Notes under the pieces: model-generated | Told to the model about the DNA's origin: nothing | Databases searched by the model: none | Seen by the model: the letters and a program-made list of their open reading frames with translations, nothing else | Position numbers and translations under genes: made by a program | Shown: in pieces, positions 1 to 44,951 of the stretch | How the letters are laid out: every line of letters starts with the position of its first letter | Numbering within the stretch: the first letter of the stretch is position 1 | Assembly (NCBI GenBank): GCA_036399815.1 | Contig: DASWMK010000224.1 | Coordinates: 1 to 44,951 of the forward strand | DNA: 44,951 nt | DNA from: Acidimicrobiales bacterium | Lineage (GTDB): Bacteria; Actinomycetota; Acidimicrobiia; Acidimicrobiales; DASWMK01 | Direction: 5' to 3'

Positions 1-555
1 GACCCGCTTGGCCACCAGCCCCTCGAGCCCCTGCGCGGCGGCCGCCTCGAGCAGCGCCTCGCCGTCGGCCAGGTGGTGGGCGGGCACGTGCCAGCACGAG
101 CCGTCGGGGACGAGGTCGGCCAGCCGGGCCCGGCGCTCCAGGTACGGCCGCTCCATCAGGTCCTCGCCGTCGACGTGGAGCAGGTCGAACACCAGGTAGG
201 TCACCGGCGTCGTCGCCACCCGCCGCCTGGCCTCGGCCGCCGATCCGACGTGCATGCGGCCCTGGAGCCGGCCGAAGCTCGGGCGGCGGCGGTCGTCGAA
301 GGCGACGAGCTCGCCGTCGAGCACGACGGTGTGGCCGGCCAGCGCCTCGGCGAGGGGAGCGACCTCCGGGAAGCGGGCGGTGACGTCGATCAGGTTGGCG
401 CTCTGGAGCGCGAGGCCGCCGCCGGTGGCGAACGCGATGGCCCGCATGCCGTCCCATTTGATCTCGAAGGCCCAGTCGTCGCCGGGGGGCACGGTGGTGC
501 CGCCGTTCACCGCCCGCATCGGGGGCAGGTGGCCGGGGAGCGGCGGCGGGGCCAT
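1..555 (-). CDS. ATP-dependent DNA ligase, N-terminal part (runs off window)
   Basis: The 185 visible codons read as the adenylation domain of an ATP-dependent DNA ligase of the LigD/LigC type, which seals nicks through an enzyme-AMP intermediate. The nucleotidyltransferase motif I is visible as EIKWDGMRAI around residues 28-37, with the lysine as the expected AMP acceptor; VLDGELVAFD and VAKRV follow as motifs III and IV. The ATG at 553-555 is preceded by TAGACA at 563-568 with a 7-base gap, a near-match to the leaderless promoters common here. The C-terminal part lies outside the window, so the class (LigC, LigD ligase domain or stand-alone) cannot be decided. Confidence 0.9.
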   Translation of the reverse strand, partial: MAPPPLPGHLPPMRAVNGGTTVPPGDDWAFEIKWDGMRAIAFATGGGLALQSANLIDVTARFPEVAPLAEALAGHTVVLDGELVAFDDRRRPSFGRLQGRMHVGSAAEARRRVATTPVTYLVFDLLHVDGEDLMERPYLERRARLADLVPDGSCWHVPAHHLADGEALLEAAAAQGLEGLVAKRV

Positions 556-562
556 CGGTGCT

Positions 563-568
563 TGTCTA
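563..568 (-). promoter_or_regulatory. Probable leaderless -10 box for the DNA ligase gene
   Basis: TAGACA on the minus strand ends 7 bases before the ATG at 555. It lacks the final T of the usual box, so the call is tentative. Confidence 0.35.
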
Positions 569-595
569 GCCCGGTCGCCGGGGTACGTCCCGGCC

Positions 596-1381
596 GTGAC
601 CGCCTGGGTGGGCACGTCGGGGTGGCAGTACCGGGACTGGCGGGGCCGCTTCTACCCGGAGCGGCTGGCGACGGCCCGCTGGCTCGAGCACTACGTCGAG
701 CGCTTCGCCACCGTCGAGGTCAACAACACCTTCTACATGCTCCCCCCGGCCAGCACGTTCGCCCGCTGGGCCGAGCGGACCCCGGCCGACTTCGTCGTCA
801 CCGTGAAGGCCAACCGGTACCTCACCCACGTGCGCCGGCTCCGGGACCCGGACGACGCCGTGCGCCGGTTCCTCGACGCCGCCGCACCGCTCGGGGCCAA
901 GCTCGGCCCCGTCCTCGTCCAGCTGCCGCCGAACCTGCCCGCCGACCTCGGGCGACTCGACGCCACGCTCGCCGCGTTCGCGGGGGCGGGCGGCGGCCGG
1001 CTGCGGGTGGCGGTCGAGCCGCGGCACGAGACGTGGTTCACCGACGCCACCTACGACCTCCTCGCCCGCCGGGGCGCGGCCCTCGTGGTGGCCGACCGGC
1101 GCAATCGGCCCACCCCGGTGGTGCGGACGGCGCCGTGGGCCTACCTGCGCCTCCACGAGGGGCGGGCCTCGCCCCGCCCGTGCTACGGCCGGGCCGCCAT
1201 CGAGGCGTGGGCCGACCGGCTGGCCGGGACGTGGTCGACCGGCGAGGACGTGTACGCCTACACGAACAACGACCCCGGCGCCTGCGCCCCCCGCGACGCC
1301 GCGCTGCTGGCGCTGGCCCTCGCCCGCCGGGGCTTCCCGACGACCAGGGTCCCGGTCGCCGCCCACGTCCGCGTCGGCTGA
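596..1381 (+). CDS. DUF72 (YecE-like) family protein
   Basis: A 261-residue protein of the DUF72 family, a TIM-barrel fold without an established reaction. The family start VGTSGWQYRDWRGRFYP is seen at residues 4-20, then VEVNNTFYMLP, the segment RVAVEPRHETWF and the terminal YAYTNNDPGACAP (N-N-D), all hallmarks of the family. The GTG at 596 was chosen because the conserved region begins at once after it; the reading frame is open further upstream but only as antisense of the ligase gene. It is divergent from the ligase with 40 bases between starts. A weak TACGTC lies 6 bases upstream of the GTG. Function unknown; family membership is secure. Confidence 0.88.
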   Translation: MTAWVGTSGWQYRDWRGRFYPERLATARWLEHYVERFATVEVNNTFYMLPPASTFARWAERTPADFVVTVKANRYLTHVRRLRDPDDAVRRFLDAAAPLGAKLGPVLVQLPPNLPADLGRLDATLAAFAGAGGGRLRVAVEPRHETWFTDATYDLLARRGAALVVADRRNRPTPVVRTAPWAYLRLHEGRASPRPCYGRAAIEAWADRLAGTWSTGEDVYAYTNNDPGACAPRDAALLALALARRGFPTTRVPVAAHVRVG

Positions 1382-1766
1382 GGTCGGGTCGGTGAGCGCG
1401 GTCGGCGCCGTCGACCCGGCGTCCCGACCGTGCCTGAGCGGGGTCGGAGCGGCTCAGCCAGACCGGGGTCGGACCGCCGTCGGCGACCCGGCGTCCCGGC
1501 CGCGTCCGAGCGCCCGGCTCACTGACCCGGCGTCCCGGCCGCGTCCCGAGCGCCCGGCTCACTGACCCGGCGTCCCGGCCGGGTCCGAGCGCCCGGCTTA
1601 CTGACCCGGCGTCCCAGCGCCCGGCTTACTGACCCGGCGTCCCGGCCGCGTCCGAGCGCCCGGCTTACTGACCGGGCGTCCCAGCGCCCGGCTTACTGAC
1701 CCGTCGTCCCGGCGTCCCGGCCGCGTCCGAGCGAGCCCGGCTCGCTGGCTCGGCGCGCCGGCCGGG
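1382..1766. repeat. Non-coding region with 39-bp tandem repeats
   Basis: No gene is seen here. From 1485 to about 1746 there are seven head-to-tail units beginning GACCCGGCGTCCC and ending CCCGGCT(C/T)ACT: 1485-1523 (39 bp), 1524-1563 (40), 1564-1602 (39), 1603-1630 (28), 1631-1669 (39), 1670-1697 (28) and a diverged unit from 1698. The two 28-bp units lack the same internal 11 bases. Copies differ by only a few substitutions. Related but degenerate copies seem to start near 1410. The unit spacing and lack of spacers exclude CRISPR. It lies between the 3' ends of two convergent genes. Confidence 0.85.
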
Positions 1767-1889
1767 TCAGAGCGGGTCGGGGTCGGGGACCGGCCCGGGG
1801 CCCGGGTCCACCGGCGTGGGGCCCGGCATCGGCTGCGGGTCCGGCCCGCCGGGAGTCGGCGGCACCGGCGGCTCGGGGATGCCCGCCAC
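1767..1889 (-). CDS. Possible 40-aa proline-rich peptide
   Basis: A GTG-initiated frame of 40 codons starts 4 bases after the stop of the RsbW-like gene, in another frame. It encodes a strongly Pro/Gly/Asp-rich sequence ending PVPDPDPL. It could be a translationally coupled peptide, or the displaced C-terminal tail of the upstream gene after a frameshift. No homology is recognised and no separate ribosome binding site is obvious. Confidence 0.25.
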   Translation of the reverse strand: MAGIPEPPVPPTPGGPDPQPMPGPTPVDPGPGPVPDPDPL

Positions 1890-1893
1890 CGGG

Positions 1894-2523
1894 CTACTCG
1901 ATGTGCTCACCGAGCGTCGTCCCTTCCTCGGACCGACCGGCCTCGGCCAGCGCCTGCTCGACCCCTTCGCGGCTCGTCTGCGGGTCGGGGGGCTCCTCCT
2001 GGGCCTGCCGGCGGAGCTCCTCCTGGGTGCGCTCCTCGGGATCCTGCACGTCCGCGTCGTACCCCCCGCCCTCACCCGGCATGCCGCCCCGCTCCTCGCT
2101 CAGCCGGTGGAGCACCGACTGCTCGCTCAGCACCAGCTCCTTTTCGAGGTGGACGATCGTGCCCCGCTCGGGACGGGACGTCAGCTCGACGATGTCCACC
2201 AGCGCCTGCATCATCTCGAAGCCCCGGCCCGCCTCGGCGGACGGGTCGGGCCGGCCGACGAGCGACTCGGCGTCGAAGCCCCGGCCCGTGTCGATCACCC
2301 GGATGATGCAGCGGATCTCGTCGACCTCGACGCTGACCTCGTACTCGTCGTCGGCCGCCGAGTGCTTCAGCACGTTCGTGCACGCCTCGGCGAGGGCCAG
2401 CTCGACGGCATGGACGCACCCGTCCTCGATGCCGATCTCCTCGAGCGACTGTCGGACGATGTGCCGGGTGATGGGCACCGTCAACTCGTCTCGCGGCAGT
2501 GCGAGGGTGAAGGTGATCCTCAC
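1894..2523 (-). CDS. RsbW-like anti-sigma factor / GHKL-family ATPase
   Basis: A 209-residue protein whose first ~130 residues form a histidine-kinase-like ATPase domain of the RsbW/SpoIIAB type. The N box is ELALAEACTNVLKHS, the G1 box VIDTGRGFD and the G2 box AGRGFEMMQALVD. Such proteins bind and inhibit a sigma factor or phosphorylate an STAS anti-anti-sigma protein. The last ~75 residues are an acidic, Gln/Glu-rich tail of no recognised fold. GTG 2523 is chosen because AGAGG lies 7 bases upstream; a longer GTG start at 2571 has no ribosome binding site. No sigma factor or STAS partner adjoins it, so its target is unknown; the SigB-like promoter at 41330 hints that a general-stress regulon exists. 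Confidence 0.82.
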   Translation of the reverse strand: MRITFTLALPRDELTVPITRHIVRQSLEEIGIEDGCVHAVELALAEACTNVLKHSAADDEYEVSVEVDEIRCIIRVIDTGRGFDAESLVGRPDPSAEAGRGFEMMQALVDIVELTSRPERGTIVHLEKELVLSEQSVLHRLSEERGGMPGEGGGYDADVQDPEERTQEELRRQAQEEPPDPQTSREGVEQALAEAGRSEEGTTLGEHIE

Positions 2524-2601
2524 GCTTCGACCTCTGGCAGGGAACGGGATGCGCGTTCCTGTTACCCGCACCCCCCGGCGCCGACACGCCGGGTCGGACG
2601 G

Positions 2602-3531
2602 TCAGCAGGCGGTCAGGACCTCCGCCCCGTCGTCGGTGACGAGCAGGGTGTGCTCGAACTGCGCCGTCCGACGGCCGTCCGCCGTCACCGCCGTCCACCC
2701 GTCGTCCCACATGACGTGGCGCCAATCGCCCATCGCGATCATCGGCTCGATCGTGAACGTCATCCCCGGCTCGACGACGACGTCGACCCCCGACCCCGCG
2801 TAGTGCGGCACGTGCAGGTCGCCGTGGAACTGCTGGCCGATGGCGTGGCCGACGAACGCCCGCACGACGCTGAAGCCGTGCCGGCGGGCGTGGTCCTCGA
2901 TGGCCGCGCCGATGTCGGAGACGGGCCGGCCGGGGCGCACGGCGCCGATGCCCCGTTCCAGGCACTCCCTGGTGACCCGGATGAGCCGGAGCGAGTCGTC
3001 GTCCACCCGGCCGACGGGATAGGTGGCGTTCGTGTCGCCGTGGACGCCGTCGAGGAACACGGTGACGTCGAGGTTGACGATGTCCCCGTCGGCGAGGGCG
3101 CGGTCGTCGGGGATCCCGTGGCAGATGACCTCGTTGACGCTCGTGCAGAGCGACTTGGGGAAGCCCCGGTAGTTCAGCGGGCTCGGGTAGGCGCCCCGCC
3201 GGATGCACTCCTCGTGGGCGATGGCGTCGAGCTCGTCGGTCGTGACCCCCGGCCGCACGGCGGACGCCGTCGCCGCGAGCACCTCGGCCGCCACCCGCCC
3301 GGCGACCCGCATGCGCCGGATGGTGTCCTCGTCCTTCACCAGCGGCTCGGCCCACCGGCGGGGCTCCCCGTGCTCGGCGTAGTCCGGGCGGGGGATGTCG
3401 GGCGGGACCGGACGGCGGGGGCCGACCCGGCCGGGGCGGACCCGCTCGGACGCGGTGCGATGGCAGCGCTTGAACTTTCGGCCACTCCCGCACCAGCAGG
3501 GGTCGTTGGCCTTCAGCCTGGTGTCGGGCAC
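2602..3531 (-). CDS. map: Methionine aminopeptidase with N-terminal SEC-C zinc motif
   Basis: Type I methionine aminopeptidase (309 aa), which removes initiator methionine from nascent proteins. Residues 11-24 carry a SEC-C type zinc motif (NDPCWCGSG, then KRCH), which in related enzymes sits near the ribosome tunnel. The metallopeptidase domain fills residues ~65-309: Asp ligands in NLDVTVF and HGDTNATY, His in VGHAIGQQFH, Glu in FTIEPM and QFEHT. Start GTG 3531 has CAGAAT 6 bases upstream, fitting leaderless transcription. It is divergent from the padR gene. The extended N terminus is usual for actinobacterial MetAP1c-like enzymes. Confidence 0.95.
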   Translation of the reverse strand: MPDTRLKANDPCWCGSGRKFKRCHRTASERVRPGRVGPRRPVPPDIPRPDYAEHGEPRRWAEPLVKDEDTIRRMRVAGRVAAEVLAATASAVRPGVTTDELDAIAHEECIRRGAYPSPLNYRGFPKSLCTSVNEVICHGIPDDRALADGDIVNLDVTVFLDGVHGDTNATYPVGRVDDDSLRLIRVTRECLERGIGAVRPGRPVSDIGAAIEDHARRHGFSVVRAFVGHAIGQQFHGDLHVPHYAGSGVDVVVEPGMTFTIEPMIAMGDWRHVMWDDGWTAVTADGRRTAQFEHTLLVTDDGAEVLTAC

Positions 3532-3537
3532 CCCCGA

Positions 3538-3543
3538 ATTCTG
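3538..3543 (-). promoter_or_regulatory. Probable leaderless -10 box of map
   Basis: CAGAAT on the minus strand, 6 bases before the GTG start of map. Confidence 0.45.
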
Positions 3544-3573
3544 GCGCCGGCGACGCCCGTCCTGCTACCTCGG

Positions 3574-3603
3574 TTGACACCTAGCGATCCTAGGCATTAC
3601 GGT
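3574..3603 (+). promoter_or_regulatory. padR promoter with palindromic operator in the spacer
   Basis: A consensus -35 TTGACA (3574-3579) and a -10 TACGGT (3598-3603) are 18 bases apart, and the -10 ends 7 bases before ATG 3611. The spacer contains the perfect inverted repeat CCTAG-N5-CTAGG (3580-3594). A repressor bound there would block RNA polymerase, so PadR autoregulation is the natural reading. Confidence 0.75.
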
Positions 3604-3610
3604 GCGAGGC

Positions 3611-3937
3611 ATGCGGCCGGACCACCTGAAGGGCCATCTGGACGGGCTCCTCCTCGCCGTGCTGGAGGACGGCCCGGCCCACGGCTACGCGCTCATCGAG
3701 GAGATGCGGCGGCGCAGCGGCGGCACCTTCGACCTCCCGGAGGGCACCGTCTACCCGGCCCTCCACCGTCTCGAGGCGGCCGGCCTGGTCGCCAGCCGCA
3801 GCACCACCGTCAACGGTCGCGCCCGCCGGGTCTACCGCGTCACCCGGTCCGGCACCCGGGCCCTGGCCGAGTCCCGAGAGGACTGGCGCCGCTTCTCCTC
3901 CGCCGTCGGGGCCGTCCTCAAGGTGGCACCGGCATGA
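3611..3937 (+). CDS. PadR family transcriptional regulator
   Basis: A 108-residue winged-helix protein of the PadR family: LLLAVLEDGPAHGYALIEEM is the first helix pair, LPEGTVYPALHRLEAAGLV the recognition helix and RRVYRVTRSG the wing. Such repressors usually control a neighbouring membrane or efflux gene. ATG 3611 is chosen because a TTGACA/TACGGT promoter places transcription initiation at it; GTG 3602 overlaps the -10 box. The stop codon is followed at 4041 by the DUF1700-like membrane gene, the usual partner arrangement. An inverted repeat between the promoter boxes is the likely operator. Confidence 0.93.
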   Translation: MRPDHLKGHLDGLLLAVLEDGPAHGYALIEEMRRRSGGTFDLPEGTVYPALHRLEAAGLVASRSTTVNGRARRVYRVTRSGTRALAESREDWRRFSSAVGAVLKVAPA

Positions 3938-4040
3938 GCGGCCGGGCGGGGGTCGGGGCTGGTCCTGCGGCGTGGGGACGGCGCGGCGGACCGCCGCGCC
4001 GTCGCCGTCCGATGCCCAGGCGAGCGGAAGGGTCACGGCC

Positions 4041-4967
4041 GTGAGCCGGGCGGTCGACGCCTACCTGGACGAGCTGGGTCGCCTCCTGCCCCCCGGCCGC
4101 CGGCGGCACCGCGCGCTGGCCGAGGCGGCCGACCACCTGCTCGAGGCCGAGGCCGCCGGCGTAGCGGCGGGGGCCGACGCCGAGGACGCCGCCGCATCGG
4201 CGGTGGAGCGGTTCGGGCCGGCGCCGCTGGTCGCCGCCCGCTTCGCAGGGTGCTGGGCCGTCGCCGGCGCCAGGGCCGGCGCGGCGGTCACCGCCGCCGC
4301 CCAGGTCGTGATCGTCCTGGGGTTCCTCGTCGCCGGGCTCGTCCAGCCCCGGGGCCTGTGGGCCGACGACGCCGGGCCCGAGGCGCTCCGCTGGTCGATG
4401 ACCGCGGCCGGCGTGGCCGGCCAGGTCGCCGCCGTGGCCGCCGTCGTCACGCTCGCCCGCCTCGTCGCCGGCGACGGGCGCGTCCGGGTCGTCGTCCGGG
4501 GCGCCGTCGTGGCGTGCGGGGCGACGGCCGCCGCCGTCCTCGCCACCGTCGTCCACCAGGTGGAACGGGCCCGGCTGGTGCCCGGGTCGGGCGGTGCCGT
4601 CGTGGCCGTGCTCGTCGCCGCGGGGGTGGCCGCGGCCGCGCTCGTGCTCGCTGCGGCTGCGCTGCGCCGGGCCGCATCGGCGGCGGCCGCCGCGGTCGGG
4701 GCCGACGGCGGGAGCGGCGCGCCGGCCGGCGTCCTGGCGACCATCGAGGCCGCCCTCCACCGGCGACCGTGGCTGTGGGCGGTCGGCGCCGCGGCGGCCG
4801 GGTTCGTCGCCCGGGTGGGGCTCAACGAGGCGAGGGCGGCCGACCGCGTGCTCGACGGCACCGTCGAGGCGGTCGCCGTGCTCGTCGGGTTCGCCCTGCT
4901 CGGGCCGGTGCTCGGGCTGCGGCCGCGGGCCCGGGCCCGGGCGCCGGCCGTGGAGGGCGGCGGGTGA
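4041..4967 (+). CDS. PadR-associated membrane protein (DUF1700-like N terminus)
   Basis: A 308-residue protein with a soluble N-terminal helical domain (AVDAYLDELGRLLPPG, then ALAEAADHLLEAEAAG and ASAVERFGPAPLVAARF) that resembles the 'permease prefix'/DUF1700 segment seen next to PadR regulators. About six hydrophobic Ala/Val/Leu-rich membrane segments follow. GTG 4041 is preceded by GGAAGGG 8 bases upstream. It is probably cotranscribed with padR and may be the target of its regulation. The transported substrate or role cannot be told. Its stop (4965-4967) abuts the stop of the convergent S8 gene with no spacer. Confidence 0.72.
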   Translation: MSRAVDAYLDELGRLLPPGRRRHRALAEAADHLLEAEAAGVAAGADAEDAAASAVERFGPAPLVAARFAGCWAVAGARAGAAVTAAAQVVIVLGFLVAGLVQPRGLWADDAGPEALRWSMTAAGVAGQVAAVAAVVTLARLVAGDGRVRVVVRGAVVACGATAAAVLATVVHQVERARLVPGSGGAVVAVLVAAGVAAAALVLAAAALRRAASAAAAAVGADGGSGAPAGVLATIEAALHRRPWLWAVGAAAAGFVARVGLNEARAADRVLDGTVEAVAVLVGFALLGPVLGLRPRARARAPAVEGGG

Positions 4968-6365
4968 TCAGCCGGGCGGAGCCTGGAGGAGCTGCGGGCC
5001 GAGGAACGGGCCGAGCCCGGCGAGCTGCTGGGTGGCCGTCGCCAGCAGGCGGTCGGCCGCCTCCCTGGCGGTGCTCGTGCCCCAGGTCGTCCTCGCCGCG
5101 GCGATGAGCCCGGCGACGAGCGGCGCGGCGAACGACGTGCCGCTCCACCTCGCCATGCCCTCGAACCGCCGCTCCTGGCCGTCGGCCGTCCGGTACACGC
5201 CGCGGGGGAACGTGCTCACCACGTCGACGCCCTGCGCACAGCAGTTCACCCAGTGCCCGCGGTTGGTGAACGGGGCCGGCTGGACGCCGCCGGACGACGG
5301 GTCGACCTGCACGGCGCCCACGCCGATCACGTGGTTGAAGGCGGCCGGCCAGAACGGCCGGGACGAGGCGTCGTTGCCCGCGGCGGCGACGATGGCGACG
5401 CCGGCCGGCACCGTGGCCAGCAGCTCGCGGAGGGTCAGCGGCGGCTCGTCGTTCTCCGTGTAGCCGCCGAGCGACAGGTTGACCACGTCCGACCCGGCGA
5501 GCGCGTCCGGCAGGTCCTCGGCCAGCATCACCTCGTCGGTGGAGCCGTTCGGGTGCAGCGACGCCTCGTTGTTGATCCGGGCGCCGGGCGCGCAGGTGGC
5601 GATGATCCCGGCGATGAACGTGCCGTGCCCGCCTTCGAGGGCGAGCACCTCGCCGTCCTCGTCGAGCAGCGGGTCGAAGTCGCCGATCGTCTGCTCGGCG
5701 GGGTCGGACTCGGTGTAGCGACCGGCGAAGATCGGGTGGAGCGCGGGCCCGTCCTGCATGATCCCGGTGTCCATGACGGCGATCTGCACGCCGGCCCCCG
5801 CCGTCGGGTCGAGCAGGTAGTCGCCCTCGCCGAAGGTCGGTCGGTCCACGGGGATGGGCGCCCCGCCGGGGCCGAACTTGATCCACCCCTGGGTCCCGAA
5901 GAACACGTGGTTCGGGGCCACCCGCACCTGGGGGTCGTGGAAGCTGGCGGCGGCCGTGCGCACGGACTCCAGCGCGGCGGGCACGCCCACCTCGACGGGC
6001 ACCTTCAGCCGGACGACCTGCTCGGTCACCCGCCCGCGCGGGTCGTCGACGAGCGCGTTGCGGCCCACCAGGCGCGGCGCCGGGGCGCCGTCGGGCCGGG
6101 GCGGCCGGTGGCGGGGGAGCGGCACGGGGTCGATGCCGCAGTCGGTCAGCAGGTTGCCGACCCGCTCGGCGTCGTCGACGTGGGTCAGCACCTGGCCGGG
6201 CCGGTACAGGTAGCCCCGACCCGGTGGGCCGAGCTGCACGGCGACCCCCGTCTCGGGATCCATCGACGCCGTGCCGCGGTCCAGGAGCGCGCGCCAGCGC
6301 CGCCTGGTCTCCGCCTCGTGCTCGTCCGCCCCGTAGTAGATGCCTTCGCCACTGTGCGGGCCCAT
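4968..6365 (-). CDS. S8 family (subtilisin-like) serine peptidase
   Basis: A 465-residue protein with a complete subtilisin triad: Asp199 in IAVMDTGI, His247 in GGHGTFIAGI and Ser411 in SGTSFAAP. The oxyanion-hole Asn is in IVAAAGNDAS. About 190 residues precede the catalytic domain; they are polar and without a signal peptide, so the enzyme is probably cytoplasmic. ATG 6365 has a strong ribosome binding site (AGGAGG). The gene is divergent from the TPR-CHAT gene, 70 bases apart. The pairing of two proteases with an ECF sigma gene nearby suggests regulated proteolysis rather than nutrition. Upstream elements GTATC and GACTCG recur before the cyclase gene. Confidence 0.93.
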   Translation of the reverse strand: MGPHSGEGIYYGADEHEAETRRRWRALLDRGTASMDPETGVAVQLGPPGRGYLYRPGQVLTHVDDAERVGNLLTDCGIDPVPLPRHRPPRPDGAPAPRLVGRNALVDDPRGRVTEQVVRLKVPVEVGVPAALESVRTAAASFHDPQVRVAPNHVFFGTQGWIKFGPGGAPIPVDRPTFGEGDYLLDPTAGAGVQIAVMDTGIMQDGPALHPIFAGRYTESDPAEQTIGDFDPLLDEDGEVLALEGGHGTFIAGIIATCAPGARINNEASLHPNGSTDEVMLAEDLPDALAGSDVVNLSLGGYTENDEPPLTLRELLATVPAGVAIVAAAGNDASSRPFWPAAFNHVIGVGAVQVDPSSGGVQPAPFTNRGHWVNCCAQGVDVVSTFPRGVYRTADGQERRFEGMARWSGTSFAAPLVAGLIAAARTTWGTSTAREAADRLLATATQQLAGLGPFLGPQLLQAPPG

Positions 6366-6385
6366 CGTCCCTCCTCTCGCAAGGA

Positions 6386-6428
6386 CGAGTCGGCACCCCT
6401 CCCGGCAGATACCGCCTCCTTCTACCAT
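6386..6428. promoter_or_regulatory. Divergent regulatory region of the S8 and CHAT genes
   Basis: Rightward: GATAC (6408-6412), 10 bases, TACCAT (6423-6428), then 7 bases to GTG 6436, which makes a leaderless CHAT transcript likely. Leftward: the same GATAC read as GTATC (6412-6408), 16 bases, GACTCG (6391-6386), then a 20-base leader with the S8 ribosome binding site. The same elements in nearly the same spacing occur at 10455-10496. Confidence 0.5.
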
Positions 6429-6435
6429 CGGGGTC

Positions 6436-9057
6436 GTGACCGCCGCCGAGGCGCTCCTCGAGCGGGCGACGGCCGACCCGGTGGCGGTCCGGGCCGAGGC
6501 CGCCGTCCTGCTGGCGCGCGCGCTGGCCGACGGCGACGACGCCGTCGCCGCCGTGGCGGCCCACGCCCTCGGCCTGGCCGAGCGGGAGGCGGACGACGTG
6601 CCCGCCGCCGTGGTCCACCTCCGCCAGGCCGTCGAGCTGGCCGAGCGGGCCGGCCTGCCCGACCGGGCCGCCGTCGCCCGCCTGAGCCTCGCCCCGGCGG
6701 TCGCCTTCGCCGGCGACACCGACGCCGCCCTGGCCGAGCTCGACCGGGCCGCCGCCTCCCTGGAGGAGCCGGGGCGCAGCCGGGCGCGGGTGCAGCGGGC
6801 TGGCATCCTCCAGATGGCCGGCCGCTTCGACGAGGCGCTGGCCGAGTACGGCGGCGCGCTCCCCGTGCTGCGACGGTGGGGCGACCGCATGTGGGAGGCG
6901 CGGGCCCGCAACAACCGGGGCCTGATCCACCTCCACCGCTGCGAGTGGGCGCCGGCCGCGGCCGACCTCGAGGCCGCCCGCCGGCTGTTCGCCGCCGAGG
7001 GGTGCGACGTCGTCGTCGCCGAGCTCGACCACAACCTCGGGCTGCTCGCCGCCCGGCGGGGCGACGTCCCCGAGGCGCTCGCCCGCTACGACGCCGCCGA
7101 GGCGAGGCTGCGGGAGCTCGGCCTGCCCGGGGGCATCGGGCTGCTGGCCAGGGCCGAGACCCTGCTCGCCGTGCGGCTGGTGAGCGACGCCCGGGCGGCC
7201 GCTGAACGGGCCGTCACGATGCTCGAGGCGGCCGGGCTGGCGACCGAGGCGGCCCAGGCCCGGCTGCTCGTCGCCCACGCCGCGCTGCTGGACGGCGACC
7301 CGCCCGGGGCCGAGGCGTCCGCCGAAGCGGCCCGCCGGGCGTTCGTGGCCCAGGCGCGCCCCGGGTGGGCGGCCCTGGCCGGGCACGCGGCGGTCGCCGC
7401 CGCCTGGGCCGCCGGCGACCGGTCCGCGGAGGCGCAGCGGCGGGCGGCGGCCGTGGCCGACGAGCTGGCCGCGGTCGGGTGGGCGGTCGCGGCACTGGAC
7501 GCCCGGCTGATGGCGGCCCGCATCGCGCTCGAGTGCGGCCGGGTCGACTCGGCGATCGCCCACCTCGCCGCCGTCCGGGCCGCCGGCCGGTCCGGGCGGG
7601 CCGACCTCCGGGCCAGGGCCTGGCACGCGACCGCGCTCGTCCGGCTGGCGTCGGGCGACCGGGCCGGCGCCCTGTCCGCCGTGCGGGCCGGGCTGGCCGC
7701 CCTCGACCGCCAGCGGGCCACCCTCGGGGCCACCGCGCTGCGGGCCGCCGTGGCCGGCCACGGCGCCGAGCTCGCCGCGCTCGGCCTGCGCCTGGCGCTG
7801 TCGACGGGGCGGCCGCGGCAGGTGCTCGGGTGGGCCGAGCGGTGCCGGGCCGCCGCCCTCCGCCAGCCGCCCGCGCTGCCGCCGAGCGACGAGGCCATGG
7901 CGGCCGACCTGGCCACCCTGCGGGCGGCCACGGCCGCCGTGGAGGACGCCGTGCTGGCCGGCGACGACCCCGGCCCCCTGCTGCGCCGCCAGGCGTCGCT
8001 CGAGGGCGCGGTCCGGCGCCGGGCCCTCCAGGCCCGAGGGGCGGTGCCGGCCGGCGGCACCGTCGCCGTCGGGGACGTCATCGCCGGGCTGGGCGAGGCC
8101 GCCCTCGTCGAGCTGGTCGAGGTGGACGGCGCGCTGATGGCGGTCGTCGTGGCCGGCCGGCGGGCGTCGCTCCACGACCTCGGCCCGGCCGACGCCGTGC
8201 GGGACGTCGCCAGCCGGCTCCCGGCGGCGCTGCGACGGCTGGCGACCGGGCGGGGGACGGCGGCGTCGCTGGCCGCCGCCGCGACCGCCGCCCGCCACGC
8301 CGGCACGGCCCTGGACGGGCTCCTCCTCCGGCCCCTCGCCGGCCGGTTGGGGGACCGCCCGCTCGTCGTCGTGCCCACCGGCGACCTCCACGCCCTGCCG
8401 TGGGCGCTGCTGCCGTCGTGCGCCGGGCGGCCGGTCACGGTCGCGCCGTCGGCGGCGGCCTGGTGGCGGGCCGCCTGCCTCGCCGGCGGGCGCGGCGCTG
8501 GGCGGGAGGTGCTCGTCGCCGGCCCCCGCCTGGACCACGCCGACGGCGAGGTGGCCGACCTGGCCGCCGTCTACCGGGGTGCCGTCGTCCTCCAGGGGCC
8601 GGCGGCGACCGCCTCGGCGGTGGCGGCGGCCCTCGACGGCGCGGCCATGGCCCACGTCGCCTCCCACGCCCGCTTCCGGGCCGACAACCCGCTGTTCTCC
8701 TGCCTGGACCTGGCCGACGGGCCGCTCACGGTCTACGACCTGGAGCGCCTGCGGCGCGCGCCGGCCGTGCTGGTGCTGTCGGCGTGCGAGTCGGGGCGCT
8801 CGGCGGTGCGGCCCGGCGACGAGCTGATGGGCCTCGCCGCCGCCGTCCTCGCCCTCGGGACGGCGACCCTGGTGGCGAGCGTGGTCCCCGTGCCCGACGC
8901 CGCCACCCGCCCGCTGATGGTGGACCTGCACACCCGCCTCCGTGCCGGCACCCGCCCGGCCGAGGCCCTCGCCCTCGCCCAGCAGGCCGCCCTGGCCGAC
9001 GCCGACGGCCCCGCCCTGGCGGCCAGCGCCGGCTTCGCCTGCTTCGGCGCCGGCTGA
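6436..9057 (+). CDS. TPR-CHAT domain protein (caspase-like protease)
   Basis: An 873-residue protein. Residues ~1-440 are alanine-rich helical repeats of the TPR kind (for example MAGRFDEALAEYGGAL and NNRGLIHLH followed by DLEAARRLF). Residues ~600-873 form a CHAT domain, a caspase-like cysteine protease fold: catalytic His744 in HVASHARF and Cys784 in VLSACESG, followed by GDELMGLAAAVLALGTATLV. CHAT proteases are used in regulated proteolysis and conflict systems. GTG 6436 is chosen from TACCAT 7 bases upstream; the frame is open to 6340, but that part is antisense to S8. Its neighbours (S8 peptidase, beta-rich protein, ECF sigma) suggest one signalling unit. Substrates unknown. Confidence 0.93.
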   Translation: MTAAEALLERATADPVAVRAEAAVLLARALADGDDAVAAVAAHALGLAEREADDVPAAVVHLRQAVELAERAGLPDRAAVARLSLAPAVAFAGDTDAALAELDRAAASLEEPGRSRARVQRAGILQMAGRFDEALAEYGGALPVLRRWGDRMWEARARNNRGLIHLHRCEWAPAAADLEAARRLFAAEGCDVVVAELDHNLGLLAARRGDVPEALARYDAAEARLRELGLPGGIGLLARAETLLAVRLVSDARAAAERAVTMLEAAGLATEAAQARLLVAHAALLDGDPPGAEASAEAARRAFVAQARPGWAALAGHAAVAAAWAAGDRSAEAQRRAAAVADELAAVGWAVAALDARLMAARIALECGRVDSAIAHLAAVRAAGRSGRADLRARAWHATALVRLASGDRAGALSAVRAGLAALDRQRATLGATALRAAVAGHGAELAALGLRLALSTGRPRQVLGWAERCRAAALRQPPALPPSDEAMAADLATLRAATAAVEDAVLAGDDPGPLLRRQASLEGAVRRRALQARGAVPAGGTVAVGDVIAGLGEAALVELVEVDGALMAVVVAGRRASLHDLGPADAVRDVASRLPAALRRLATGRGTAASLAAAATAARHAGTALDGLLLRPLAGRLGDRPLVVVPTGDLHALPWALLPSCAGRPVTVAPSAAAWWRAACLAGGRGAGREVLVAGPRLDHADGEVADLAAVYRGAVVLQGPAATASAVAAALDGAAMAHVASHARFRADNPLFSCLDLADGPLTVYDLERLRRAPAVLVLSACESGRSAVRPGDELMGLAAAVLALGTATLVASVVPVPDAATRPLMVDLHTRLRAGTRPAEALALAQQAALADADGPALAASAGFACFGAG

Positions 9058-9382
9058 CGCCCTCGCCGCCGGCTGACGCCCTCGCCGCCGGGTGACGCTC
9101 TCGCCGCCGGGTGACACCCCGGGCGAGGGCTGACCCCGGCGGAGGGCTGACCTCGGCCCCCGGCTCCCCCCCCCCCAGCCGCCGGGTGCCCCCGGCCGAC
9201 GGCTGCCCCCCGCCGCGCGCCCCCGGCCGCCGGCTGCCCCCCGCCGCGCGCCGACGGCTTCGCCGACCGACCGGCGTCGCCGGCGCTCGGCCACCCGGGC
9301 TCGGCCGCAGCTCCCGGGTCGGCCTCGTCGTCCGCCGCGCCCGCCCGTTGCGGACCGGCGGCAGGCCGGGCCCGCCGGTGAG
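9052..9382. repeat. Low-complexity convergent intergenic region with two short repeat families
   Basis: No gene is seen between the CHAT stop and the stop of the beta-rich protein. A 19-bp unit (GGCTGACGCCCTCGCCGCC) that contains the CHAT stop codon is repeated at 9052-9070, 9071-9089 and 9090-9108, plus a partial copy to 9118. Next come an 11-C run at 9166-9176 and a 31-bp direct repeat (9189-9219 and 9220-9250, one mismatch). It probably serves as a passive 3' region. Confidence 0.8.
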
Positions 9383-9862
9383 CTACAGCACGACCCAGTC
9401 GGTCTCGACGACGGTCTCGGGGCGGCGCCTCGTGCGGCAGAGCAGGCTCACCGGGCCGGGCGGGATGCCGGTGGCCCGGAACACGCCGACCTCGTCGGCC
9501 TCGACCCGGAGGGAGCCGTGCGGGTGGCGGACCTCGACGTCGCCGGGCTGGCCCGGGACGAGCTGGCCGACGATCGTGCGGGTGCCGCCGGCCTCGACCT
9601 CGACCTCGACGGTGAGGTCGGGCGCCTCGAACGTGAGGGTGCGCGGCTCGGCCCCGGCCGTGCCCCGGGCGCCGGCCATCGGCGCCTCGTCGAGCAGGGA
9701 GTCGTAGGCCAGCGCGGCCAGGTCGCTGTCCACCGTCCGCCAGGTGAAGCTGCCCTTGCCCGCGGCGACCACGTCGGCCGGCACGCGGTCGTACCGGTCG
9801 GCGGCGGCGGCCAGCCAGGCGGCGAGCTCGTCGTCGGAGGGGTTGGGAGTGGGGTCGGGCAC
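9383..9862 (-). CDS. 159-aa beta-rich protein cotranscribed with the ECF sigma factor
   Basis: A protein with no recognised name. Residues ~8-60 are helical and contain RVPADVVAAGKGSFTWRT; residues ~70-159 alternate hydrophobic and charged residues (LTFEAPDLTVEVEVEAG, VRHPHGSLRVEADEVG), suggesting an Ig- or carboxypeptidase-regulatory-like beta sandwich. No membrane segment, signal peptide or zinc-binding anti-sigma motif is present. GTG 9862 has a perfect AGGAGG 6 bases upstream, overlapping the sigma gene's stop region, so the two are translated from one message with an 11-base gap. Its position directly behind an ECF sigma gene and beside two protease genes makes an anti-sigma or protease-substrate role plausible but unproven. 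Confidence 0.75.
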   Translation of the reverse strand: MPDPTPNPSDDELAAWLAAAADRYDRVPADVVAAGKGSFTWRTVDSDLAALAYDSLLDEAPMAGARGTAGAEPRTLTFEAPDLTVEVEVEAGGTRTIVGQLVPGQPGDVEVRHPHGSLRVEADEVGVFRATGIPPGPVSLLCRTRRRPETVVETDWVVL

Positions 9863-9873
9863 GGTCTCCTCCT

Positions 9874-10446
9874 TCAACCCAAAGACCCCCGGGCCGCCGC
9901 CGTGATGCGCGAGATCTCGGGTGTCGACCGCAGCCGCTCCAGGCAGCGGGCCCGCGTGGGGCCGATGCTGCCGATCGGGATGCCGAGCGTCTCGGCGATC
10001 GACTGGTAGCTCGGCGGCGGGTCGGCCATCAGGAGCCGGAGGAGCACCTGGCACGGGCCGGGCAGCCGTCCGAACCCCGCCCACACCAGCGCGTCCCGCT
10101 CCTGGCCGAGCAGGTTGGCGTCGACCGGCGGCCCGTCGTCGCCGGCGTCCTCCAGCGGGTCGTCGGCCGGCACCTGGCGCTGCTGGTTGCGCAACACCCG
10201 GAGCGACTCGTTCCTCGTCGTCGTGCTCAGCCAGCCGGGCAGGCGCTCGGCGTCCCGGATCCGGCCGAGGTGCTCGACGAGGCGCAGCCAGACGGTCTGG
10301 CTGACGTCGGCGGCGTCCGCCGGCGCGAGGCCGTGGCCCCTCGCCACGCTCCACACGAGCCCGGCGAAGCGCTCGACGATGCGGTCCCACGCCGTCGAGT
10401 CCCCCTCGGCGGCCGCGGCGAGCAGGTCGGCCACGGGCTCCTCCAT
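9874..10446 (-). CDS. ECF-type RNA polymerase sigma factor
   Basis: A 190-residue sigma-70 family protein with only regions 2 and 4. Region 2 spans ~22-85 (FAGLVWSVARGHGL, DAADVSQTVWLRLVEHLGRI, LPGWLSTTTRNESLRVLR), region 4 spans ~125-175 (LPGPCQVLLRLL, SYQSIAETLGIPIGSIGPTR). It directs RNA polymerase to a small regulon. ATG 10446 is 8 bases downstream of TACGAT, so the gene is probably leaderless. The downstream beta-rich gene is in the same operon. No classical zinc anti-sigma factor adjoins it. It is divergent from the cyclase gene. Confidence 0.95.
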   Translation of the reverse strand: MEEPVADLLAAAAEGDSTAWDRIVERFAGLVWSVARGHGLAPADAADVSQTVWLRLVEHLGRIRDAERLPGWLSTTTRNESLRVLRNQQRQVPADDPLEDAGDDGPPVDANLLGQERDALVWAGFGRLPGPCQVLLRLLMADPPPSYQSIAETLGIPIGSIGPTRARCLERLRSTPEISRITAAARGSLG

Positions 10447-10454
10447 GGGGAGGA

Positions 10455-10496
10455 ATCGTAGGGGTGGCGCGTATCAGGCCGTTCACCACGGACTCG
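10455..10496. promoter_or_regulatory. Divergent regulatory region of the sigma and cyclase genes
   Basis: Leftward: GATAC (10475-10471), 10 bases, TACGAT (10460-10455), 8 bases, ATG 10446. Rightward: GTATC (10471-10475), 15 bases, GACTCG (10491-10496), 7 bases, GTG 10504. The same composite appears between the S8 and CHAT genes. GTATC and GACTCG could be the -35 and -10 of an ECF promoter. Confidence 0.5.
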
Positions 10497-10503
10497 GAAC
10501 GGC

Positions 10504-11094
10504 GTGGACCGCATGGGCGTGCGCGCCGTCGCCTTCACCGACATCGTCGGGTCGACCTCGCTCCTCGAGCGCCTCGGCGACGAGCGGTGGTCGTCGCTGC
10601 TGGCCGAGCACGACTCGGTCGTGACCGCCAGGGTCGAGGCGTGGGGCGGCCGGGTCGTGAAGTCCCAGGGCGACGGCCTGCTGCTGACGTTCCCGTCGTC
10701 GAGGGCCGCGCTGTCCGCCGCCGTCGGCGTGCAGGCCGCGCTGCGGCCCTGGTCCCACCCCTGCGTCGGGGTGGCCGTGCGCATCGGCGTCCACGCCGGG
10801 CCGGTGCTGGAGCGGGACGGCGACGTGCTCGGCCTCACCGTCCACCTCGCGTCCCGGGTCACCCGCCTGGCCCACGGCGGCGAGGTCCTCGCCTCCGAGG
10901 CCGTCAGGGCCCTCGTCCGCCGGGACGCTGCCCTCCCGTTCGGGCCCGCCCGCACGGTGCGCGTCCGGGGGTCGAGCCGGTTCCTGTCGGTCGCCCCGCT
11001 CGACTGGGCCGCGGCCGACGCCGGCGACGACGACGCCGAGCCCGTCACGCTCCCGTCCGCCTGGCGGACCTGGCGCCTCGCGCCCGTCCCCTGA
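10504..11094 (+). CDS. Single-domain class III adenylate/guanylate cyclase
   Basis: A 196-residue stand-alone class III nucleotidyl cyclase domain, expected to make cAMP (or cGMP). Metal-binding aspartates are visible in AFTDIVGST (Asp13) and KSQGDGLLLTF (Asp57); Lys53 in the same motif is the usual purine-selecting residue. In the segment LTVHLASRV the usual transition-state Asn is His while Arg is kept, which also occurs in other short actinobacterial cyclases. GTG 10504 (or ATG 10513) is divergent from the ECF sigma gene with 57 bases between; GTG 10504 lies 7 bases after a GACTCG shared with the S8 promoter. It may be a regulon member. Confidence 0.88.
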   Translation: MDRMGVRAVAFTDIVGSTSLLERLGDERWSSLLAEHDSVVTARVEAWGGRVVKSQGDGLLLTFPSSRAALSAAVGVQAALRPWSHPCVGVAVRIGVHAGPVLERDGDVLGLTVHLASRVTRLAHGGEVLASEAVRALVRRDAALPFGPARTVRVRGSSRFLSVAPLDWAAADAGDDDAEPVTLPSAWRTWRLAPVP

Positions 11095-11118
11095 CCGGCG
11101 GCCGTCCCGGTGGGCCGG

Positions 11119-11191
11119 TGGGCCGCCTGGGTCTCGAACCCAGCACCTTGGGATTAAAAGTCCCCTGCTCTACCGGATGAGCTAGCGGCCC
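11119..11191 (-). tRNA. tRNA-Lys (anticodon TTT)
   Basis: A 73-base cloverleaf on the minus strand: acceptor GGGCCGC/GCGGCCC, D arm GCTC/GAGC, anticodon loop CTTTTAA (anticodon TTT), variable loop of 5 bases, T arm CTGGG/CCCAG with loop TTCGAGA and discriminator A. The CCA end is not encoded. The 27-43 pair of the anticodon stem is a G-A mismatch; all other stems pair perfectly. Confidence 0.97.
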
Positions 11192-11209
11192 GGACGGGCA
11201 GCGTACGCG

Positions 11210-11247
11210 GAGCGGCGCCCGGCCCGTGGGGGGACCGGGCGCCGCTC
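11210..11247 (-). terminator. Strong hairpin terminator
   Basis: A perfect 13-bp inverted repeat, GAGCGGCGCCCGG (11210-11222) and CCGGGCGCCGCTC (11235-11247), with a 12-base loop, 19 bases downstream of the stop of the secreted-protein gene. No T run follows, as is common in GC-rich genomes. Confidence 0.75.
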
Positions 11248-11266
11248 GCGGCTCCCGCCGCCGCTG

Positions 11267-12154
11267 CTAGGAGCGCAGGTACTCGACGATGGCCGTCGCC
11301 GGCTGCCCGGGCTCGAGCGTGCCGAGCTCGTAGACGAGGGTCTCGCCGAAGTCGCCGGACGTCGGCGTGGCGATGCTCGGCTCGCCGTCGCACGAGGTCT
11401 CCAGGATGTTGGCCGTGACCGCGGCCCGGTGGGCCGGCGGCTGGGCCGCCCGGTCGATCGTGCGCAGGGTCATCGAGTGGGCCTCGTTGCCCCTCGACGC
11501 GTCGGGCGAGTTCCACGCGAACACGCTGTCCTGCGACGTCCTGGCGTGCTGGTTGTCGAACCCCGCCCAACCGTGCGTGCCGCCCGTGTCGACGTCGAAG
11601 TCCACCTGGCGGCGGAGCACGACGTTCGTCGCCGGGTCGGGCCCGACGTTGCGGACGGACATCGTGATCGCCAGCCGCTTGCCGGGACCGTCGAAGGCGA
11701 ACGACTGGGTGAGCTCCAGCCGACCCCCGGCCACCCGCACGATCGACCCTCCGTGGATCGGCCCCGGCAGCCCCGACCCCGGGCCCGGGGTCACGAAGGG
11801 CGGGCCCCAGTTGGACTGGGACTCGCCGACGTCGAAGGCCTCGAGCCCGGACGCGCACAGGACGTAGCCCTCCGAGAACGCGCCGACGCCGATGTGCTCG
11901 TAGCCCCTCGGCGACTCGAAGCGCACGATGTTGCCGGCGTCGGACACGCACACGGTCGTGCCGCCGTCGGCGTGCGAGTTGCCGCACAGCCGCAGGTTGA
12001 CGCTGCGGGGCATGGGCCGGTCGACCGACTGCGCCGTCCGCGTCGCCGACGCCGCCCCGCCCTGGGCCGGCGCCGTCCACCAGACCGTCGCCAGCACCAG
12101 CGCGGCGGCCGTGGCCACCACCCCCACCGTCCTGCGCCCTCCGTGGATCCTCAT
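11267..12154 (-). CDS. Secreted protein of unknown function
   Basis: A 295-residue protein with a Sec signal peptide: basic MRIHGGRR, a hydrophobic stretch TVGVVATAAALVLATVWWTA and cleavage probably near APAQGGAASA (~residue 35). The mature part is beta-rich, with segments such as RLELTQSFAFDG, LAITMSVRNVG and VVLRRQVDFDVDTGG that resemble an extracellular beta-sandwich domain; four cysteines could form two disulfides. ATG 12154 has GGGAGG 5 bases upstream. It stands alone between a lipoprotein gene and tRNA-Lys and ends at a strong hairpin. No function is recognised. Confidence 0.8.
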   Translation of the reverse strand: MRIHGGRRTVGVVATAAALVLATVWWTAPAQGGAASATRTAQSVDRPMPRSVNLRLCGNSHADGGTTVCVSDAGNIVRFESPRGYEHIGVGAFSEGYVLCASGLEAFDVGESQSNWGPPFVTPGPGSGLPGPIHGGSIVRVAGGRLELTQSFAFDGPGKRLAITMSVRNVGPDPATNVVLRRQVDFDVDTGGTHGWAGFDNQHARTSQDSVFAWNSPDASRGNEAHSMTLRTIDRAAQPPAHRAAVTANILETSCDGEPSIATPTSGDFGETLVYELGTLEPGQPATAIVEYLRS

Positions 12155-12242
12155 CTCGGCCTCCCTCTGCCGCTCACCACCCGACGCGGGCGGTTGTTGG
12201 CCGGACGGGAGGGCGGGGCCGCGGTTACAGGGGCGGGTGGGG

Positions 12243-12941
12243 TCAGCCCTCCTCGGCCAGCCGGGTGGCCATGGCGCCGAGGGCGGCCTGGACGTCGTCC
12301 CCGGCGAGCTCCTGGCCCGACAGCTGGGTGACGGTCAGGGTGGCGACGGCGCGGTCGACCCGCACGGCGTAGAGGTCCGAGACGAACTCGAAGCGCTGCC
12401 CCGACGAGTGGGCGATGGCGACCTCGAGGCGGGCCGCGCCCCGCTGGTCGCCGACGTCGCCGGCGATCGCGGGCGCCTCGCCGACGGCGACCCCCTCGAC
12501 CGTCAGGGCCTCGTCCTCGCCCAGCCCCTCGTCCCGGAGCGCGTCGACCAGGCACTGGAGGGCCTCGTCGTCGCCGAGCACCTCGATCAGCGCGGCCGGC
12601 ACGTCCTCGTCGTCGAACACCGAGATCTCGGCCTGCACGTTGGCGCCCTGCTCGGCGTCGAACTCGCGGGTCACCTCGGCCGTCCTCGCCTCGTCCACCT
12701 CGTCGGCCGTCACGTCCTGGCCGCTCGCCTCCAGGCAGGCCTCGGCCCGGTCGTTCTCGGCGTCCTCGTCGGGCTCCGCCTCGACGAAGCCGTCGGGCAG
12801 GTCCTCCAGGGTGAGGACGGCGGCCTCGGCCCGCTCCCGGTCCTCCGCCGGGTCGACGTCGTCCCCGCCGCACCCGCCGAGCAGGCCGACGGCGAGGACG
12901 AGGACGGCGCCGACGGCCCTGGCGGCCCCCGGGCGCCTCAC
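12243..12941 (-). CDS. Lipoprotein downstream of tyrS
   Basis: A 232-residue lipoprotein: N-terminal RRPGAARAVGAVLVLAVG and lipobox LLGGC, then a very acidic region (DDVDPAEDRERAEA). The mature domain has pairs of cysteines in EACLEAS and LQCLVDAL and the beta-rich end FEFVSDLYAVRVDRAVATLTV, an architecture seen in many uncharacterised actinobacterial surface lipoproteins. Its GTG start overlaps the tyrS stop in GTGA, so it is translationally coupled to tyrS. Function unknown. Confidence 0.82.
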   Translation of the reverse strand: MRRPGAARAVGAVLVLAVGLLGGCGGDDVDPAEDRERAEAAVLTLEDLPDGFVEAEPDEDAENDRAEACLEASGQDVTADEVDEARTAEVTREFDAEQGANVQAEISVFDDEDVPAALIEVLGDDEALQCLVDALRDEGLGEDEALTVEGVAVGEAPAIAGDVGDQRGAARLEVAIAHSSGQRFEFVSDLYAVRVDRAVATLTVTQLSGQELAGDDVQAALGAMATRLAEEG

Positions 12942-14140
12942 GACGCCCTGATCCTGAACCAGCGGCGCTTGCCGACCTGGAGGACGTCGTCGCCGTCGAC
13001 CACGAGGACCTCGTGGGGGTCGACCAGCTTGCGGCCGCCGAGGCGGACGGCGCCCTCGCCGACCAGACGGCGCAGGGCCGACCGGGTCTCGCCGGGCAGG
13101 CACCGGGCCAGGGCGTCGAGCACGGTCGTGCCGGCCGGCACCGTCACCACCTCCACGTCGTCGGGGGTCCGGCGCTGCGAGAACGTCGACATGAACCACT
13201 CGTCCTCGGCCCCGGCCGCCTCGGCCCCGTGGTAGCGCTCGACCACGGCCCGGGCCAGCGCCCGCTTGGCGTCCCTGGGGTTGAGCCGGCCGGCCGCCAT
13301 CTCGCCGGCCATGGCCGCCACCTCGTCGAGGGGCACGACCGTGTACACCTCGAGGTACTGGCGGATCAGCCCGTCCGGGATGCTCATGAGCTTCCCGAAC
13401 ATCTCCCTGGGCGGGTCGGCGATGGCGACGTAGTTGCCGAGGCTCTTGCTCTGCTTCTCCCGGCCGTCGGTGCCCGGCGTGATCCTCGTGGTCGCCACCA
13501 CCTGGGGCGCCTGGCCCAGCCGCTCCTGGAAGAACCGGCCCATCAGCTCGTTGAACAGCTGGTCGGTGCCGACGATCGTCAGGTCCGACGCCAGCGCGTA
13601 CGAGTCGTAGCCCTGGAGGATCGGGTACAGCAGCTCGTGCACGTGGATCTCGTGGCCGGCGGCGATGCGCTGCTGGAACATGTCCCGCTGGATCAGGCGG
13701 GAGTGGGTGACCATGGCGAGCAGGCCGAGCAGCTCGTCGATCGACATGGCGTCCCACCACTCCGAGTTGCGGCGCACCTCGAACACCGCCGGGTCGGTGA
13801 GCAGGACCCGGCCCACCTGCTCGATGAACCGCTCGGCGTTGCGCTCGATGTCGTCCCGGTCGATGACCTTCCTCGTCTCCGAGCGCCCGGTCGGGTCGCC
13901 GATCCTCGTGGTGAAGTCGCCGACGAGGAACACCACCACGTGGCCCCGCTCCTGGAGGTCGCGCATGGCCCACAGGTTGACGGCGTGGCCGATGTGCAGG
14001 AACGGCGCGGTCACGTCGACGCCGTACTTGATCCGCATCGGCCGGCCCGACCCGAGCTTCTCGCGGAGCTCGGCCATCGTGACGACGTCGTCCATCGTCC
14101 GCCCGAGGCTGCCGAGGTCGAGGGGCGTGGTGGCGGTCAC
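12938..14140 (-). CDS. tyrS: Tyrosyl-tRNA synthetase
   Basis: A 400-residue class I aminoacyl-tRNA synthetase that charges tRNA-Tyr. The HIGH motif is HIGH at residues 49-52, the KMSKS counterpart is KQSKS at 229-233, and the Tyr/ATP-binding segments LVGDFTTRIGDPTGRS and LLYPILQGYDS are present. An S4 RNA-binding domain covers ~335-400. The KxSKS form and N terminus place it with the TyrZ-like rather than the KFGKT-type enzymes. GTG 14140 follows TAGGCT by 8 bases. The lipoprotein gene overlaps its stop by GTGA. Confidence 0.96.
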   Translation of the reverse strand: MTATTPLDLGSLGRTMDDVVTMAELREKLGSGRPMRIKYGVDVTAPFLHIGHAVNLWAMRDLQERGHVVVFLVGDFTTRIGDPTGRSETRKVIDRDDIERNAERFIEQVGRVLLTDPAVFEVRRNSEWWDAMSIDELLGLLAMVTHSRLIQRDMFQQRIAAGHEIHVHELLYPILQGYDSYALASDLTIVGTDQLFNELMGRFFQERLGQAPQVVATTRITPGTDGREKQSKSLGNYVAIADPPREMFGKLMSIPDGLIRQYLEVYTVVPLDEVAAMAGEMAAGRLNPRDAKRALARAVVERYHGAEAAGAEDEWFMSTFSQRRTPDDVEVVTVPAGTTVLDALARCLPGETRSALRRLVGEGAVRLGGRKLVDPHEVLVVDGDDVLQVGKRRWFRIRAS

Positions 14141-14148
14141 CCCGGCGG

Positions 14149-14154
14149 AGCCTA
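14149..14154 (-). promoter_or_regulatory. Leaderless -10 box of tyrS that contains the upstream stop codon
   Basis: TAGGCT, 8 bases before GTG 14140. Its TAG is also the stop codon (14154-14152) of the dipeptidase gene. Confidence 0.6.
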
Positions 14155-15168
14155 GCGACGGCCGGCCGCGGCCTCGACGGCCCGCAGCACCCGCACGGCG
14201 TTGCCGCCGAGCACGCCCCGCAACTCGTCGCCGCCGAAGCCGGCGGCGGCCAGCGCGTCGGCCACGACCGGCAGGTCGGCCTCGCCCCGGTAGCCGGCCG
14301 TGAGCCCGGGCACGCCGTTCATGTCGGTGCCGACGGCGAGGTGGGCCGGCCCGACGAGGTCGGCGACGTGGCGGGCGTGGGCGACCAGGTCGGCGAGCGT
14401 GCGGGGGCCGTGGCCGAGCGCGCGGTAGGGCCACAGGCCGACGACGCCGCCGGTGCCGGCGACGGCCCTGATCTCGTCGTCGGCCAGGTAGCGGGCGAAG
14501 TCCTCGACCGCGCGGGCGCCGGTGTGGGACGAGACGACGGGGGCCGAGGCCAGGTCCACCGCGCCGAGCAGGGTGGCCCGGTCGGCGTGGGCGAGGTCCA
14601 CGACGATGCCGGTGGCCTGGAGCCGGGCGACGACGGCCGCGCCCAGGCGGGTGAGGCCGGGCGCCGCCCGCCGGCGCACGGGCAGCGGCCCGGCGTACTG
14701 CTGCCAGGGGAGGCAGGTCGTGCCCAGCTGGTTGTCGCGGAGGTGGACGGGCACGACGAGGCGGACCCCGCGCGCCCACCAGGCGTCGACCCGGTCGACG
14801 TCGTCGCCGACCGCGTCCGCCCCCTCCACGCCGAGCAGCACGGCCGGCGCCCCGGCGGCCCGGGCGGCCAGCACGTCGTCCACCGACCGGGCGAGGCGCG
14901 CCCCCGCGGCGGCCGCCTGCCGCTCCACCAGCGCCAGCTGGGCCTCGACCGCCTCCCACGGCGACCGGCCGAGGTACCAGCGGGTGACGACGGGGTCGCC
15001 GACGGCGGTGGCGACGGCGGCGTCGACCCCGGCCGGCCGGAGGACCTCGAAGCCGGTCTCGGGCGGGCGGCGGGGGGTGACCGCGTGCCATACGGCCCGG
15101 AAGGGCTGGGGCACGAAGGCCGGCCCGTGCACGTGGAGGTCGACGACGAGGTCGCCGCCGGCGCTCAC
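14152..15168 (-). CDS. Membrane dipeptidase (renal dipeptidase-like, M19)
   Basis: A 338-residue M19 metallopeptidase of the amidohydrolase superfamily, which hydrolyses dipeptides. Zinc ligands are visible as VVDLHVHG (HxH instead of the more usual HxD), Glu in VLLGVEGADAV, His in VVDLAHADR and His in VVSSHTGARAV; the final Asp is in LAVGTDMNGVPG. GTG 15168 overlaps the stop of the Rieske gene by GTGA, so the two are coupled. The substrate is unknown; a link to the Rieske protein's product is possible only by position. Confidence 0.88.
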   Translation of the reverse strand: MSAGGDLVVDLHVHGPAFVPQPFRAVWHAVTPRRPPETGFEVLRPAGVDAAVATAVGDPVVTRWYLGRSPWEAVEAQLALVERQAAAAGARLARSVDDVLAARAAGAPAVLLGVEGADAVGDDVDRVDAWWARGVRLVVPVHLRDNQLGTTCLPWQQYAGPLPVRRRAAPGLTRLGAAVVARLQATGIVVDLAHADRATLLGAVDLASAPVVSSHTGARAVEDFARYLADDEIRAVAGTGGVVGLWPYRALGHGPRTLADLVAHARHVADLVGPAHLAVGTDMNGVPGLTAGYRGEADLPVVADALAAAGFGGDELRGVLGGNAVRVLRAVEAAAGRR

Positions 15169-16205
15169 GCCTCGAACGTCACCGTGCGCCCGATCGGCTC
15201 GCCGCCGTCGACGTCGCCCCGCTCGGCCCGGCGCAGCAGGAGCCACACGGCGTTGCCGACGAGGTCGAGGTCGGTCGACGCGAAGCGCTCACCGCCGGTC
15301 GCCGCGATCCGCGCCGACTGGGCGGCCAGCACGGCGGCGTCCTGGCCGAGGATGCGCCGGCCCCTGGCCAGGACGACCGGGCGCACGGCGGCGGCCGGCA
15401 GCCGGCTCCACCACCGCACCACGAACCACGCCCTCGTGCGCACGGGCGCCATCGGAAGGTGGAGCACGGTGTTCACCAGGCGGAACCACCCGTCGACGGC
15501 GTACTCGACCTGGGCCACCGACGGCAGCAGGAAGCGGTCCCAGTGGTCGAAGGTCCTCGTGGCGCCGGCCGGCCGGAACCGCCCGAACCCCACGGGCTCG
15601 CCGAGGTAGCGGACCTCGACGCCGCCGTCGACCTCCCGGCGCACGGCCGTCAGGCGCCGCCGGGCCCCGCCCCGGAACACGCCCCGGTGGGCGAAGGCGG
15701 TGTGGGGCACGTCGAGCGCGTTCTCGACGGCGGCGTGGAGGGTGGCGTCGAGGTCGCAGCGGAGGACGGCCTCGCCCGCGCCGGGCCCGTCGACCGCCGG
15801 CAGGGCGAACGGCTCCCTGGTCGGGGCCCGGTCCGGCTCGCCCCACACCCACACCATCCCGTCCCGCTCGACGGCGGCATGGCGGGGGACGCGCCGGGCC
15901 GGCGACCGGGCGGCGCCGTCGAGGAGGCCGGGCACGCAGGCGCAGTCGCCGGCGCCGTCGAAGCGCCAGCCGTGGTACCCGCACTCGAGCTCGCCGCCGC
16001 CGACCACCCGCCCGAGCGAGAGCGGGTAGTTGCGGTGGGGGCAGCGGTCGAGGAGGGCGACCGGCCGGCCGCCCGCGCCCCGGAACAGCACGAGCGGCCG
16101 CTCCATGAGCGGCACGGCGACGGGCCGGCGCCCGAGGTCCGACGACCGGCACGCCGGGTACCACCAGTCCCTCGGGAAGGCCACCGACCACCGGCCGTCG
16201 TCCAC
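15165..16205 (-). CDS. Rieske non-heme iron oxygenase
   Basis: A 346-residue alpha-subunit type oxygenase. The Rieske [2Fe-2S] ligands are Cys55 and His57 (CPHRNYPLSLG) and Cys75 and His78 (CGYHGW). The mononuclear iron site is Asn162-Asp165-His168-His173 in ENALDVPHTAFAH. The layout resembles the vanillate demethylase/pheophorbide oxygenase group. No ferredoxin or reductase gene is adjacent, so electrons must come from elsewhere. GTG 16205 lies 6 bases after CATCAT. The next gene, a dipeptidase, overlaps it by GTGA. The natural substrate cannot be told. Confidence 0.9.
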   Translation of the reverse strand: MDDGRWSVAFPRDWWYPACRSSDLGRRPVAVPLMERPLVLFRGAGGRPVALLDRCPHRNYPLSLGRVVGGGELECGYHGWRFDGAGDCACVPGLLDGAARSPARRVPRHAAVERDGMVWVWGEPDRAPTREPFALPAVDGPGAGEAVLRCDLDATLHAAVENALDVPHTAFAHRGVFRGGARRRLTAVRREVDGGVEVRYLGEPVGFGRFRPAGATRTFDHWDRFLLPSVAQVEYAVDGWFRLVNTVLHLPMAPVRTRAWFVVRWWSRLPAAAVRPVVLARGRRILGQDAAVLAAQSARIAATGGERFASTDLDLVGNAVWLLLRRAERGDVDGGEPIGRTVTFEA

Positions 16206-16211
16206 CGCCCC

Positions 16212-16217
16212 ATGATG
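16212..16217 (-). promoter_or_regulatory. Probable leaderless -10 box of the Rieske gene
   Basis: CATCAT, 6 bases before GTG 16205. Confidence 0.45.
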
Positions 16218-16248
16218 GCCGGGCGTGTGGGCCGGGGACGGGCGGCGG

Positions 16249-17214
16249 TCAGGGGGCGAGCACGCCGCCGCTCGGGGGCGGCGACCACGTCGGCCACCCG
16301 CTCGGGGCCTCGACCAGGGTGTGGACGTCGGACCCGTCCACGTCGGCCACCCGCAGCTCGGTGCCGCCGTCCACCGTCCACGTGTAGACCACCCAGCCGC
16401 CGTCGGGCGACCAGCTGTACGGGCCGACGGCGCCCATCGCCACCGGGGCCGGCACCCCGCCGGTGCCCGGCACCATCCAGAGGGCCTCGTCCTCCTCGGC
16501 CCCGCAGGCGGTCGTGAACCCGACGAGGGAGCCGTCCGGCGACGGCACGGGGTCGACGGCCCGGCAGCCGTCCACCGCGGCCAGCCGGTCGGGGTCGTCG
16601 GAGCCGAGCGGGAACGTCCACAGCTCGACCCGGTCGGGCGCGATCACCCGCTCGGCCACGATGCGGCCGCCGGGGAGGAACGCCGCGCACCCGAGCTGGG
16701 CGGCCGGGAACGGCACGGCGACCACCTCGATGCGCCCGTCGAGCCCGGCGAGGCGGAGCGACGGCGCGGCCGTCCCCGCGCCGGCCAGGTAGAGCACGGC
16801 CGCGCTGTCGGGCGACCACGAGGGGCACGTCCCGCCCTCGGTGCCGGGCAGCTCCTCGGCGAGGGTCCCGTCGGCGGCGCTCACCCACACGCTGGCCACG
16901 TCGCCCCGGCGCCCCAGCCAGGTGAGGAGGCGGCCGTCGGGCGAGAAGGCCGGGTCGGCGACGTCCACGTCCTCCACCCGGGCCAGCGGGTGCTTGCCGA
17001 AGCCGTTGGCCAGCACGGCGTGGAGCTGGTCGCGCTCCTCCCTCGGCGAGGTGAACACGATCAGCCCGGTCGGCCCGGGCCGGCCCCGGTTGGGCAGCGC
17101 CACCGGCGGCGGCACGGTGGGCGTCGAGCGGTGGGCGGACGGCGCGTCGTCCTGCACGCCGCAGCCGGCGGCCACGAGGGCGACGAGGGCCAGGGCGGCC
17201 AACCGGCGGCGCAC
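16249..17214 (-). CDS. TolB-like beta-propeller lipoprotein
   Basis: A 321-residue lipoprotein: VRRRLAALALVALVAAGC gives a signal peptide with lipobox LVAAGC. The mature part has WD40-like (PD40) repeats with the motif (F/W)SPDG: PAFSPDGRLLTWLG, PSWSPDSAAVLYLAG, PVPSPDGSLVGFTT and YSWSPDGGWVVYTW. Such propellers sense or bind extracytoplasmic ligands or protein partners. GTG 17214 has GATCAT 6 bases upstream. It is divergent from the DksA-like gene and separated from the Rieske gene by 43 bases on the same strand. Confidence 0.85.
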   Translation of the reverse strand: MRRRLAALALVALVAAGCGVQDDAPSAHRSTPTVPPPVALPNRGRPGPTGLIVFTSPREERDQLHAVLANGFGKHPLARVEDVDVADPAFSPDGRLLTWLGRRGDVASVWVSAADGTLAEELPGTEGGTCPSWSPDSAAVLYLAGAGTAAPSLRLAGLDGRIEVVAVPFPAAQLGCAAFLPGGRIVAERVIAPDRVELWTFPLGSDDPDRLAAVDGCRAVDPVPSPDGSLVGFTTACGAEEDEALWMVPGTGGVPAPVAMGAVGPYSWSPDGGWVVYTWTVDGGTELRVADVDGSDVHTLVEAPSGWPTWSPPPSGGVLAP

Positions 17215-17220
17215 CCCGCC

Positions 17221-17226
17221 ATGATC
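17221..17226 (-). promoter_or_regulatory. Probable leaderless -10 box of the TolB-like lipoprotein gene
   Basis: GATCAT, 6 bases before GTG 17214. The same ATCAT core is used before the Rieske gene. Confidence 0.45.
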
Positions 17227-17265
17227 GCTCGTCGCCGCCCCGACGGCTACGGCGGGGGCCCGCGT

Positions 17266-17271
17266 TAGCGT
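17266..17271 (+). promoter_or_regulatory. Leaderless -10 box of the DksA-like gene
   Basis: TAGCGT, 6 bases before GTG 17278. Confidence 0.6.
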
Positions 17272-17277
17272 GACGCC

Positions 17278-17466
17278 GTGGACCGCGACCGGGTGGCCGA
17301 GGAGCTGGCCCAGGCCGAGGCCGACCTGGCCGACGTGGACGCCGCCCTCCGGCGGCTCGACGACGGCAGCTACGGGCGTTGCGAGGTGTGCGGCGGGCCG
17401 ATCGACGACACCCGCCTGTCGGCCCTCCCGGCCACCCGCACCTGCGCCGACCACGGCGAGGGCTGA
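17278..17466 (+). CDS. Small DksA/TraR-like zinc-finger protein
   Basis: A 62-residue protein: an acidic helical hairpin ([19 protein letters not shown]) followed by the DksA-type finger [12 protein letters not shown] and, 17 residues on, CADH. The last ligand is His in place of the usual Cys (CxxC...CxxH), which can still bind zinc. It lacks the long coiled coil of full DksA. Leaderless start at GTG 17278 (TAGCGT 6 bases upstream). The UbiB-like gene starts on the base after its stop codon, so both are in one operon. Role unknown; it may bind RNA polymerase as DksA does. Confidence 0.85.
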
Positions 17467-18912
17467 GTGGCCGCCCGGGCGCTGGCCGCCCTGGCCGCCG
17501 GCGCGGCCGCCGCCGCCTACCTGGCCGACGACGAGCGGCGCGACCACCTGCGCCGGTCCTCCCGGGTGTGGCGGCTGACGGCCAGGCGGGCCGCCCACCT
17601 CGCCGTCGTCAAGGTGCGGGGCGCGGCCGCCGACGAGGAGGCGCGGGCCCGGCTGGAGGAGCGCTTCGCCATCAGGTCGGCCGAGGACGTGGCGCGCGAG
17701 CTCGGCAACATGAAGGGCGCCATCATGAAGGTCGGGCAGATGGTGTCGTTCATCGCCGAGGGCCTGCCGCCGGAGGCCCAGGCCGCCCTCGCCACCCTCC
17801 AGGCCGACGTGCCGCCCATGGCCCCGAGCCTGGCCGAGAAGGTGCTGCGGGAGGAGCTCGGCGCCGGCCCCGAGCGCCTGTTCCTCGACTGGGACCCCGA
17901 GCCGGTGGCGGCGGCGTCGATCGGCCAGGTCCACCGGGCGGTCCTGCCCGACGGCCGCCTCGTGGCCGTGAAGGTGCAGTACCCGGGGGTGGACCGGGCC
18001 ATCAGGAGCGACCTCGGCAACGCCGAGCTGCTCTACAACCTGTTCTCGTCGGTGGCCCTGCCCAACCTCGACGTCAAGGCGCTGGTCGACGAGCTGCGGG
18101 CCAGGATGGGCGACGAGCTGGACTACGTCCACGAGGCCCGCTGCCAGGCCGAGTTCGCCGCCCGCTACGCCGGCCACCCCTTCATCCACGTGCCGAGGGT
18201 GGTGCCCGAGCGGTCGTCCCGCCGGGTGCTGACGAGCGAGTGGGTGGACGGCCAGCCGTGGGCCGAGTTCCAGGTGACCGCCGACTGGGACGCCCGCCAG
18301 CGGGCCGCCGAGGTGCTGTTCCGGTTCACCCAGGGCTCGGTCCACCTCCACGGCGTGTTCAACGGCGACCCCCACCCCGGCAACTACCGCTTCCACCCCG
18401 ACGGGTCGATGACGTTCCTCGACTTCGGCCTGGTCAAGCGGTGGACGAAGGGGGAGCTCGAGGCCCTGGCCCCCTGCCTCGACGCCATCCTGGCGAGGGA
18501 CCCGCAGGCCACCGTCGACGCCATGGTCACCGCCGGCTTCCTCGCCCCCGACCACGGCCGCGACCCGCGCGCCGTGTGGGAGTACGTGAGCAGCCCGTAC
18601 ATCCCCTACCTGGACGACGAGTTCGCGTTCACCAGGGGCTTCGTCGGCGAGGTGCTCGGCAAGATCCTCGACATCAACGGGCCGTACGCGGACGTGATCC
18701 GGGCGCTCAACATGCCGCCGTCGTTCGTGATCCTCGACCGGGTCGTGTGGGGGGTGTCGGCCCTGCTCGGCCGGCTGGAGGCGACCAACCGCTGGCGGGG
18801 GATGCTCGACGAGTACCGCCACGGCGGCCCCCCGGCGACCGCCCTCGGCGAGGCGGAGGCCGAGTGGCGCCGCCGCACCGGCCTGCAGGCCGCCCTCGTC
18901 CGTCCCTCTTGA
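17467..18912 (+). CDS. ABC1/AarF (UbiB) family atypical kinase
   Basis: A 481-residue protein of the ABC1 atypical kinase family, which includes UbiB/COQ8 regulators of quinone metabolism. The diagnostic KxGQ motif is in GAIMKVGQMVSF (residues ~82-93); the alanine-rich loop AAASIGQVHRAVL, the lysine in VAVKVQYPG, NGDPHPGNYRF as catalytic loop and FLDFGLVKRW as the metal-binding DFG counterpart are all present. It starts with GTG directly after the DksA-like stop. A promoter for the next lipoprotein begins in its stop codon. The substrate is unknown for such actinobacterial members. Confidence 0.92.
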   Translation: MAARALAALAAGAAAAAYLADDERRDHLRRSSRVWRLTARRAAHLAVVKVRGAAADEEARARLEERFAIRSAEDVARELGNMKGAIMKVGQMVSFIAEGLPPEAQAALATLQADVPPMAPSLAEKVLREELGAGPERLFLDWDPEPVAAASIGQVHRAVLPDGRLVAVKVQYPGVDRAIRSDLGNAELLYNLFSSVALPNLDVKALVDELRARMGDELDYVHEARCQAEFAARYAGHPFIHVPRVVPERSSRRVLTSEWVDGQPWAEFQVTADWDARQRAAEVLFRFTQGSVHLHGVFNGDPHPGNYRFHPDGSMTFLDFGLVKRWTKGELEALAPCLDAILARDPQATVDAMVTAGFLAPDHGRDPRAVWEYVSSPYIPYLDDEFAFTRGFVGEVLGKILDINGPYADVIRALNMPPSFVILDRVVWGVSALLGRLEATNRWRGMLDEYRHGGPPATALGEAEAEWRRRTGLQAALVRPS

Positions 18913-18937
18913 CGGATCAGTCCCTTTTCCATACCTT
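18909..18937 (+). promoter_or_regulatory. Promoter of the lipoprotein gene at 18968
   Basis: TTGACG (18909-18914), 17 bases, TACCTT (18932-18937). The -35 box overlaps the UbiB stop codon. It gives a leader of about 25 bases with a ribosome binding site. Confidence 0.7.
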
Positions 18938-18967
18938 CTCCGGCAATCGCTCGGCGGGGAGGGTGGG

Positions 18968-19669
18968 ATGGGACGGCGGGTCGTCGGCATCGGTGTGGCC
19001 GCCCTGGTCGCGGTGCTGCCGGCCTGCGGGGGTGACGGCCCACCGGCCGGCGAGGCCCCCGAGCCCATCGCCGAGCCGTCCGGCGAGGCGTACCGGTTCT
19101 CGTCGCTCGCCGAGGTCGCGGCCACCGCCGACGTCGTCGTCGCCGGCACGGTCGTCGAGGTCCGCCCGGGCCGCCAGCTCTCCGGGTTGCGCCTCCGCGA
19201 AGCGGTCATCGACGTCGACGAGACGATGAAGGGCGCCGTCGAGCCGGGCACGACGATCGTGCTCGAGGAGAGCGGCTACGACAGCACCGGCGCCGGGTTC
19301 GAGGTGGCCGGCCACCCGTGGAGCAGGGTCGGCGACGTCGGCGTGTACTTCCTCGACGAGGACCCGAGCCGTCCGGCCGGGCACTACGCCCTGTTCTCCT
19401 CGGACGGGCGGCTCCTCGAGGTCGACGGCGAGGTCGTCTCGTCCTCGATGACGCCCCTCGGGGCCGAGATGCGCGAGCTCGCGCCGGCCGACCTGCTGCC
19501 GACGGCACGGTCGGCGGTCCTCGACGCCGTGCAGCAGGGGATCCCGGCGCAGCAGCGGTGGACGGCGAGCGGCGACCTCGTCGGGCCGGCCGGCGCGACG
19601 GGGACCGGGACGGACGAGACCGGACCGACGACACCGGACGACGTCGACGACGCGGGCAGCGGCTCGTGA
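18968..19669 (+). CDS. Lipoprotein of unknown function
   Basis: A 233-residue lipoprotein: MGRRVVGIGVAALVAV followed by lipobox LPAC. The mature domain (residues ~45-180) is beta-rich: ADVVVAGTVVEVRPG, LREAVIDVDETMKG, GTTIVLEESGYDS and GDVGVYFLDED, a pattern like small OB-type domains seen in secreted proteins. The C-terminal ~35 residues are a Gly/Thr/Asp tail. ATG 18968 has GGGGAGG 5 bases upstream and its own TTGACG/TACCTT promoter. Function not recognised. Confidence 0.82.
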   Translation: MGRRVVGIGVAALVAVLPACGGDGPPAGEAPEPIAEPSGEAYRFSSLAEVAATADVVVAGTVVEVRPGRQLSGLRLREAVIDVDETMKGAVEPGTTIVLEESGYDSTGAGFEVAGHPWSRVGDVGVYFLDEDPSRPAGHYALFSSDGRLLEVDGEVVSSSMTPLGAEMRELAPADLLPTARSAVLDAVQQGIPAQQRWTASGDLVGPAGATGTGTDETGPTTPDDVDDAGSGS

Positions 19670-19720
19670 CGGCCCGACCCGTGCCCTGCCGGCCGCCGGG
19701 TGCGGCGAGAAGTGCGGGAT

Positions 19721-19743
19721 GGCGGGCGCCCACCCTGCCCGCC
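19721..19743. terminator. Hairpin between convergent genes
   Basis: GGCGGGC (19721-19727) and GCCCGCC (19737-19743) form a 7-bp perfect stem with a 9-base loop. It lies between the stops at 19669 and 19755 and may end both transcripts. Confidence 0.45.
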
Positions 19744-19754
19744 GGCGACCCCGG

Positions 19755-20267
19755 TCAACCGCTCCCGCGTCCGGCGGCGCCGTCGGCGACGGCCTGGAGG
19801 TAGCCCATGGCCCGCTCGGCCCTCGGGTAACGGGCCACGAGGCGGCGGAAGGCGGCCGAGTGGTCGGGCACGACGAGGTGGGCCAGCTCGTGGACGATCA
19901 CGTAGTCGAGCACCCAGCCGGGCAGGCCGGCGAGGCGGCTCGAGATGCGCACCTCGCCGGTGGCGGGCGTGCACGAGCCCCACCGCGCGCCCTGGTTGTC
20001 GACCCAGCGGATCGACGACGGCAGCGGCAGCCCGTGCCGGCCGGCGAGGGCGGCGGCCCGGTCGGCGAGGTCGACGGCGCCCGGGCGGGCCCGGCGCTCG
20101 ATCCGGCCGACCAGCTCCTCGACCCAGCGGGCCTCGTCGGCGGCGGCCATCGCCGCCGGCACCCGGACCCGCACGACGTCGCCGTCCAGGCGGGCCTGGA
20201 CCGTGCGCACCCGCCGGGCGCTGCGGACGACCTCGACCCGGTACCCGCTCGGGCGGCGGTCGCTCAC
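19755..20267 (-). CDS. YgjP-like (DUF45) zinc metallopeptidase
   Basis: A 170-residue protein of the YgjP/DUF45 metallopeptidase family. The zinc-binding motif is VIVHELAHLVVPDHSAAF (HExxH plus a downstream His), preceded by the family motif NQGARWGSCTPATGEVRIS. The N-terminal half RVRTVQARLDGDVVRVRVP is the usual beta region. GTG 20267 overlaps the stop of the histidine phosphatase gene in GTGA, so the two are translationally coupled. The family is conserved but its substrate is poorly defined. Confidence 0.88.
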   Translation of the reverse strand: MSDRRPSGYRVEVVRSARRVRTVQARLDGDVVRVRVPAAMAAADEARWVEELVGRIERRARPGAVDLADRAAALAGRHGLPLPSSIRWVDNQGARWGSCTPATGEVRISSRLAGLPGWVLDYVIVHELAHLVVPDHSAAFRRLVARYPRAERAMGYLQAVADGAAGRGSG

Positions 20268-20875
20268 AGCGAGCGGGGGACGGTCACGGGCGCCTCGCCC
20301 GGGTCGATCAGCACGGCCCGGTCCCCGGCCACGAGCGTCCCGTCCTCGCCGACCTCGATCCACAGGCCGCCGAGGTTCGGCAGCGGGGCGAGGGGCACGC
20401 CGAGGCGGCGCTCGACGGCCCGGATCAGCCCGGCGTGGGACACGGCGACGACGGGCCCGCCCCGCTCGGCGGCCAGCCGGGCCAGGCCCACCAGCGCGGG
20501 GACGGCCCTGGCCAGCACGGTGCGGTCGTCCTCCCACCCCACCGGCCAGTGGCGGGCGGCCAGGCTGCCCGGGTAGCGCTCCTCGATCTCCGCCCTGGTC
20601 AGGCCCTGCCACTCGCCGGCGTGGCGCTCCCGCAGGCCGGGCTCGACGATGGCCGGCCCGACGCCGAGCGCCTCCGCCAGGATCTCGGCCGTCCGCCGGG
20701 CCCGGTCCAGGTCCGAGGTGGCGACGGCGACGACGCCGTCGAGGTGGGCGGCCGCGGCGCGCGCCTGCTCGGCCCCCACGTCGGAGAGCGGCGGGTCGAG
20801 CTGGCCCTGCCACCGGCCCTCGGCGTTCCACACCGACTGCCCGTGGCGGACGAGGAGCACGCGGCCGGCGCCCAT
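20264..20875 (-). CDS. Histidine phosphatase family protein
   Basis: A 203-residue phosphoglycerate-mutase-like phosphatase. The catalytic RHG motif is VLLVRHGQSVWN near residues 6-17, the second arginine is in SDLDRARRTAEIL, the Glu is in GLRERHAGEWQG and the second His in VVAVSHAGLIRA. ATG 20875 follows TACCGT by 7 bases, so a leaderless transcript is likely; an upstream GTG at 20899 would sit outside it. Coupled by GTGA to the YgjP gene. It is divergent from the MaoC gene with only 38 bases between the start codons. The substrate is unknown. Confidence 0.9.
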   Translation of the reverse strand: MGAGRVLLVRHGQSVWNAEGRWQGQLDPPLSDVGAEQARAAAAHLDGVVAVATSDLDRARRTAEILAEALGVGPAIVEPGLRERHAGEWQGLTRAEIEERYPGSLAARHWPVGWEDDRTVLARAVPALVGLARLAAERGGPVVAVSHAGLIRAVERRLGVPLAPLPNLGGLWIEVGEDGTLVAGDRAVLIDPGEAPVTVPRSL

Positions 20876-20882
20876 CCGCCGG

Positions 20883-20905
20883 ACGGTACCGCCCACCACT
20901 ACGCT
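20883..20905. promoter_or_regulatory. Back-to-back leaderless promoters
   Basis: Minus strand TACCGT (20888-20883) lies 7 bases before ATG 20875; plus strand TACGCT (20900-20905) lies 8 bases before ATG 20914. The two -10 boxes are 11 bases apart, so both polymerases cannot bind at once. Confidence 0.6.
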
Positions 20906-20913
20906 CGCCCGCC

Positions 20914-21759
20914 ATGGCCCTGTCCCTCGCCGCCCTGGGGACGGCGACCGCGCCCAGGACCGCGACCGTCGACCCCGACCGGGCCAGGCAGTACGCGGCG
21001 GCCACCAACGACGACAACCCGGCCTACGCGTCGGGCGAGTACGCGCCCCCGGTGTTCGCGGTGGTCCCGACCTGGGACGTCCTCGCCGAGGTGGTCGCCG
21101 GCGTGGTGCCGCCCGAGGCGCTGATGTTCGTCGTCCACGGCGAGCAGGACCTGCACTTCCACCGGCCCCTCCGCCCCGGGATGACGCTCGCCACCACGGG
21201 CGAGCCCTACGCCGTGCGGGTCGGGCCGTCGGGCACCCGCCTCGTCGTCCGGCTGGCGAGCGAGAGCGACGGCGAGTCCGTGCTCGAGCAGTACGTCACG
21301 ATCTTCGTGCGGGGCATGACCGACGGCGAGTCGGCCGGCCCCGACAAGCCCGCCCACGACTTCCCGGAGGCGGCGAGGGACGCCAAGGTCGGCGAGTGGT
21401 CGGTCCACGCGGACGACGACCAGACCTACCGCTACCGCGACGCCTCGGGCGACCACATGCCGATCCACCTCGACGCCGACGTGGCCCGCAGCGTCGGCCT
21501 CCCGGGCATCATCGCCCACGGCCTCTGCACGATGGCGATGTGCAGCCAGGCGGTGCTCCGCACCGTCGGCGACGGCGACCCCGGCCGCCTGCGCCGCCTG
21601 GCCGTGCGCTTCGCCGCCAACGTGTTCCCCGGCAACGACGTCGTCACCGAGGTCTTCGACGCGGGGACGGCCGGCGACCGCCGGGCCTACGCCTTCGAGG
21701 CCACCTCGGCGGGCGCGGTCGTGGTCAAGCACGGCCGGGCCGAGCTCTCCGGGGCCTGA
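20914..21759 (+). CDS. MaoC-like (R)-enoyl hydratase, double hotdog
   Basis: A 281-residue protein with two hotdog halves. The N-terminal half (FAS1-type dehydratase, RQYAAATNDDNPAYASGEYAP) lacks the catalytic pair; the C-terminal half has the hydratase 2 motif GDHMPIHLDADVARSVGLPG followed by IIAHGLCTMAM, with Asp and His of the active site. It is expected to hydrate enoyl-CoA or an acyl-chain intermediate in lipid metabolism. ATG 20914 is leaderless (TACGCT 8 bases before). The MoaD gene follows 10 bases after the stop. Confidence 0.9.
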   Translation: MALSLAALGTATAPRTATVDPDRARQYAAATNDDNPAYASGEYAPPVFAVVPTWDVLAEVVAGVVPPEALMFVVHGEQDLHFHRPLRPGMTLATTGEPYAVRVGPSGTRLVVRLASESDGESVLEQYVTIFVRGMTDGESAGPDKPAHDFPEAARDAKVGEWSVHADDDQTYRYRDASGDHMPIHLDADVARSVGLPGIIAHGLCTMAMCSQAVLRTVGDGDPGRLRRLAVRFAANVFPGNDVVTEVFDAGTAGDRRAYAFEATSAGAVVVKHGRAELSGA

Positions 21760-21769
21760 GCGGCCCGCC

Positions 21770-22006
21770 GTGGCCCGGCTGCGGCTGTTCGCCTCCGCCC
21801 GCGAGGCGGCGGGCACGGGCACCGACGACGTGCCGGGCGCGACCGTCGGCGAGGTGCTGGACGAGGCCAGGCGCCGCTACGGCCCGACGTTCACGGCCGT
21901 GCTGGCGGGGTCGAAGGTGTGGCGCAACGGGGAGCCGGCGGGCGACGCCGACCCCGTCGGCGAGGCCGACGAGGTCGCGGTGCTCCCTCCCGTGTCCGGC
22001 GGTTGA
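21770..22006 (+). CDS. MoaD/ThiS-like small sulfur carrier
   Basis: A 78-residue ubiquitin-like protein: RLRLFASAREAAGTG start, a beta-grasp middle and VAVLPPVSGG with the C-terminal Gly-Gly needed for adenylation and thiocarboxylation. It is a MoaD (molybdopterin synthase small subunit) or a related sulfur donor. No other molybdenum cofactor gene is in the window, so the pathway is not fixed. The stop codon overlaps the TTG start of the next gene (TTGA). Confidence 0.88.
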   Translation: MARLRLFASAREAAGTGTDDVPGATVGEVLDEARRRYGPTFTAVLAGSKVWRNGEPAGDADPVGEADEVAVLPPVSGG

Positions 22007-22857
22007 CGACCGCCAGGGTCATCAGCCGGCGGCCACCGTGGTGGGACGCCGAGCTGCGGGACCGGCGGCGGCGCCGGCGCCGGTCGTGGTGGCGGCCGCG
22101 GCGCCGGCTGGCCGTCGTCTACGACATCGACGGCCCCCGTGTGCGCCTCGGCGTGCTCTGGTTCCTCGCCGAGGTGGCGGCGCTGGCCGGTGGGCGCCTC
22201 GGCGTGGGCGCCCTGTTCGCCGGCGTGTGCGGGGTGGCCGGCCTCCAGACGGCGTCGACCTGGCGCAGCGTGCGGCGCCGGGCCAGCCGGCCGGTGGCGG
22301 CCGCGGCGGCCGGGGCCATGCCGGTGGCCGCCGCCCTCCACGTGGGCCTGCTCGGCGCCGTGCTGGTCGTCGCCGCGCTGGCCTCGCTCGTGGCCGGGGC
22401 GGTCGAGTCGGGGCGGGCCGGGGCCGCCGTCGTGGCCGCCGGTGTGACGGTCCGGTCGTGGCTGTTCGCCGGGCTGGCCGGGGCCGGGGTGGTGCTCGCC
22501 ACCAGGGCCGAGCCGTGGTCGGCCGTCGCCCTCGTCGCCGTCGTCGCCGCCTACGAGGTGGGCGACTACCTGGTCGGCACGGGCGCGGGCAACGCCGCCG
22601 AGGGCCCGGCCGCCGGGGTGGCCGGCGTGCTGGTGGCCACGTTCGTCGTGTCGGTGGTGCAGGTGCCGCCCTTCGACGTCGACGCCGCCTGGGCGTTCGG
22701 CGTCGCCGCCGCCGTGCTCGCCCCCGCCGGGCAGCTGGCCGGGTCGCTGGTGCTGCCGGCGGCCGGCGCGCCCGCCCCCGCCCTGCGCCGGGTCGACAGC
22801 CTGCTGCTGCTGGCGCCGGCGTGGGCGGTGGCGGTGAGCTGGTACGTGTCCGGCTAG
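22003..22857 (+). CDS. CdsA-like integral membrane protein
   Basis: A 284-residue membrane protein with a very basic N-terminal cytoplasmic segment (DRRRRRRRSWWRPRRR) and about seven membrane helices. The C-terminal segment GQLAGSLVLP then ALRRVDSLLLLAPAWAVA recalls the signature of phosphatidate cytidylyltransferase (GD...S...K, ...DRxDS), but several charged residues of that signature are missing (GQ for GD, no Lys-rich stretch), so activity is doubtful. The start is inferred as TTG 22003, overlapping the moaD stop as TTGA; no ATG or GTG is available before the first conserved part. Its stop overlaps the sodN stop in CTAG. Confidence 0.7.
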   Translation: MTTARVISRRPPWWDAELRDRRRRRRRSWWRPRRRLAVVYDIDGPRVRLGVLWFLAEVAALAGGRLGVGALFAGVCGVAGLQTASTWRSVRRRASRPVAAAAAGAMPVAAALHVGLLGAVLVVAALASLVAGAVESGRAGAAVVAAGVTVRSWLFAGLAGAGVVLATRAEPWSAVALVAVVAAYEVGDYLVGTGAGNAAEGPAAGVAGVLVATFVVSVVQVPPFDVDAAWAFGVAAAVLAPAGQLAGSLVLPAAGAPAPALRRVDSLLLLAPAWAVAVSWYVSG

Positions 22858-23273
22858 GCCTGCTTGGTCTGCTGGAAGATGTCGGCGATCTCGTCGATCA
22901 GCGCGAGCAGCTTCTCGCCGTCGGCCGGGTCGACGGACTTCTTGGCGTCGCCTGCGGCCTTCGTGGCCCGCCAGAACAGGTCGTGGAGCTGGGGGAAGCG
23001 CTCGACGTGAGGCGGCTTGAAGTAGTCCGTCCACAGCACCCAGAGGTGCTCCTTGGCCAGCTGGGCCCGGTGCTCTTTGATGATGAGGCAGCGGGTCCGG
23101 AACACGTCGTCGTCGGAGGCCTGGTACTTCTTCATGATCTCGAGCACCGACTCGGCCTCGATGCGGGCCTGGGCCGGGTTGTAGACCCCGCACATGAGGT
23201 CGCAGTGCGCGTCGGCCTCGACGGGGTCGCTCAGCAGGTCGGCGACGCCGAGCAGGCGGGAGACGAGGGTCAT
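22854..23273 (-). CDS. sodN: Nickel superoxide dismutase precursor with altered hook
   Basis: A 139-residue precursor: a 22-residue propeptide (ending PVEADA) and a 117-residue mature enzyme, the standard Ni-SOD length. The N-terminal nickel hook after cleavage is HCDLMCGVY, giving His1, Cys2 and Cys6 as nickel ligands and Tyr9; residue 5 is Met where the family has Pro. NPAQARIEAESV and the four-helix body (HLWVLWTDYFKPPHVERFP) are typical. It dismutates superoxide in the cytoplasm. ATG 23273 has AAGGAG 5 bases upstream. The divergent sodX, encoding the peptidase that exposes His1, begins 24 bases away. A TAGGGT box at 23316-23311 may be its -10. Confidence 0.95.
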   Translation of the reverse strand: MTLVSRLLGVADLLSDPVEADAHCDLMCGVYNPAQARIEAESVLEIMKKYQASDDDVFRTRCLIIKEHRAQLAKEHLWVLWTDYFKPPHVERFPQLHDLFWRATKAAGDAKKSVDPADGEKLLALIDEIADIFQQTKQA

Positions 23274-23297
23274 GCGTGCTCCTTGCGAACGAGGGCG

Positions 23298-23666
23298 ATG
23301 ACGGCGACGCACCCTATCCGCGCCCTGGCGCGCCGCCTCCGACCCACCCGGGTGGCGGTGCGGGGCGAGAGCATGCGCCCGGCGCTCGAGCCCGGCGACC
23401 GCCTGCTGGTCCTGCCGGCCGCCCGCCTGCGGCCCGGCGACGTCGTCGCCCTCGACGACCCGGAGCGGCCGGGCGCGCTGGTGGTCAAGCGGGTCGGCGC
23501 GGTGACCGATGACGGGGTGGTGGTGATCGGAGATCGCAGCGTCCTCAGCGTGGACAGCCGCCAGTACGGGCCGGTGCCCCCTCGGTCGATCAGGGGCGTC
23601 GTCGTGTACCGCTACGCGCCGGGTCACCGGGCCGGCCGCATCCCGCGGGGTAGCGTCGGTGGTTGA
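23298..23666 (+). CDS. sodX: Ni-SOD maturation peptidase (S24/S26-like)
   Basis: A 122-residue signal-peptidase-like protease. The nucleophile is Ser25 in VRGESMRPAL and the general base Lys64 in ALVVKRVGAV; GDRSVLSVDSRQYGPVP is the usual S26 C-terminal box. No membrane anchor is present, fitting a cytoplasmic role in trimming the SodN propeptide. Its divergent position next to sodN supports this. ATG 23298 is preceded by a weak GAGGG. The stop is followed by one base and the GTG start of rsiG (TGACGTG), so rsiG may be coupled to it. Confidence 0.9.
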   Translation: MTATHPIRALARRLRPTRVAVRGESMRPALEPGDRLLVLPAARLRPGDVVALDDPERPGALVVKRVGAVTDDGVVVIGDRSVLSVDSRQYGPVPPRSIRGVVVYRYAPGHRAGRIPRGSVGG

Positions 23667-23667
23667 C

Positions 23668-24207
23668 GTGCACACCGAGCTCCAGCGCCTCCTCGCCGCG
23701 GACTACCTGGGCGACCTGACGGCCCGCCCGCTGGAGGAGCTGCGCGCCATGCGGGCCGAGTGCCAGCAGGTCGAGACCGGCGTCTCCTACGCCCGCCGCC
23801 TCGTCCAGGGCCGGCTCGACATCGCCGAGGCCGAGCGCAGCGGGAGGGCCGTCGGCCAGCGGGTGGCCGTGGCCGAGCTGCTCGACCGGCTGCCGCAGAT
23901 CCTCGCCGACCGGACCAGGGCGCCCGGCGTGGGCCGCCTGCCCCAGCTGCTGGCACCGGGCGAGGTCGGCGACGAGCTGGCCGCCGAGCTCGACTCGATC
24001 GCGGACGGCGCCGCCCTCGCCCGCCTGCCCGAGCTCGACGACCAGGCCCTCGACGCCCTGGTGGGCGACCTGCGGGCGCTCGAGCAGCGGACCTCGGCCC
24101 GGCGCCGGGAGCTGTTCTCCCGCATCGACGCCATCACCGCCGAGATCACCCGCCGCGACCGGACCGGCGAGGCGTCGGTGGAGGCCCTCCTCGAGGAGGG
24201 CGGCTGA
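23668..24207 (+). CDS. rsiG: RsiG-like c-di-GMP-binding anti-sigma factor
   Basis: A 179-residue helical protein matching RsiG, the anti-sigma factor that in Streptomyces sequesters WhiG when bound to c-di-GMP. The signature E-x3-S-x2-R-x3-Q-x3-D is exact in the first helix: Glu36, Ser40, Arg43, Gln47, Asp51. A second copy near the C terminus has Glu139, Ser143, Arg146, Phe150, Asp154, so its Gln is replaced by Phe. GTG 23668 is chosen because it follows the sodX stop in TGACGTG, as happens twice more in this window; GTG 23659 is an alternative. A TAGCGT box lies at 23651-23656. The sigma partner is not in the window. Confidence 0.85.
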   Translation: MHTELQRLLAADYLGDLTARPLEELRAMRAECQQVETGVSYARRLVQGRLDIAEAERSGRAVGQRVAVAELLDRLPQILADRTRAPGVGRLPQLLAPGEVGDELAAELDSIADGAALARLPELDDQALDALVGDLRALEQRTSARRRELFSRIDAITAEITRRDRTGEASVEALLEEGG

Positions 24208-24258
24208 GCCGGCGGCCGCTCGCTCCCCGGATCTAGCACCGCGCTCGCGGCGGTCGCG

Positions 24259-24264
24259 TAGCGT
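24259..24264 (+). promoter_or_regulatory. Leaderless -10 box of the XRE regulator gene
   Basis: TAGCGT, 6 bases before ATG 24271. Confidence 0.6.
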
Positions 24265-24270
24265 GAGGGC

Positions 24271-24675
24271 ATGAAGGACGAGCTCGAGCACCGCTGGGGG
24301 GAGCTCGGGGAGTTCATCCGGGAGCAACGGCGCATCTACCACCTGTCCCTCCGGAAGCTCTCCGAGATGGCCGGGATCTCGAACCCGTACCTGAGCCAGA
24401 TCGAGCGCGGCCTCCGCCGCCCGTCGGCCGAGATCCTCCAGAACATCGCGAGGGCGCTCGAGATCTCCTCCGAGACCCTCTACGTGCGGGCCGGCATCCT
24501 CGAGGAGCGGGACGGCACCGTCGACCTGGTGGCCGAGATCCGCCGCGACCCCAACCTCACCGAGGACCAGAAGAAGACCCTCGTGACCATCTACGAGTCG
24601 TTCCGGCACGAGAACGCCTCGTCCGGACGGGGGCCGGGCGGCAGGGATGGCGGAAACGGGGCGCCCGCCCCGTAG
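24271..24675 (+). CDS. XRE-family helix-turn-helix regulator
   Basis: A 134-residue DNA-binding protein. The helix-turn-helix is FIREQRRIYHLSLRKLSEMA followed by GISNPYLSQIERGLRRPSAE (residues ~14-53), very like the mycobacterial Rv0474-type regulators. The rest is a helical segment (TVDLVAEIRRDPNLTEDQKK) and a Gly-rich tail. ATG 24271 lies 6 bases after TAGCGT and is probably leaderless. Its stop codon TAG is part of a TAGCTT box in front of mshA. No bound target is evident from the sequence. Confidence 0.88.
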   Translation: MKDELEHRWGELGEFIREQRRIYHLSLRKLSEMAGISNPYLSQIERGLRRPSAEILQNIARALEISSETLYVRAGILEERDGTVDLVAEIRRDPNLTEDQKKTLVTIYESFRHENASSGRGPGGRDGGNGAPAP

Positions 24676-24688
24676 CTTGTCCCCCGTC

Positions 24689-25900
24689 GTGGGCCGGATC
24701 GCCGTCCTCTCGCTGCACACGTCCCCGCTCGTCCAGCCCGGCGCTGGCGACAGCGGCGGGATGAACGTGTACGTCCGCGAGCTGGTGTCGTCCCTCGCCC
24801 AGGCCGGGGTCCACTGCGACGTGTACGTGCGGCGCTGGAGCGACGACCTGGCCGACGAGGTGCTGGTCGAGCCGGGCTTCCGGGTCGTCCACGTCGACGC
24901 CGGCCGGCCCGACCTGCCGAAGGGCGCGCTGCCCGAGGTGGTCGGCCGCTTCACCGACGGGGTGCTGGCCGACCTCGCCGCCGCCGGCCGGGTCGACGCC
25001 GTGCACGCCAACTACTGGCTGTCCGGGGTGGCCGGCCACCGGGTCAAGCACGAGCTCGACCTCCCGCTCGTGTCCACGTTCCACACCCTGGCCAGGGTCA
25101 AGGCCGAGACCGGCGACCCCGAGCCCGAGCGCCGGGTGCTGGCCGAGGCCGAGGTGGTGGCCTGCTCGGACGCCATCGTCGCCTCCTGCACGACGGAGGC
25201 CGACGAGCTCGTCCGCCTGTACGGGGCCGACCCCTCGAGGATCGAGATCGTGCCGCCCGGCGTCGACCACGCCTTCTTCTCGCCCGGCGACCGCGGCGGG
25301 GCCAGGGCCGCCCTCGGCCTCGGCGACCACCCCGTGCTGCTGTTCGTCGGCCGCATCCAGCCCCTGAAGGGCGTGGACGTCGCCGTGCGGGCGCTCGCCG
25401 CCCTCGACCGGGACGACGCCGTGCTCGTCGTGGTGGGCGGGGCCAGCGGCCCGTCGGGGCCGGCCGAGATCGACCGCCTCCAGCGCCTCGTGGACGAGCT
25501 GGGCGTGGCCGGCCGGGTCCGCTTCGTCGAGCCCCAGCCCCACCACCTGCTCTCCACCTACTACCGGGCGGCCGACGTGTGCCTGGTGCCGAGCCGATCC
25601 GAGTCGTTCGGCCTCGTCGCCCTCGAGGCGGCGGCGTGCGGGACGCCGGTGGTGGCCGCGGCCGTCGGCGGGCTGCGGACCCTGGTCGAGCACGGCCGCA
25701 CCGGGTTCCTGGTGGAGGGCCGCGACCCGGAGGCCTTCGCCGCCCACGCCGCCGACGTCCTCGCCGACCCCGCCCTCGCCGCCGGCCTCGGCGCGGCCGC
25801 CGCCGAGCGGGCCGGCCGCTACACGTGGTCGACGGCCGCCGCCCGCCTCCGCCGCCTCTATGCCGACCTCAGCGCCCGCGCCCTCGTCGACTGCCCCTGA
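24689..25900 (+). CDS. mshA: D-inositol-3-phosphate glycosyltransferase (mycothiol synthesis)
   Basis: A 403-residue GT4 glycosyltransferase that transfers GlcNAc to inositol phosphate, the first step of mycothiol synthesis. MshA hallmarks are the N-terminal HTSPLVQPGAGDSGGMNVYV, the acceptor region NYWLSGVAGH, GRIQPLKGVDVAVRAL and the EX7E donor site SRSESFGLVALEAAACGTPV. GTG 24689 was chosen because the conserved start follows directly; TAGCTT (24673-24678) is 10 bases upstream. The YbjN gene follows after one base, the same order as in mycobacteria (mshA-Rv0487). Confidence 0.95.
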   Translation: MGRIAVLSLHTSPLVQPGAGDSGGMNVYVRELVSSLAQAGVHCDVYVRRWSDDLADEVLVEPGFRVVHVDAGRPDLPKGALPEVVGRFTDGVLADLAAAGRVDAVHANYWLSGVAGHRVKHELDLPLVSTFHTLARVKAETGDPEPERRVLAEAEVVACSDAIVASCTTEADELVRLYGADPSRIEIVPPGVDHAFFSPGDRGGARAALGLGDHPVLLFVGRIQPLKGVDVAVRALAALDRDDAVLVVVGGASGPSGPAEIDRLQRLVDELGVAGRVRFVEPQPHHLLSTYYRAADVCLVPSRSESFGLVALEAAACGTPVVAAAVGGLRTLVEHGRTGFLVEGRDPEAFAAHAADVLADPALAAGLGAAAAERAGRYTWSTAAARLRRLYADLSARALVDCP

Positions 25901-25901
25901 C

Positions 25902-26366
25902 GTGGGCCTCGAGGTCGCCTCCCCGGCCGAGCTGGACGCCGCCGAGGCCCGCATCGACGCCGTCCTCCGGCGGATGCTGGCCGAGAGCCCGGTCGTCGAC
26001 GCCGTCGAGCGGGGCGAGCCCGGCGAGCGGCGCTGGTACGTCCGCATCCGGGGCGAGGAGAAGGACGCCAGCACGATCTGGTTCACCCTCCGCCAGCGGA
26101 CCCTCCACCACGAGTGCTACGTGCTGCCGGCCCCCGAGGAGGACCACGCCCGCTTCTACGAGCACCTCCTGCGCCGCAACCTCCGCCTCTTCGGCGTCCA
26201 CTTCGCCATCGGGGCCGAGGACGCCGTGTTCCTCGTCGGCGCGCTCGCCATCGACGACGTCGACGACGAGAGCCTCGACCGGGTGGTCGGCACCGTGTAC
26301 GCCACGCTCGAGCAGTGCTTCCGCCCCGCCCTCCGCATCGGCTTCGCCTCCCGCTTCCGCGGCTGA
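25902..26366 (+). CDS. YbjN-domain protein
   Basis: A 154-residue protein of the YbjN family, related to type III secretion chaperone-like folds. ERRWYVRIRGEEKDASTIWF, LRQRTLHHECYVLP and FYEHLLRRNLRLFGVHFAIG are the typical strands and helices. It directly follows mshA (TGACGTG), as its homolog does in mycobacteria, which suggests shared regulation though no role in mycothiol synthesis is established. A longer ATG start at 25860 would overlap mshA by 41 bases; GTG 25902 fits the coupling pattern better. Confidence 0.88.
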   Translation: MGLEVASPAELDAAEARIDAVLRRMLAESPVVDAVERGEPGERRWYVRIRGEEKDASTIWFTLRQRTLHHECYVLPAPEEDHARFYEHLLRRNLRLFGVHFAIGAEDAVFLVGALAIDDVDDESLDRVVGTVYATLEQCFRPALRIGFASRFRG

Positions 26367-26390
26367 CCCGCCTCCTTTCGACGGTTCTCC

Positions 26391-26419
26391 TTGTCTTCCA
26401 CCCCGAGATGCCGTAGAGT
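26391..26419 (+). promoter_or_regulatory. Promoter of the MFS gene
   Basis: TTGTCT (26391-26396), 17 bases, TAGAGT (26414-26419). It predicts a 5' leader of about 45 bases, unlike the leaderless genes nearby. Confidence 0.6.
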
Positions 26420-26426
26420 GACGACC

Positions 26427-26496
26427 GGGCCCGAGGTGCGGAAGGGCGCCACCTGATCGGGGAAGTGCGGGTGGCATCCGGAGGTTCCTCGGGCCC
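26427..26496 (+). promoter_or_regulatory. Leader with two mutually exclusive stems around the MFS start codon
   Basis: GGGCCCGAGG (26427-26436) is a perfect complement of CCTCGGGCCC (26487-26496), which would enclose the ribosome binding site and GTG. AGGTG (26434-26438) can instead pair with CACCT (26450-26454). The two stems share bases 26434-26436. Such a switch could control translation; it matches no riboswitch I know. Confidence 0.35.
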
Positions 26497-27742
26497 TCCC
26501 GCGCCCGGCGGGCGGCCGCCGATGGCGCTGCTCTACGTGATCACGATCACCGGGCTGCTCGGCAACACCCTGCTCAACCCGGCCCTGCCCGACGTGCTCG
26601 ACGACCTCGGCGTCGGCGACGGCGCCGCCGGCCCGCTGGTGGCCGCCGGCGCCCTGCCCGGGATCGTGATGGCGCCGGTGATCGGGCTGCTGGCCGACCG
26701 CTTCGGCCGCCGGGTCGTGCTCGTCCCCTGCCTCGTCGCGTTCGGCGTGTTCGGGCTGGCGTCGGCCCTCGCCCCGTCGTTCACCGTGCTGCTCGTGCTC
26801 CGCCTGCTCCAGGGGGTCGGGGCGGCCGGCCTGGTCAACCTGGCCGTCGTCATCATCGGCGACCACTGGGAGGGCATCGAGCGGTCCCGGCGGATCGGCC
26901 GCAACGCCGCCGTGCTGACCGTCGGCCTGGCCGTGCTGCCGCCGGTGGGCGGGTTCCTCACCGACCTCGGCGGGTGGCGGCTGGCCTTCGCCCCCTACGG
27001 CGTCGGGCTCCTCACCGCGGCGGTCGTGTGGCGGGTGCTCGCCGAGGTCCGCCCCGACGCCGGCACGTCCGTCCGGGCCCAGCTGGGCGCCTCCGTGTCG
27101 GCCGTCGGCACCCGGCGGGTGGGCAGCGTGCTCGTGGTCGGCTTCGTCGTGTTCATGCTGATCTTCGGCCTGCTGCTCACGACCCTGCCGCTGCACCTCG
27201 AGGACCGCTTCGGGCTCACCGCCGGCCAGCGCGGCCTCGTCCTGTCCGTGCCCGCGCTGACGTCCACGCTCGGCGCCCTCCTCGTCGGCCGCCTCCACCT
27301 GCGCCTGGGCGGCGACCGGGTCGTGCTCGTCGCCCTCTCGCTGTTCGTGGTGGCGTTCGCCGTGATGGCCGGGGCGCCCACCCTGCCCGTGCTGGTGGTC
27401 GGGGCCCTCGTCTACGGCTTCGGCGAGGGCGTGCTCGTCCCCCGCCTCCAGGACGCCGTGGCCGAGGAGGCGCCGGCGGCCAGCCGGGGCGCGGTGGTGG
27501 CCGCCTGGGTCGGGGCGGCGAGGGCCGGGCAGACGGTCGGGCCGATGGTCGCGGCCGGGACGCTCGCCACCGTCGGCACGGGGACGACGTTCGCGCTCGG
27601 GTCGGGCCTGAGCGTGGCCCTCCTCGGCTACGCCTCGCTCGTGAGGGACCGCAGGGTGTCGGCCAGGACGTCCACGTCGAGCTCGCCGGTCGCCCGGGAC
27701 GCCACCCGGCCGTCGCCGTCCACGAACACGAAGAACGGGTAG
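26471..27742 (+). CDS. MFS transporter (drug exporter type)
   Basis: A 423-residue, 12-helix major facilitator. The loop 2-3 signature GLLADRFGRRVVLVPCL and motif RLLQGVGAAGLVNLAVVI in helix 4-5 match drug:H+ antiporters. GTG 26471 has GGGGAA 6 bases upstream; GTG 26465 and ATG 26522 are alternatives. The last membrane helix ends near 27645, and the final ~33 residues (SARTSTSSSPVARDATRPSP...) are encoded by antisense of the convergent TlpA gene, a 115-bp 3' overlap. The substrate cannot be deduced. Confidence 0.9.
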   Translation: MASGGSSGPPAPGGRPPMALLYVITITGLLGNTLLNPALPDVLDDLGVGDGAAGPLVAAGALPGIVMAPVIGLLADRFGRRVVLVPCLVAFGVFGLASALAPSFTVLLVLRLLQGVGAAGLVNLAVVIIGDHWEGIERSRRIGRNAAVLTVGLAVLPPVGGFLTDLGGWRLAFAPYGVGLLTAAVVWRVLAEVRPDAGTSVRAQLGASVSAVGTRRVGSVLVVGFVVFMLIFGLLLTTLPLHLEDRFGLTAGQRGLVLSVPALTSTLGALLVGRLHLRLGGDRVVLVALSLFVVAFAVMAGAPTLPVLVVGALVYGFGEGVLVPRLQDAVAEEAPAASRGAVVAAWVGAARAGQTVGPMVAAGTLATVGTGTTFALGSGLSVALLGYASLVRDRRVSARTSTSSSPVARDATRPSPSTNTKNG

Positions 27743-28317
27743 GCGGTCAGCCCGGCGGCCTGGGCCGCCGTGTACTCGGCCGAGTCGAGCAGGGTCGGCA
27801 CCTCCCAGCCCTCCCCGGCCAGCCAGTCCGCCGGCGGGTAGTTCGGGGCGGCCTCGTCGGTGCCGGTGGCCACGGCCATGATCGACGCGCCCTCGGGCAG
27901 GCCGCCGCCGGCCAGCCACTCCTGGACGAGGGGCACCTCCCGCTGGCAGTGCGGGCACCAGTGGGCGAGGAAGACGACGACGCCCGGCCCGCCGTCGCCG
28001 ACGACGAGCGGCGTGCCGTCCGCCGACGTGCCCGACAGCAGCGGCATCGGCCGGCCGACGGCCGGGTCGTCGCCGCCCTCGGGCAGCGGCGGCAGGGCCT
28101 CGCCGTCGACGGTCACCGGCGCGGTCGCGCCGTCGACGGCCTCCTCGCCACCGGCGGCCGGCGCGTCGGCCTCCGCCGCGGGGGACCGGTCGCCGGCGGC
28201 CACGCCCTCGTCGCCGTCGCCGTCCCCGCGGGTGGCGACGACGGCGACGACGGCGGCGACCACGACGAGGCCGGCGACGACGGCGAGCAGGGGCAGGCGG
28301 GGACGGTCGGCGGGCAT
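27628..28317 (-). CDS. TlpA-like membrane-anchored thioredoxin
   Basis: A 229-residue protein: one N-terminal membrane anchor (LPLLAVVAGLVVVAAVVAVVA), an acidic linker and a thioredoxin-fold domain (~residues 90-229) with active site LAHWCPHCQREVPLV. The cis-Pro is in GLTAYPFFVFVDG. It would act as an extracytoplasmic thiol-disulfide exchange protein. ATG 28317 shares its A with the stop codon of the DsbB-like gene (TGATG), so both are coupled; together they form an oxidase/donor pair. Its 3' end overlaps the MFS gene. Confidence 0.9.
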   Translation of the reverse strand: MPADRPRLPLLAVVAGLVVVAAVVAVVATRGDGDGDEGVAAGDRSPAAEADAPAAGGEEAVDGATAPVTVDGEALPPLPEGGDDPAVGRPMPLLSGTSADGTPLVVGDGGPGVVVFLAHWCPHCQREVPLVQEWLAGGGLPEGASIMAVATGTDEAAPNYPPADWLAGEGWEVPTLLDSAEYTAAQAAGLTAYPFFVFVDGDGRVASRATGELDVDVLADTLRSLTSEA

Positions 28318-28883
28318 CAGCGCTCCTCGGGGCGGACGGCGAGCAGGGTGGCCACGGCGGCGAAGCCGACCATGGCCATGAGCGGCAGGGTGACGAACCC
28401 CCACACGTCCACCCAGCGGACCGTGCACGGGACGGTCGGGTCGCAGCTGCCGGTGTCGAGCGACGGGAAGCGCTCGACGAGCACGTGCCACACGGACACG
28501 GGCAGGCCGGCGATGGCCAGGGCGATCCCGTAGGGGCGCACGCCGGCGTCCCTGCGCACGAGCGCCACCCCGAGCAGCAGGGCGAGGGGGTACATGGCGA
28601 CCCGCTGGAACCAGCACAGCCGGCAGGGCGGGAAGTGGGCGACCTCGGAGAAGTAGAGGCTGCCGAGGGTGGCGACGAGGGCGACGGCGAAGGCCAGCGG
28701 CAGCGCCGAGCGGGCCACCTCCGGCCGGGTGCCGGCCCACCAGCGGGCGGCGGCCGGGGACAGGCGCGCGGCCACGGCGGCGGCGACCACGGCGAGGGTG
28801 CCGGCCGCGGCCAGCACGGCCAGCAGGGCGAAGAACAGGCCCATCGTGTCCGGGTCGACCACGGCCGCGTACGCGGCGGGCAT
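28317..28883 (-). CDS. DsbB/BdbC-like disulfide bond formation protein
   Basis: A 188-residue membrane protein with about five helices. The quinone-linked redox pairs are [14 protein letters not shown] (CxxC at the second loop) and [12 protein letters not shown] (C-x5-C in the second periplasmic loop). It re-oxidises a thioredoxin-like partner, here most likely the adjacent TlpA-like protein. ATG 28883 is chosen because TACCGT lies 8 bases upstream; ATG 28910 would lie upstream of that promoter. Divergent from the DUF305 gene. Confidence 0.9.
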
Positions 28884-28891
28884 GGCCGCCC

Positions 28892-28919
28892 ACGGTAACG
28901 GCGCGGCCATCGGTACGGT
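28892..28919. promoter_or_regulatory. Back-to-back leaderless promoters (dsbB-like / DUF305)
   Basis: Minus TACCGT (28897-28892), 8 bases, ATG 28883. Plus TACGGT (28914-28919), 8 bases, GTG 28928. The -10 boxes are 16 bases apart. Confidence 0.6.
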
Positions 28920-28927
28920 GGTCGGCC

Positions 28928-29575
28928 GTGAGCTGGAGCCCGTGGCGGGTCGCCGTGCTGGTCGCCGCCGTCGCCTTCCTCGCCGGCGCCGCCGGCTGGG
29001 CGATCGCCCAGCCCCGGCCGCCGGGGAACGGCTCGGCCGACGTCGGCTTCCTCCACGACATGATCGAGCACCACTCCCAGGCCGTCGAGATGTCGTCGTA
29101 CCTGCTGCGGCCCGACGTCGGCGCCGACCCCTCCGTCGTGCTCCAGGCCCAGAGCATCGCCTTCGGCCAGGAGGCCGAGATCGGGCTGATGCTCGGCCGG
29201 CTGCGGGCCTGGGACCGGCCCGACGCGGGCGACGGCACCGCCATGGGCTGGATGGGCGACCCCGTGCCGGTCGACGAGATGCCCGGGCTGGCGACCGAGG
29301 ACGAGATCGACGCCCTCCGCGACGCGACCGGCCCGGCGGCCGACGAGCAGTTCCTGCGGCTGATGATCGAGCACCACGCCGGCGGGGTGGCGATGGCCGA
29401 GGCGGCCGTGGACGAGGCGTCGGACGGCGACGTCGTCGACCTGGCCAGGGCGATGGCGACGGCCCAGCGCAGCGAGATCACCGAGATGGTCATGCTCGGC
29501 GAGCGGCTCGGCCTCGACCTGTCCGACGTGGCCGGCGCGGCCATGGGCGAGGGGATGGAGGAGCACTCCCACTAG
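28928..29575 (+). CDS. DUF305 family protein
   Basis: A 215-residue protein with an N-terminal membrane/signal segment (VAVLVAAVAFLAGAAGWAIA) and a DUF305 domain, a ferritin-like helical fold. Both family motifs are present: FLHDMIEHHSQAVEMS (~residues 41-56) and LRLMIEHHAGGVAMAEAA (~142-159). Many relatives sit beside copper or redox genes, but the function is unproven. The C terminus EEHSH could bind metal. Leaderless start GTG 28928. Divergent from the DsbB-like gene, so an extracytoplasmic redox or metal role is plausible. Confidence 0.9.
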   Translation: MSWSPWRVAVLVAAVAFLAGAAGWAIAQPRPPGNGSADVGFLHDMIEHHSQAVEMSSYLLRPDVGADPSVVLQAQSIAFGQEAEIGLMLGRLRAWDRPDAGDGTAMGWMGDPVPVDEMPGLATEDEIDALRDATGPAADEQFLRLMIEHHAGGVAMAEAAVDEASDGDVVDLARAMATAQRSEITEMVMLGERLGLDLSDVAGAAMGEGMEEHSH

Positions 29576-29585
29576 CCCGGCTCGG

Positions 29586-29591
29586 TAGGGT
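29586..29591 (+). promoter_or_regulatory. Leaderless -10 box of proC
   Basis: TAGGGT, 8 bases before GTG 29600. Confidence 0.6.
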
Positions 29592-29599
29592 CCGGCCCC

Positions 29600-30394
29600 G
29601 TGGCGAACGGTCGACGGCTCGTGGTGGTGGGCGGTGGCCGCATGGGCGAGGCGCTCGTCGGCGGCCTGCTGGCCGCCGGGTGGGCCGAGGCCGCCGACCT
29701 CCTCGTCGTCGAGAAGCTGGCCGGCCGGCGCGACGAGCTGGCCGAGCGGTTCCCCGGCGTCGGCGTGGCCGGGGAGGCCGAGCCCGCCGACGGCGCCGTC
29801 GTGGCCGTGAAGCCCGACGACGCCGAGCCCGCCTGCCGGTCCCTCGCCCCGGTCGACCGGGTGCTCTCGATCATGGCCGGGGTCCGCCTGGACGCCCTGG
29901 AGTCGTGGCTGCCGGCCGGCACCCGGGTGGTGCGGGCCATGCCGAACACGCCGGCGCTGGTCGGGGCGGGCGCGGCGGCCGTCGCCCCCGGCACGGCGGC
30001 CGGCGACGACGACCTGGCCTGGGCCGAGGAGGTGCTCGGGGCCGTCGGCGTCGTCGTCCGGGTGAAGGAGGCGCTGCTCGACGCCGTGACCGGCCTGTCC
30101 GGCTCCGGGCCGGCCTACGTGTTCCTGGTGGCCGAGGCCCTCGTCGAGGCCGGCGTGCTCGTCGGCCTGCCCCGCGACGTCAGCGCCACCCTGGCCGTGC
30201 AGACCCTGCTCGGCTCGGCCCGGCTGCTGGCCGAGGGCGACGCCGGCCCCGAGGCGCTGCGGGCGGCGGTGACGTCGCCCGGCGGCACGACGGCGGCCGG
30301 GCTGCGGGCCCTCGAGGCGGCCGGCGTGCGGGCCGCCTTCCTCGACGCCGTCGTGGCCGCCACCGACCGGTCCCGCCAGCTGGGTGCGAGGTGA
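29600..30394 (+). CDS. proC: Pyrroline-5-carboxylate reductase
   Basis: A 264-residue enzyme for the last step of proline synthesis, reducing pyrroline-5-carboxylate with NAD(P)H. The Rossmann motif VVVGGGRMGEALVGGLL is at the N terminus, VRAMPNTPALVGAGA is the P5C-binding region and the C-terminal signature VTGLSGSGPAYVFLVAEAL and TSPGGTTAAGLRALE are complete. GTG 29600 is leaderless (TAGGGT 8 bases before). The DUF62 gene follows 4 bases after the stop. Confidence 0.95.
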   Translation: MANGRRLVVVGGGRMGEALVGGLLAAGWAEAADLLVVEKLAGRRDELAERFPGVGVAGEAEPADGAVVAVKPDDAEPACRSLAPVDRVLSIMAGVRLDALESWLPAGTRVVRAMPNTPALVGAGAAAVAPGTAAGDDDLAWAEEVLGAVGVVVRVKEALLDAVTGLSGSGPAYVFLVAEALVEAGVLVGLPRDVSATLAVQTLLGSARLLAEGDAGPEALRAAVTSPGGTTAAGLRALEAAGVRAAFLDAVVAATDRSRQLGAR

Positions 30395-30398
30395 CGCG

Positions 30399-31277
30399 AT
30401 GACCTACTCCACCGTCTCGTTCCTGTCCGACTACGGGCTCGACGACGAGTTCGTCGGCGTCGTGAAGGCCGTCATCCACGACCTGGCGCCGGACGCCACG
30501 ATCATCGACCTCACCCACGGGATCCCGCCCCACGACGTGCGGGCCGGCTCGCTCGCCCTGGCCAGGGCCATCCAGTACGTGCCGGCCGGCGTGGTGCTGG
30601 CCGTGGTCGACCCCGGGGTCGGCACGGCCAGGCGGGCGGTGGCCGTCGAGGTGGCGGGCGGGGCCGGCGTGCTCGTCGGGCCGGACAACGGGCTGCTCGC
30701 CCCGGCCGTGTCGCTCGCCGGCGGGGCCGAGCGGGCCGTGTCGCTGACCAGCACCGAGCACCAGCTGCCGGCGCCCGGCCCGACCTTCGCCGGCCGGGAC
30801 GTGTTCGCCCCCGCCGCCGCCCACCTGTGCGCCGGCGTCCCCCTCGAGGCCCTCGGCGACCCGATCGACCCGGCCGGGCTGCTCCCCGGCGTCGTCCCCC
30901 TCACGAGGATCGAGGACGGCGACCTGCACGCCGAGGTGCTGTGGGTCGACCGCTACGGCAACGCCCAGCTGAACGTCAGCCCCGAGGAGGTCGAGGACTA
31001 CGGCGACCGCATCGGGCTGCGGATGGGCGAGACCCGGCGGACCGGGGTGCGGGCCGACGCCTACGCGGCGATCGGCACCGGGCAGATCGGGCTGGTGGTC
31101 GACTCCTACGGCCTCGTGTCGATCGCCCTCGACCGGCGCTCGGCGGCCGAGGAGCTGCGCCTCGCGCCGGGCGACACCGTCGTCCTCGAGCGGCTGGAGG
31201 ACGGCGGCGGCGGCGCCGGTAACGTCGGCGGGGTGACGACCCCGGTCACCCTCCGCCCCCGCGAGCGCCCGCAGTGA
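30399..31277 (+). CDS. S-adenosyl-L-methionine hydrolase (adenosine-forming), DUF62
   Basis: A 292-residue member of the DUF62/SAM hydroxide adenosyltransferase family, related to fluorinases, which splits S-adenosylmethionine into adenosine and methionine. The N-terminal motif FLSDYGLDDEFVGVVKAVI carries the conserved Asp; HGIPPHDVRAG and VVDPGVGTARR follow, with FAGRDVFAPAAAHL and WVDRYGNAQLN typical of the family. ATG 30399 has GAGGTGA 5 bases upstream. A 29-aa membrane peptide is translationally coupled to its stop (GTGA). Confidence 0.92.
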   Translation: MTYSTVSFLSDYGLDDEFVGVVKAVIHDLAPDATIIDLTHGIPPHDVRAGSLALARAIQYVPAGVVLAVVDPGVGTARRAVAVEVAGGAGVLVGPDNGLLAPAVSLAGGAERAVSLTSTEHQLPAPGPTFAGRDVFAPAAAHLCAGVPLEALGDPIDPAGLLPGVVPLTRIEDGDLHAEVLWVDRYGNAQLNVSPEEVEDYGDRIGLRMGETRRTGVRADAYAAIGTGQIGLVVDSYGLVSIALDRRSAAEELRLAPGDTVVLERLEDGGGGAGNVGGVTTPVTLRPRERPQ

Positions 31278-31363
31278 GGACCGGCACGACGATCGCCGTC
31301 GCCGTCCTGCTGCTCATGATCTTCGGCGCGGCGTTCGTGCAGTTCGTCGTCCTGGCCCGCTAG
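31274..31363 (+). CDS. 29-aa single-span membrane peptide
   Basis: A 30-codon frame whose GTG overlaps the stop of the SAM hydrolase gene (GTGA). The peptide begins with RTGTT and continues as one hydrophobic helix (IAVAVLLLMIFGAAFVQFVV) ending LAR. Codon use is GC-rich at third positions like the neighbours. The stop TAG lies within CTAG shared with the convergent ABC permease gene. It was too small for the usual gene finders. The helix and coupling argue that it is real; the function is unknown. Confidence 0.6.
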   Translation: MRTGTTIAVAVLLLMIFGAAFVQFVVLAR

Positions 31364-32172
31364 AGCTTCGCGGCGATCACGTCACGGCGGAAGCGGCGGG
31401 CGCCCCGCAGGGTGAGCACGGCGGCCACCAGCCACACGAGGGCGCCGATGGCGACGGCGACGGGCAGGTCGACGAGCAGCAGGCCGGTGGCCTGGCCGAC
31501 GGCGAGGAAGATCAGCGGCAGGATCACGGCCCCGCCCAGCTGGTTGGCCTCCTGCGCGGTCCTCGCCCTGGCCGACACCCGCACCATCACGCCGAGGCCG
31601 AGCGCGGCGACGGCCGGGGCCACCCAGAAGATCATCACCAGCCACAGCCGGGTGGGCACGAACACGCGGTGCATCACCGGCCAGGCCACCCCGTTGGCGA
31701 CGACGGCGAAGCACACGAACCCGGCCCAGGAGACGACGACGGCGGGGACGAACGCGCCGAGCAGCTTGGCCAGGAACAAGTCGCGGTCGGCGACGGGCAG
31801 GTGGAGGAGCGACTCCAGCGTCCTGCGCTCCTTCTCGCCGGCGAACGTGTCGGCGGCCAGCACGGCCGAGACCATCATCGGCACGATCAGGAACAGCGGG
31901 GCCAGCAGGTAGCCGTTCACGAGCACGAGCAGCTGCTCCCGGGCCGGCAGGCGCAGGATCGGGGCGGCCAGGTCGCCGGGGATCGAGTCGAGGAAGTCCG
32001 ACACGCCCGGCGCCTCCTGGCCCCTCGCCGCCAGGCCGATGCCGAGCGGGAGGACGACGAGCAGGAGCAGCGGCACGAGCACCATCGGGATCACGACGGC
32101 CTTCGACCGGCGCACGGCCGTCAGGTCCTTCACGACGACGGCCCGCACCACCCGCCAGTCGATGCCCGTCAC
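31360..32172 (-). CDS. ABC transporter permease (NatB-like)
   Basis: A 270-residue ABC-2 type permease with about six membrane helices. The N-terminal VVKDLTAVRRSKAVVIPMVL and the segment ADTFAGEKERRTLESLLHLPV (coupling region typical of Na+/drug exporters of the NatB type) are visible. GTG 32172 overlaps the ATPase stop by GTGA. With the ATPase it forms an exporter; the substrate is unknown. Confidence 0.9.
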   Translation of the reverse strand: MTGIDWRVVRAVVVKDLTAVRRSKAVVIPMVLVPLLLLVVLPLGIGLAARGQEAPGVSDFLDSIPGDLAAPILRLPAREQLLVLVNGYLLAPLFLIVPMMVSAVLAADTFAGEKERRTLESLLHLPVADRDLFLAKLLGAFVPAVVVSWAGFVCFAVVANGVAWPVMHRVFVPTRLWLVMIFWVAPAVAALGLGVMVRVSARARTAQEANQLGGAVILPLIFLAVGQATGLLLVDLPVAVAIGALVWLVAAVLTLRGARRFRRDVIAAKL

Positions 32173-33119
32173 CGGCGCTCCTCGGCCGCGATCTCGGCCT
32201 CGACGGCGAAGTACACGTCCTCCAGCGTGCGGGGCCGGGGCACGGCGGCGTAGACGGGCACGCCCGCGCCGACGAGGGCGGCGACGACCGCCGGCAGCAC
32301 GTCCCTCGCCTCGACCTTGACCAGCGCTCCCTCCGGCGACGGCTCGGCGGCCAGCACCCCGCGGACGGCCCGCACGGCGGCCAGCGCCCCGTCGGCCGGC
32401 GGGCCGCCGAGGTCGACGGCGGCGTCGAGGCCGTGCCAGATGGCGGCGGCCAGCTCGTCCGGGCGCCCGCTGGCCCGCAGCCGGCCCCGGTGGAGCACGG
32501 CCATCCGGTGGGCCAGCCGCCCGGCCTCGCCGAGGAAGTGGGTGCAGAGCACGACCGTGCGGCCCTCCTCGGCGGCGAGGGCGGCGATGAGGTCGACGAC
32601 CTGGCGGGTGGCCGACGGGTCGAGCCCCGAGGTCGGCTCGTCGAGGAACAGCACCTCGGGGTCGTGGAGCAGGGCCCTGGCCAGGGCCACCCGCTTGCGC
32701 TGGCCGGTGGAGAAGCCCTGGACGAGGTCCCGGCCCCGCTCGGCCATGGCGAACCGCTCGAGCAGCTCGGCCGCCCGCCGCCTGGCCGCGGCCCGGTCCA
32801 TGCCCCGCATCCTGGCCGTCAGCTCGAGGTTCTCGAGCGCGGTCAGCCGGTCGTCGAGGCCGGCGTTCTCGGTCAGCACCCCGGTGCGCCGCCTGACCTC
32901 GTCGGCGTGCGCCTGGGAGTCGAGCCCGAGCACCCGGCTCGACCCCCGGTCGGGGGCGAGCACGCCGTTCAGGAGCCGGACCGTCGTGGTCTTCCCCGCG
33001 CCGTTCGGGCCGAGCAGGGCGAGCACCTCGCCGGCCGGCAGCTCCAGGGTCAGCCCGTCGAGCGCCGGCTGGCCGGCGAAGGAGCGGCTGAGGTCGACGG
33101 TCTCGATGGCGGCCGCCAC
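32169..33119 (-). CDS. ABC transporter ATP-binding protein
   Basis: A 316-residue ATPase. Walker A is GPNGAGKTT, the signature is FSTGQRKRVALARAL (a variant of LSGGQ), Walker B is LFLDEPTSGLDP and the switch His is in CTHFLGEA. Residues ~230-316 form an extra C-terminal domain with VLPAVVAALVGAGVPVY. GTG 33119 is placed 6 bases after CAGACT; longer GTG starts exist at 33146 and 33200. It is divergent from the acyl-CoA ligase and coupled to the permease. Confidence 0.92.
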   Translation of the reverse strand: MAAAIETVDLSRSFAGQPALDGLTLELPAGEVLALLGPNGAGKTTTVRLLNGVLAPDRGSSRVLGLDSQAHADEVRRRTGVLTENAGLDDRLTALENLELTARMRGMDRAAARRRAAELLERFAMAERGRDLVQGFSTGQRKRVALARALLHDPEVLFLDEPTSGLDPSATRQVVDLIAALAAEEGRTVVLCTHFLGEAGRLAHRMAVLHRGRLRASGRPDELAAAIWHGLDAAVDLGGPPADGALAAVRAVRGVLAAEPSPEGALVKVEARDVLPAVVAALVGAGVPVYAAVPRPRTLEDVYFAVEAEIAAEERR

Positions 33120-33125
33120 CCCGCC

Positions 33126-33177
33126 AGTCTGGCCCGCGGCCGCCACCCCGCCGGCCCGCCACGCCGCCGCGTAGGGT
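33126..33177. promoter_or_regulatory. Divergent leaderless promoters (ABC ATPase / acyl-CoA ligase)
   Basis: Minus CAGACT (33131-33126), 6 bases, GTG 33119. Plus TAGGGT (33172-33177), 6 bases, GTG 33184. Confidence 0.5.
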
Positions 33178-33183
33178 TCCGGC

Positions 33184-34683
33184 GTGAACCTGGCCAGCAT
33201 CGTCGACCCCCACCCTGCCGACCGGGTCGCCCTCGTGAGCCGGGGCCGGACGACGACCTACGGCGAGCTGCGGGACGAGGTGGCCCGGCTGCGGGGCGGC
33301 CTCGCCGGCCTCGGCCTCCGCCCCGGCGACCGGGTGGCGCTGGCCGTGCCCAACAACGCCTGGTTCGCCCGCGCCTACCTGGGCGTGCTGGGGGCCGGGC
33401 TCGTGGCCGTGCCGCTGAACCCGGCCAGCCCGGCGGCCGAGCTGCGGCGCGAGCTCGGCGCCGTGCGGGCCTCGGCGCTCGTCGTCGGGCCGACGGCGGC
33501 CGCCGCCGTGGGCGACCTCGACCGCTCGGCCCTGCCCGACCTCGCCCACCTGGTGGCGCTGCCCGGCGTCGACCTGCCCGGCGCCGTCGCCGCCGACGAC
33601 CTGCTGGCCGCCGACCCGGCGCCGCTCGTCGACCGGGCCGGGGACGACCTCGCCGTGCTCATGTTCACGAGCGGGACGGCCGGCGCGCCCCGGGCGGCGA
33701 TGCTCACCCACGGGAACCTGCTGGCCAACCTGGAGCAGGTCCAGGGCCACCCCGGCCGGTCCCAGCACCCCGACGACGTCACCTTCGGGGTGCTGCCCCT
33801 GTTCCACATCTTCGGGCTGAACGTGGTGCTCGGGCTCACCCTCTACGCCGGCTCCCAGGTGGTGCTGGTCGAGCGGTTCGACCCGGCGTCGGCCCTGGAG
33901 ACCATCGTCCGCCACCGGATCACGGTCGTGCCCGGCGCCCCGACCATGTGGATGGCCTGGGCGGCCCTGCCCGACGCCGACCCCGACGCCCTCCGCACCG
34001 TGCGCCTGGCCGCCTCGGGCGCGGCGAAGCTGCCGGTCGAGACGGCGAGGGCGGTCGAGGCCCGCTTCGGCGTCCGCGTCACCGAGGGCTACGGGCTCAC
34101 GGAGGCGTCGCCCGTGGTCACCACGTCGGCCGGCCAGCCGCCCCGCCCCGGGTCGATCGGCGTGCTCGTGCCCCGCATGGAGATGCGCCTCGTCGACTCG
34201 GACGGCGAGGACGCCCTGGTGGGCGACGCCGGGGAGATCTGGGTGCGGGGGCCGAACGTGTTCGCCGGCTACTGGGAGGACCCGGAGGCCACGGCCGCCG
34301 TGCTGACGGCCGATGGCTGGCTGCGCACCGGCGACGTCGCCGTGGTCGACGACGACGGCTGGTGCTACCTGGTCGACCGGGCCAAGGACCTCATCATCGT
34401 GTCGGGGTTCAACGTGTTCCCGGCCGAGGTCGAGGACGTGATCGCCGCCCACCCCGCCGTCGCCGGGGTCGCCGTCGTCGGCGTCCCCCACCCCTACCAG
34501 GGCGAGACCGTGAAGGCGGTGGTCGTCCTGCGGGAGGGGGCCAACGTCGAGGAGGACGACCTCATCCGCTGGTGCGAGCAGCGGATCGCCCGCTACAAGT
34601 GCCCGACGAAGGTGATGTTCGTCGACGAGCTACCGGTCGGCGCCGGCGGCAAGGTGCTCCGGCGGGCGCTGCGGGCGTCGTGA
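33184..34683 (+). CDS. AMP-dependent acyl-CoA ligase
   Basis: A 499-residue adenylate-forming enzyme that activates a carboxylic acid (probably a fatty acid) to its CoA thioester. The P-loop-like motif is MFTSGTAGAPRAAMLTHGN, the A5 motif EGYGLTEASPV, A7 GWLRTGDVAVVDDDG and the A10 lysine is in GGKVLRRAL. GTG 33184 is leaderless (TAGGGT 6 bases upstream). Its last 54 bases overlap the convergent membrane-protein gene. The chain-length preference cannot be deduced. Confidence 0.93.
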   Translation: MNLASIVDPHPADRVALVSRGRTTTYGELRDEVARLRGGLAGLGLRPGDRVALAVPNNAWFARAYLGVLGAGLVAVPLNPASPAAELRRELGAVRASALVVGPTAAAAVGDLDRSALPDLAHLVALPGVDLPGAVAADDLLAADPAPLVDRAGDDLAVLMFTSGTAGAPRAAMLTHGNLLANLEQVQGHPGRSQHPDDVTFGVLPLFHIFGLNVVLGLTLYAGSQVVLVERFDPASALETIVRHRITVVPGAPTMWMAWAALPDADPDALRTVRLAASGAAKLPVETARAVEARFGVRVTEGYGLTEASPVVTTSAGQPPRPGSIGVLVPRMEMRLVDSDGEDALVGDAGEIWVRGPNVFAGYWEDPEATAAVLTADGWLRTGDVAVVDDDGWCYLVDRAKDLIIVSGFNVFPAEVEDVIAAHPAVAGVAVVGVPHPYQGETVKAVVVLREGANVEEDDLIRWCEQRIARYKCPTKVMFVDELPVGAGGKVLRRALRAS

Positions 34684-35322
34684 CGACGAGACGAGGAAGC
34701 CGGCGAAGATCAGCGTGATCCCGGCGACGAGGGAGATGGCGAAGCCGTCCATCTCGTCGACCACGGAGTTGAGCAGCCCGCCGGCCGACAGCACCAGTGT
34801 CCCCGCCGCGATCAGCAGGTTGGTGGCCACGAGCCGGCGGCGCACCGCGCTCCACGCCGCGCCGGCCAGCACGACGAGGGCGCCGGCCCCGGAGCACACG
34901 GCGGCCAGCACCCGGGGGAGGGCGCCGAACACGTCCGAGCCCCTGGGCAGCTCGCCCGGGTGGATGACCCCGGTGAGCGGGGCGACGGCGACGACCCCGG
35001 TGGCGAACGCGCACGTGAGGGCGACGACCAGCGCCCACCGGTCGCCCCGCCGCTCGCCGCCCAGCAGGTAGACGGTGCCGAGGGCGAGCACGGGCACGTT
35101 GACGATGGCGCCGAACAGGTAGAAGAGCCGGAACGACACCGGCCCCCAGCCGAGCGTGGCCCCGGCCCACAGGGCGGCCGACCCGGCGGCGAACAGCACC
35201 AGCGCGGCCGTCCAGGCCAGCTCGTGGCGACGGCGCCGGGCCAGCCACCGCTCGAGCGTCGAGAGCGCGAACGCGAGGGCCACCAGGGTGGCGGCGGCGG
35301 CGAGGGCCCGGTGGGTCGTCAC
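34630..35322 (-). CDS. Seven-helix membrane protein of unknown function
   Basis: A 230-residue integral membrane protein with about seven hydrophobic segments (ALAAAATLVALAFALSTL, LVLFAAGSAALWAGATLGW, YLFGAIVNVPVLALGTVYLL, ALVVALTCAFATGVVAVAPL, VLAAVCSGAGALVVLAGAAW, LLIAAGTLVLSAGGLLNSV, ISLVAGITLIFAGFLVSS). No family motif is recognised. GTG 35322 lies 9 bases after TACGCT. It is divergent from rex, so the Rex operator between them might also affect it. The 3' end overlaps the acyl-CoA ligase by 54 bases. Confidence 0.8.
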   Translation of the reverse strand: MTTHRALAAAATLVALAFALSTLERWLARRRRHELAWTAALVLFAAGSAALWAGATLGWGPVSFRLFYLFGAIVNVPVLALGTVYLLGGERRGDRWALVVALTCAFATGVVAVAPLTGVIHPGELPRGSDVFGALPRVLAAVCSGAGALVVLAGAAWSAVRRRLVATNLLIAAGTLVLSAGGLLNSVVDEMDGFAISLVAGITLIFAGFLVSSSRRPQRPPEHLAAGADR

Positions 35323-35331
35323 GGCGCCCTC

Positions 35332-35337
35332 AGCGTA
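35332..35337 (-). promoter_or_regulatory. -10 box of the seven-helix membrane protein gene
   Basis: TACGCT, 9 bases before GTG 35322. Confidence 0.45.
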
Positions 35338-35353
35338 CGGTCCGGCTGCGGCC

Positions 35354-35384
35354 TTGTGAACTTGCGCACGAGAGGCGGTACCAT
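35354..35384 (+). promoter_or_regulatory. Rex operator and rex promoter
   Basis: TTGTGAA-CTTG-CGCACGA (35354-35371) matches the Rex operator TTGTGAA-N4-TTCACAA at 11 of 14 positions, with a perfect left half. The -10 TACCAT (35379-35384) lies 9 bases before ATG 35394, and the operator covers the -35 position, so Rex should repress its own operon when NADH is low. Confidence 0.7.
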
Positions 35385-35393
35385 CGACCCGAG

Positions 35394-36086
35394 ATGGTCG
35401 ATCGACCCCGACGCCGGATACCGGAGGCGACGGTGGCCCGCCTGCCGGTGTACCTCCGCAGCCTCCTCGAGGTGGCCGAGGCCAAGGTCGGGACGATCTC
35501 GTCGGAGCGCCTGGCCGAGCTGGCCGGCGTGAACGCCGCCAAGGTGCGCAAGGACCTCTCCTACCTCGGGTCCTACGGCACGCGGGGCGTCGGCTACGAC
35601 GTCCAGTACCTGCTGTTCCAGATGAGCCGCGAGCTCGGGCTGACCCAGGACTGGCCGGTCGTCATCTGCGGCGTCGGCAACCTGGGCCACGCGCTCGCCA
35701 ACTACGGCGGGTTCACCGAGCGCGGCTTCCCGGTCGCCGCGCTGGTCGACGCCGACCCCGGCAAGGTCGGCGAGACGGTCGCCGGCGTGTCGATCAGCTC
35801 GATCGACGACCTGCCCGACCTCGTCGCCGGCAAGGGGATCGCCATCGGCGTGATCGCCACGCCGGCGGCGGCCGCCCAGGACGTGGCCGACCGGCTGGTG
35901 GCCGCCGGCGTCACGTCGATCCTGAACTTCGCCCCGGCCGTCATCACCGTCCCGCCGGGCATCTCCCTGCGGAAGGTCGACCTCGCCGTCGAGTTGCAGA
36001 TCCTCTCCTTCTACCAGCAGCATCGGGTGGGGGCCGGGACGCGGAAGGATGGAGGTGCGCCGTGGCGCTCGTCGTCGTCGGGCTGA
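35394..36086 (+). CDS. rex: Redox-sensing transcriptional repressor Rex
   Basis: A 230-residue regulator that senses the NADH/NAD+ ratio. The N-terminal winged helix (RLPVYLRSLLEVAEAKVGTI, ERLAELAGVNAAKVRKDLSY, GSYGTRGVGYDV) binds DNA; the Rossmann motif VVICGVGNLGHALANYGGF binds NADH; the domain-swapped C-terminal helix is LAVELQILSFYQQH. The extension RVGAGTRKDGGAPWRSSSSG results from a 25-base overlap with hemA. ATG 35394 follows TACCAT; a Rex operator lies over the promoter. It heads the hemA-hemC-hemD cluster, as in Streptomyces. Confidence 0.96.
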   Translation: MVDRPRRRIPEATVARLPVYLRSLLEVAEAKVGTISSERLAELAGVNAAKVRKDLSYLGSYGTRGVGYDVQYLLFQMSRELGLTQDWPVVICGVGNLGHALANYGGFTERGFPVAALVDADPGKVGETVAGVSISSIDDLPDLVAGKGIAIGVIATPAAAAQDVADRLVAAGVTSILNFAPAVITVPPGISLRKVDLAVELQILSFYQQHRVGAGTRKDGGAPWRSSSSG

Positions 36087-37321
36087 ACCACCGGACGGTC
36101 CCGCTCGACCTGCTGGAGCGCATGACGATCACCGGCGCCCAGCTGCCGAAGGCCCTCTCCGACCTGTCGTCGCGGCCCAACCTGGCCGAGGCCGTGCTGC
36201 TGTCGACCTGCAACCGCACCGAGGTCTACGCCGTCGCCGAGCGCTTCCACGGCGCCTACCAGGACATCCGCGACGTGCTGTCCGACCTGGTGTTCCTGCC
36301 GCCCGAGGGGTTCAGCGACCACCTCTACACCCACCACGGCCGCGCCGCCGTCGCCCACCTGTTCTCGGTGGCGGCCGGCATCGACTCGGCGGTCGTCGGC
36401 GAGAGCGAGATCCTCGGCCAGGTGCGGGAGGCGTGGGAGCGGGCCGCCGAGGAGGGCGCCGCCGGCCCGACCCTCAACATGGCCTTCCGCCACGCCATCG
36501 AGGTCGGCAAGCGGGTCCGCACCGAGACCGGCATCGGCCGGGGCACCACGTCGGTGTCCCAGGCGGCCGTGGCCATGGCCATGGAGCGGCTCGGCTCGCT
36601 CGCCGGCCGGCGCATCCTCGTGCTCGGCGCCGGCGAGATGGGCGAGGGCATGGCCGTCGCCCTCGCCGCCGCCGGCGCCGGCGAGGTGATGGTGGCCAAC
36701 CGGACCTGGGAGCGGGCCGTCGCCCTGGCCGGACGGGTGGGCGGCCGGGCCGTCCGCCTCGGCGACCTGCCGGCCGCCCTGGCCGACGTCGACGTGCTGC
36801 TCACCTCGACCGGGGCCACCTCGATCATGGTCGAGCACGCCGACCTGGCCCCGGCCATGGCCGGCCGGCCCGACCGGCCGCTCCTCGTCGTGGACGTGGC
36901 CGTCCCCCGCGACGTCGACCCGGCGGTGGCCGAGGTGCCGGGGGTGACCCTGCTCGACATGGACGACCTGCGCCGCTTCGCCGAGGCCGGGATGGCCGGC
37001 CGGCGCCGGGAGGTCGAGCGGGTGCGGGCCATCGTGGCCGACGAGGTCGAGCGCTGGGTCGAGGCCAGCTCGGCCCGCTCGGTCGCCCCCCTCGTGGCCC
37101 AGCTCCACGAGCGGGCCGAGGCCCTGCGGGAGGCCGAGGTGGCCCGCTTCCGGGCCCGGCTCGACGGGCTGGACGAGCGCCAGCGGGAGGCGGTCGAGGC
37201 GCTGACGAGGGGCGTCGTCGCCAAGCTGGTCCACGAGCCCACCGTGCAGCTCAAGGCGGCGGCCGGCTCGCCGAGGGGCGAGCGGCTGGCCGACGCCCTC
37301 CGCGAGCTGTTCGGGCTGTAG
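36062..37321 (+). CDS. hemA: Glutamyl-tRNA reductase
   Basis: A 419-residue NADPH-dependent enzyme that reduces glutamyl-tRNA to glutamate-1-semialdehyde, the first step of the C5 heme route. Cys50 of LLSTCNRTEVY is the catalytic residue; VVGESEILGQVREAW, the NADPH motif ILVLGAGEMGEGMAVAL and the C-terminal dimerisation helix are present. GTG 36062 lies inside the end of rex (25-base overlap) and has GGAGG upstream. The product passes to HemL at 43611. Confidence 0.97.
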   Translation: MALVVVGLNHRTVPLDLLERMTITGAQLPKALSDLSSRPNLAEAVLLSTCNRTEVYAVAERFHGAYQDIRDVLSDLVFLPPEGFSDHLYTHHGRAAVAHLFSVAAGIDSAVVGESEILGQVREAWERAAEEGAAGPTLNMAFRHAIEVGKRVRTETGIGRGTTSVSQAAVAMAMERLGSLAGRRILVLGAGEMGEGMAVALAAAGAGEVMVANRTWERAVALAGRVGGRAVRLGDLPAALADVDVLLTSTGATSIMVEHADLAPAMAGRPDRPLLVVDVAVPRDVDPAVAEVPGVTLLDMDDLRRFAEAGMAGRRREVERVRAIVADEVERWVEASSARSVAPLVAQLHERAEALREAEVARFRARLDGLDERQREAVEALTRGVVAKLVHEPTVQLKAAAGSPRGERLADALRELFGL

Positions 37322-37324
37322 CCC

Positions 37325-38215
37325 GTGCGCCTCCTGGCCGCGACCAGGGGCAGCGAGCTGGCCCGCTGGCAGACCGACCACGTCGCCGGCCTGCTGGCCC
37401 CGGCCGCCGAGGTCGAGGCCGTGGTCGTGGAGACGACCGGCGACCGCCGCCTCGACGTGCCCATCTGGGAGATGGGCGGCAAGGGCGTGTTCGTGAAGGA
37501 GGTGCAGGCCGCCGTGCTCGACGGCCGGGCCGACCTCGCCGTGCACTCGGCCAAGGACCTGCCGTCGGTGCCGACCCCCGGGCTGGTGATCGCGTGCGTG
37601 CCCCGCCGGGCCGACCCCCGCGACGCGCTCGTCGGCGCCCGGCTGGCCGAGCTGCCCCCCGGGGCGAGGGTGGCGACGGGGTCGGTGCGGCGCCGGGCCC
37701 AGCTGGCGTGGCTCCGGCCCGACCTGACCTTCGCCGGCCTGCGGGGCAACATCGCCACCCGCCTCGGCAAGGTCGGCGGCGGGGTCGACGCCGTGGTGGT
37801 GGCCAAGGCCGCGCTCGACCGCCTGGGCCTCGGCGACCGGGCCGACGACGTGCTGTCGCCGGTGGACCTCGTGCCCCAGGTCGGCCAGGGGGCGCTGGCC
37901 GTCGAGTGCCGGGAGGGGGACGAGGACGTGCTCGCCGCCCTCCGGTCGGTCGAGGACCGGGCCAGCCGGGTGGCGGTCGACGCCGAGCGGGGGTTCCTCG
38001 CCGAGCTGGGCGGCAGCTGCGACCTCCCGGCCGGCGCGCTGGCGACGGTCGACGGGGACGGCGTCACCGTGGAGGCCGTGCTCGCCACCCTGGACGGCCG
38101 CATCGTGCTCCGGCACCGGACGGCCGGCCCGGCGGCCGACCCCGCCGCCGTCGGCCGGGCCGCCGCCCTCCACCTGCTCGACCGGGCCGGCGGGCGGGCC
38201 CTGCTGGCCGGCTGA
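37325..38215 (+). CDS. hemC: Hydroxymethylbilane synthase (porphobilinogen deaminase)
   Basis: A 296-residue enzyme that joins four porphobilinogens into hydroxymethylbilane. Motifs: LLAATRGSELARWQT, DLAVHSAKDLP, GSVRRRAQLAWLRPDL and LRGNIATRL for substrate binding; the dipyrromethane cofactor is attached to Cys232 in ELGGSCDLPAGA. GTG 37325 follows the hemA stop by three bases. hemD follows in the TGACGTG arrangement. Confidence 0.97.
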   Translation: MRLLAATRGSELARWQTDHVAGLLAPAAEVEAVVVETTGDRRLDVPIWEMGGKGVFVKEVQAAVLDGRADLAVHSAKDLPSVPTPGLVIACVPRRADPRDALVGARLAELPPGARVATGSVRRRAQLAWLRPDLTFAGLRGNIATRLGKVGGGVDAVVVAKAALDRLGLGDRADDVLSPVDLVPQVGQGALAVECREGDEDVLAALRSVEDRASRVAVDAERGFLAELGGSCDLPAGALATVDGDGVTVEAVLATLDGRIVLRHRTAGPAADPAAVGRAAALHLLDRAGGRALLAG

Positions 38216-38216
38216 C

Positions 38217-39335
38217 GTGCCCGTCCACCTGGTCGGCGCCGGCCCCGGCGACCCCGCCCTGCTGACCGTGCGGGCGGCCGAGGTGCTGGCCGCCGCGGAC
38301 GTGGTGGTGGCCGACCCCGCGGTGGCGCCCGGGGTGGTGGGCGCGGCGCCGGCGACGGCCGAGCGGCTCCCCGCCGCGCCGGCGGCCGTGCTGGCCGAGC
38401 GGGGGCGGCGGGAGCGGGTCGTGCGGGTGGTGGCCGGCGACCCGTTCGCCGACCCGGCGGCGCTGGCCGAGGCCAACGCCCTGCGGGCCGCCGGCGTGGC
38501 CGTCGAGGTCGTGCCCGGCCTCCGGCCGGCCGCGCCGGCCGGCTGGCGGTCCGGGTTGCCGCTCGCCGGCCTCCGCGTCGTCGTCACCCGGCCCCGGGGC
38601 CAGGCCGGCGAGCTGTCGGCCCGGCTGCGCGACGCCGGCGCCGAGCCCGTCGAGGTCCCCGCCATCGAGGTCGTCGACCCGCCCGACGGCGGCGCCGCCC
38701 TGCGGGCCGCGGCGGCCGGGGCGCACGCCTACGACTGGGTGGCGGTGACCTCGGCCAACGGCGCCGACCGCTTCCTCGACGCCCTCCGCGACGCCCGCCG
38801 CCTCGGCCCGGCCAAGGTGGCGGCCATCGGCCCGGGCACGGCCGCCGCCCTCGCCCGCCGGTCGGTCGTCGCCGACCTCGTGCCCGAGCGGTTCGTGGCC
38901 GAGTCGCTGCTCGAGGCCATGCCCGACCCCCCGCCGGGGGGCGGCCGGGTGCTGCTGGCCAGGGCCGAGGTGGCGAGGGACGTCCTCCCCGACGGCCTGG
39001 CGGCCAGGGGCTGGCGGGTCGACGTCGTCCCCGCCTACCGCACCGTCCCCGCCCACCTCACCGGCGCCCAGCGGGCGGCGGCCGCCGCGGCCGGCGCCAT
39101 CTGCTTCACGTCGTCCTCCACGGTCACGTCGTGGCTGGCCGCCGCCGGGCCCGGCGCGGTGCCGCCCGTCGTCGCCTGCATCGGGCCGGTGACCGCGGCG
39201 ACGGCCCGCGAGCACGGGCTGGCCGTCGCCGCGGAGGCCGACCCGCACACGGTCGACGGGCTGGTCGACGCCCTGGTGCGCACGGTGACGGCCGGTACGG
39301 TGGGTGGATGCGACCCTCCGACATCGGCCGGCTGA
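38217..39335 (+). CDS. hemD: Uroporphyrinogen-III synthase with vestigial SUMT-like N terminus
   Basis: A 372-residue protein. Residues ~118-355 are HemD, which closes hydroxymethylbilane to uroporphyrinogen III (LRVVVTRPRGQAGELSARL, VAVTSANGADRFLDAL, AAIGPGTAAAL, ICFTSSSTVTSWL, ACIGPVTAATAREHGL). Residues 1-~115 resemble a shortened uroporphyrinogen methyltransferase: PVHLVGAGPGDPALLTVRAA, VVRVVAGDPFADPA and AAGVAVEVVPGLRP occur in order, but the middle and whole C-terminal lobe are missing, so methyltransferase activity is unlikely. CobA-HemD fusions are known in actinobacteria, and this looks like a decayed one. Its last 28 bases overlap the S9 peptidase gene. Confidence 0.9.
   Translation: MPVHLVGAGPGDPALLTVRAAEVLAAADVVVADPAVAPGVVGAAPATAERLPAAPAAVLAERGRRERVVRVVAGDPFADPAALAEANALRAAGVAVEVVPGLRPAAPAGWRSGLPLAGLRVVVTRPRGQAGELSARLRDAGAEPVEVPAIEVVDPPDGGAALRAAAAGAHAYDWVAVTSANGADRFLDALRDARRLGPAKVAAIGPGTAAALARRSVVADLVPERFVAESLLEAMPDPPPGGGRVLLARAEVARDVLPDGLAARGWRVDVVPAYRTVPAHLTGAQRAAAAAAGAICFTSSSTVTSWLAAAGPGAVPPVVACIGPVTAATAREHGLAVAAEADPHTVDGLVDALVRTVTAGTVGGCDPPTSAG
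39296..39301 (+). promoter_or_regulatory. Leaderless -10 box of the S9 gene inside hemD
   Basis: TACGGT, 6 bases before ATG 39308, within the hemD coding sequence. Confidence 0.55.
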
Positions 39336-41308
39336 TCGACGTCGCCCAGCCGGCCGTCTCGCCCGACGGCGCCACCATCGCCTGCGTCGTCGTGCGCGTC
39401 GACCTGCCCGCCAACGACTACCGCAGCGCGGTGTGGCTGGTGGCCGCCGACGGCGGCTCGGCGCCCCGCCGGCTGACGGCCGGCGAGCACCGCGACCTGC
39501 ACCCGGCGTGGTCCCCGGACGGCGGCCGGGTGGCGTTCACCCGCACGGTCACCAAGGGGCCCAAGGGCGCCAGCGTCACGACCGTCCACGTCGTGCACGT
39601 CGACGGCACCGGGGAGGTCGCCACCCTGGCCGAGCTGCCCGAGACCGTCGACCTGCTGGCCTGGTCGCCCGACGGCCGGCGCATCGCCTACAGCGCGCGG
39701 CAGCGCTCGCCCCGCTACGAGGAGGCCGAGGACGAGCGGGGCCGCCGGCCCCGGCGCATCGAGCGGCTCCAGAGCCGCCTCGACGACGTCGGCTGGACCG
39801 TCGACCGGCCCACCCAGGTGTTCGTCGTGCCCGCCGACGGCTCGGCCGACCCGGTGGCGGTCACGTCCGGCCCCTTCGACCACACCGGCCCGACCTGGTC
39901 GCCCGACGGCCGCCGCCTCGCCATCGCCGCCGCCCGCCACGAGGACTGGGACCTCGAGCCGGCCGTCGACCTGTTCGTCGTCGACGTGGACGCCGCGCTG
40001 GCCGCCGACGAGCCGCCGGAGCCGGAGCGCGTGACGAAGACCTGGCTCGACCACAGCCGCCCGTCGTGGTCGCCCGACGGCACCCGCATCGCCTGCCTGG
40101 CCGTCGACGTCCACGCCTACCCCCGCCACACCAACCTGCTCGTCGTCGACCTCGAGTCGGGCGCCACCACCGAGGTGACCCGGTCCCTCGACCGGACGTG
40201 CGCGCCGTACCCCGGCGTCCGGTCGCCCCACTGGGAGGGCGAGACGATCTGGTTCTCGATCGAGGACCGGGGCGACGTCCACGTGTACCGGGTGGCGGCC
40301 GACGGCTCCTCGGCCCCCGAGCGGGTCGTCGCCGGCGAGCGCTGGATCACCGGCTACGACCTCGCCGCCGGCACCGTCGGGTTCACGGCCACCACCCTCA
40401 CGTCGCCGGGCGAGCTGTTCTCCGTGGTCGGCGGCGAGGAGCGCAAGCTGACCTCGTTCGCCGACGGCTTCCTCGCCGCCTGCCCGCCCCTGCCGGCCGA
40501 GCGGTTCACGGTGCCGTCGCCGGGCGGCGGCGAGATCGACGCCTGGCTGGTGCGCCCGCCCGGGCTCGACGAGTCGGTCGAGGCCGGCTGCCCGCTCGTG
40601 ATGACCATCCACGGCGGGCCGGCCACCCAGTACGGCAACCGGTACTTCGACGAGGTCCAGCTGTACGCGTCGGCCGGGGTGGCCGTCGTGTACTGCAACC
40701 CCCACGGCTCGACCGGGTTCACCGAGGACTGGGTGCGGGCCATCCGCTCGCCCGAGGCGTCCGAGGCCCCTGGCACCGGCTGGGGCGGGCTCGACTACGA
40801 CGACCTCATGGCCGTGGTCGACGCCACCGTGGAGCGCAACCCGTGGATCGACCCCGAGCGCCTCGGCGTCATGGGCGGCTCCTACGGCGGCTACATGACG
40901 TCGTGGATCGTCGGCCACTCCGACCGGTTCGCGGCCGGCATCTCGGAGCGGGCGGTCAACAACCTGCTCACCGAGGAGGCGACCTGCGACATCGCCGGCG
41001 CCTTCCGCCACCAGTTCGGGTTCCTGCACCTCGACAAGCCCGAGGAGCTGCTGCGCATGTCGCCGATCAGCTACGTGCGCGACATCCGCACGCCGCTGCT
41101 GATCCTCCACTCGGAGAACGACCTGCGCTGCCCGATCGAGCAGGCCGACCAGCTGTTCGTCGCCCTGCGCCTGCTCGGCCGGGACGTCGAGTACTGGCGC
41201 TTCCCGGAGGAGGGCCACGAGCTGTCCCGGTCGGGCTGGCCCCGCCACCGGGTCCACCGGGCCGAGCTGATCGTCGACTGGTGGCGCAGGAGGCTCGCCG
41301 TCGGGTGA
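39308..41308 (+). CDS. S9 family (prolyl oligopeptidase-like) peptidase
   Basis: A 666-residue serine peptidase. The first ~400 residues form a beta-propeller with PD40-type repeats (WSPDGGRVAFTR, WSPDGRRIAYSA, WSPDGRRLAIAA, WSPDGTRIACLA), which filters substrates; the rest is an alpha/beta hydrolase with Ser525 in GGSYGGYM, Asp605 in HSENDLRCP and His637 in EEGHELS. No signal peptide is seen, so it is probably cytoplasmic. ATG 39308 lies 6 bases after TACGGT. It overlaps the hemD 3' end by 28 bases but has no evident part in heme synthesis. Confidence 0.95.
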   Translation: MRPSDIGRLIDVAQPAVSPDGATIACVVVRVDLPANDYRSAVWLVAADGGSAPRRLTAGEHRDLHPAWSPDGGRVAFTRTVTKGPKGASVTTVHVVHVDGTGEVATLAELPETVDLLAWSPDGRRIAYSARQRSPRYEEAEDERGRRPRRIERLQSRLDDVGWTVDRPTQVFVVPADGSADPVAVTSGPFDHTGPTWSPDGRRLAIAAARHEDWDLEPAVDLFVVDVDAALAADEPPEPERVTKTWLDHSRPSWSPDGTRIACLAVDVHAYPRHTNLLVVDLESGATTEVTRSLDRTCAPYPGVRSPHWEGETIWFSIEDRGDVHVYRVAADGSSAPERVVAGERWITGYDLAAGTVGFTATTLTSPGELFSVVGGEERKLTSFADGFLAACPPLPAERFTVPSPGGGEIDAWLVRPPGLDESVEAGCPLVMTIHGGPATQYGNRYFDEVQLYASAGVAVVYCNPHGSTGFTEDWVRAIRSPEASEAPGTGWGGLDYDDLMAVVDATVERNPWIDPERLGVMGGSYGGYMTSWIVGHSDRFAAGISERAVNNLLTEEATCDIAGAFRHQFGFLHLDKPEELLRMSPISYVRDIRTPLLILHSENDLRCPIEQADQLFVALRLLGRDVEYWRFPEEGHELSRSGWPRHRVHRAELIVDWWRRRLAVG

Positions 41309-41329
41309 CCCATGGCACGGTGCTCGCGT

Positions 41330-41355
41330 GCTTGCTTCTGTTATCCGTCGGGTAT
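41330..41355 (+). promoter_or_regulatory. SigB-like promoter of the CsbD-like gene
   Basis: GCTT (41330-41333), 16 bases, GGGTAT (41350-41355), close to the actinobacterial general-stress consensus GTTT-N14-16-GGGTAT. CsbD genes are SigB-dependent in Bacillus, which supports the call. Confidence 0.5.
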
Positions 41356-41396
41356 GCAAATGGCTAACACCCGCGGCACACAGGAGAGCGAACGAC

Positions 41397-41903
41397 GTGA
41401 CCGACCCGACGACCGAGCCGACGACCGGGGGGCTCCTCGGCAAGCTGGCCGGCAAGGCCAAGGCCGCTGCCGGCTCGCTCGTGGGCAACGATGAGCTGGC
41501 CCGCGAGGGCCGGCTCCAGGATGCCCAGAGCGAGGCGGAGGCCCGCGCCGCGGCCGAGGCCGCCCAGGCCGAGCAGCGCACCGAGGAGGCCGCGGTCGAG
41601 GCGGCCCGACGTGAGAACGAGCTGGAGCGCGAGCGGCTCCGCACCGAGGTGGCCGCCGAGGAGCGCGAGGCCGCCATCGAGCGCGACCGCCAGCGGGCCG
41701 AGGCCGAGGCCGAGGCCGACGCCCGGCGCCAGGAGGCGCTGGCCGAGACCCACGAGCGGGCCGGCGAGTCCGCCGCCGAGGCGCTGGAGCGCCGGGCGGC
41801 GCAGGAGCGGCTGGACGACGCCCGCGAGGCCGCCCGGCTGGAAGAGGAGGCCCGCCGCGCCGAGGTGGCGGCCGACGCCATCGATCCCGAGGAGAAGAAG
41901 TAG
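41397..41903 (+). CDS. CsbD-like stress protein with long charged coiled coil
   Basis: A 168-residue protein. Residues ~12-45 (GLLGKLAGKAKAAAGSLVGN followed by DELAREGRLQDAQSEAEARA) match the CsbD stress-protein family; residues ~45-160 are an uninterrupted Glu/Arg/Ala-rich helix that should form a coiled coil. GTG 41397 has AGGAGA upstream, unlike the leaderless genes nearby, and a SigB-like GGGTAT promoter. The next coiled-coil gene starts directly after its stop codon, so the two products may interact. Confidence 0.78.
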   Translation: MTDPTTEPTTGGLLGKLAGKAKAAAGSLVGNDELAREGRLQDAQSEAEARAAAEAAQAEQRTEEAAVEAARRENELERERLRTEVAAEEREAAIERDRQRAEAEAEADARRQEALAETHERAGESAAEALERRAAQERLDDAREAARLEEEARRAEVAADAIDPEEKK

Positions 41904-42515
41904 ATGGACCTGCACACCCTGCCCAGGGCGTGGGTCGACGGGTACCTGCGCCTCTGGCGCATGCCGCTCGACGCCACCGCCAAGATGCTGCGCCTCGACG
42001 GCCCCGCCGAGCTCGCCATCGACCGCACGGAGGCCGCCGTCCGCGACCTCGCCGGCCGGCTGCTCTTCGACGAGGAGCTGCGTGAGGACGCCCGCCAGCG
42101 CCGTGTGGCCGCCGACGAGCGCGAGCGGGCGCTGCGCCTGAAGGCCGAGGCCGAGCAGAAGCGCGAGGAGGCGGACCGCGAGTTCGCCGAGCGCCGCGAG
42201 CAGGCCGAGCAGCGCCGCGAGGAGGCCGAGGAGCGGGCCGAGCAGCAGCGCCGCAAGGCCGAGGAGGACAAGCAGCGCCGCGAGCAGCAGGCCGAGGAGG
42301 CCGAGCGGCGCCGCAAGGCCGAGGTCCGCGAGCAGGCCGAGGAGGCCCGCGAGGCCACGGCCAGCCGGGCCCGGCGATCCCGCCTCGCCCAGCTGGAGAA
42401 GGAGGAGGAGGCGCTGGACGAGCGGTCCGACGCCGCCACCGCCGCCGACGAGGCCAGCCGCCTGCGCAACGAGGCCACCAAGGCCAAGGCGGCCAGGAAG
42501 CGCCGCAACAGCTAG
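41904..42515 (+). CDS. Coiled-coil protein coupled to the CsbD-like gene
   Basis: A 203-residue protein. The N-terminal ~60 residues (LHTLPRAWVDGYLRLWRMPL and DATAKMLRLDGPAELAIDRT) look globular and may touch the membrane; residues ~65-165 are an extremely charged Glu/Arg/Gln coiled coil with repeated QAEQRREEAEE-like units; the end is Lys/Arg-rich. ATG 41904 directly follows the previous stop. Similar proteins are sometimes labelled 'IF2 family', only because of low-complexity similarity. Function unknown; a stress-related scaffold is a guess. Confidence 0.78.
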   Translation: MDLHTLPRAWVDGYLRLWRMPLDATAKMLRLDGPAELAIDRTEAAVRDLAGRLLFDEELREDARQRRVAADERERALRLKAEAEQKREEADREFAERREQAEQRREEAEERAEQQRRKAEEDKQRREQQAEEAERRRKAEVREQAEEAREATASRARRSRLAQLEKEEEALDERSDAATAADEASRLRNEATKAKAARKRRNS

Positions 42516-42538
42516 CCATCCGTCCCACCGTTCGCGAT

Positions 42539-42571
42539 CGGGCCGCTCCCTCACCCCCGGGGAGCGGCCCG
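42539..42571 (+). terminator. Terminator hairpin 1
   Basis: A perfect 12-bp stem, CGGGCCGCTCCC (42539-42550) with GGGAGCGGCCCG (42560-42571), 9-base loop, 24 bases after the coiled-coil gene's stop. Confidence 0.75.
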
Positions 42572-42580
42572 GTTCGCGTC

Positions 42581-42608
42581 CCGGGCCGTCCCCCGGGGGG
42601 CGGCCCGG
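42581..42608 (+). terminator. Terminator hairpin 2
   Basis: CCGGGCCG (42581-42588) pairs with CGGCCCGG (42601-42608); the stem extends by a G-T pair and two C-G pairs. Both hairpins are followed by GGTTCGCGTC-like sequence, so one may be a copy of the other. Confidence 0.65.
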
Positions 42609-42617
42609 TTCGCGTCG

Positions 42618-42623
42618 TAGGCT
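42618..42623 (+). promoter_or_regulatory. Leaderless -10 box of hemB
   Basis: TAGGCT, 7 bases before GTG 42631. It gives hemB-hemL a promoter separate from rex-hemACD. Confidence 0.6.
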
Positions 42624-42630
42624 CGGTCGG

Positions 42631-43614
42631 GTGAGCTTCCCGTCGCGCCGGATGCGCCGCCTGCGCCGCACCCCGGCCCTGCGCCGGCTGGTGGCCGAGA
42701 CCCGGCTGTCGGTCGACGACCTCGTCGCCCCGCTCTTCGTGCGCGAGGGCATCGACGAGCCCCGGCCGATCGCCTCGCTGCCCGGCGTCGTCCAGCACAC
42801 CCGCGAGTCGCTGCGCAAGGAGGTCGCCGCCCTCGCCGACCTCGGCGTCCCGGCCGTGATCCTCTTCGGCGTCCCAGCCACCAAGGACCCGGAGGGGTCG
42901 GGCGCGTGGGACCCCGACGGCATCGTCCAGCTGGCGCTGCGCGACCTGCGCGACGAGGTCGGCTCCCGGGTCGTGCTGCTCGCCGACCTCTGCCTCGACG
43001 AGTACACCGACCACGGGCACTGCGGCGTGGTCGACGAGGCCGGCGAGGTCGACAACGACGCCACCGTCGAGCTGTACGCCCGCACGGCCGTCGCCCAGGC
43101 CGAGGCCGGGGCCGACGTGGTCGCCCCGTCCGGGATGATGGACGGGCAGGTGGCCGCCATCCGCGCCTCGCTCGACGGCACCGGCCACGAGGCGGTGGCG
43201 ATCCTCGCCTACGCGGCCAAGTACGCGTCCGCGCTGTACGGGCCGTTCAGGGAGGCCGTCGACGTCACGATCGCCGCCGGCGGCGACCGCAAGGGGTACC
43301 AGCAGGACCCGAGCAACGCCCGCGAGGCGCTCGAGGAGATCCGGATGGACGTGGCCGAGGGCGCCGACATGGTCATGGTCAAGCCCGCGCTCGCCTACCT
43401 CGACGTGATCGCGCGGGCGAGGGCCGAGGTGAACGTGCCCCTCGCCGCCTACCACGTGTCGGGCGAGTACGCGATGGTCAAGGCGGCCGCCGAGCGGGGC
43501 TGGCTCGACGGCACGGCGGTGGCGCTCGAGCACCTGACGGCGGTCAAGCGGGCCGGCGCCGACCTGATCCTCACCTACTTCGCGCGCGAGCTGGCCGAGA
43601 CGCTCGGGGCATGA
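42631..43614 (+). CDS. hemB: Delta-aminolevulinic acid dehydratase (porphobilinogen synthase)
   Basis: A 327-residue enzyme that condenses two aminolevulinates to porphobilinogen. Schiff-base lysines are Lys197 in AYAAKYASALYGPFR and Lys251 in MVMVKPALAYLD. The active-site metal motif is ADLCLDEYTDHGHCG: Cys121 and Cys131 are kept but the middle ligand is Asp123 in place of Cys, between the zinc (CCC) and magnesium (ADD) types. GTG 42631 is leaderless (TAGGCT). hemL overlaps its stop by ATGA. Confidence 0.97.
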   Translation: MSFPSRRMRRLRRTPALRRLVAETRLSVDDLVAPLFVREGIDEPRPIASLPGVVQHTRESLRKEVAALADLGVPAVILFGVPATKDPEGSGAWDPDGIVQLALRDLRDEVGSRVVLLADLCLDEYTDHGHCGVVDEAGEVDNDATVELYARTAVAQAEAGADVVAPSGMMDGQVAAIRASLDGTGHEAVAILAYAAKYASALYGPFREAVDVTIAAGGDRKGYQQDPSNAREALEEIRMDVAEGADMVMVKPALAYLDVIARARAEVNVPLAAYHVSGEYAMVKAAAERGWLDGTAVALEHLTAVKRAGADLILTYFARELAETLGA

Positions 43615-44903
43615 GCGAGCGCACCAACGAGGCCCTCTACGAGCGCGCCCGGCGGCGGATCCCCGGCGGGGTGAGCTCGCCGGTCAGGGCCTTCCGGGCC
43701 GTGGGCGGCACGCCGTACTTCGTCGAGCGGGGCGAGGGGCCGTGGGTGTGGGACGTGGAGGGCCGCCGCTACCTGGACCTCGTCCAGAGCTACGGCGCCG
43801 TCATCCTCGGCCACGCCCACCCCGCGGTCGTCGACGCGGTGACGGCGGCGGCGGCCGACGGCACCTCCTACGGGGCGCCGACCGAGCGGGAGGTGCTGCT
43901 GGCCGAGGCCATCGCCGAGCGGGTGCCGGCCTGCGAGCAGGTCCGCCTCGTGAACAGCGGCACCGAGGCGACGATGAGCGCCGTCCGCCTGGCCAGGGGC
44001 TTCACCGGCCGGGACGCCATCGTGAAGTTCGCCGGCAACTACCACGGCCACGGCGACGCCCTGCTGGCGGCGAGCGGCAGCGGCGTGGCCACCCTCGGCC
44101 TCCCCGGCTCGGCCGGCGTGCCGCCGACGGCGGTGGCCGAGACCACGGTCCTGCCCTACAACGTCGTCCCCGACCTGGGCTACGAGGTCGCCTGCGTGAT
44201 CGTCGAGCCGGTCGCCGCCAACATGGGCCTCGTCCCGCCGGTCAGCGGGTTCCTCGAGGGCCTGCGCTCCGAGTGCGACCGGGTCGGCGCCCTGCTCGTC
44301 TTCGACGAGGTCATCACCGGGTTCCGGCTGGGGCGGGGCGGCGCGCAGGAGCACTACGGCGTGCGGCCCGACCTGTCCACGTTCGGCAAGGTGATCGGCG
44401 GCGGCCTGCCCATCGGCGCCTTCGGCGGCCGGGCCGACGTGATGGCGTCGCTCGCCCCCGACGGCCCCGTGTACCAGGCCGGCACCCTGTCGGGGAACCC
44501 GCTCGCCACCGCGGCCGGGCTGGCCGTGCTCGACCACCTCGACGACGACGCCTACGCCACCCTCGCCCTGCGGGCCGGGCGCTTCGGCGGCCGGCTGGCC
44601 GACGCCATGGCCGGCGCCGGGCTCGACGTCAGGGTCCCGGTGGTCGGGCCCCTCGTCGGGCTGTTCCTCGGCGACCGGGTGCCGGTCGACTACGAGCAGG
44701 CCCGCAGGACCGACGCCGACCGCTACGCCCGCCTGTTCCACGGCCTCCTGGCGCGCGGCGTCGCCGTCGCGCCCGGGCCCTACGAGGTGCTCTTCCCGGG
44801 CCTCGCCCACACCGACGAGGTGCTCGACCAGGCGGTGGCCGCAGCCGCGGAGGCGGCGGCCGAGGTCGTCGCGGCCGACGACGCACACCCTGCGGGGCGC
44901 TAG
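43611..44903 (+). CDS. hemL: Glutamate-1-semialdehyde 2,1-aminomutase
   Basis: A 430-residue PLP enzyme that converts glutamate-1-semialdehyde to 5-aminolevulinate, linking HemA and HemB. IPGGVSSPVRAFRAVGGTP is the family start; NSGTEATMSAVRLARGFTGR binds the cofactor phosphate; LLVFDEVITGFRLG holds the PLP Asp and Lys260 in STFGKVIGGGLPIGAFGG is the Schiff-base lysine. ATG 43611 overlaps the hemB stop (ATGA). The final TAG begins a TAGGAT box that may be the -10 of a gene beyond the window. Confidence 0.97.
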   Translation: MSERTNEALYERARRRIPGGVSSPVRAFRAVGGTPYFVERGEGPWVWDVEGRRYLDLVQSYGAVILGHAHPAVVDAVTAAAADGTSYGAPTEREVLLAEAIAERVPACEQVRLVNSGTEATMSAVRLARGFTGRDAIVKFAGNYHGHGDALLAASGSGVATLGLPGSAGVPPTAVAETTVLPYNVVPDLGYEVACVIVEPVAANMGLVPPVSGFLEGLRSECDRVGALLVFDEVITGFRLGRGGAQEHYGVRPDLSTFGKVIGGGLPIGAFGGRADVMASLAPDGPVYQAGTLSGNPLATAAGLAVLDHLDDDAYATLALRAGRFGGRLADAMAGAGLDVRVPVVGPLVGLFLGDRVPVDYEQARRTDADRYARLFHGLLARGVAVAPGPYEVLFPGLAHTDEVLDQAVAAAAEAAAEVVAADDAHPAGR

Positions 44904-44951
44904 GATCACCGTCCGGCTCCTTGGGGGACGGGCGGTTTCCGGCGGGCCAGC

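What the first reader, a model, noticed from the sequence alone, without database searches (positions are those of the whole stretch)
4968..11094. Candidate protease-sigma signalling module: S8 peptidase, TPR-CHAT protease, beta-rich protein, ECF sigma factor, cyclase
Seen: five genes in 6 kb, with two complete protease active sites (S8 D199/H247/S411; CHAT H744/C784), an ECF sigma gene with a cotranscribed 159-aa protein lacking any known anti-sigma motif, and a class III cyclase divergent from the sigma gene. Established: in type III-E CRISPR systems the TPR-CHAT protease Csx29 cleaves Csx30, which controls an ECF-like sigma factor (CASP-sigma). Inference: this is a CRISPR-free counterpart in which the 159-aa protein restrains the sigma factor or is the protease substrate, and the TPR region or S8 senses the trigger. 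CHAT genes near S8 and sigma genes do recur in actinobacteria as I recall, but I know of no described function.
Basis: partly seen in the sequence, partly recalled or inferred. Interest (0 to 1): 0.75.

Follow-up and report, generated by a model that had tools for sequence, protein, structure and literature searches.

The report
Protease-controlled ECF sigma module and regulon
This is a gene module conserved across actinobacteria in which a caspase-like protease and a subtilase sit beside a gene switch (a sigma factor) and its small partner protein; the work here finds the DNA signal that the switch probably reads, which ties the proteases, the partner and many other protease genes into one circuit.

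Summary
The genes are as described, and four of the five form a real module. S8 subtilase, TPR-CHAT protease, ECF sigma and the 159-aa protein (p159) recur together across actinobacterial classes and in a second copy in this genome. The module matches the published context of sigma group ECF54 (CHAT, subtilase, 'carboxypeptidase'). That 'carboxypeptidase' is almost certainly p159, which is not a peptidase: two N-terminal helices, a disordered linker with a near-universal (V/A/T/I)-R-(G/A/S) motif (58/60), and an Ig-like sandwich. New here: a promoter-like motif, GTATC(A/T)-N15/16-(G/A)CTC, upstream of sigma, p159 and S8 but of none of 57 CHAT genes; 62 of 66 hits are intergenic. Its genome-wide enrichment tracks the module. 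In a genome where the genes are split, it marks the distant S8 beside the CHAT gene. In the window it faces S8 and, 9 bp from the start codon, the cyclase, so the cyclase is a predicted target, not a signalling partner. Other targets include S1 and S8 proteases and DUF6345. Best model: TPR-CHAT senses a signal and cleaves p159 at V-R|G, freeing sigma, which induces itself, p159 and S8. Sigma-p159 binding and the cleavage are inferred, not shown.

The parts
4968..6365 (-). S8 subtilase, 465 aa, catalytic D199/H247/S411 and N331; no signal peptide or TM helix seen, so probably cytoplasmic
6387..6412 (-). Promoter-like motif GTATCT-N16-GACTC facing S8 (its start codon is 22 bp downstream)
6436..9057 (+). 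TPR-CHAT protease, 873 aa, H740/H744/C784 invariant in 40/40 relatives; AlphaFold mean pLDDT 92.7; CHAT part closest to separase and Csx29 among solved structures
9383..9862 (-). p159, 159 aa: helices 10-24 and 29-58, disordered linker with A65-R66-G67, Ig-like sandwich 74-159 (CarboxypepD_reg-like in relatives)
9874..10446 (-). ECF sigma factor, 190 aa, immediately upstream of p159; same genomic context as published for ECF54
10471..10495 (+). Promoter-like motif GTATCA-N15-GACTC, 9 bp before the cyclase start codon (9 bp is the commonest distance for this motif in other genomes)
10504..11094 (+). Class III cyclase catalytic domain, 196 aa (FTDIVGST at 11, GDG at 56); predicted target of the sigma factor, not a conserved module member

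Best explanation
A soluble, cytoplasmic protease-to-sigma switch. p159, translated in coupling with the sigma factor, holds it inactive through its N-terminal two-helix segment (inferred). TPR-CHAT, which is not under the motif, detects an internal signal through its TPR part and cleaves p159 in the disordered linker after the conserved Arg ((V/A/T/I)-R|(G/A/S)), so that the sigma-holding segment is separated from the sandwich domain and sigma is released (inferred). Free sigma reads promoters of the form GTATC(A/T)-N15/16-(G/A)CTC (motif shown; recognition by this sigma inferred from co-occurrence). It induces itself, p159 (negative feedback), S8 (feedback or effector protease) and genome-specific targets: here the cyclase and a DUF6345 protein, elsewhere several proteases.
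For: Module conservation: 7 of 7 relatives found with p159 carry sigma and CHAT, six with S8; 88 sigma-anchored loci: p159 in 78, CHAT in 62, S8 in 51, some cut by contig ends. In an independent phylum sample 31/34 p159 genomes have CHAT against 49/361 without p159, Fisher p=5e-21. p159 architecture and linker motif 58/60. Extra p159 copies that sit with CHAT/S8 without a sigma of their own keep the Arg motif. CHAT domain fold closest to separase, which cleaves after Arg: 5fc2 Z 29.4, rmsd 2.8 over 306 residues (PMC4626109). Motif: 66 hits in 1.38 Mb, 62 intergenic, spacing 15/16 only, scrambled halves give 0-5 intergenic; forward upstream of sigma 30/79, p159 14/73, S8 13/46, CHAT 0/57. In genomes with p159 25 hits vs 9 reversed-pattern controls, without p159 65 vs 77, p=0.003. 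In the own genome 9 hits, 3 of them in the two modules, p=1.5e-6. Trans link: where sigma-p159 stands alone (L055), the motif precedes a distant S8 that lies tail to tail with a module-type CHAT.
Against: No binding or cleavage data. Csx29-type precedent cuts Csx30 at a non-conserved site, so a conserved site is not required. The S1-pocket acid that separases carry right after the conserved Trp is absent here (position 657 is S/A/P/G/T); only D821 (34/40) is a candidate acid. The motif is clear at only a part of the module loci (50 of about 84), and some sigma relatives stand without CHAT or S8. R66 could instead be a sigma contact.
Confidence: 0.55

Rival explanations
1. As proposed in the literature for ECF54: the proteases keep sigma off by degrading sigma itself, and there is no anti-sigma factor.
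For: Stated in PMC8999054 section 3.3 for ECF54 from the same context. Both proteases are conserved with complete active sites.
Against: The third 'protease' (carboxypeptidase) is p159, which matches a regulatory beta-sandwich family and no peptidase. p159 is the most constant neighbour of sigma, translationally coupled, and carries the one near-universal linker motif. S8 is under the motif, which would make an off-switch a feedback device.
Confidence: 0.15
2. S8, not CHAT, is the p159-cleaving protease; CHAT acts on S8 (for example activates its N-terminal pro-region) or on another substrate.
For: S8 is cytoplasmic and adjacent to sigma in the Saccharothrix and Streptomyces order >S8 >sigma >p159. 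Subtilases tolerate Arg at P1 (general knowledge).
Against: S8 is missing near sigma in more loci than CHAT (51 vs 62 of 88). S8 is a motif target, so it would be made after sigma is already free; extra p159 genes pair with CHAT as well as S8.
Confidence: 0.15
3. The GTATC-N15/16-CTC element is the site of another regulator that happens to control the same genes, not the promoter of this sigma.
For: No direct binding data. The element has two short blocks, which a dimeric repressor could also give.
Against: It is asymmetric, with fixed 15/16 spacing and a commonest distance of 9 bp to a start codon, as expected of -35/-10 blocks of a leaderless promoter. It lies upstream of sigma, p159 and S8 and its enrichment follows presence of the module.
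Confidence: 0.12
4. CHAT itself is an anti-sigma factor, as in the Myxococcus transmembrane anti-sigma DdvA, which has a CHAT domain, and p159 is an adaptor.
For: DdvA structures 8rw5/8rot are among the top matches of the model and of the profile search.
Against: The module CHAT has no clear TM helix in its first 60 residues, and its catalytic dyad is invariant in 40/40.
Confidence: 0.06

Closest known systems
ECF54 group of ECF sigma factors (representative SFT86700.1, Geodermatophilus amargosae)
   Same: Actinobacterial ECF sigma with CHAT, subtilase and 'carboxypeptidase' proteins in its context and proteolysis proposed as control (PMC8999054). The module here has exactly these.
   Different: The published reading has no anti-sigma factor and counts a carboxypeptidase among the proteases. 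Here the third protein is a non-peptidase that is the likely sigma partner, a promoter motif and regulon are predicted, and CHAT is outside the regulon. The source paper of the classification was not readable here.
Csx29 / Csx30 / CASP-sigma of type III-E CRISPR (Craspase)
   Same: TPR-CHAT protease, cleavable protein whose N-terminal part binds an ECF-type sigma, and sigma (PMC10028731); Csx29 is among the best structure matches (8eey Z 31.5, rmsd 6.8 over 533).
   Different: No RAMP/Cas7-11 in the genome. p159 is much shorter, 159 aa, with no detectable relation to any solved chain by sequence. An S8 protease is a constant extra. The candidate cleavage site is conserved, unlike in Csx30.
Separase (CHAT/clan CD, cleaves after Arg)
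   Same: Protease-domain fold (5fc2 rmsd 2.8 over 306 residues) and TPR-like superhelix before it.
   Different: The Glu that follows the conserved Trp of the separase S1 pocket is S/A/P here; P1 specificity is therefore open.
DdvA, Myxococcus transmembrane anti-sigma with CHAT domain
   Same: CHAT domain in the control of an ECF sigma (title of 8rw5/8rot).
   Different: DdvA is a membrane anti-sigma; the module CHAT looks soluble and a separate small protein is present.

Membership tests
ECF54 sigma group | Membership by the group's own profile HMM | not testable with these tools
   The ECF group models and the representative sequence SFT86700.1 are not held; the NCBIfam scan gives only the ECF superfamily TIGR02937.
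ECF54 sigma group | Context with CHAT, subtilase and 'carboxypeptidase' domains | tested here: met
   CHAT and S8 adjacent in the window and in most loci; the p159 family matches CarboxypepD_reg in 34/60 members.
ECF54 sigma group | ECF architecture: sigma region 2 and ECF-type length | tested here: met
   PF04542 E 4e-12 and TIGR02937 E 4e-17, above cut-offs; 190 aa.
ECF54 sigma group | No anti-sigma factor (as published) | tested here: inconclusive
   p159 is a candidate anti-sigma, but no interaction could be tested.
Type III-E CASP system (Csx29/Csx30/CASP-sigma) | Cas7-11 (gRAMP) effector | tested here: not met
   No RAMP match in the own genome, 96.7% complete, PF03787.
Type III-E CASP system (Csx29/Csx30/CASP-sigma) | TPR-CHAT protease with His/Cys dyad | tested here: met
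   PF12770 E 3e-32; H744/C784 invariant; structure match to Csx29.
Type III-E CASP system (Csx29/Csx30/CASP-sigma) | Csx30 homologue | tested here: inconclusive
   No PDB chain matched the p159 profile at E up to 10; a remote relation is not excluded.
Canonical anti-sigma factors with ASD | N-terminal sigma-binding helical domain | tested here: inconclusive
   Two helices predicted at 10-24 and 29-58; structure searches covered mainly residues 71-159.
Canonical anti-sigma factors with ASD | Transmembrane segment or zinc motif of common anti-sigmas | tested here: not met
   No hydrophobic segment in 60/60 p159 members; no conserved His/Cys set in the alignment.
Separase-like Arg specificity | Two acidic residues in the S1 pocket | tested here: not met
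   Position after the conserved Trp is S/A/P/G/T in 40/40; D821 in 34/40 (compared). Arg cleavage by another pocket is not excluded.

The most novel reading that the evidence does not exclude
A widespread CRISPR-free actinobacterial signalling circuit in which a separase-like TPR-CHAT protease cuts a new type of soluble anti-sigma factor (two helices, V-R-(G/A/S) linker, Ig-like sandwich) and so launches a protease-rich regulon from GTATC-N15/16-CTC promoters. It would be the ancestral or parallel form of the Csx29-Csx30-CASP-sigma branch of CRISPR immunity.
Probability: 0.45. Interest if true: 0.8.

Novelty: new variant of a known kind. Interest (0 to 1): 0.62.

Why it matters
ECF54-type sigma factors were noted from gene context with no known promoter, regulon, anti-sigma or mechanism. 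This work gives all four as testable predictions: a promoter consensus, a target list with members in trans, a re-identified partner protein (the supposed carboxypeptidase), and a single candidate cleavage bond. It also offers a CRISPR-free comparison for the Craspase sigma branch and suggests what such circuits do outside CRISPR: switch on proteases, a cyclase and, in one genome, a peptide cluster of the graspetide kind.

Tried and rejected
Cyclase as a module member: rejected, it does not recur next to sigma; kept as predicted target. Natural sigma-p159 fusion that would have let the complex be folded: looked for in 88 loci and in long Streptomyces frames, none found. p159 model against PDB: the sandwich domain matches many Ig/FN3-like folds with no telling relative, best CrdA Z 9.9; the helical part was barely tested, and no anti-sigma was listed among the rows. 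Plasmid or phage carriage: one p159 hit in an 11.85-Mb 'plasmid' record that is really of chromosome size, and phage sigma hits at 25-40% identity. Paper searches for the combination of CHAT, S8 and sigma found nothing direct; ECF54 came from PMC8999054. The ECF54 source papers are not held. First motif reading with sigma-only upstream regions was ambiguous in direction; scanning all loci on both strands settled it. In the own genome the remaining motif hits (C59, C67, C181, C244, C285) look like chance: the reversed control gives 4 against 9 hits.

Full report
Observation. p159 follows sigma on the same strand, starts at a GTG 12 bp after the sigma gene and has a strong Shine-Dalgarno that overlaps the sigma stop.

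Conservation. A tblastn look at 40 relatives found p159 in 7, and a second copy in the own genome at contig 53. Each of these eight loci has sigma and a TPR-CHAT gene beside p159, and seven have S8 (contig 53 has a p159 found). A scan of named genomes with a sigma profile gave 80 loci from Solirubrobacter, Amycolatopsis, Saccharothrix, Lentzea, Micromonospora, Nitriliruptorales, Acidimicrobiia and others. Of 88 loci in all, 78 have p159, 62 CHAT and 51 S8 in reach, although several contigs end too early. Gene order is shuffled between lineages, but sigma and p159 stay together, most often with a 4-bp overlap. Complete modules exist in four 6-10 Mb genomes of one genus (f64 g84; Streptomyces by size and gene content, an inference) in the order CHAT(-), S8, sigma, p159. 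In an independent draw of 395 genomes of the phylum, 31 of 34 with p159 have a CHAT domain against 49 of 361 without, p = 5e-21, and in 23 of the 34 the two lie within 10 kb (the distance count was made by hand from the listed coordinates). The cyclase is not part of this pattern.

What the literature has. PMC8999054 (section 3.3) says that proteolytic control has been proposed for group ECF54 because carboxypeptidase, subtilase and CHAT proteins are conserved around it. That is this module. The underlying classification papers are not in the library, so ECF54 membership rests on context only.

p159. None of Pfam, NCBIfam or PADLOC matches the window protein, but 34 of 60 family members match CarboxypepD_reg, a regulatory beta-sandwich domain and not a peptidase. 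This is probably the 'carboxypeptidase' of the ECF54 description (inference). AlphaFold (mean pLDDT 87) gives helices 10-24 and 29-58, a linker of which residues 61-68 fall under pLDDT 50, and a sandwich from 74 on. In that disordered linker sits R66, Arg in 58 of 60 sequences, always followed by G, A or S and preceded by V, A, T or I. Conservation inside a predicted disordered linker is what a protease site or a binding motif would give. Extra p159 copies that accompany CHAT and S8 without a sigma of their own (L227, L228) keep it.

TPR-CHAT. The model (pLDDT 92.7) is a long TPR superhelix followed by a protease domain. Its nearest solved relatives are separase and Csx29, with DdvA, a CHAT-bearing anti-sigma of Myxococcus, also high in the list. 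Separases cut after Arg. One of the two separase S1 acids is not present here, so Arg specificity is plausible but not established. There is no TM or signal sequence in p159 or S8 and none in the N-terminal part of CHAT, so the signal is probably intracellular.

Promoter motif and regulon. Counting pairs of short words upstream of sigma genes exposed GTATC-N16-GCTC. Scanned over all loci and both strands, GTATC(A/T)-N15/16-(G/A)CTC occurs 66 times in 1.38 Mb, 62 times outside genes although 78% of the DNA is coding. Scrambled half-sites give 0 to 5 intergenic hits, other spacings 0 to 3. With a weight matrix, hits at the 2% level face sigma in 30 of 79 loci (7 in reverse), p159 in 14 of 73 (0 reverse), S8 in 13 of 46 (2 reverse) and CHAT in 0 of 57; the matrix was trained on these loci, so the contrast between genes and strands is the informative part. 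The whole own genome has 9 hits against 4 for the reversed pattern. Three lie in the two modules (p = 1.5e-6, region size as counted): in front of S8, in front of the cyclase and in front of the second p159. A fourth lies 34 bp before the genome's only DUF6345 gene. DUF6345 shows an H-G and a D-A-C element reminiscent of clan CD peptidases (my reading), and a DUF6345 protein is also a motif target in Solirubrobacter phytolaccae. In 28 other module genomes the strict motif gave 77 hits against 25 for the reversed pattern; 68 of the 77 are not inside a gene, and the commonest distance to the start codon is 9 bp, exactly that of the cyclase in the window. In the phylum sample the excess over the control exists only in p159 genomes (25 vs 9; without p159 65 vs 77; p = 0.003, counted from the table).

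A split module gives the best single test. The genome of L055 has sigma-p159 with no S8 or CHAT near. Its motif hits are in front of sigma, in front of an S8 gene on another contig, and in front of a third gene; the module-type CHAT is tail to tail with that S8. So the motif reconnects the parts in trans.

Targets in other genomes: S8 (L147, L156 with signal peptide, L174), alpha-lytic-type S1 proteases in three Solirubrobacter (L162, L188, L196), trypsin-like (L166), EAD1-trypsin (L157), an M12-like protein (L165, weak), PAP2/haloperoxidase (L103, L206), thioesterase-like (L149, L150, L178, L183), and a 47-aa peptide followed by an ATP-grasp-like gene (L163; my reading). Enrichment for proteases is an impression from these lists; no background rate was computed.

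Mechanism. Shown here: module conservation, active-site conservation, the motif with its statistics, exclusion of CHAT from it, and p159 architecture. Inferred: p159 as anti-sigma, cleavage at R66 by CHAT, recognition of the motif by this sigma, the role of S8 as feedback or effector. What the TPR part senses is unknown.

Verdict. Works like Csx29-Csx30-CASP-sigma without CRISPR, but is not a member of it (no Cas7-11, no Csx30 relation found). By context it belongs with ECF54. It is a new variant of the known protease/anti-sigma/sigma theme, with a new predicted promoter and regulon.

Noticed in passing
G000 contig 53, L011:65-4897: A second module (S8 cut by the contig end, CHAT, p159, sigma) in the same genome, 38-52% identical to the window's proteins; its p159 has the motif 24 bp upstream.
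   Followed up: partly
L138:4003-4677 (-), own genome contig 17: DUF6345 protein, only one in the genome, 34 bp behind the motif; FFSGHG and VDAC elements suggest a clan CD-like peptidase of unknown function.
   Followed up: partly
L227, L228: Extra p159 genes paired with CHAT and S8 without a sigma factor of their own; p159 copies outnumber sigma genes.
   Followed up: partly
L054, L083, L103: Close sigma relatives in Solirubrobacterales without p159 stand divergently next to genes for 1140-1195-aa proteins that look like BTAD/ATPase regulators.
   Followed up: no
L163:1577-2706: Motif in front of a 47-aa peptide gene followed by an ATP-grasp-like gene, resembling a graspetide (peptide protease inhibitor) cluster.
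   Followed up: no
L062:4479-5147 (-): A motif-driven 223-aa protein with a CarboxypepD_reg domain that weakly resembles p159.
   Followed up: no
window 9044-9282: Tandem GC-rich repeats (19-bp unit, 4 copies, then 17- and 31-bp units) between the ends of the CHAT and p159 genes.
   Followed up: no
window 11117-11191 (-): tRNA-Lys (TTT) directly behind the cyclase gene.
   Followed up: no
NZ_LT559118.1: Record listed as a plasmid of Nonomuraea gerenzanensis is 11.85 Mb, evidently the chromosome.
   Followed up: no
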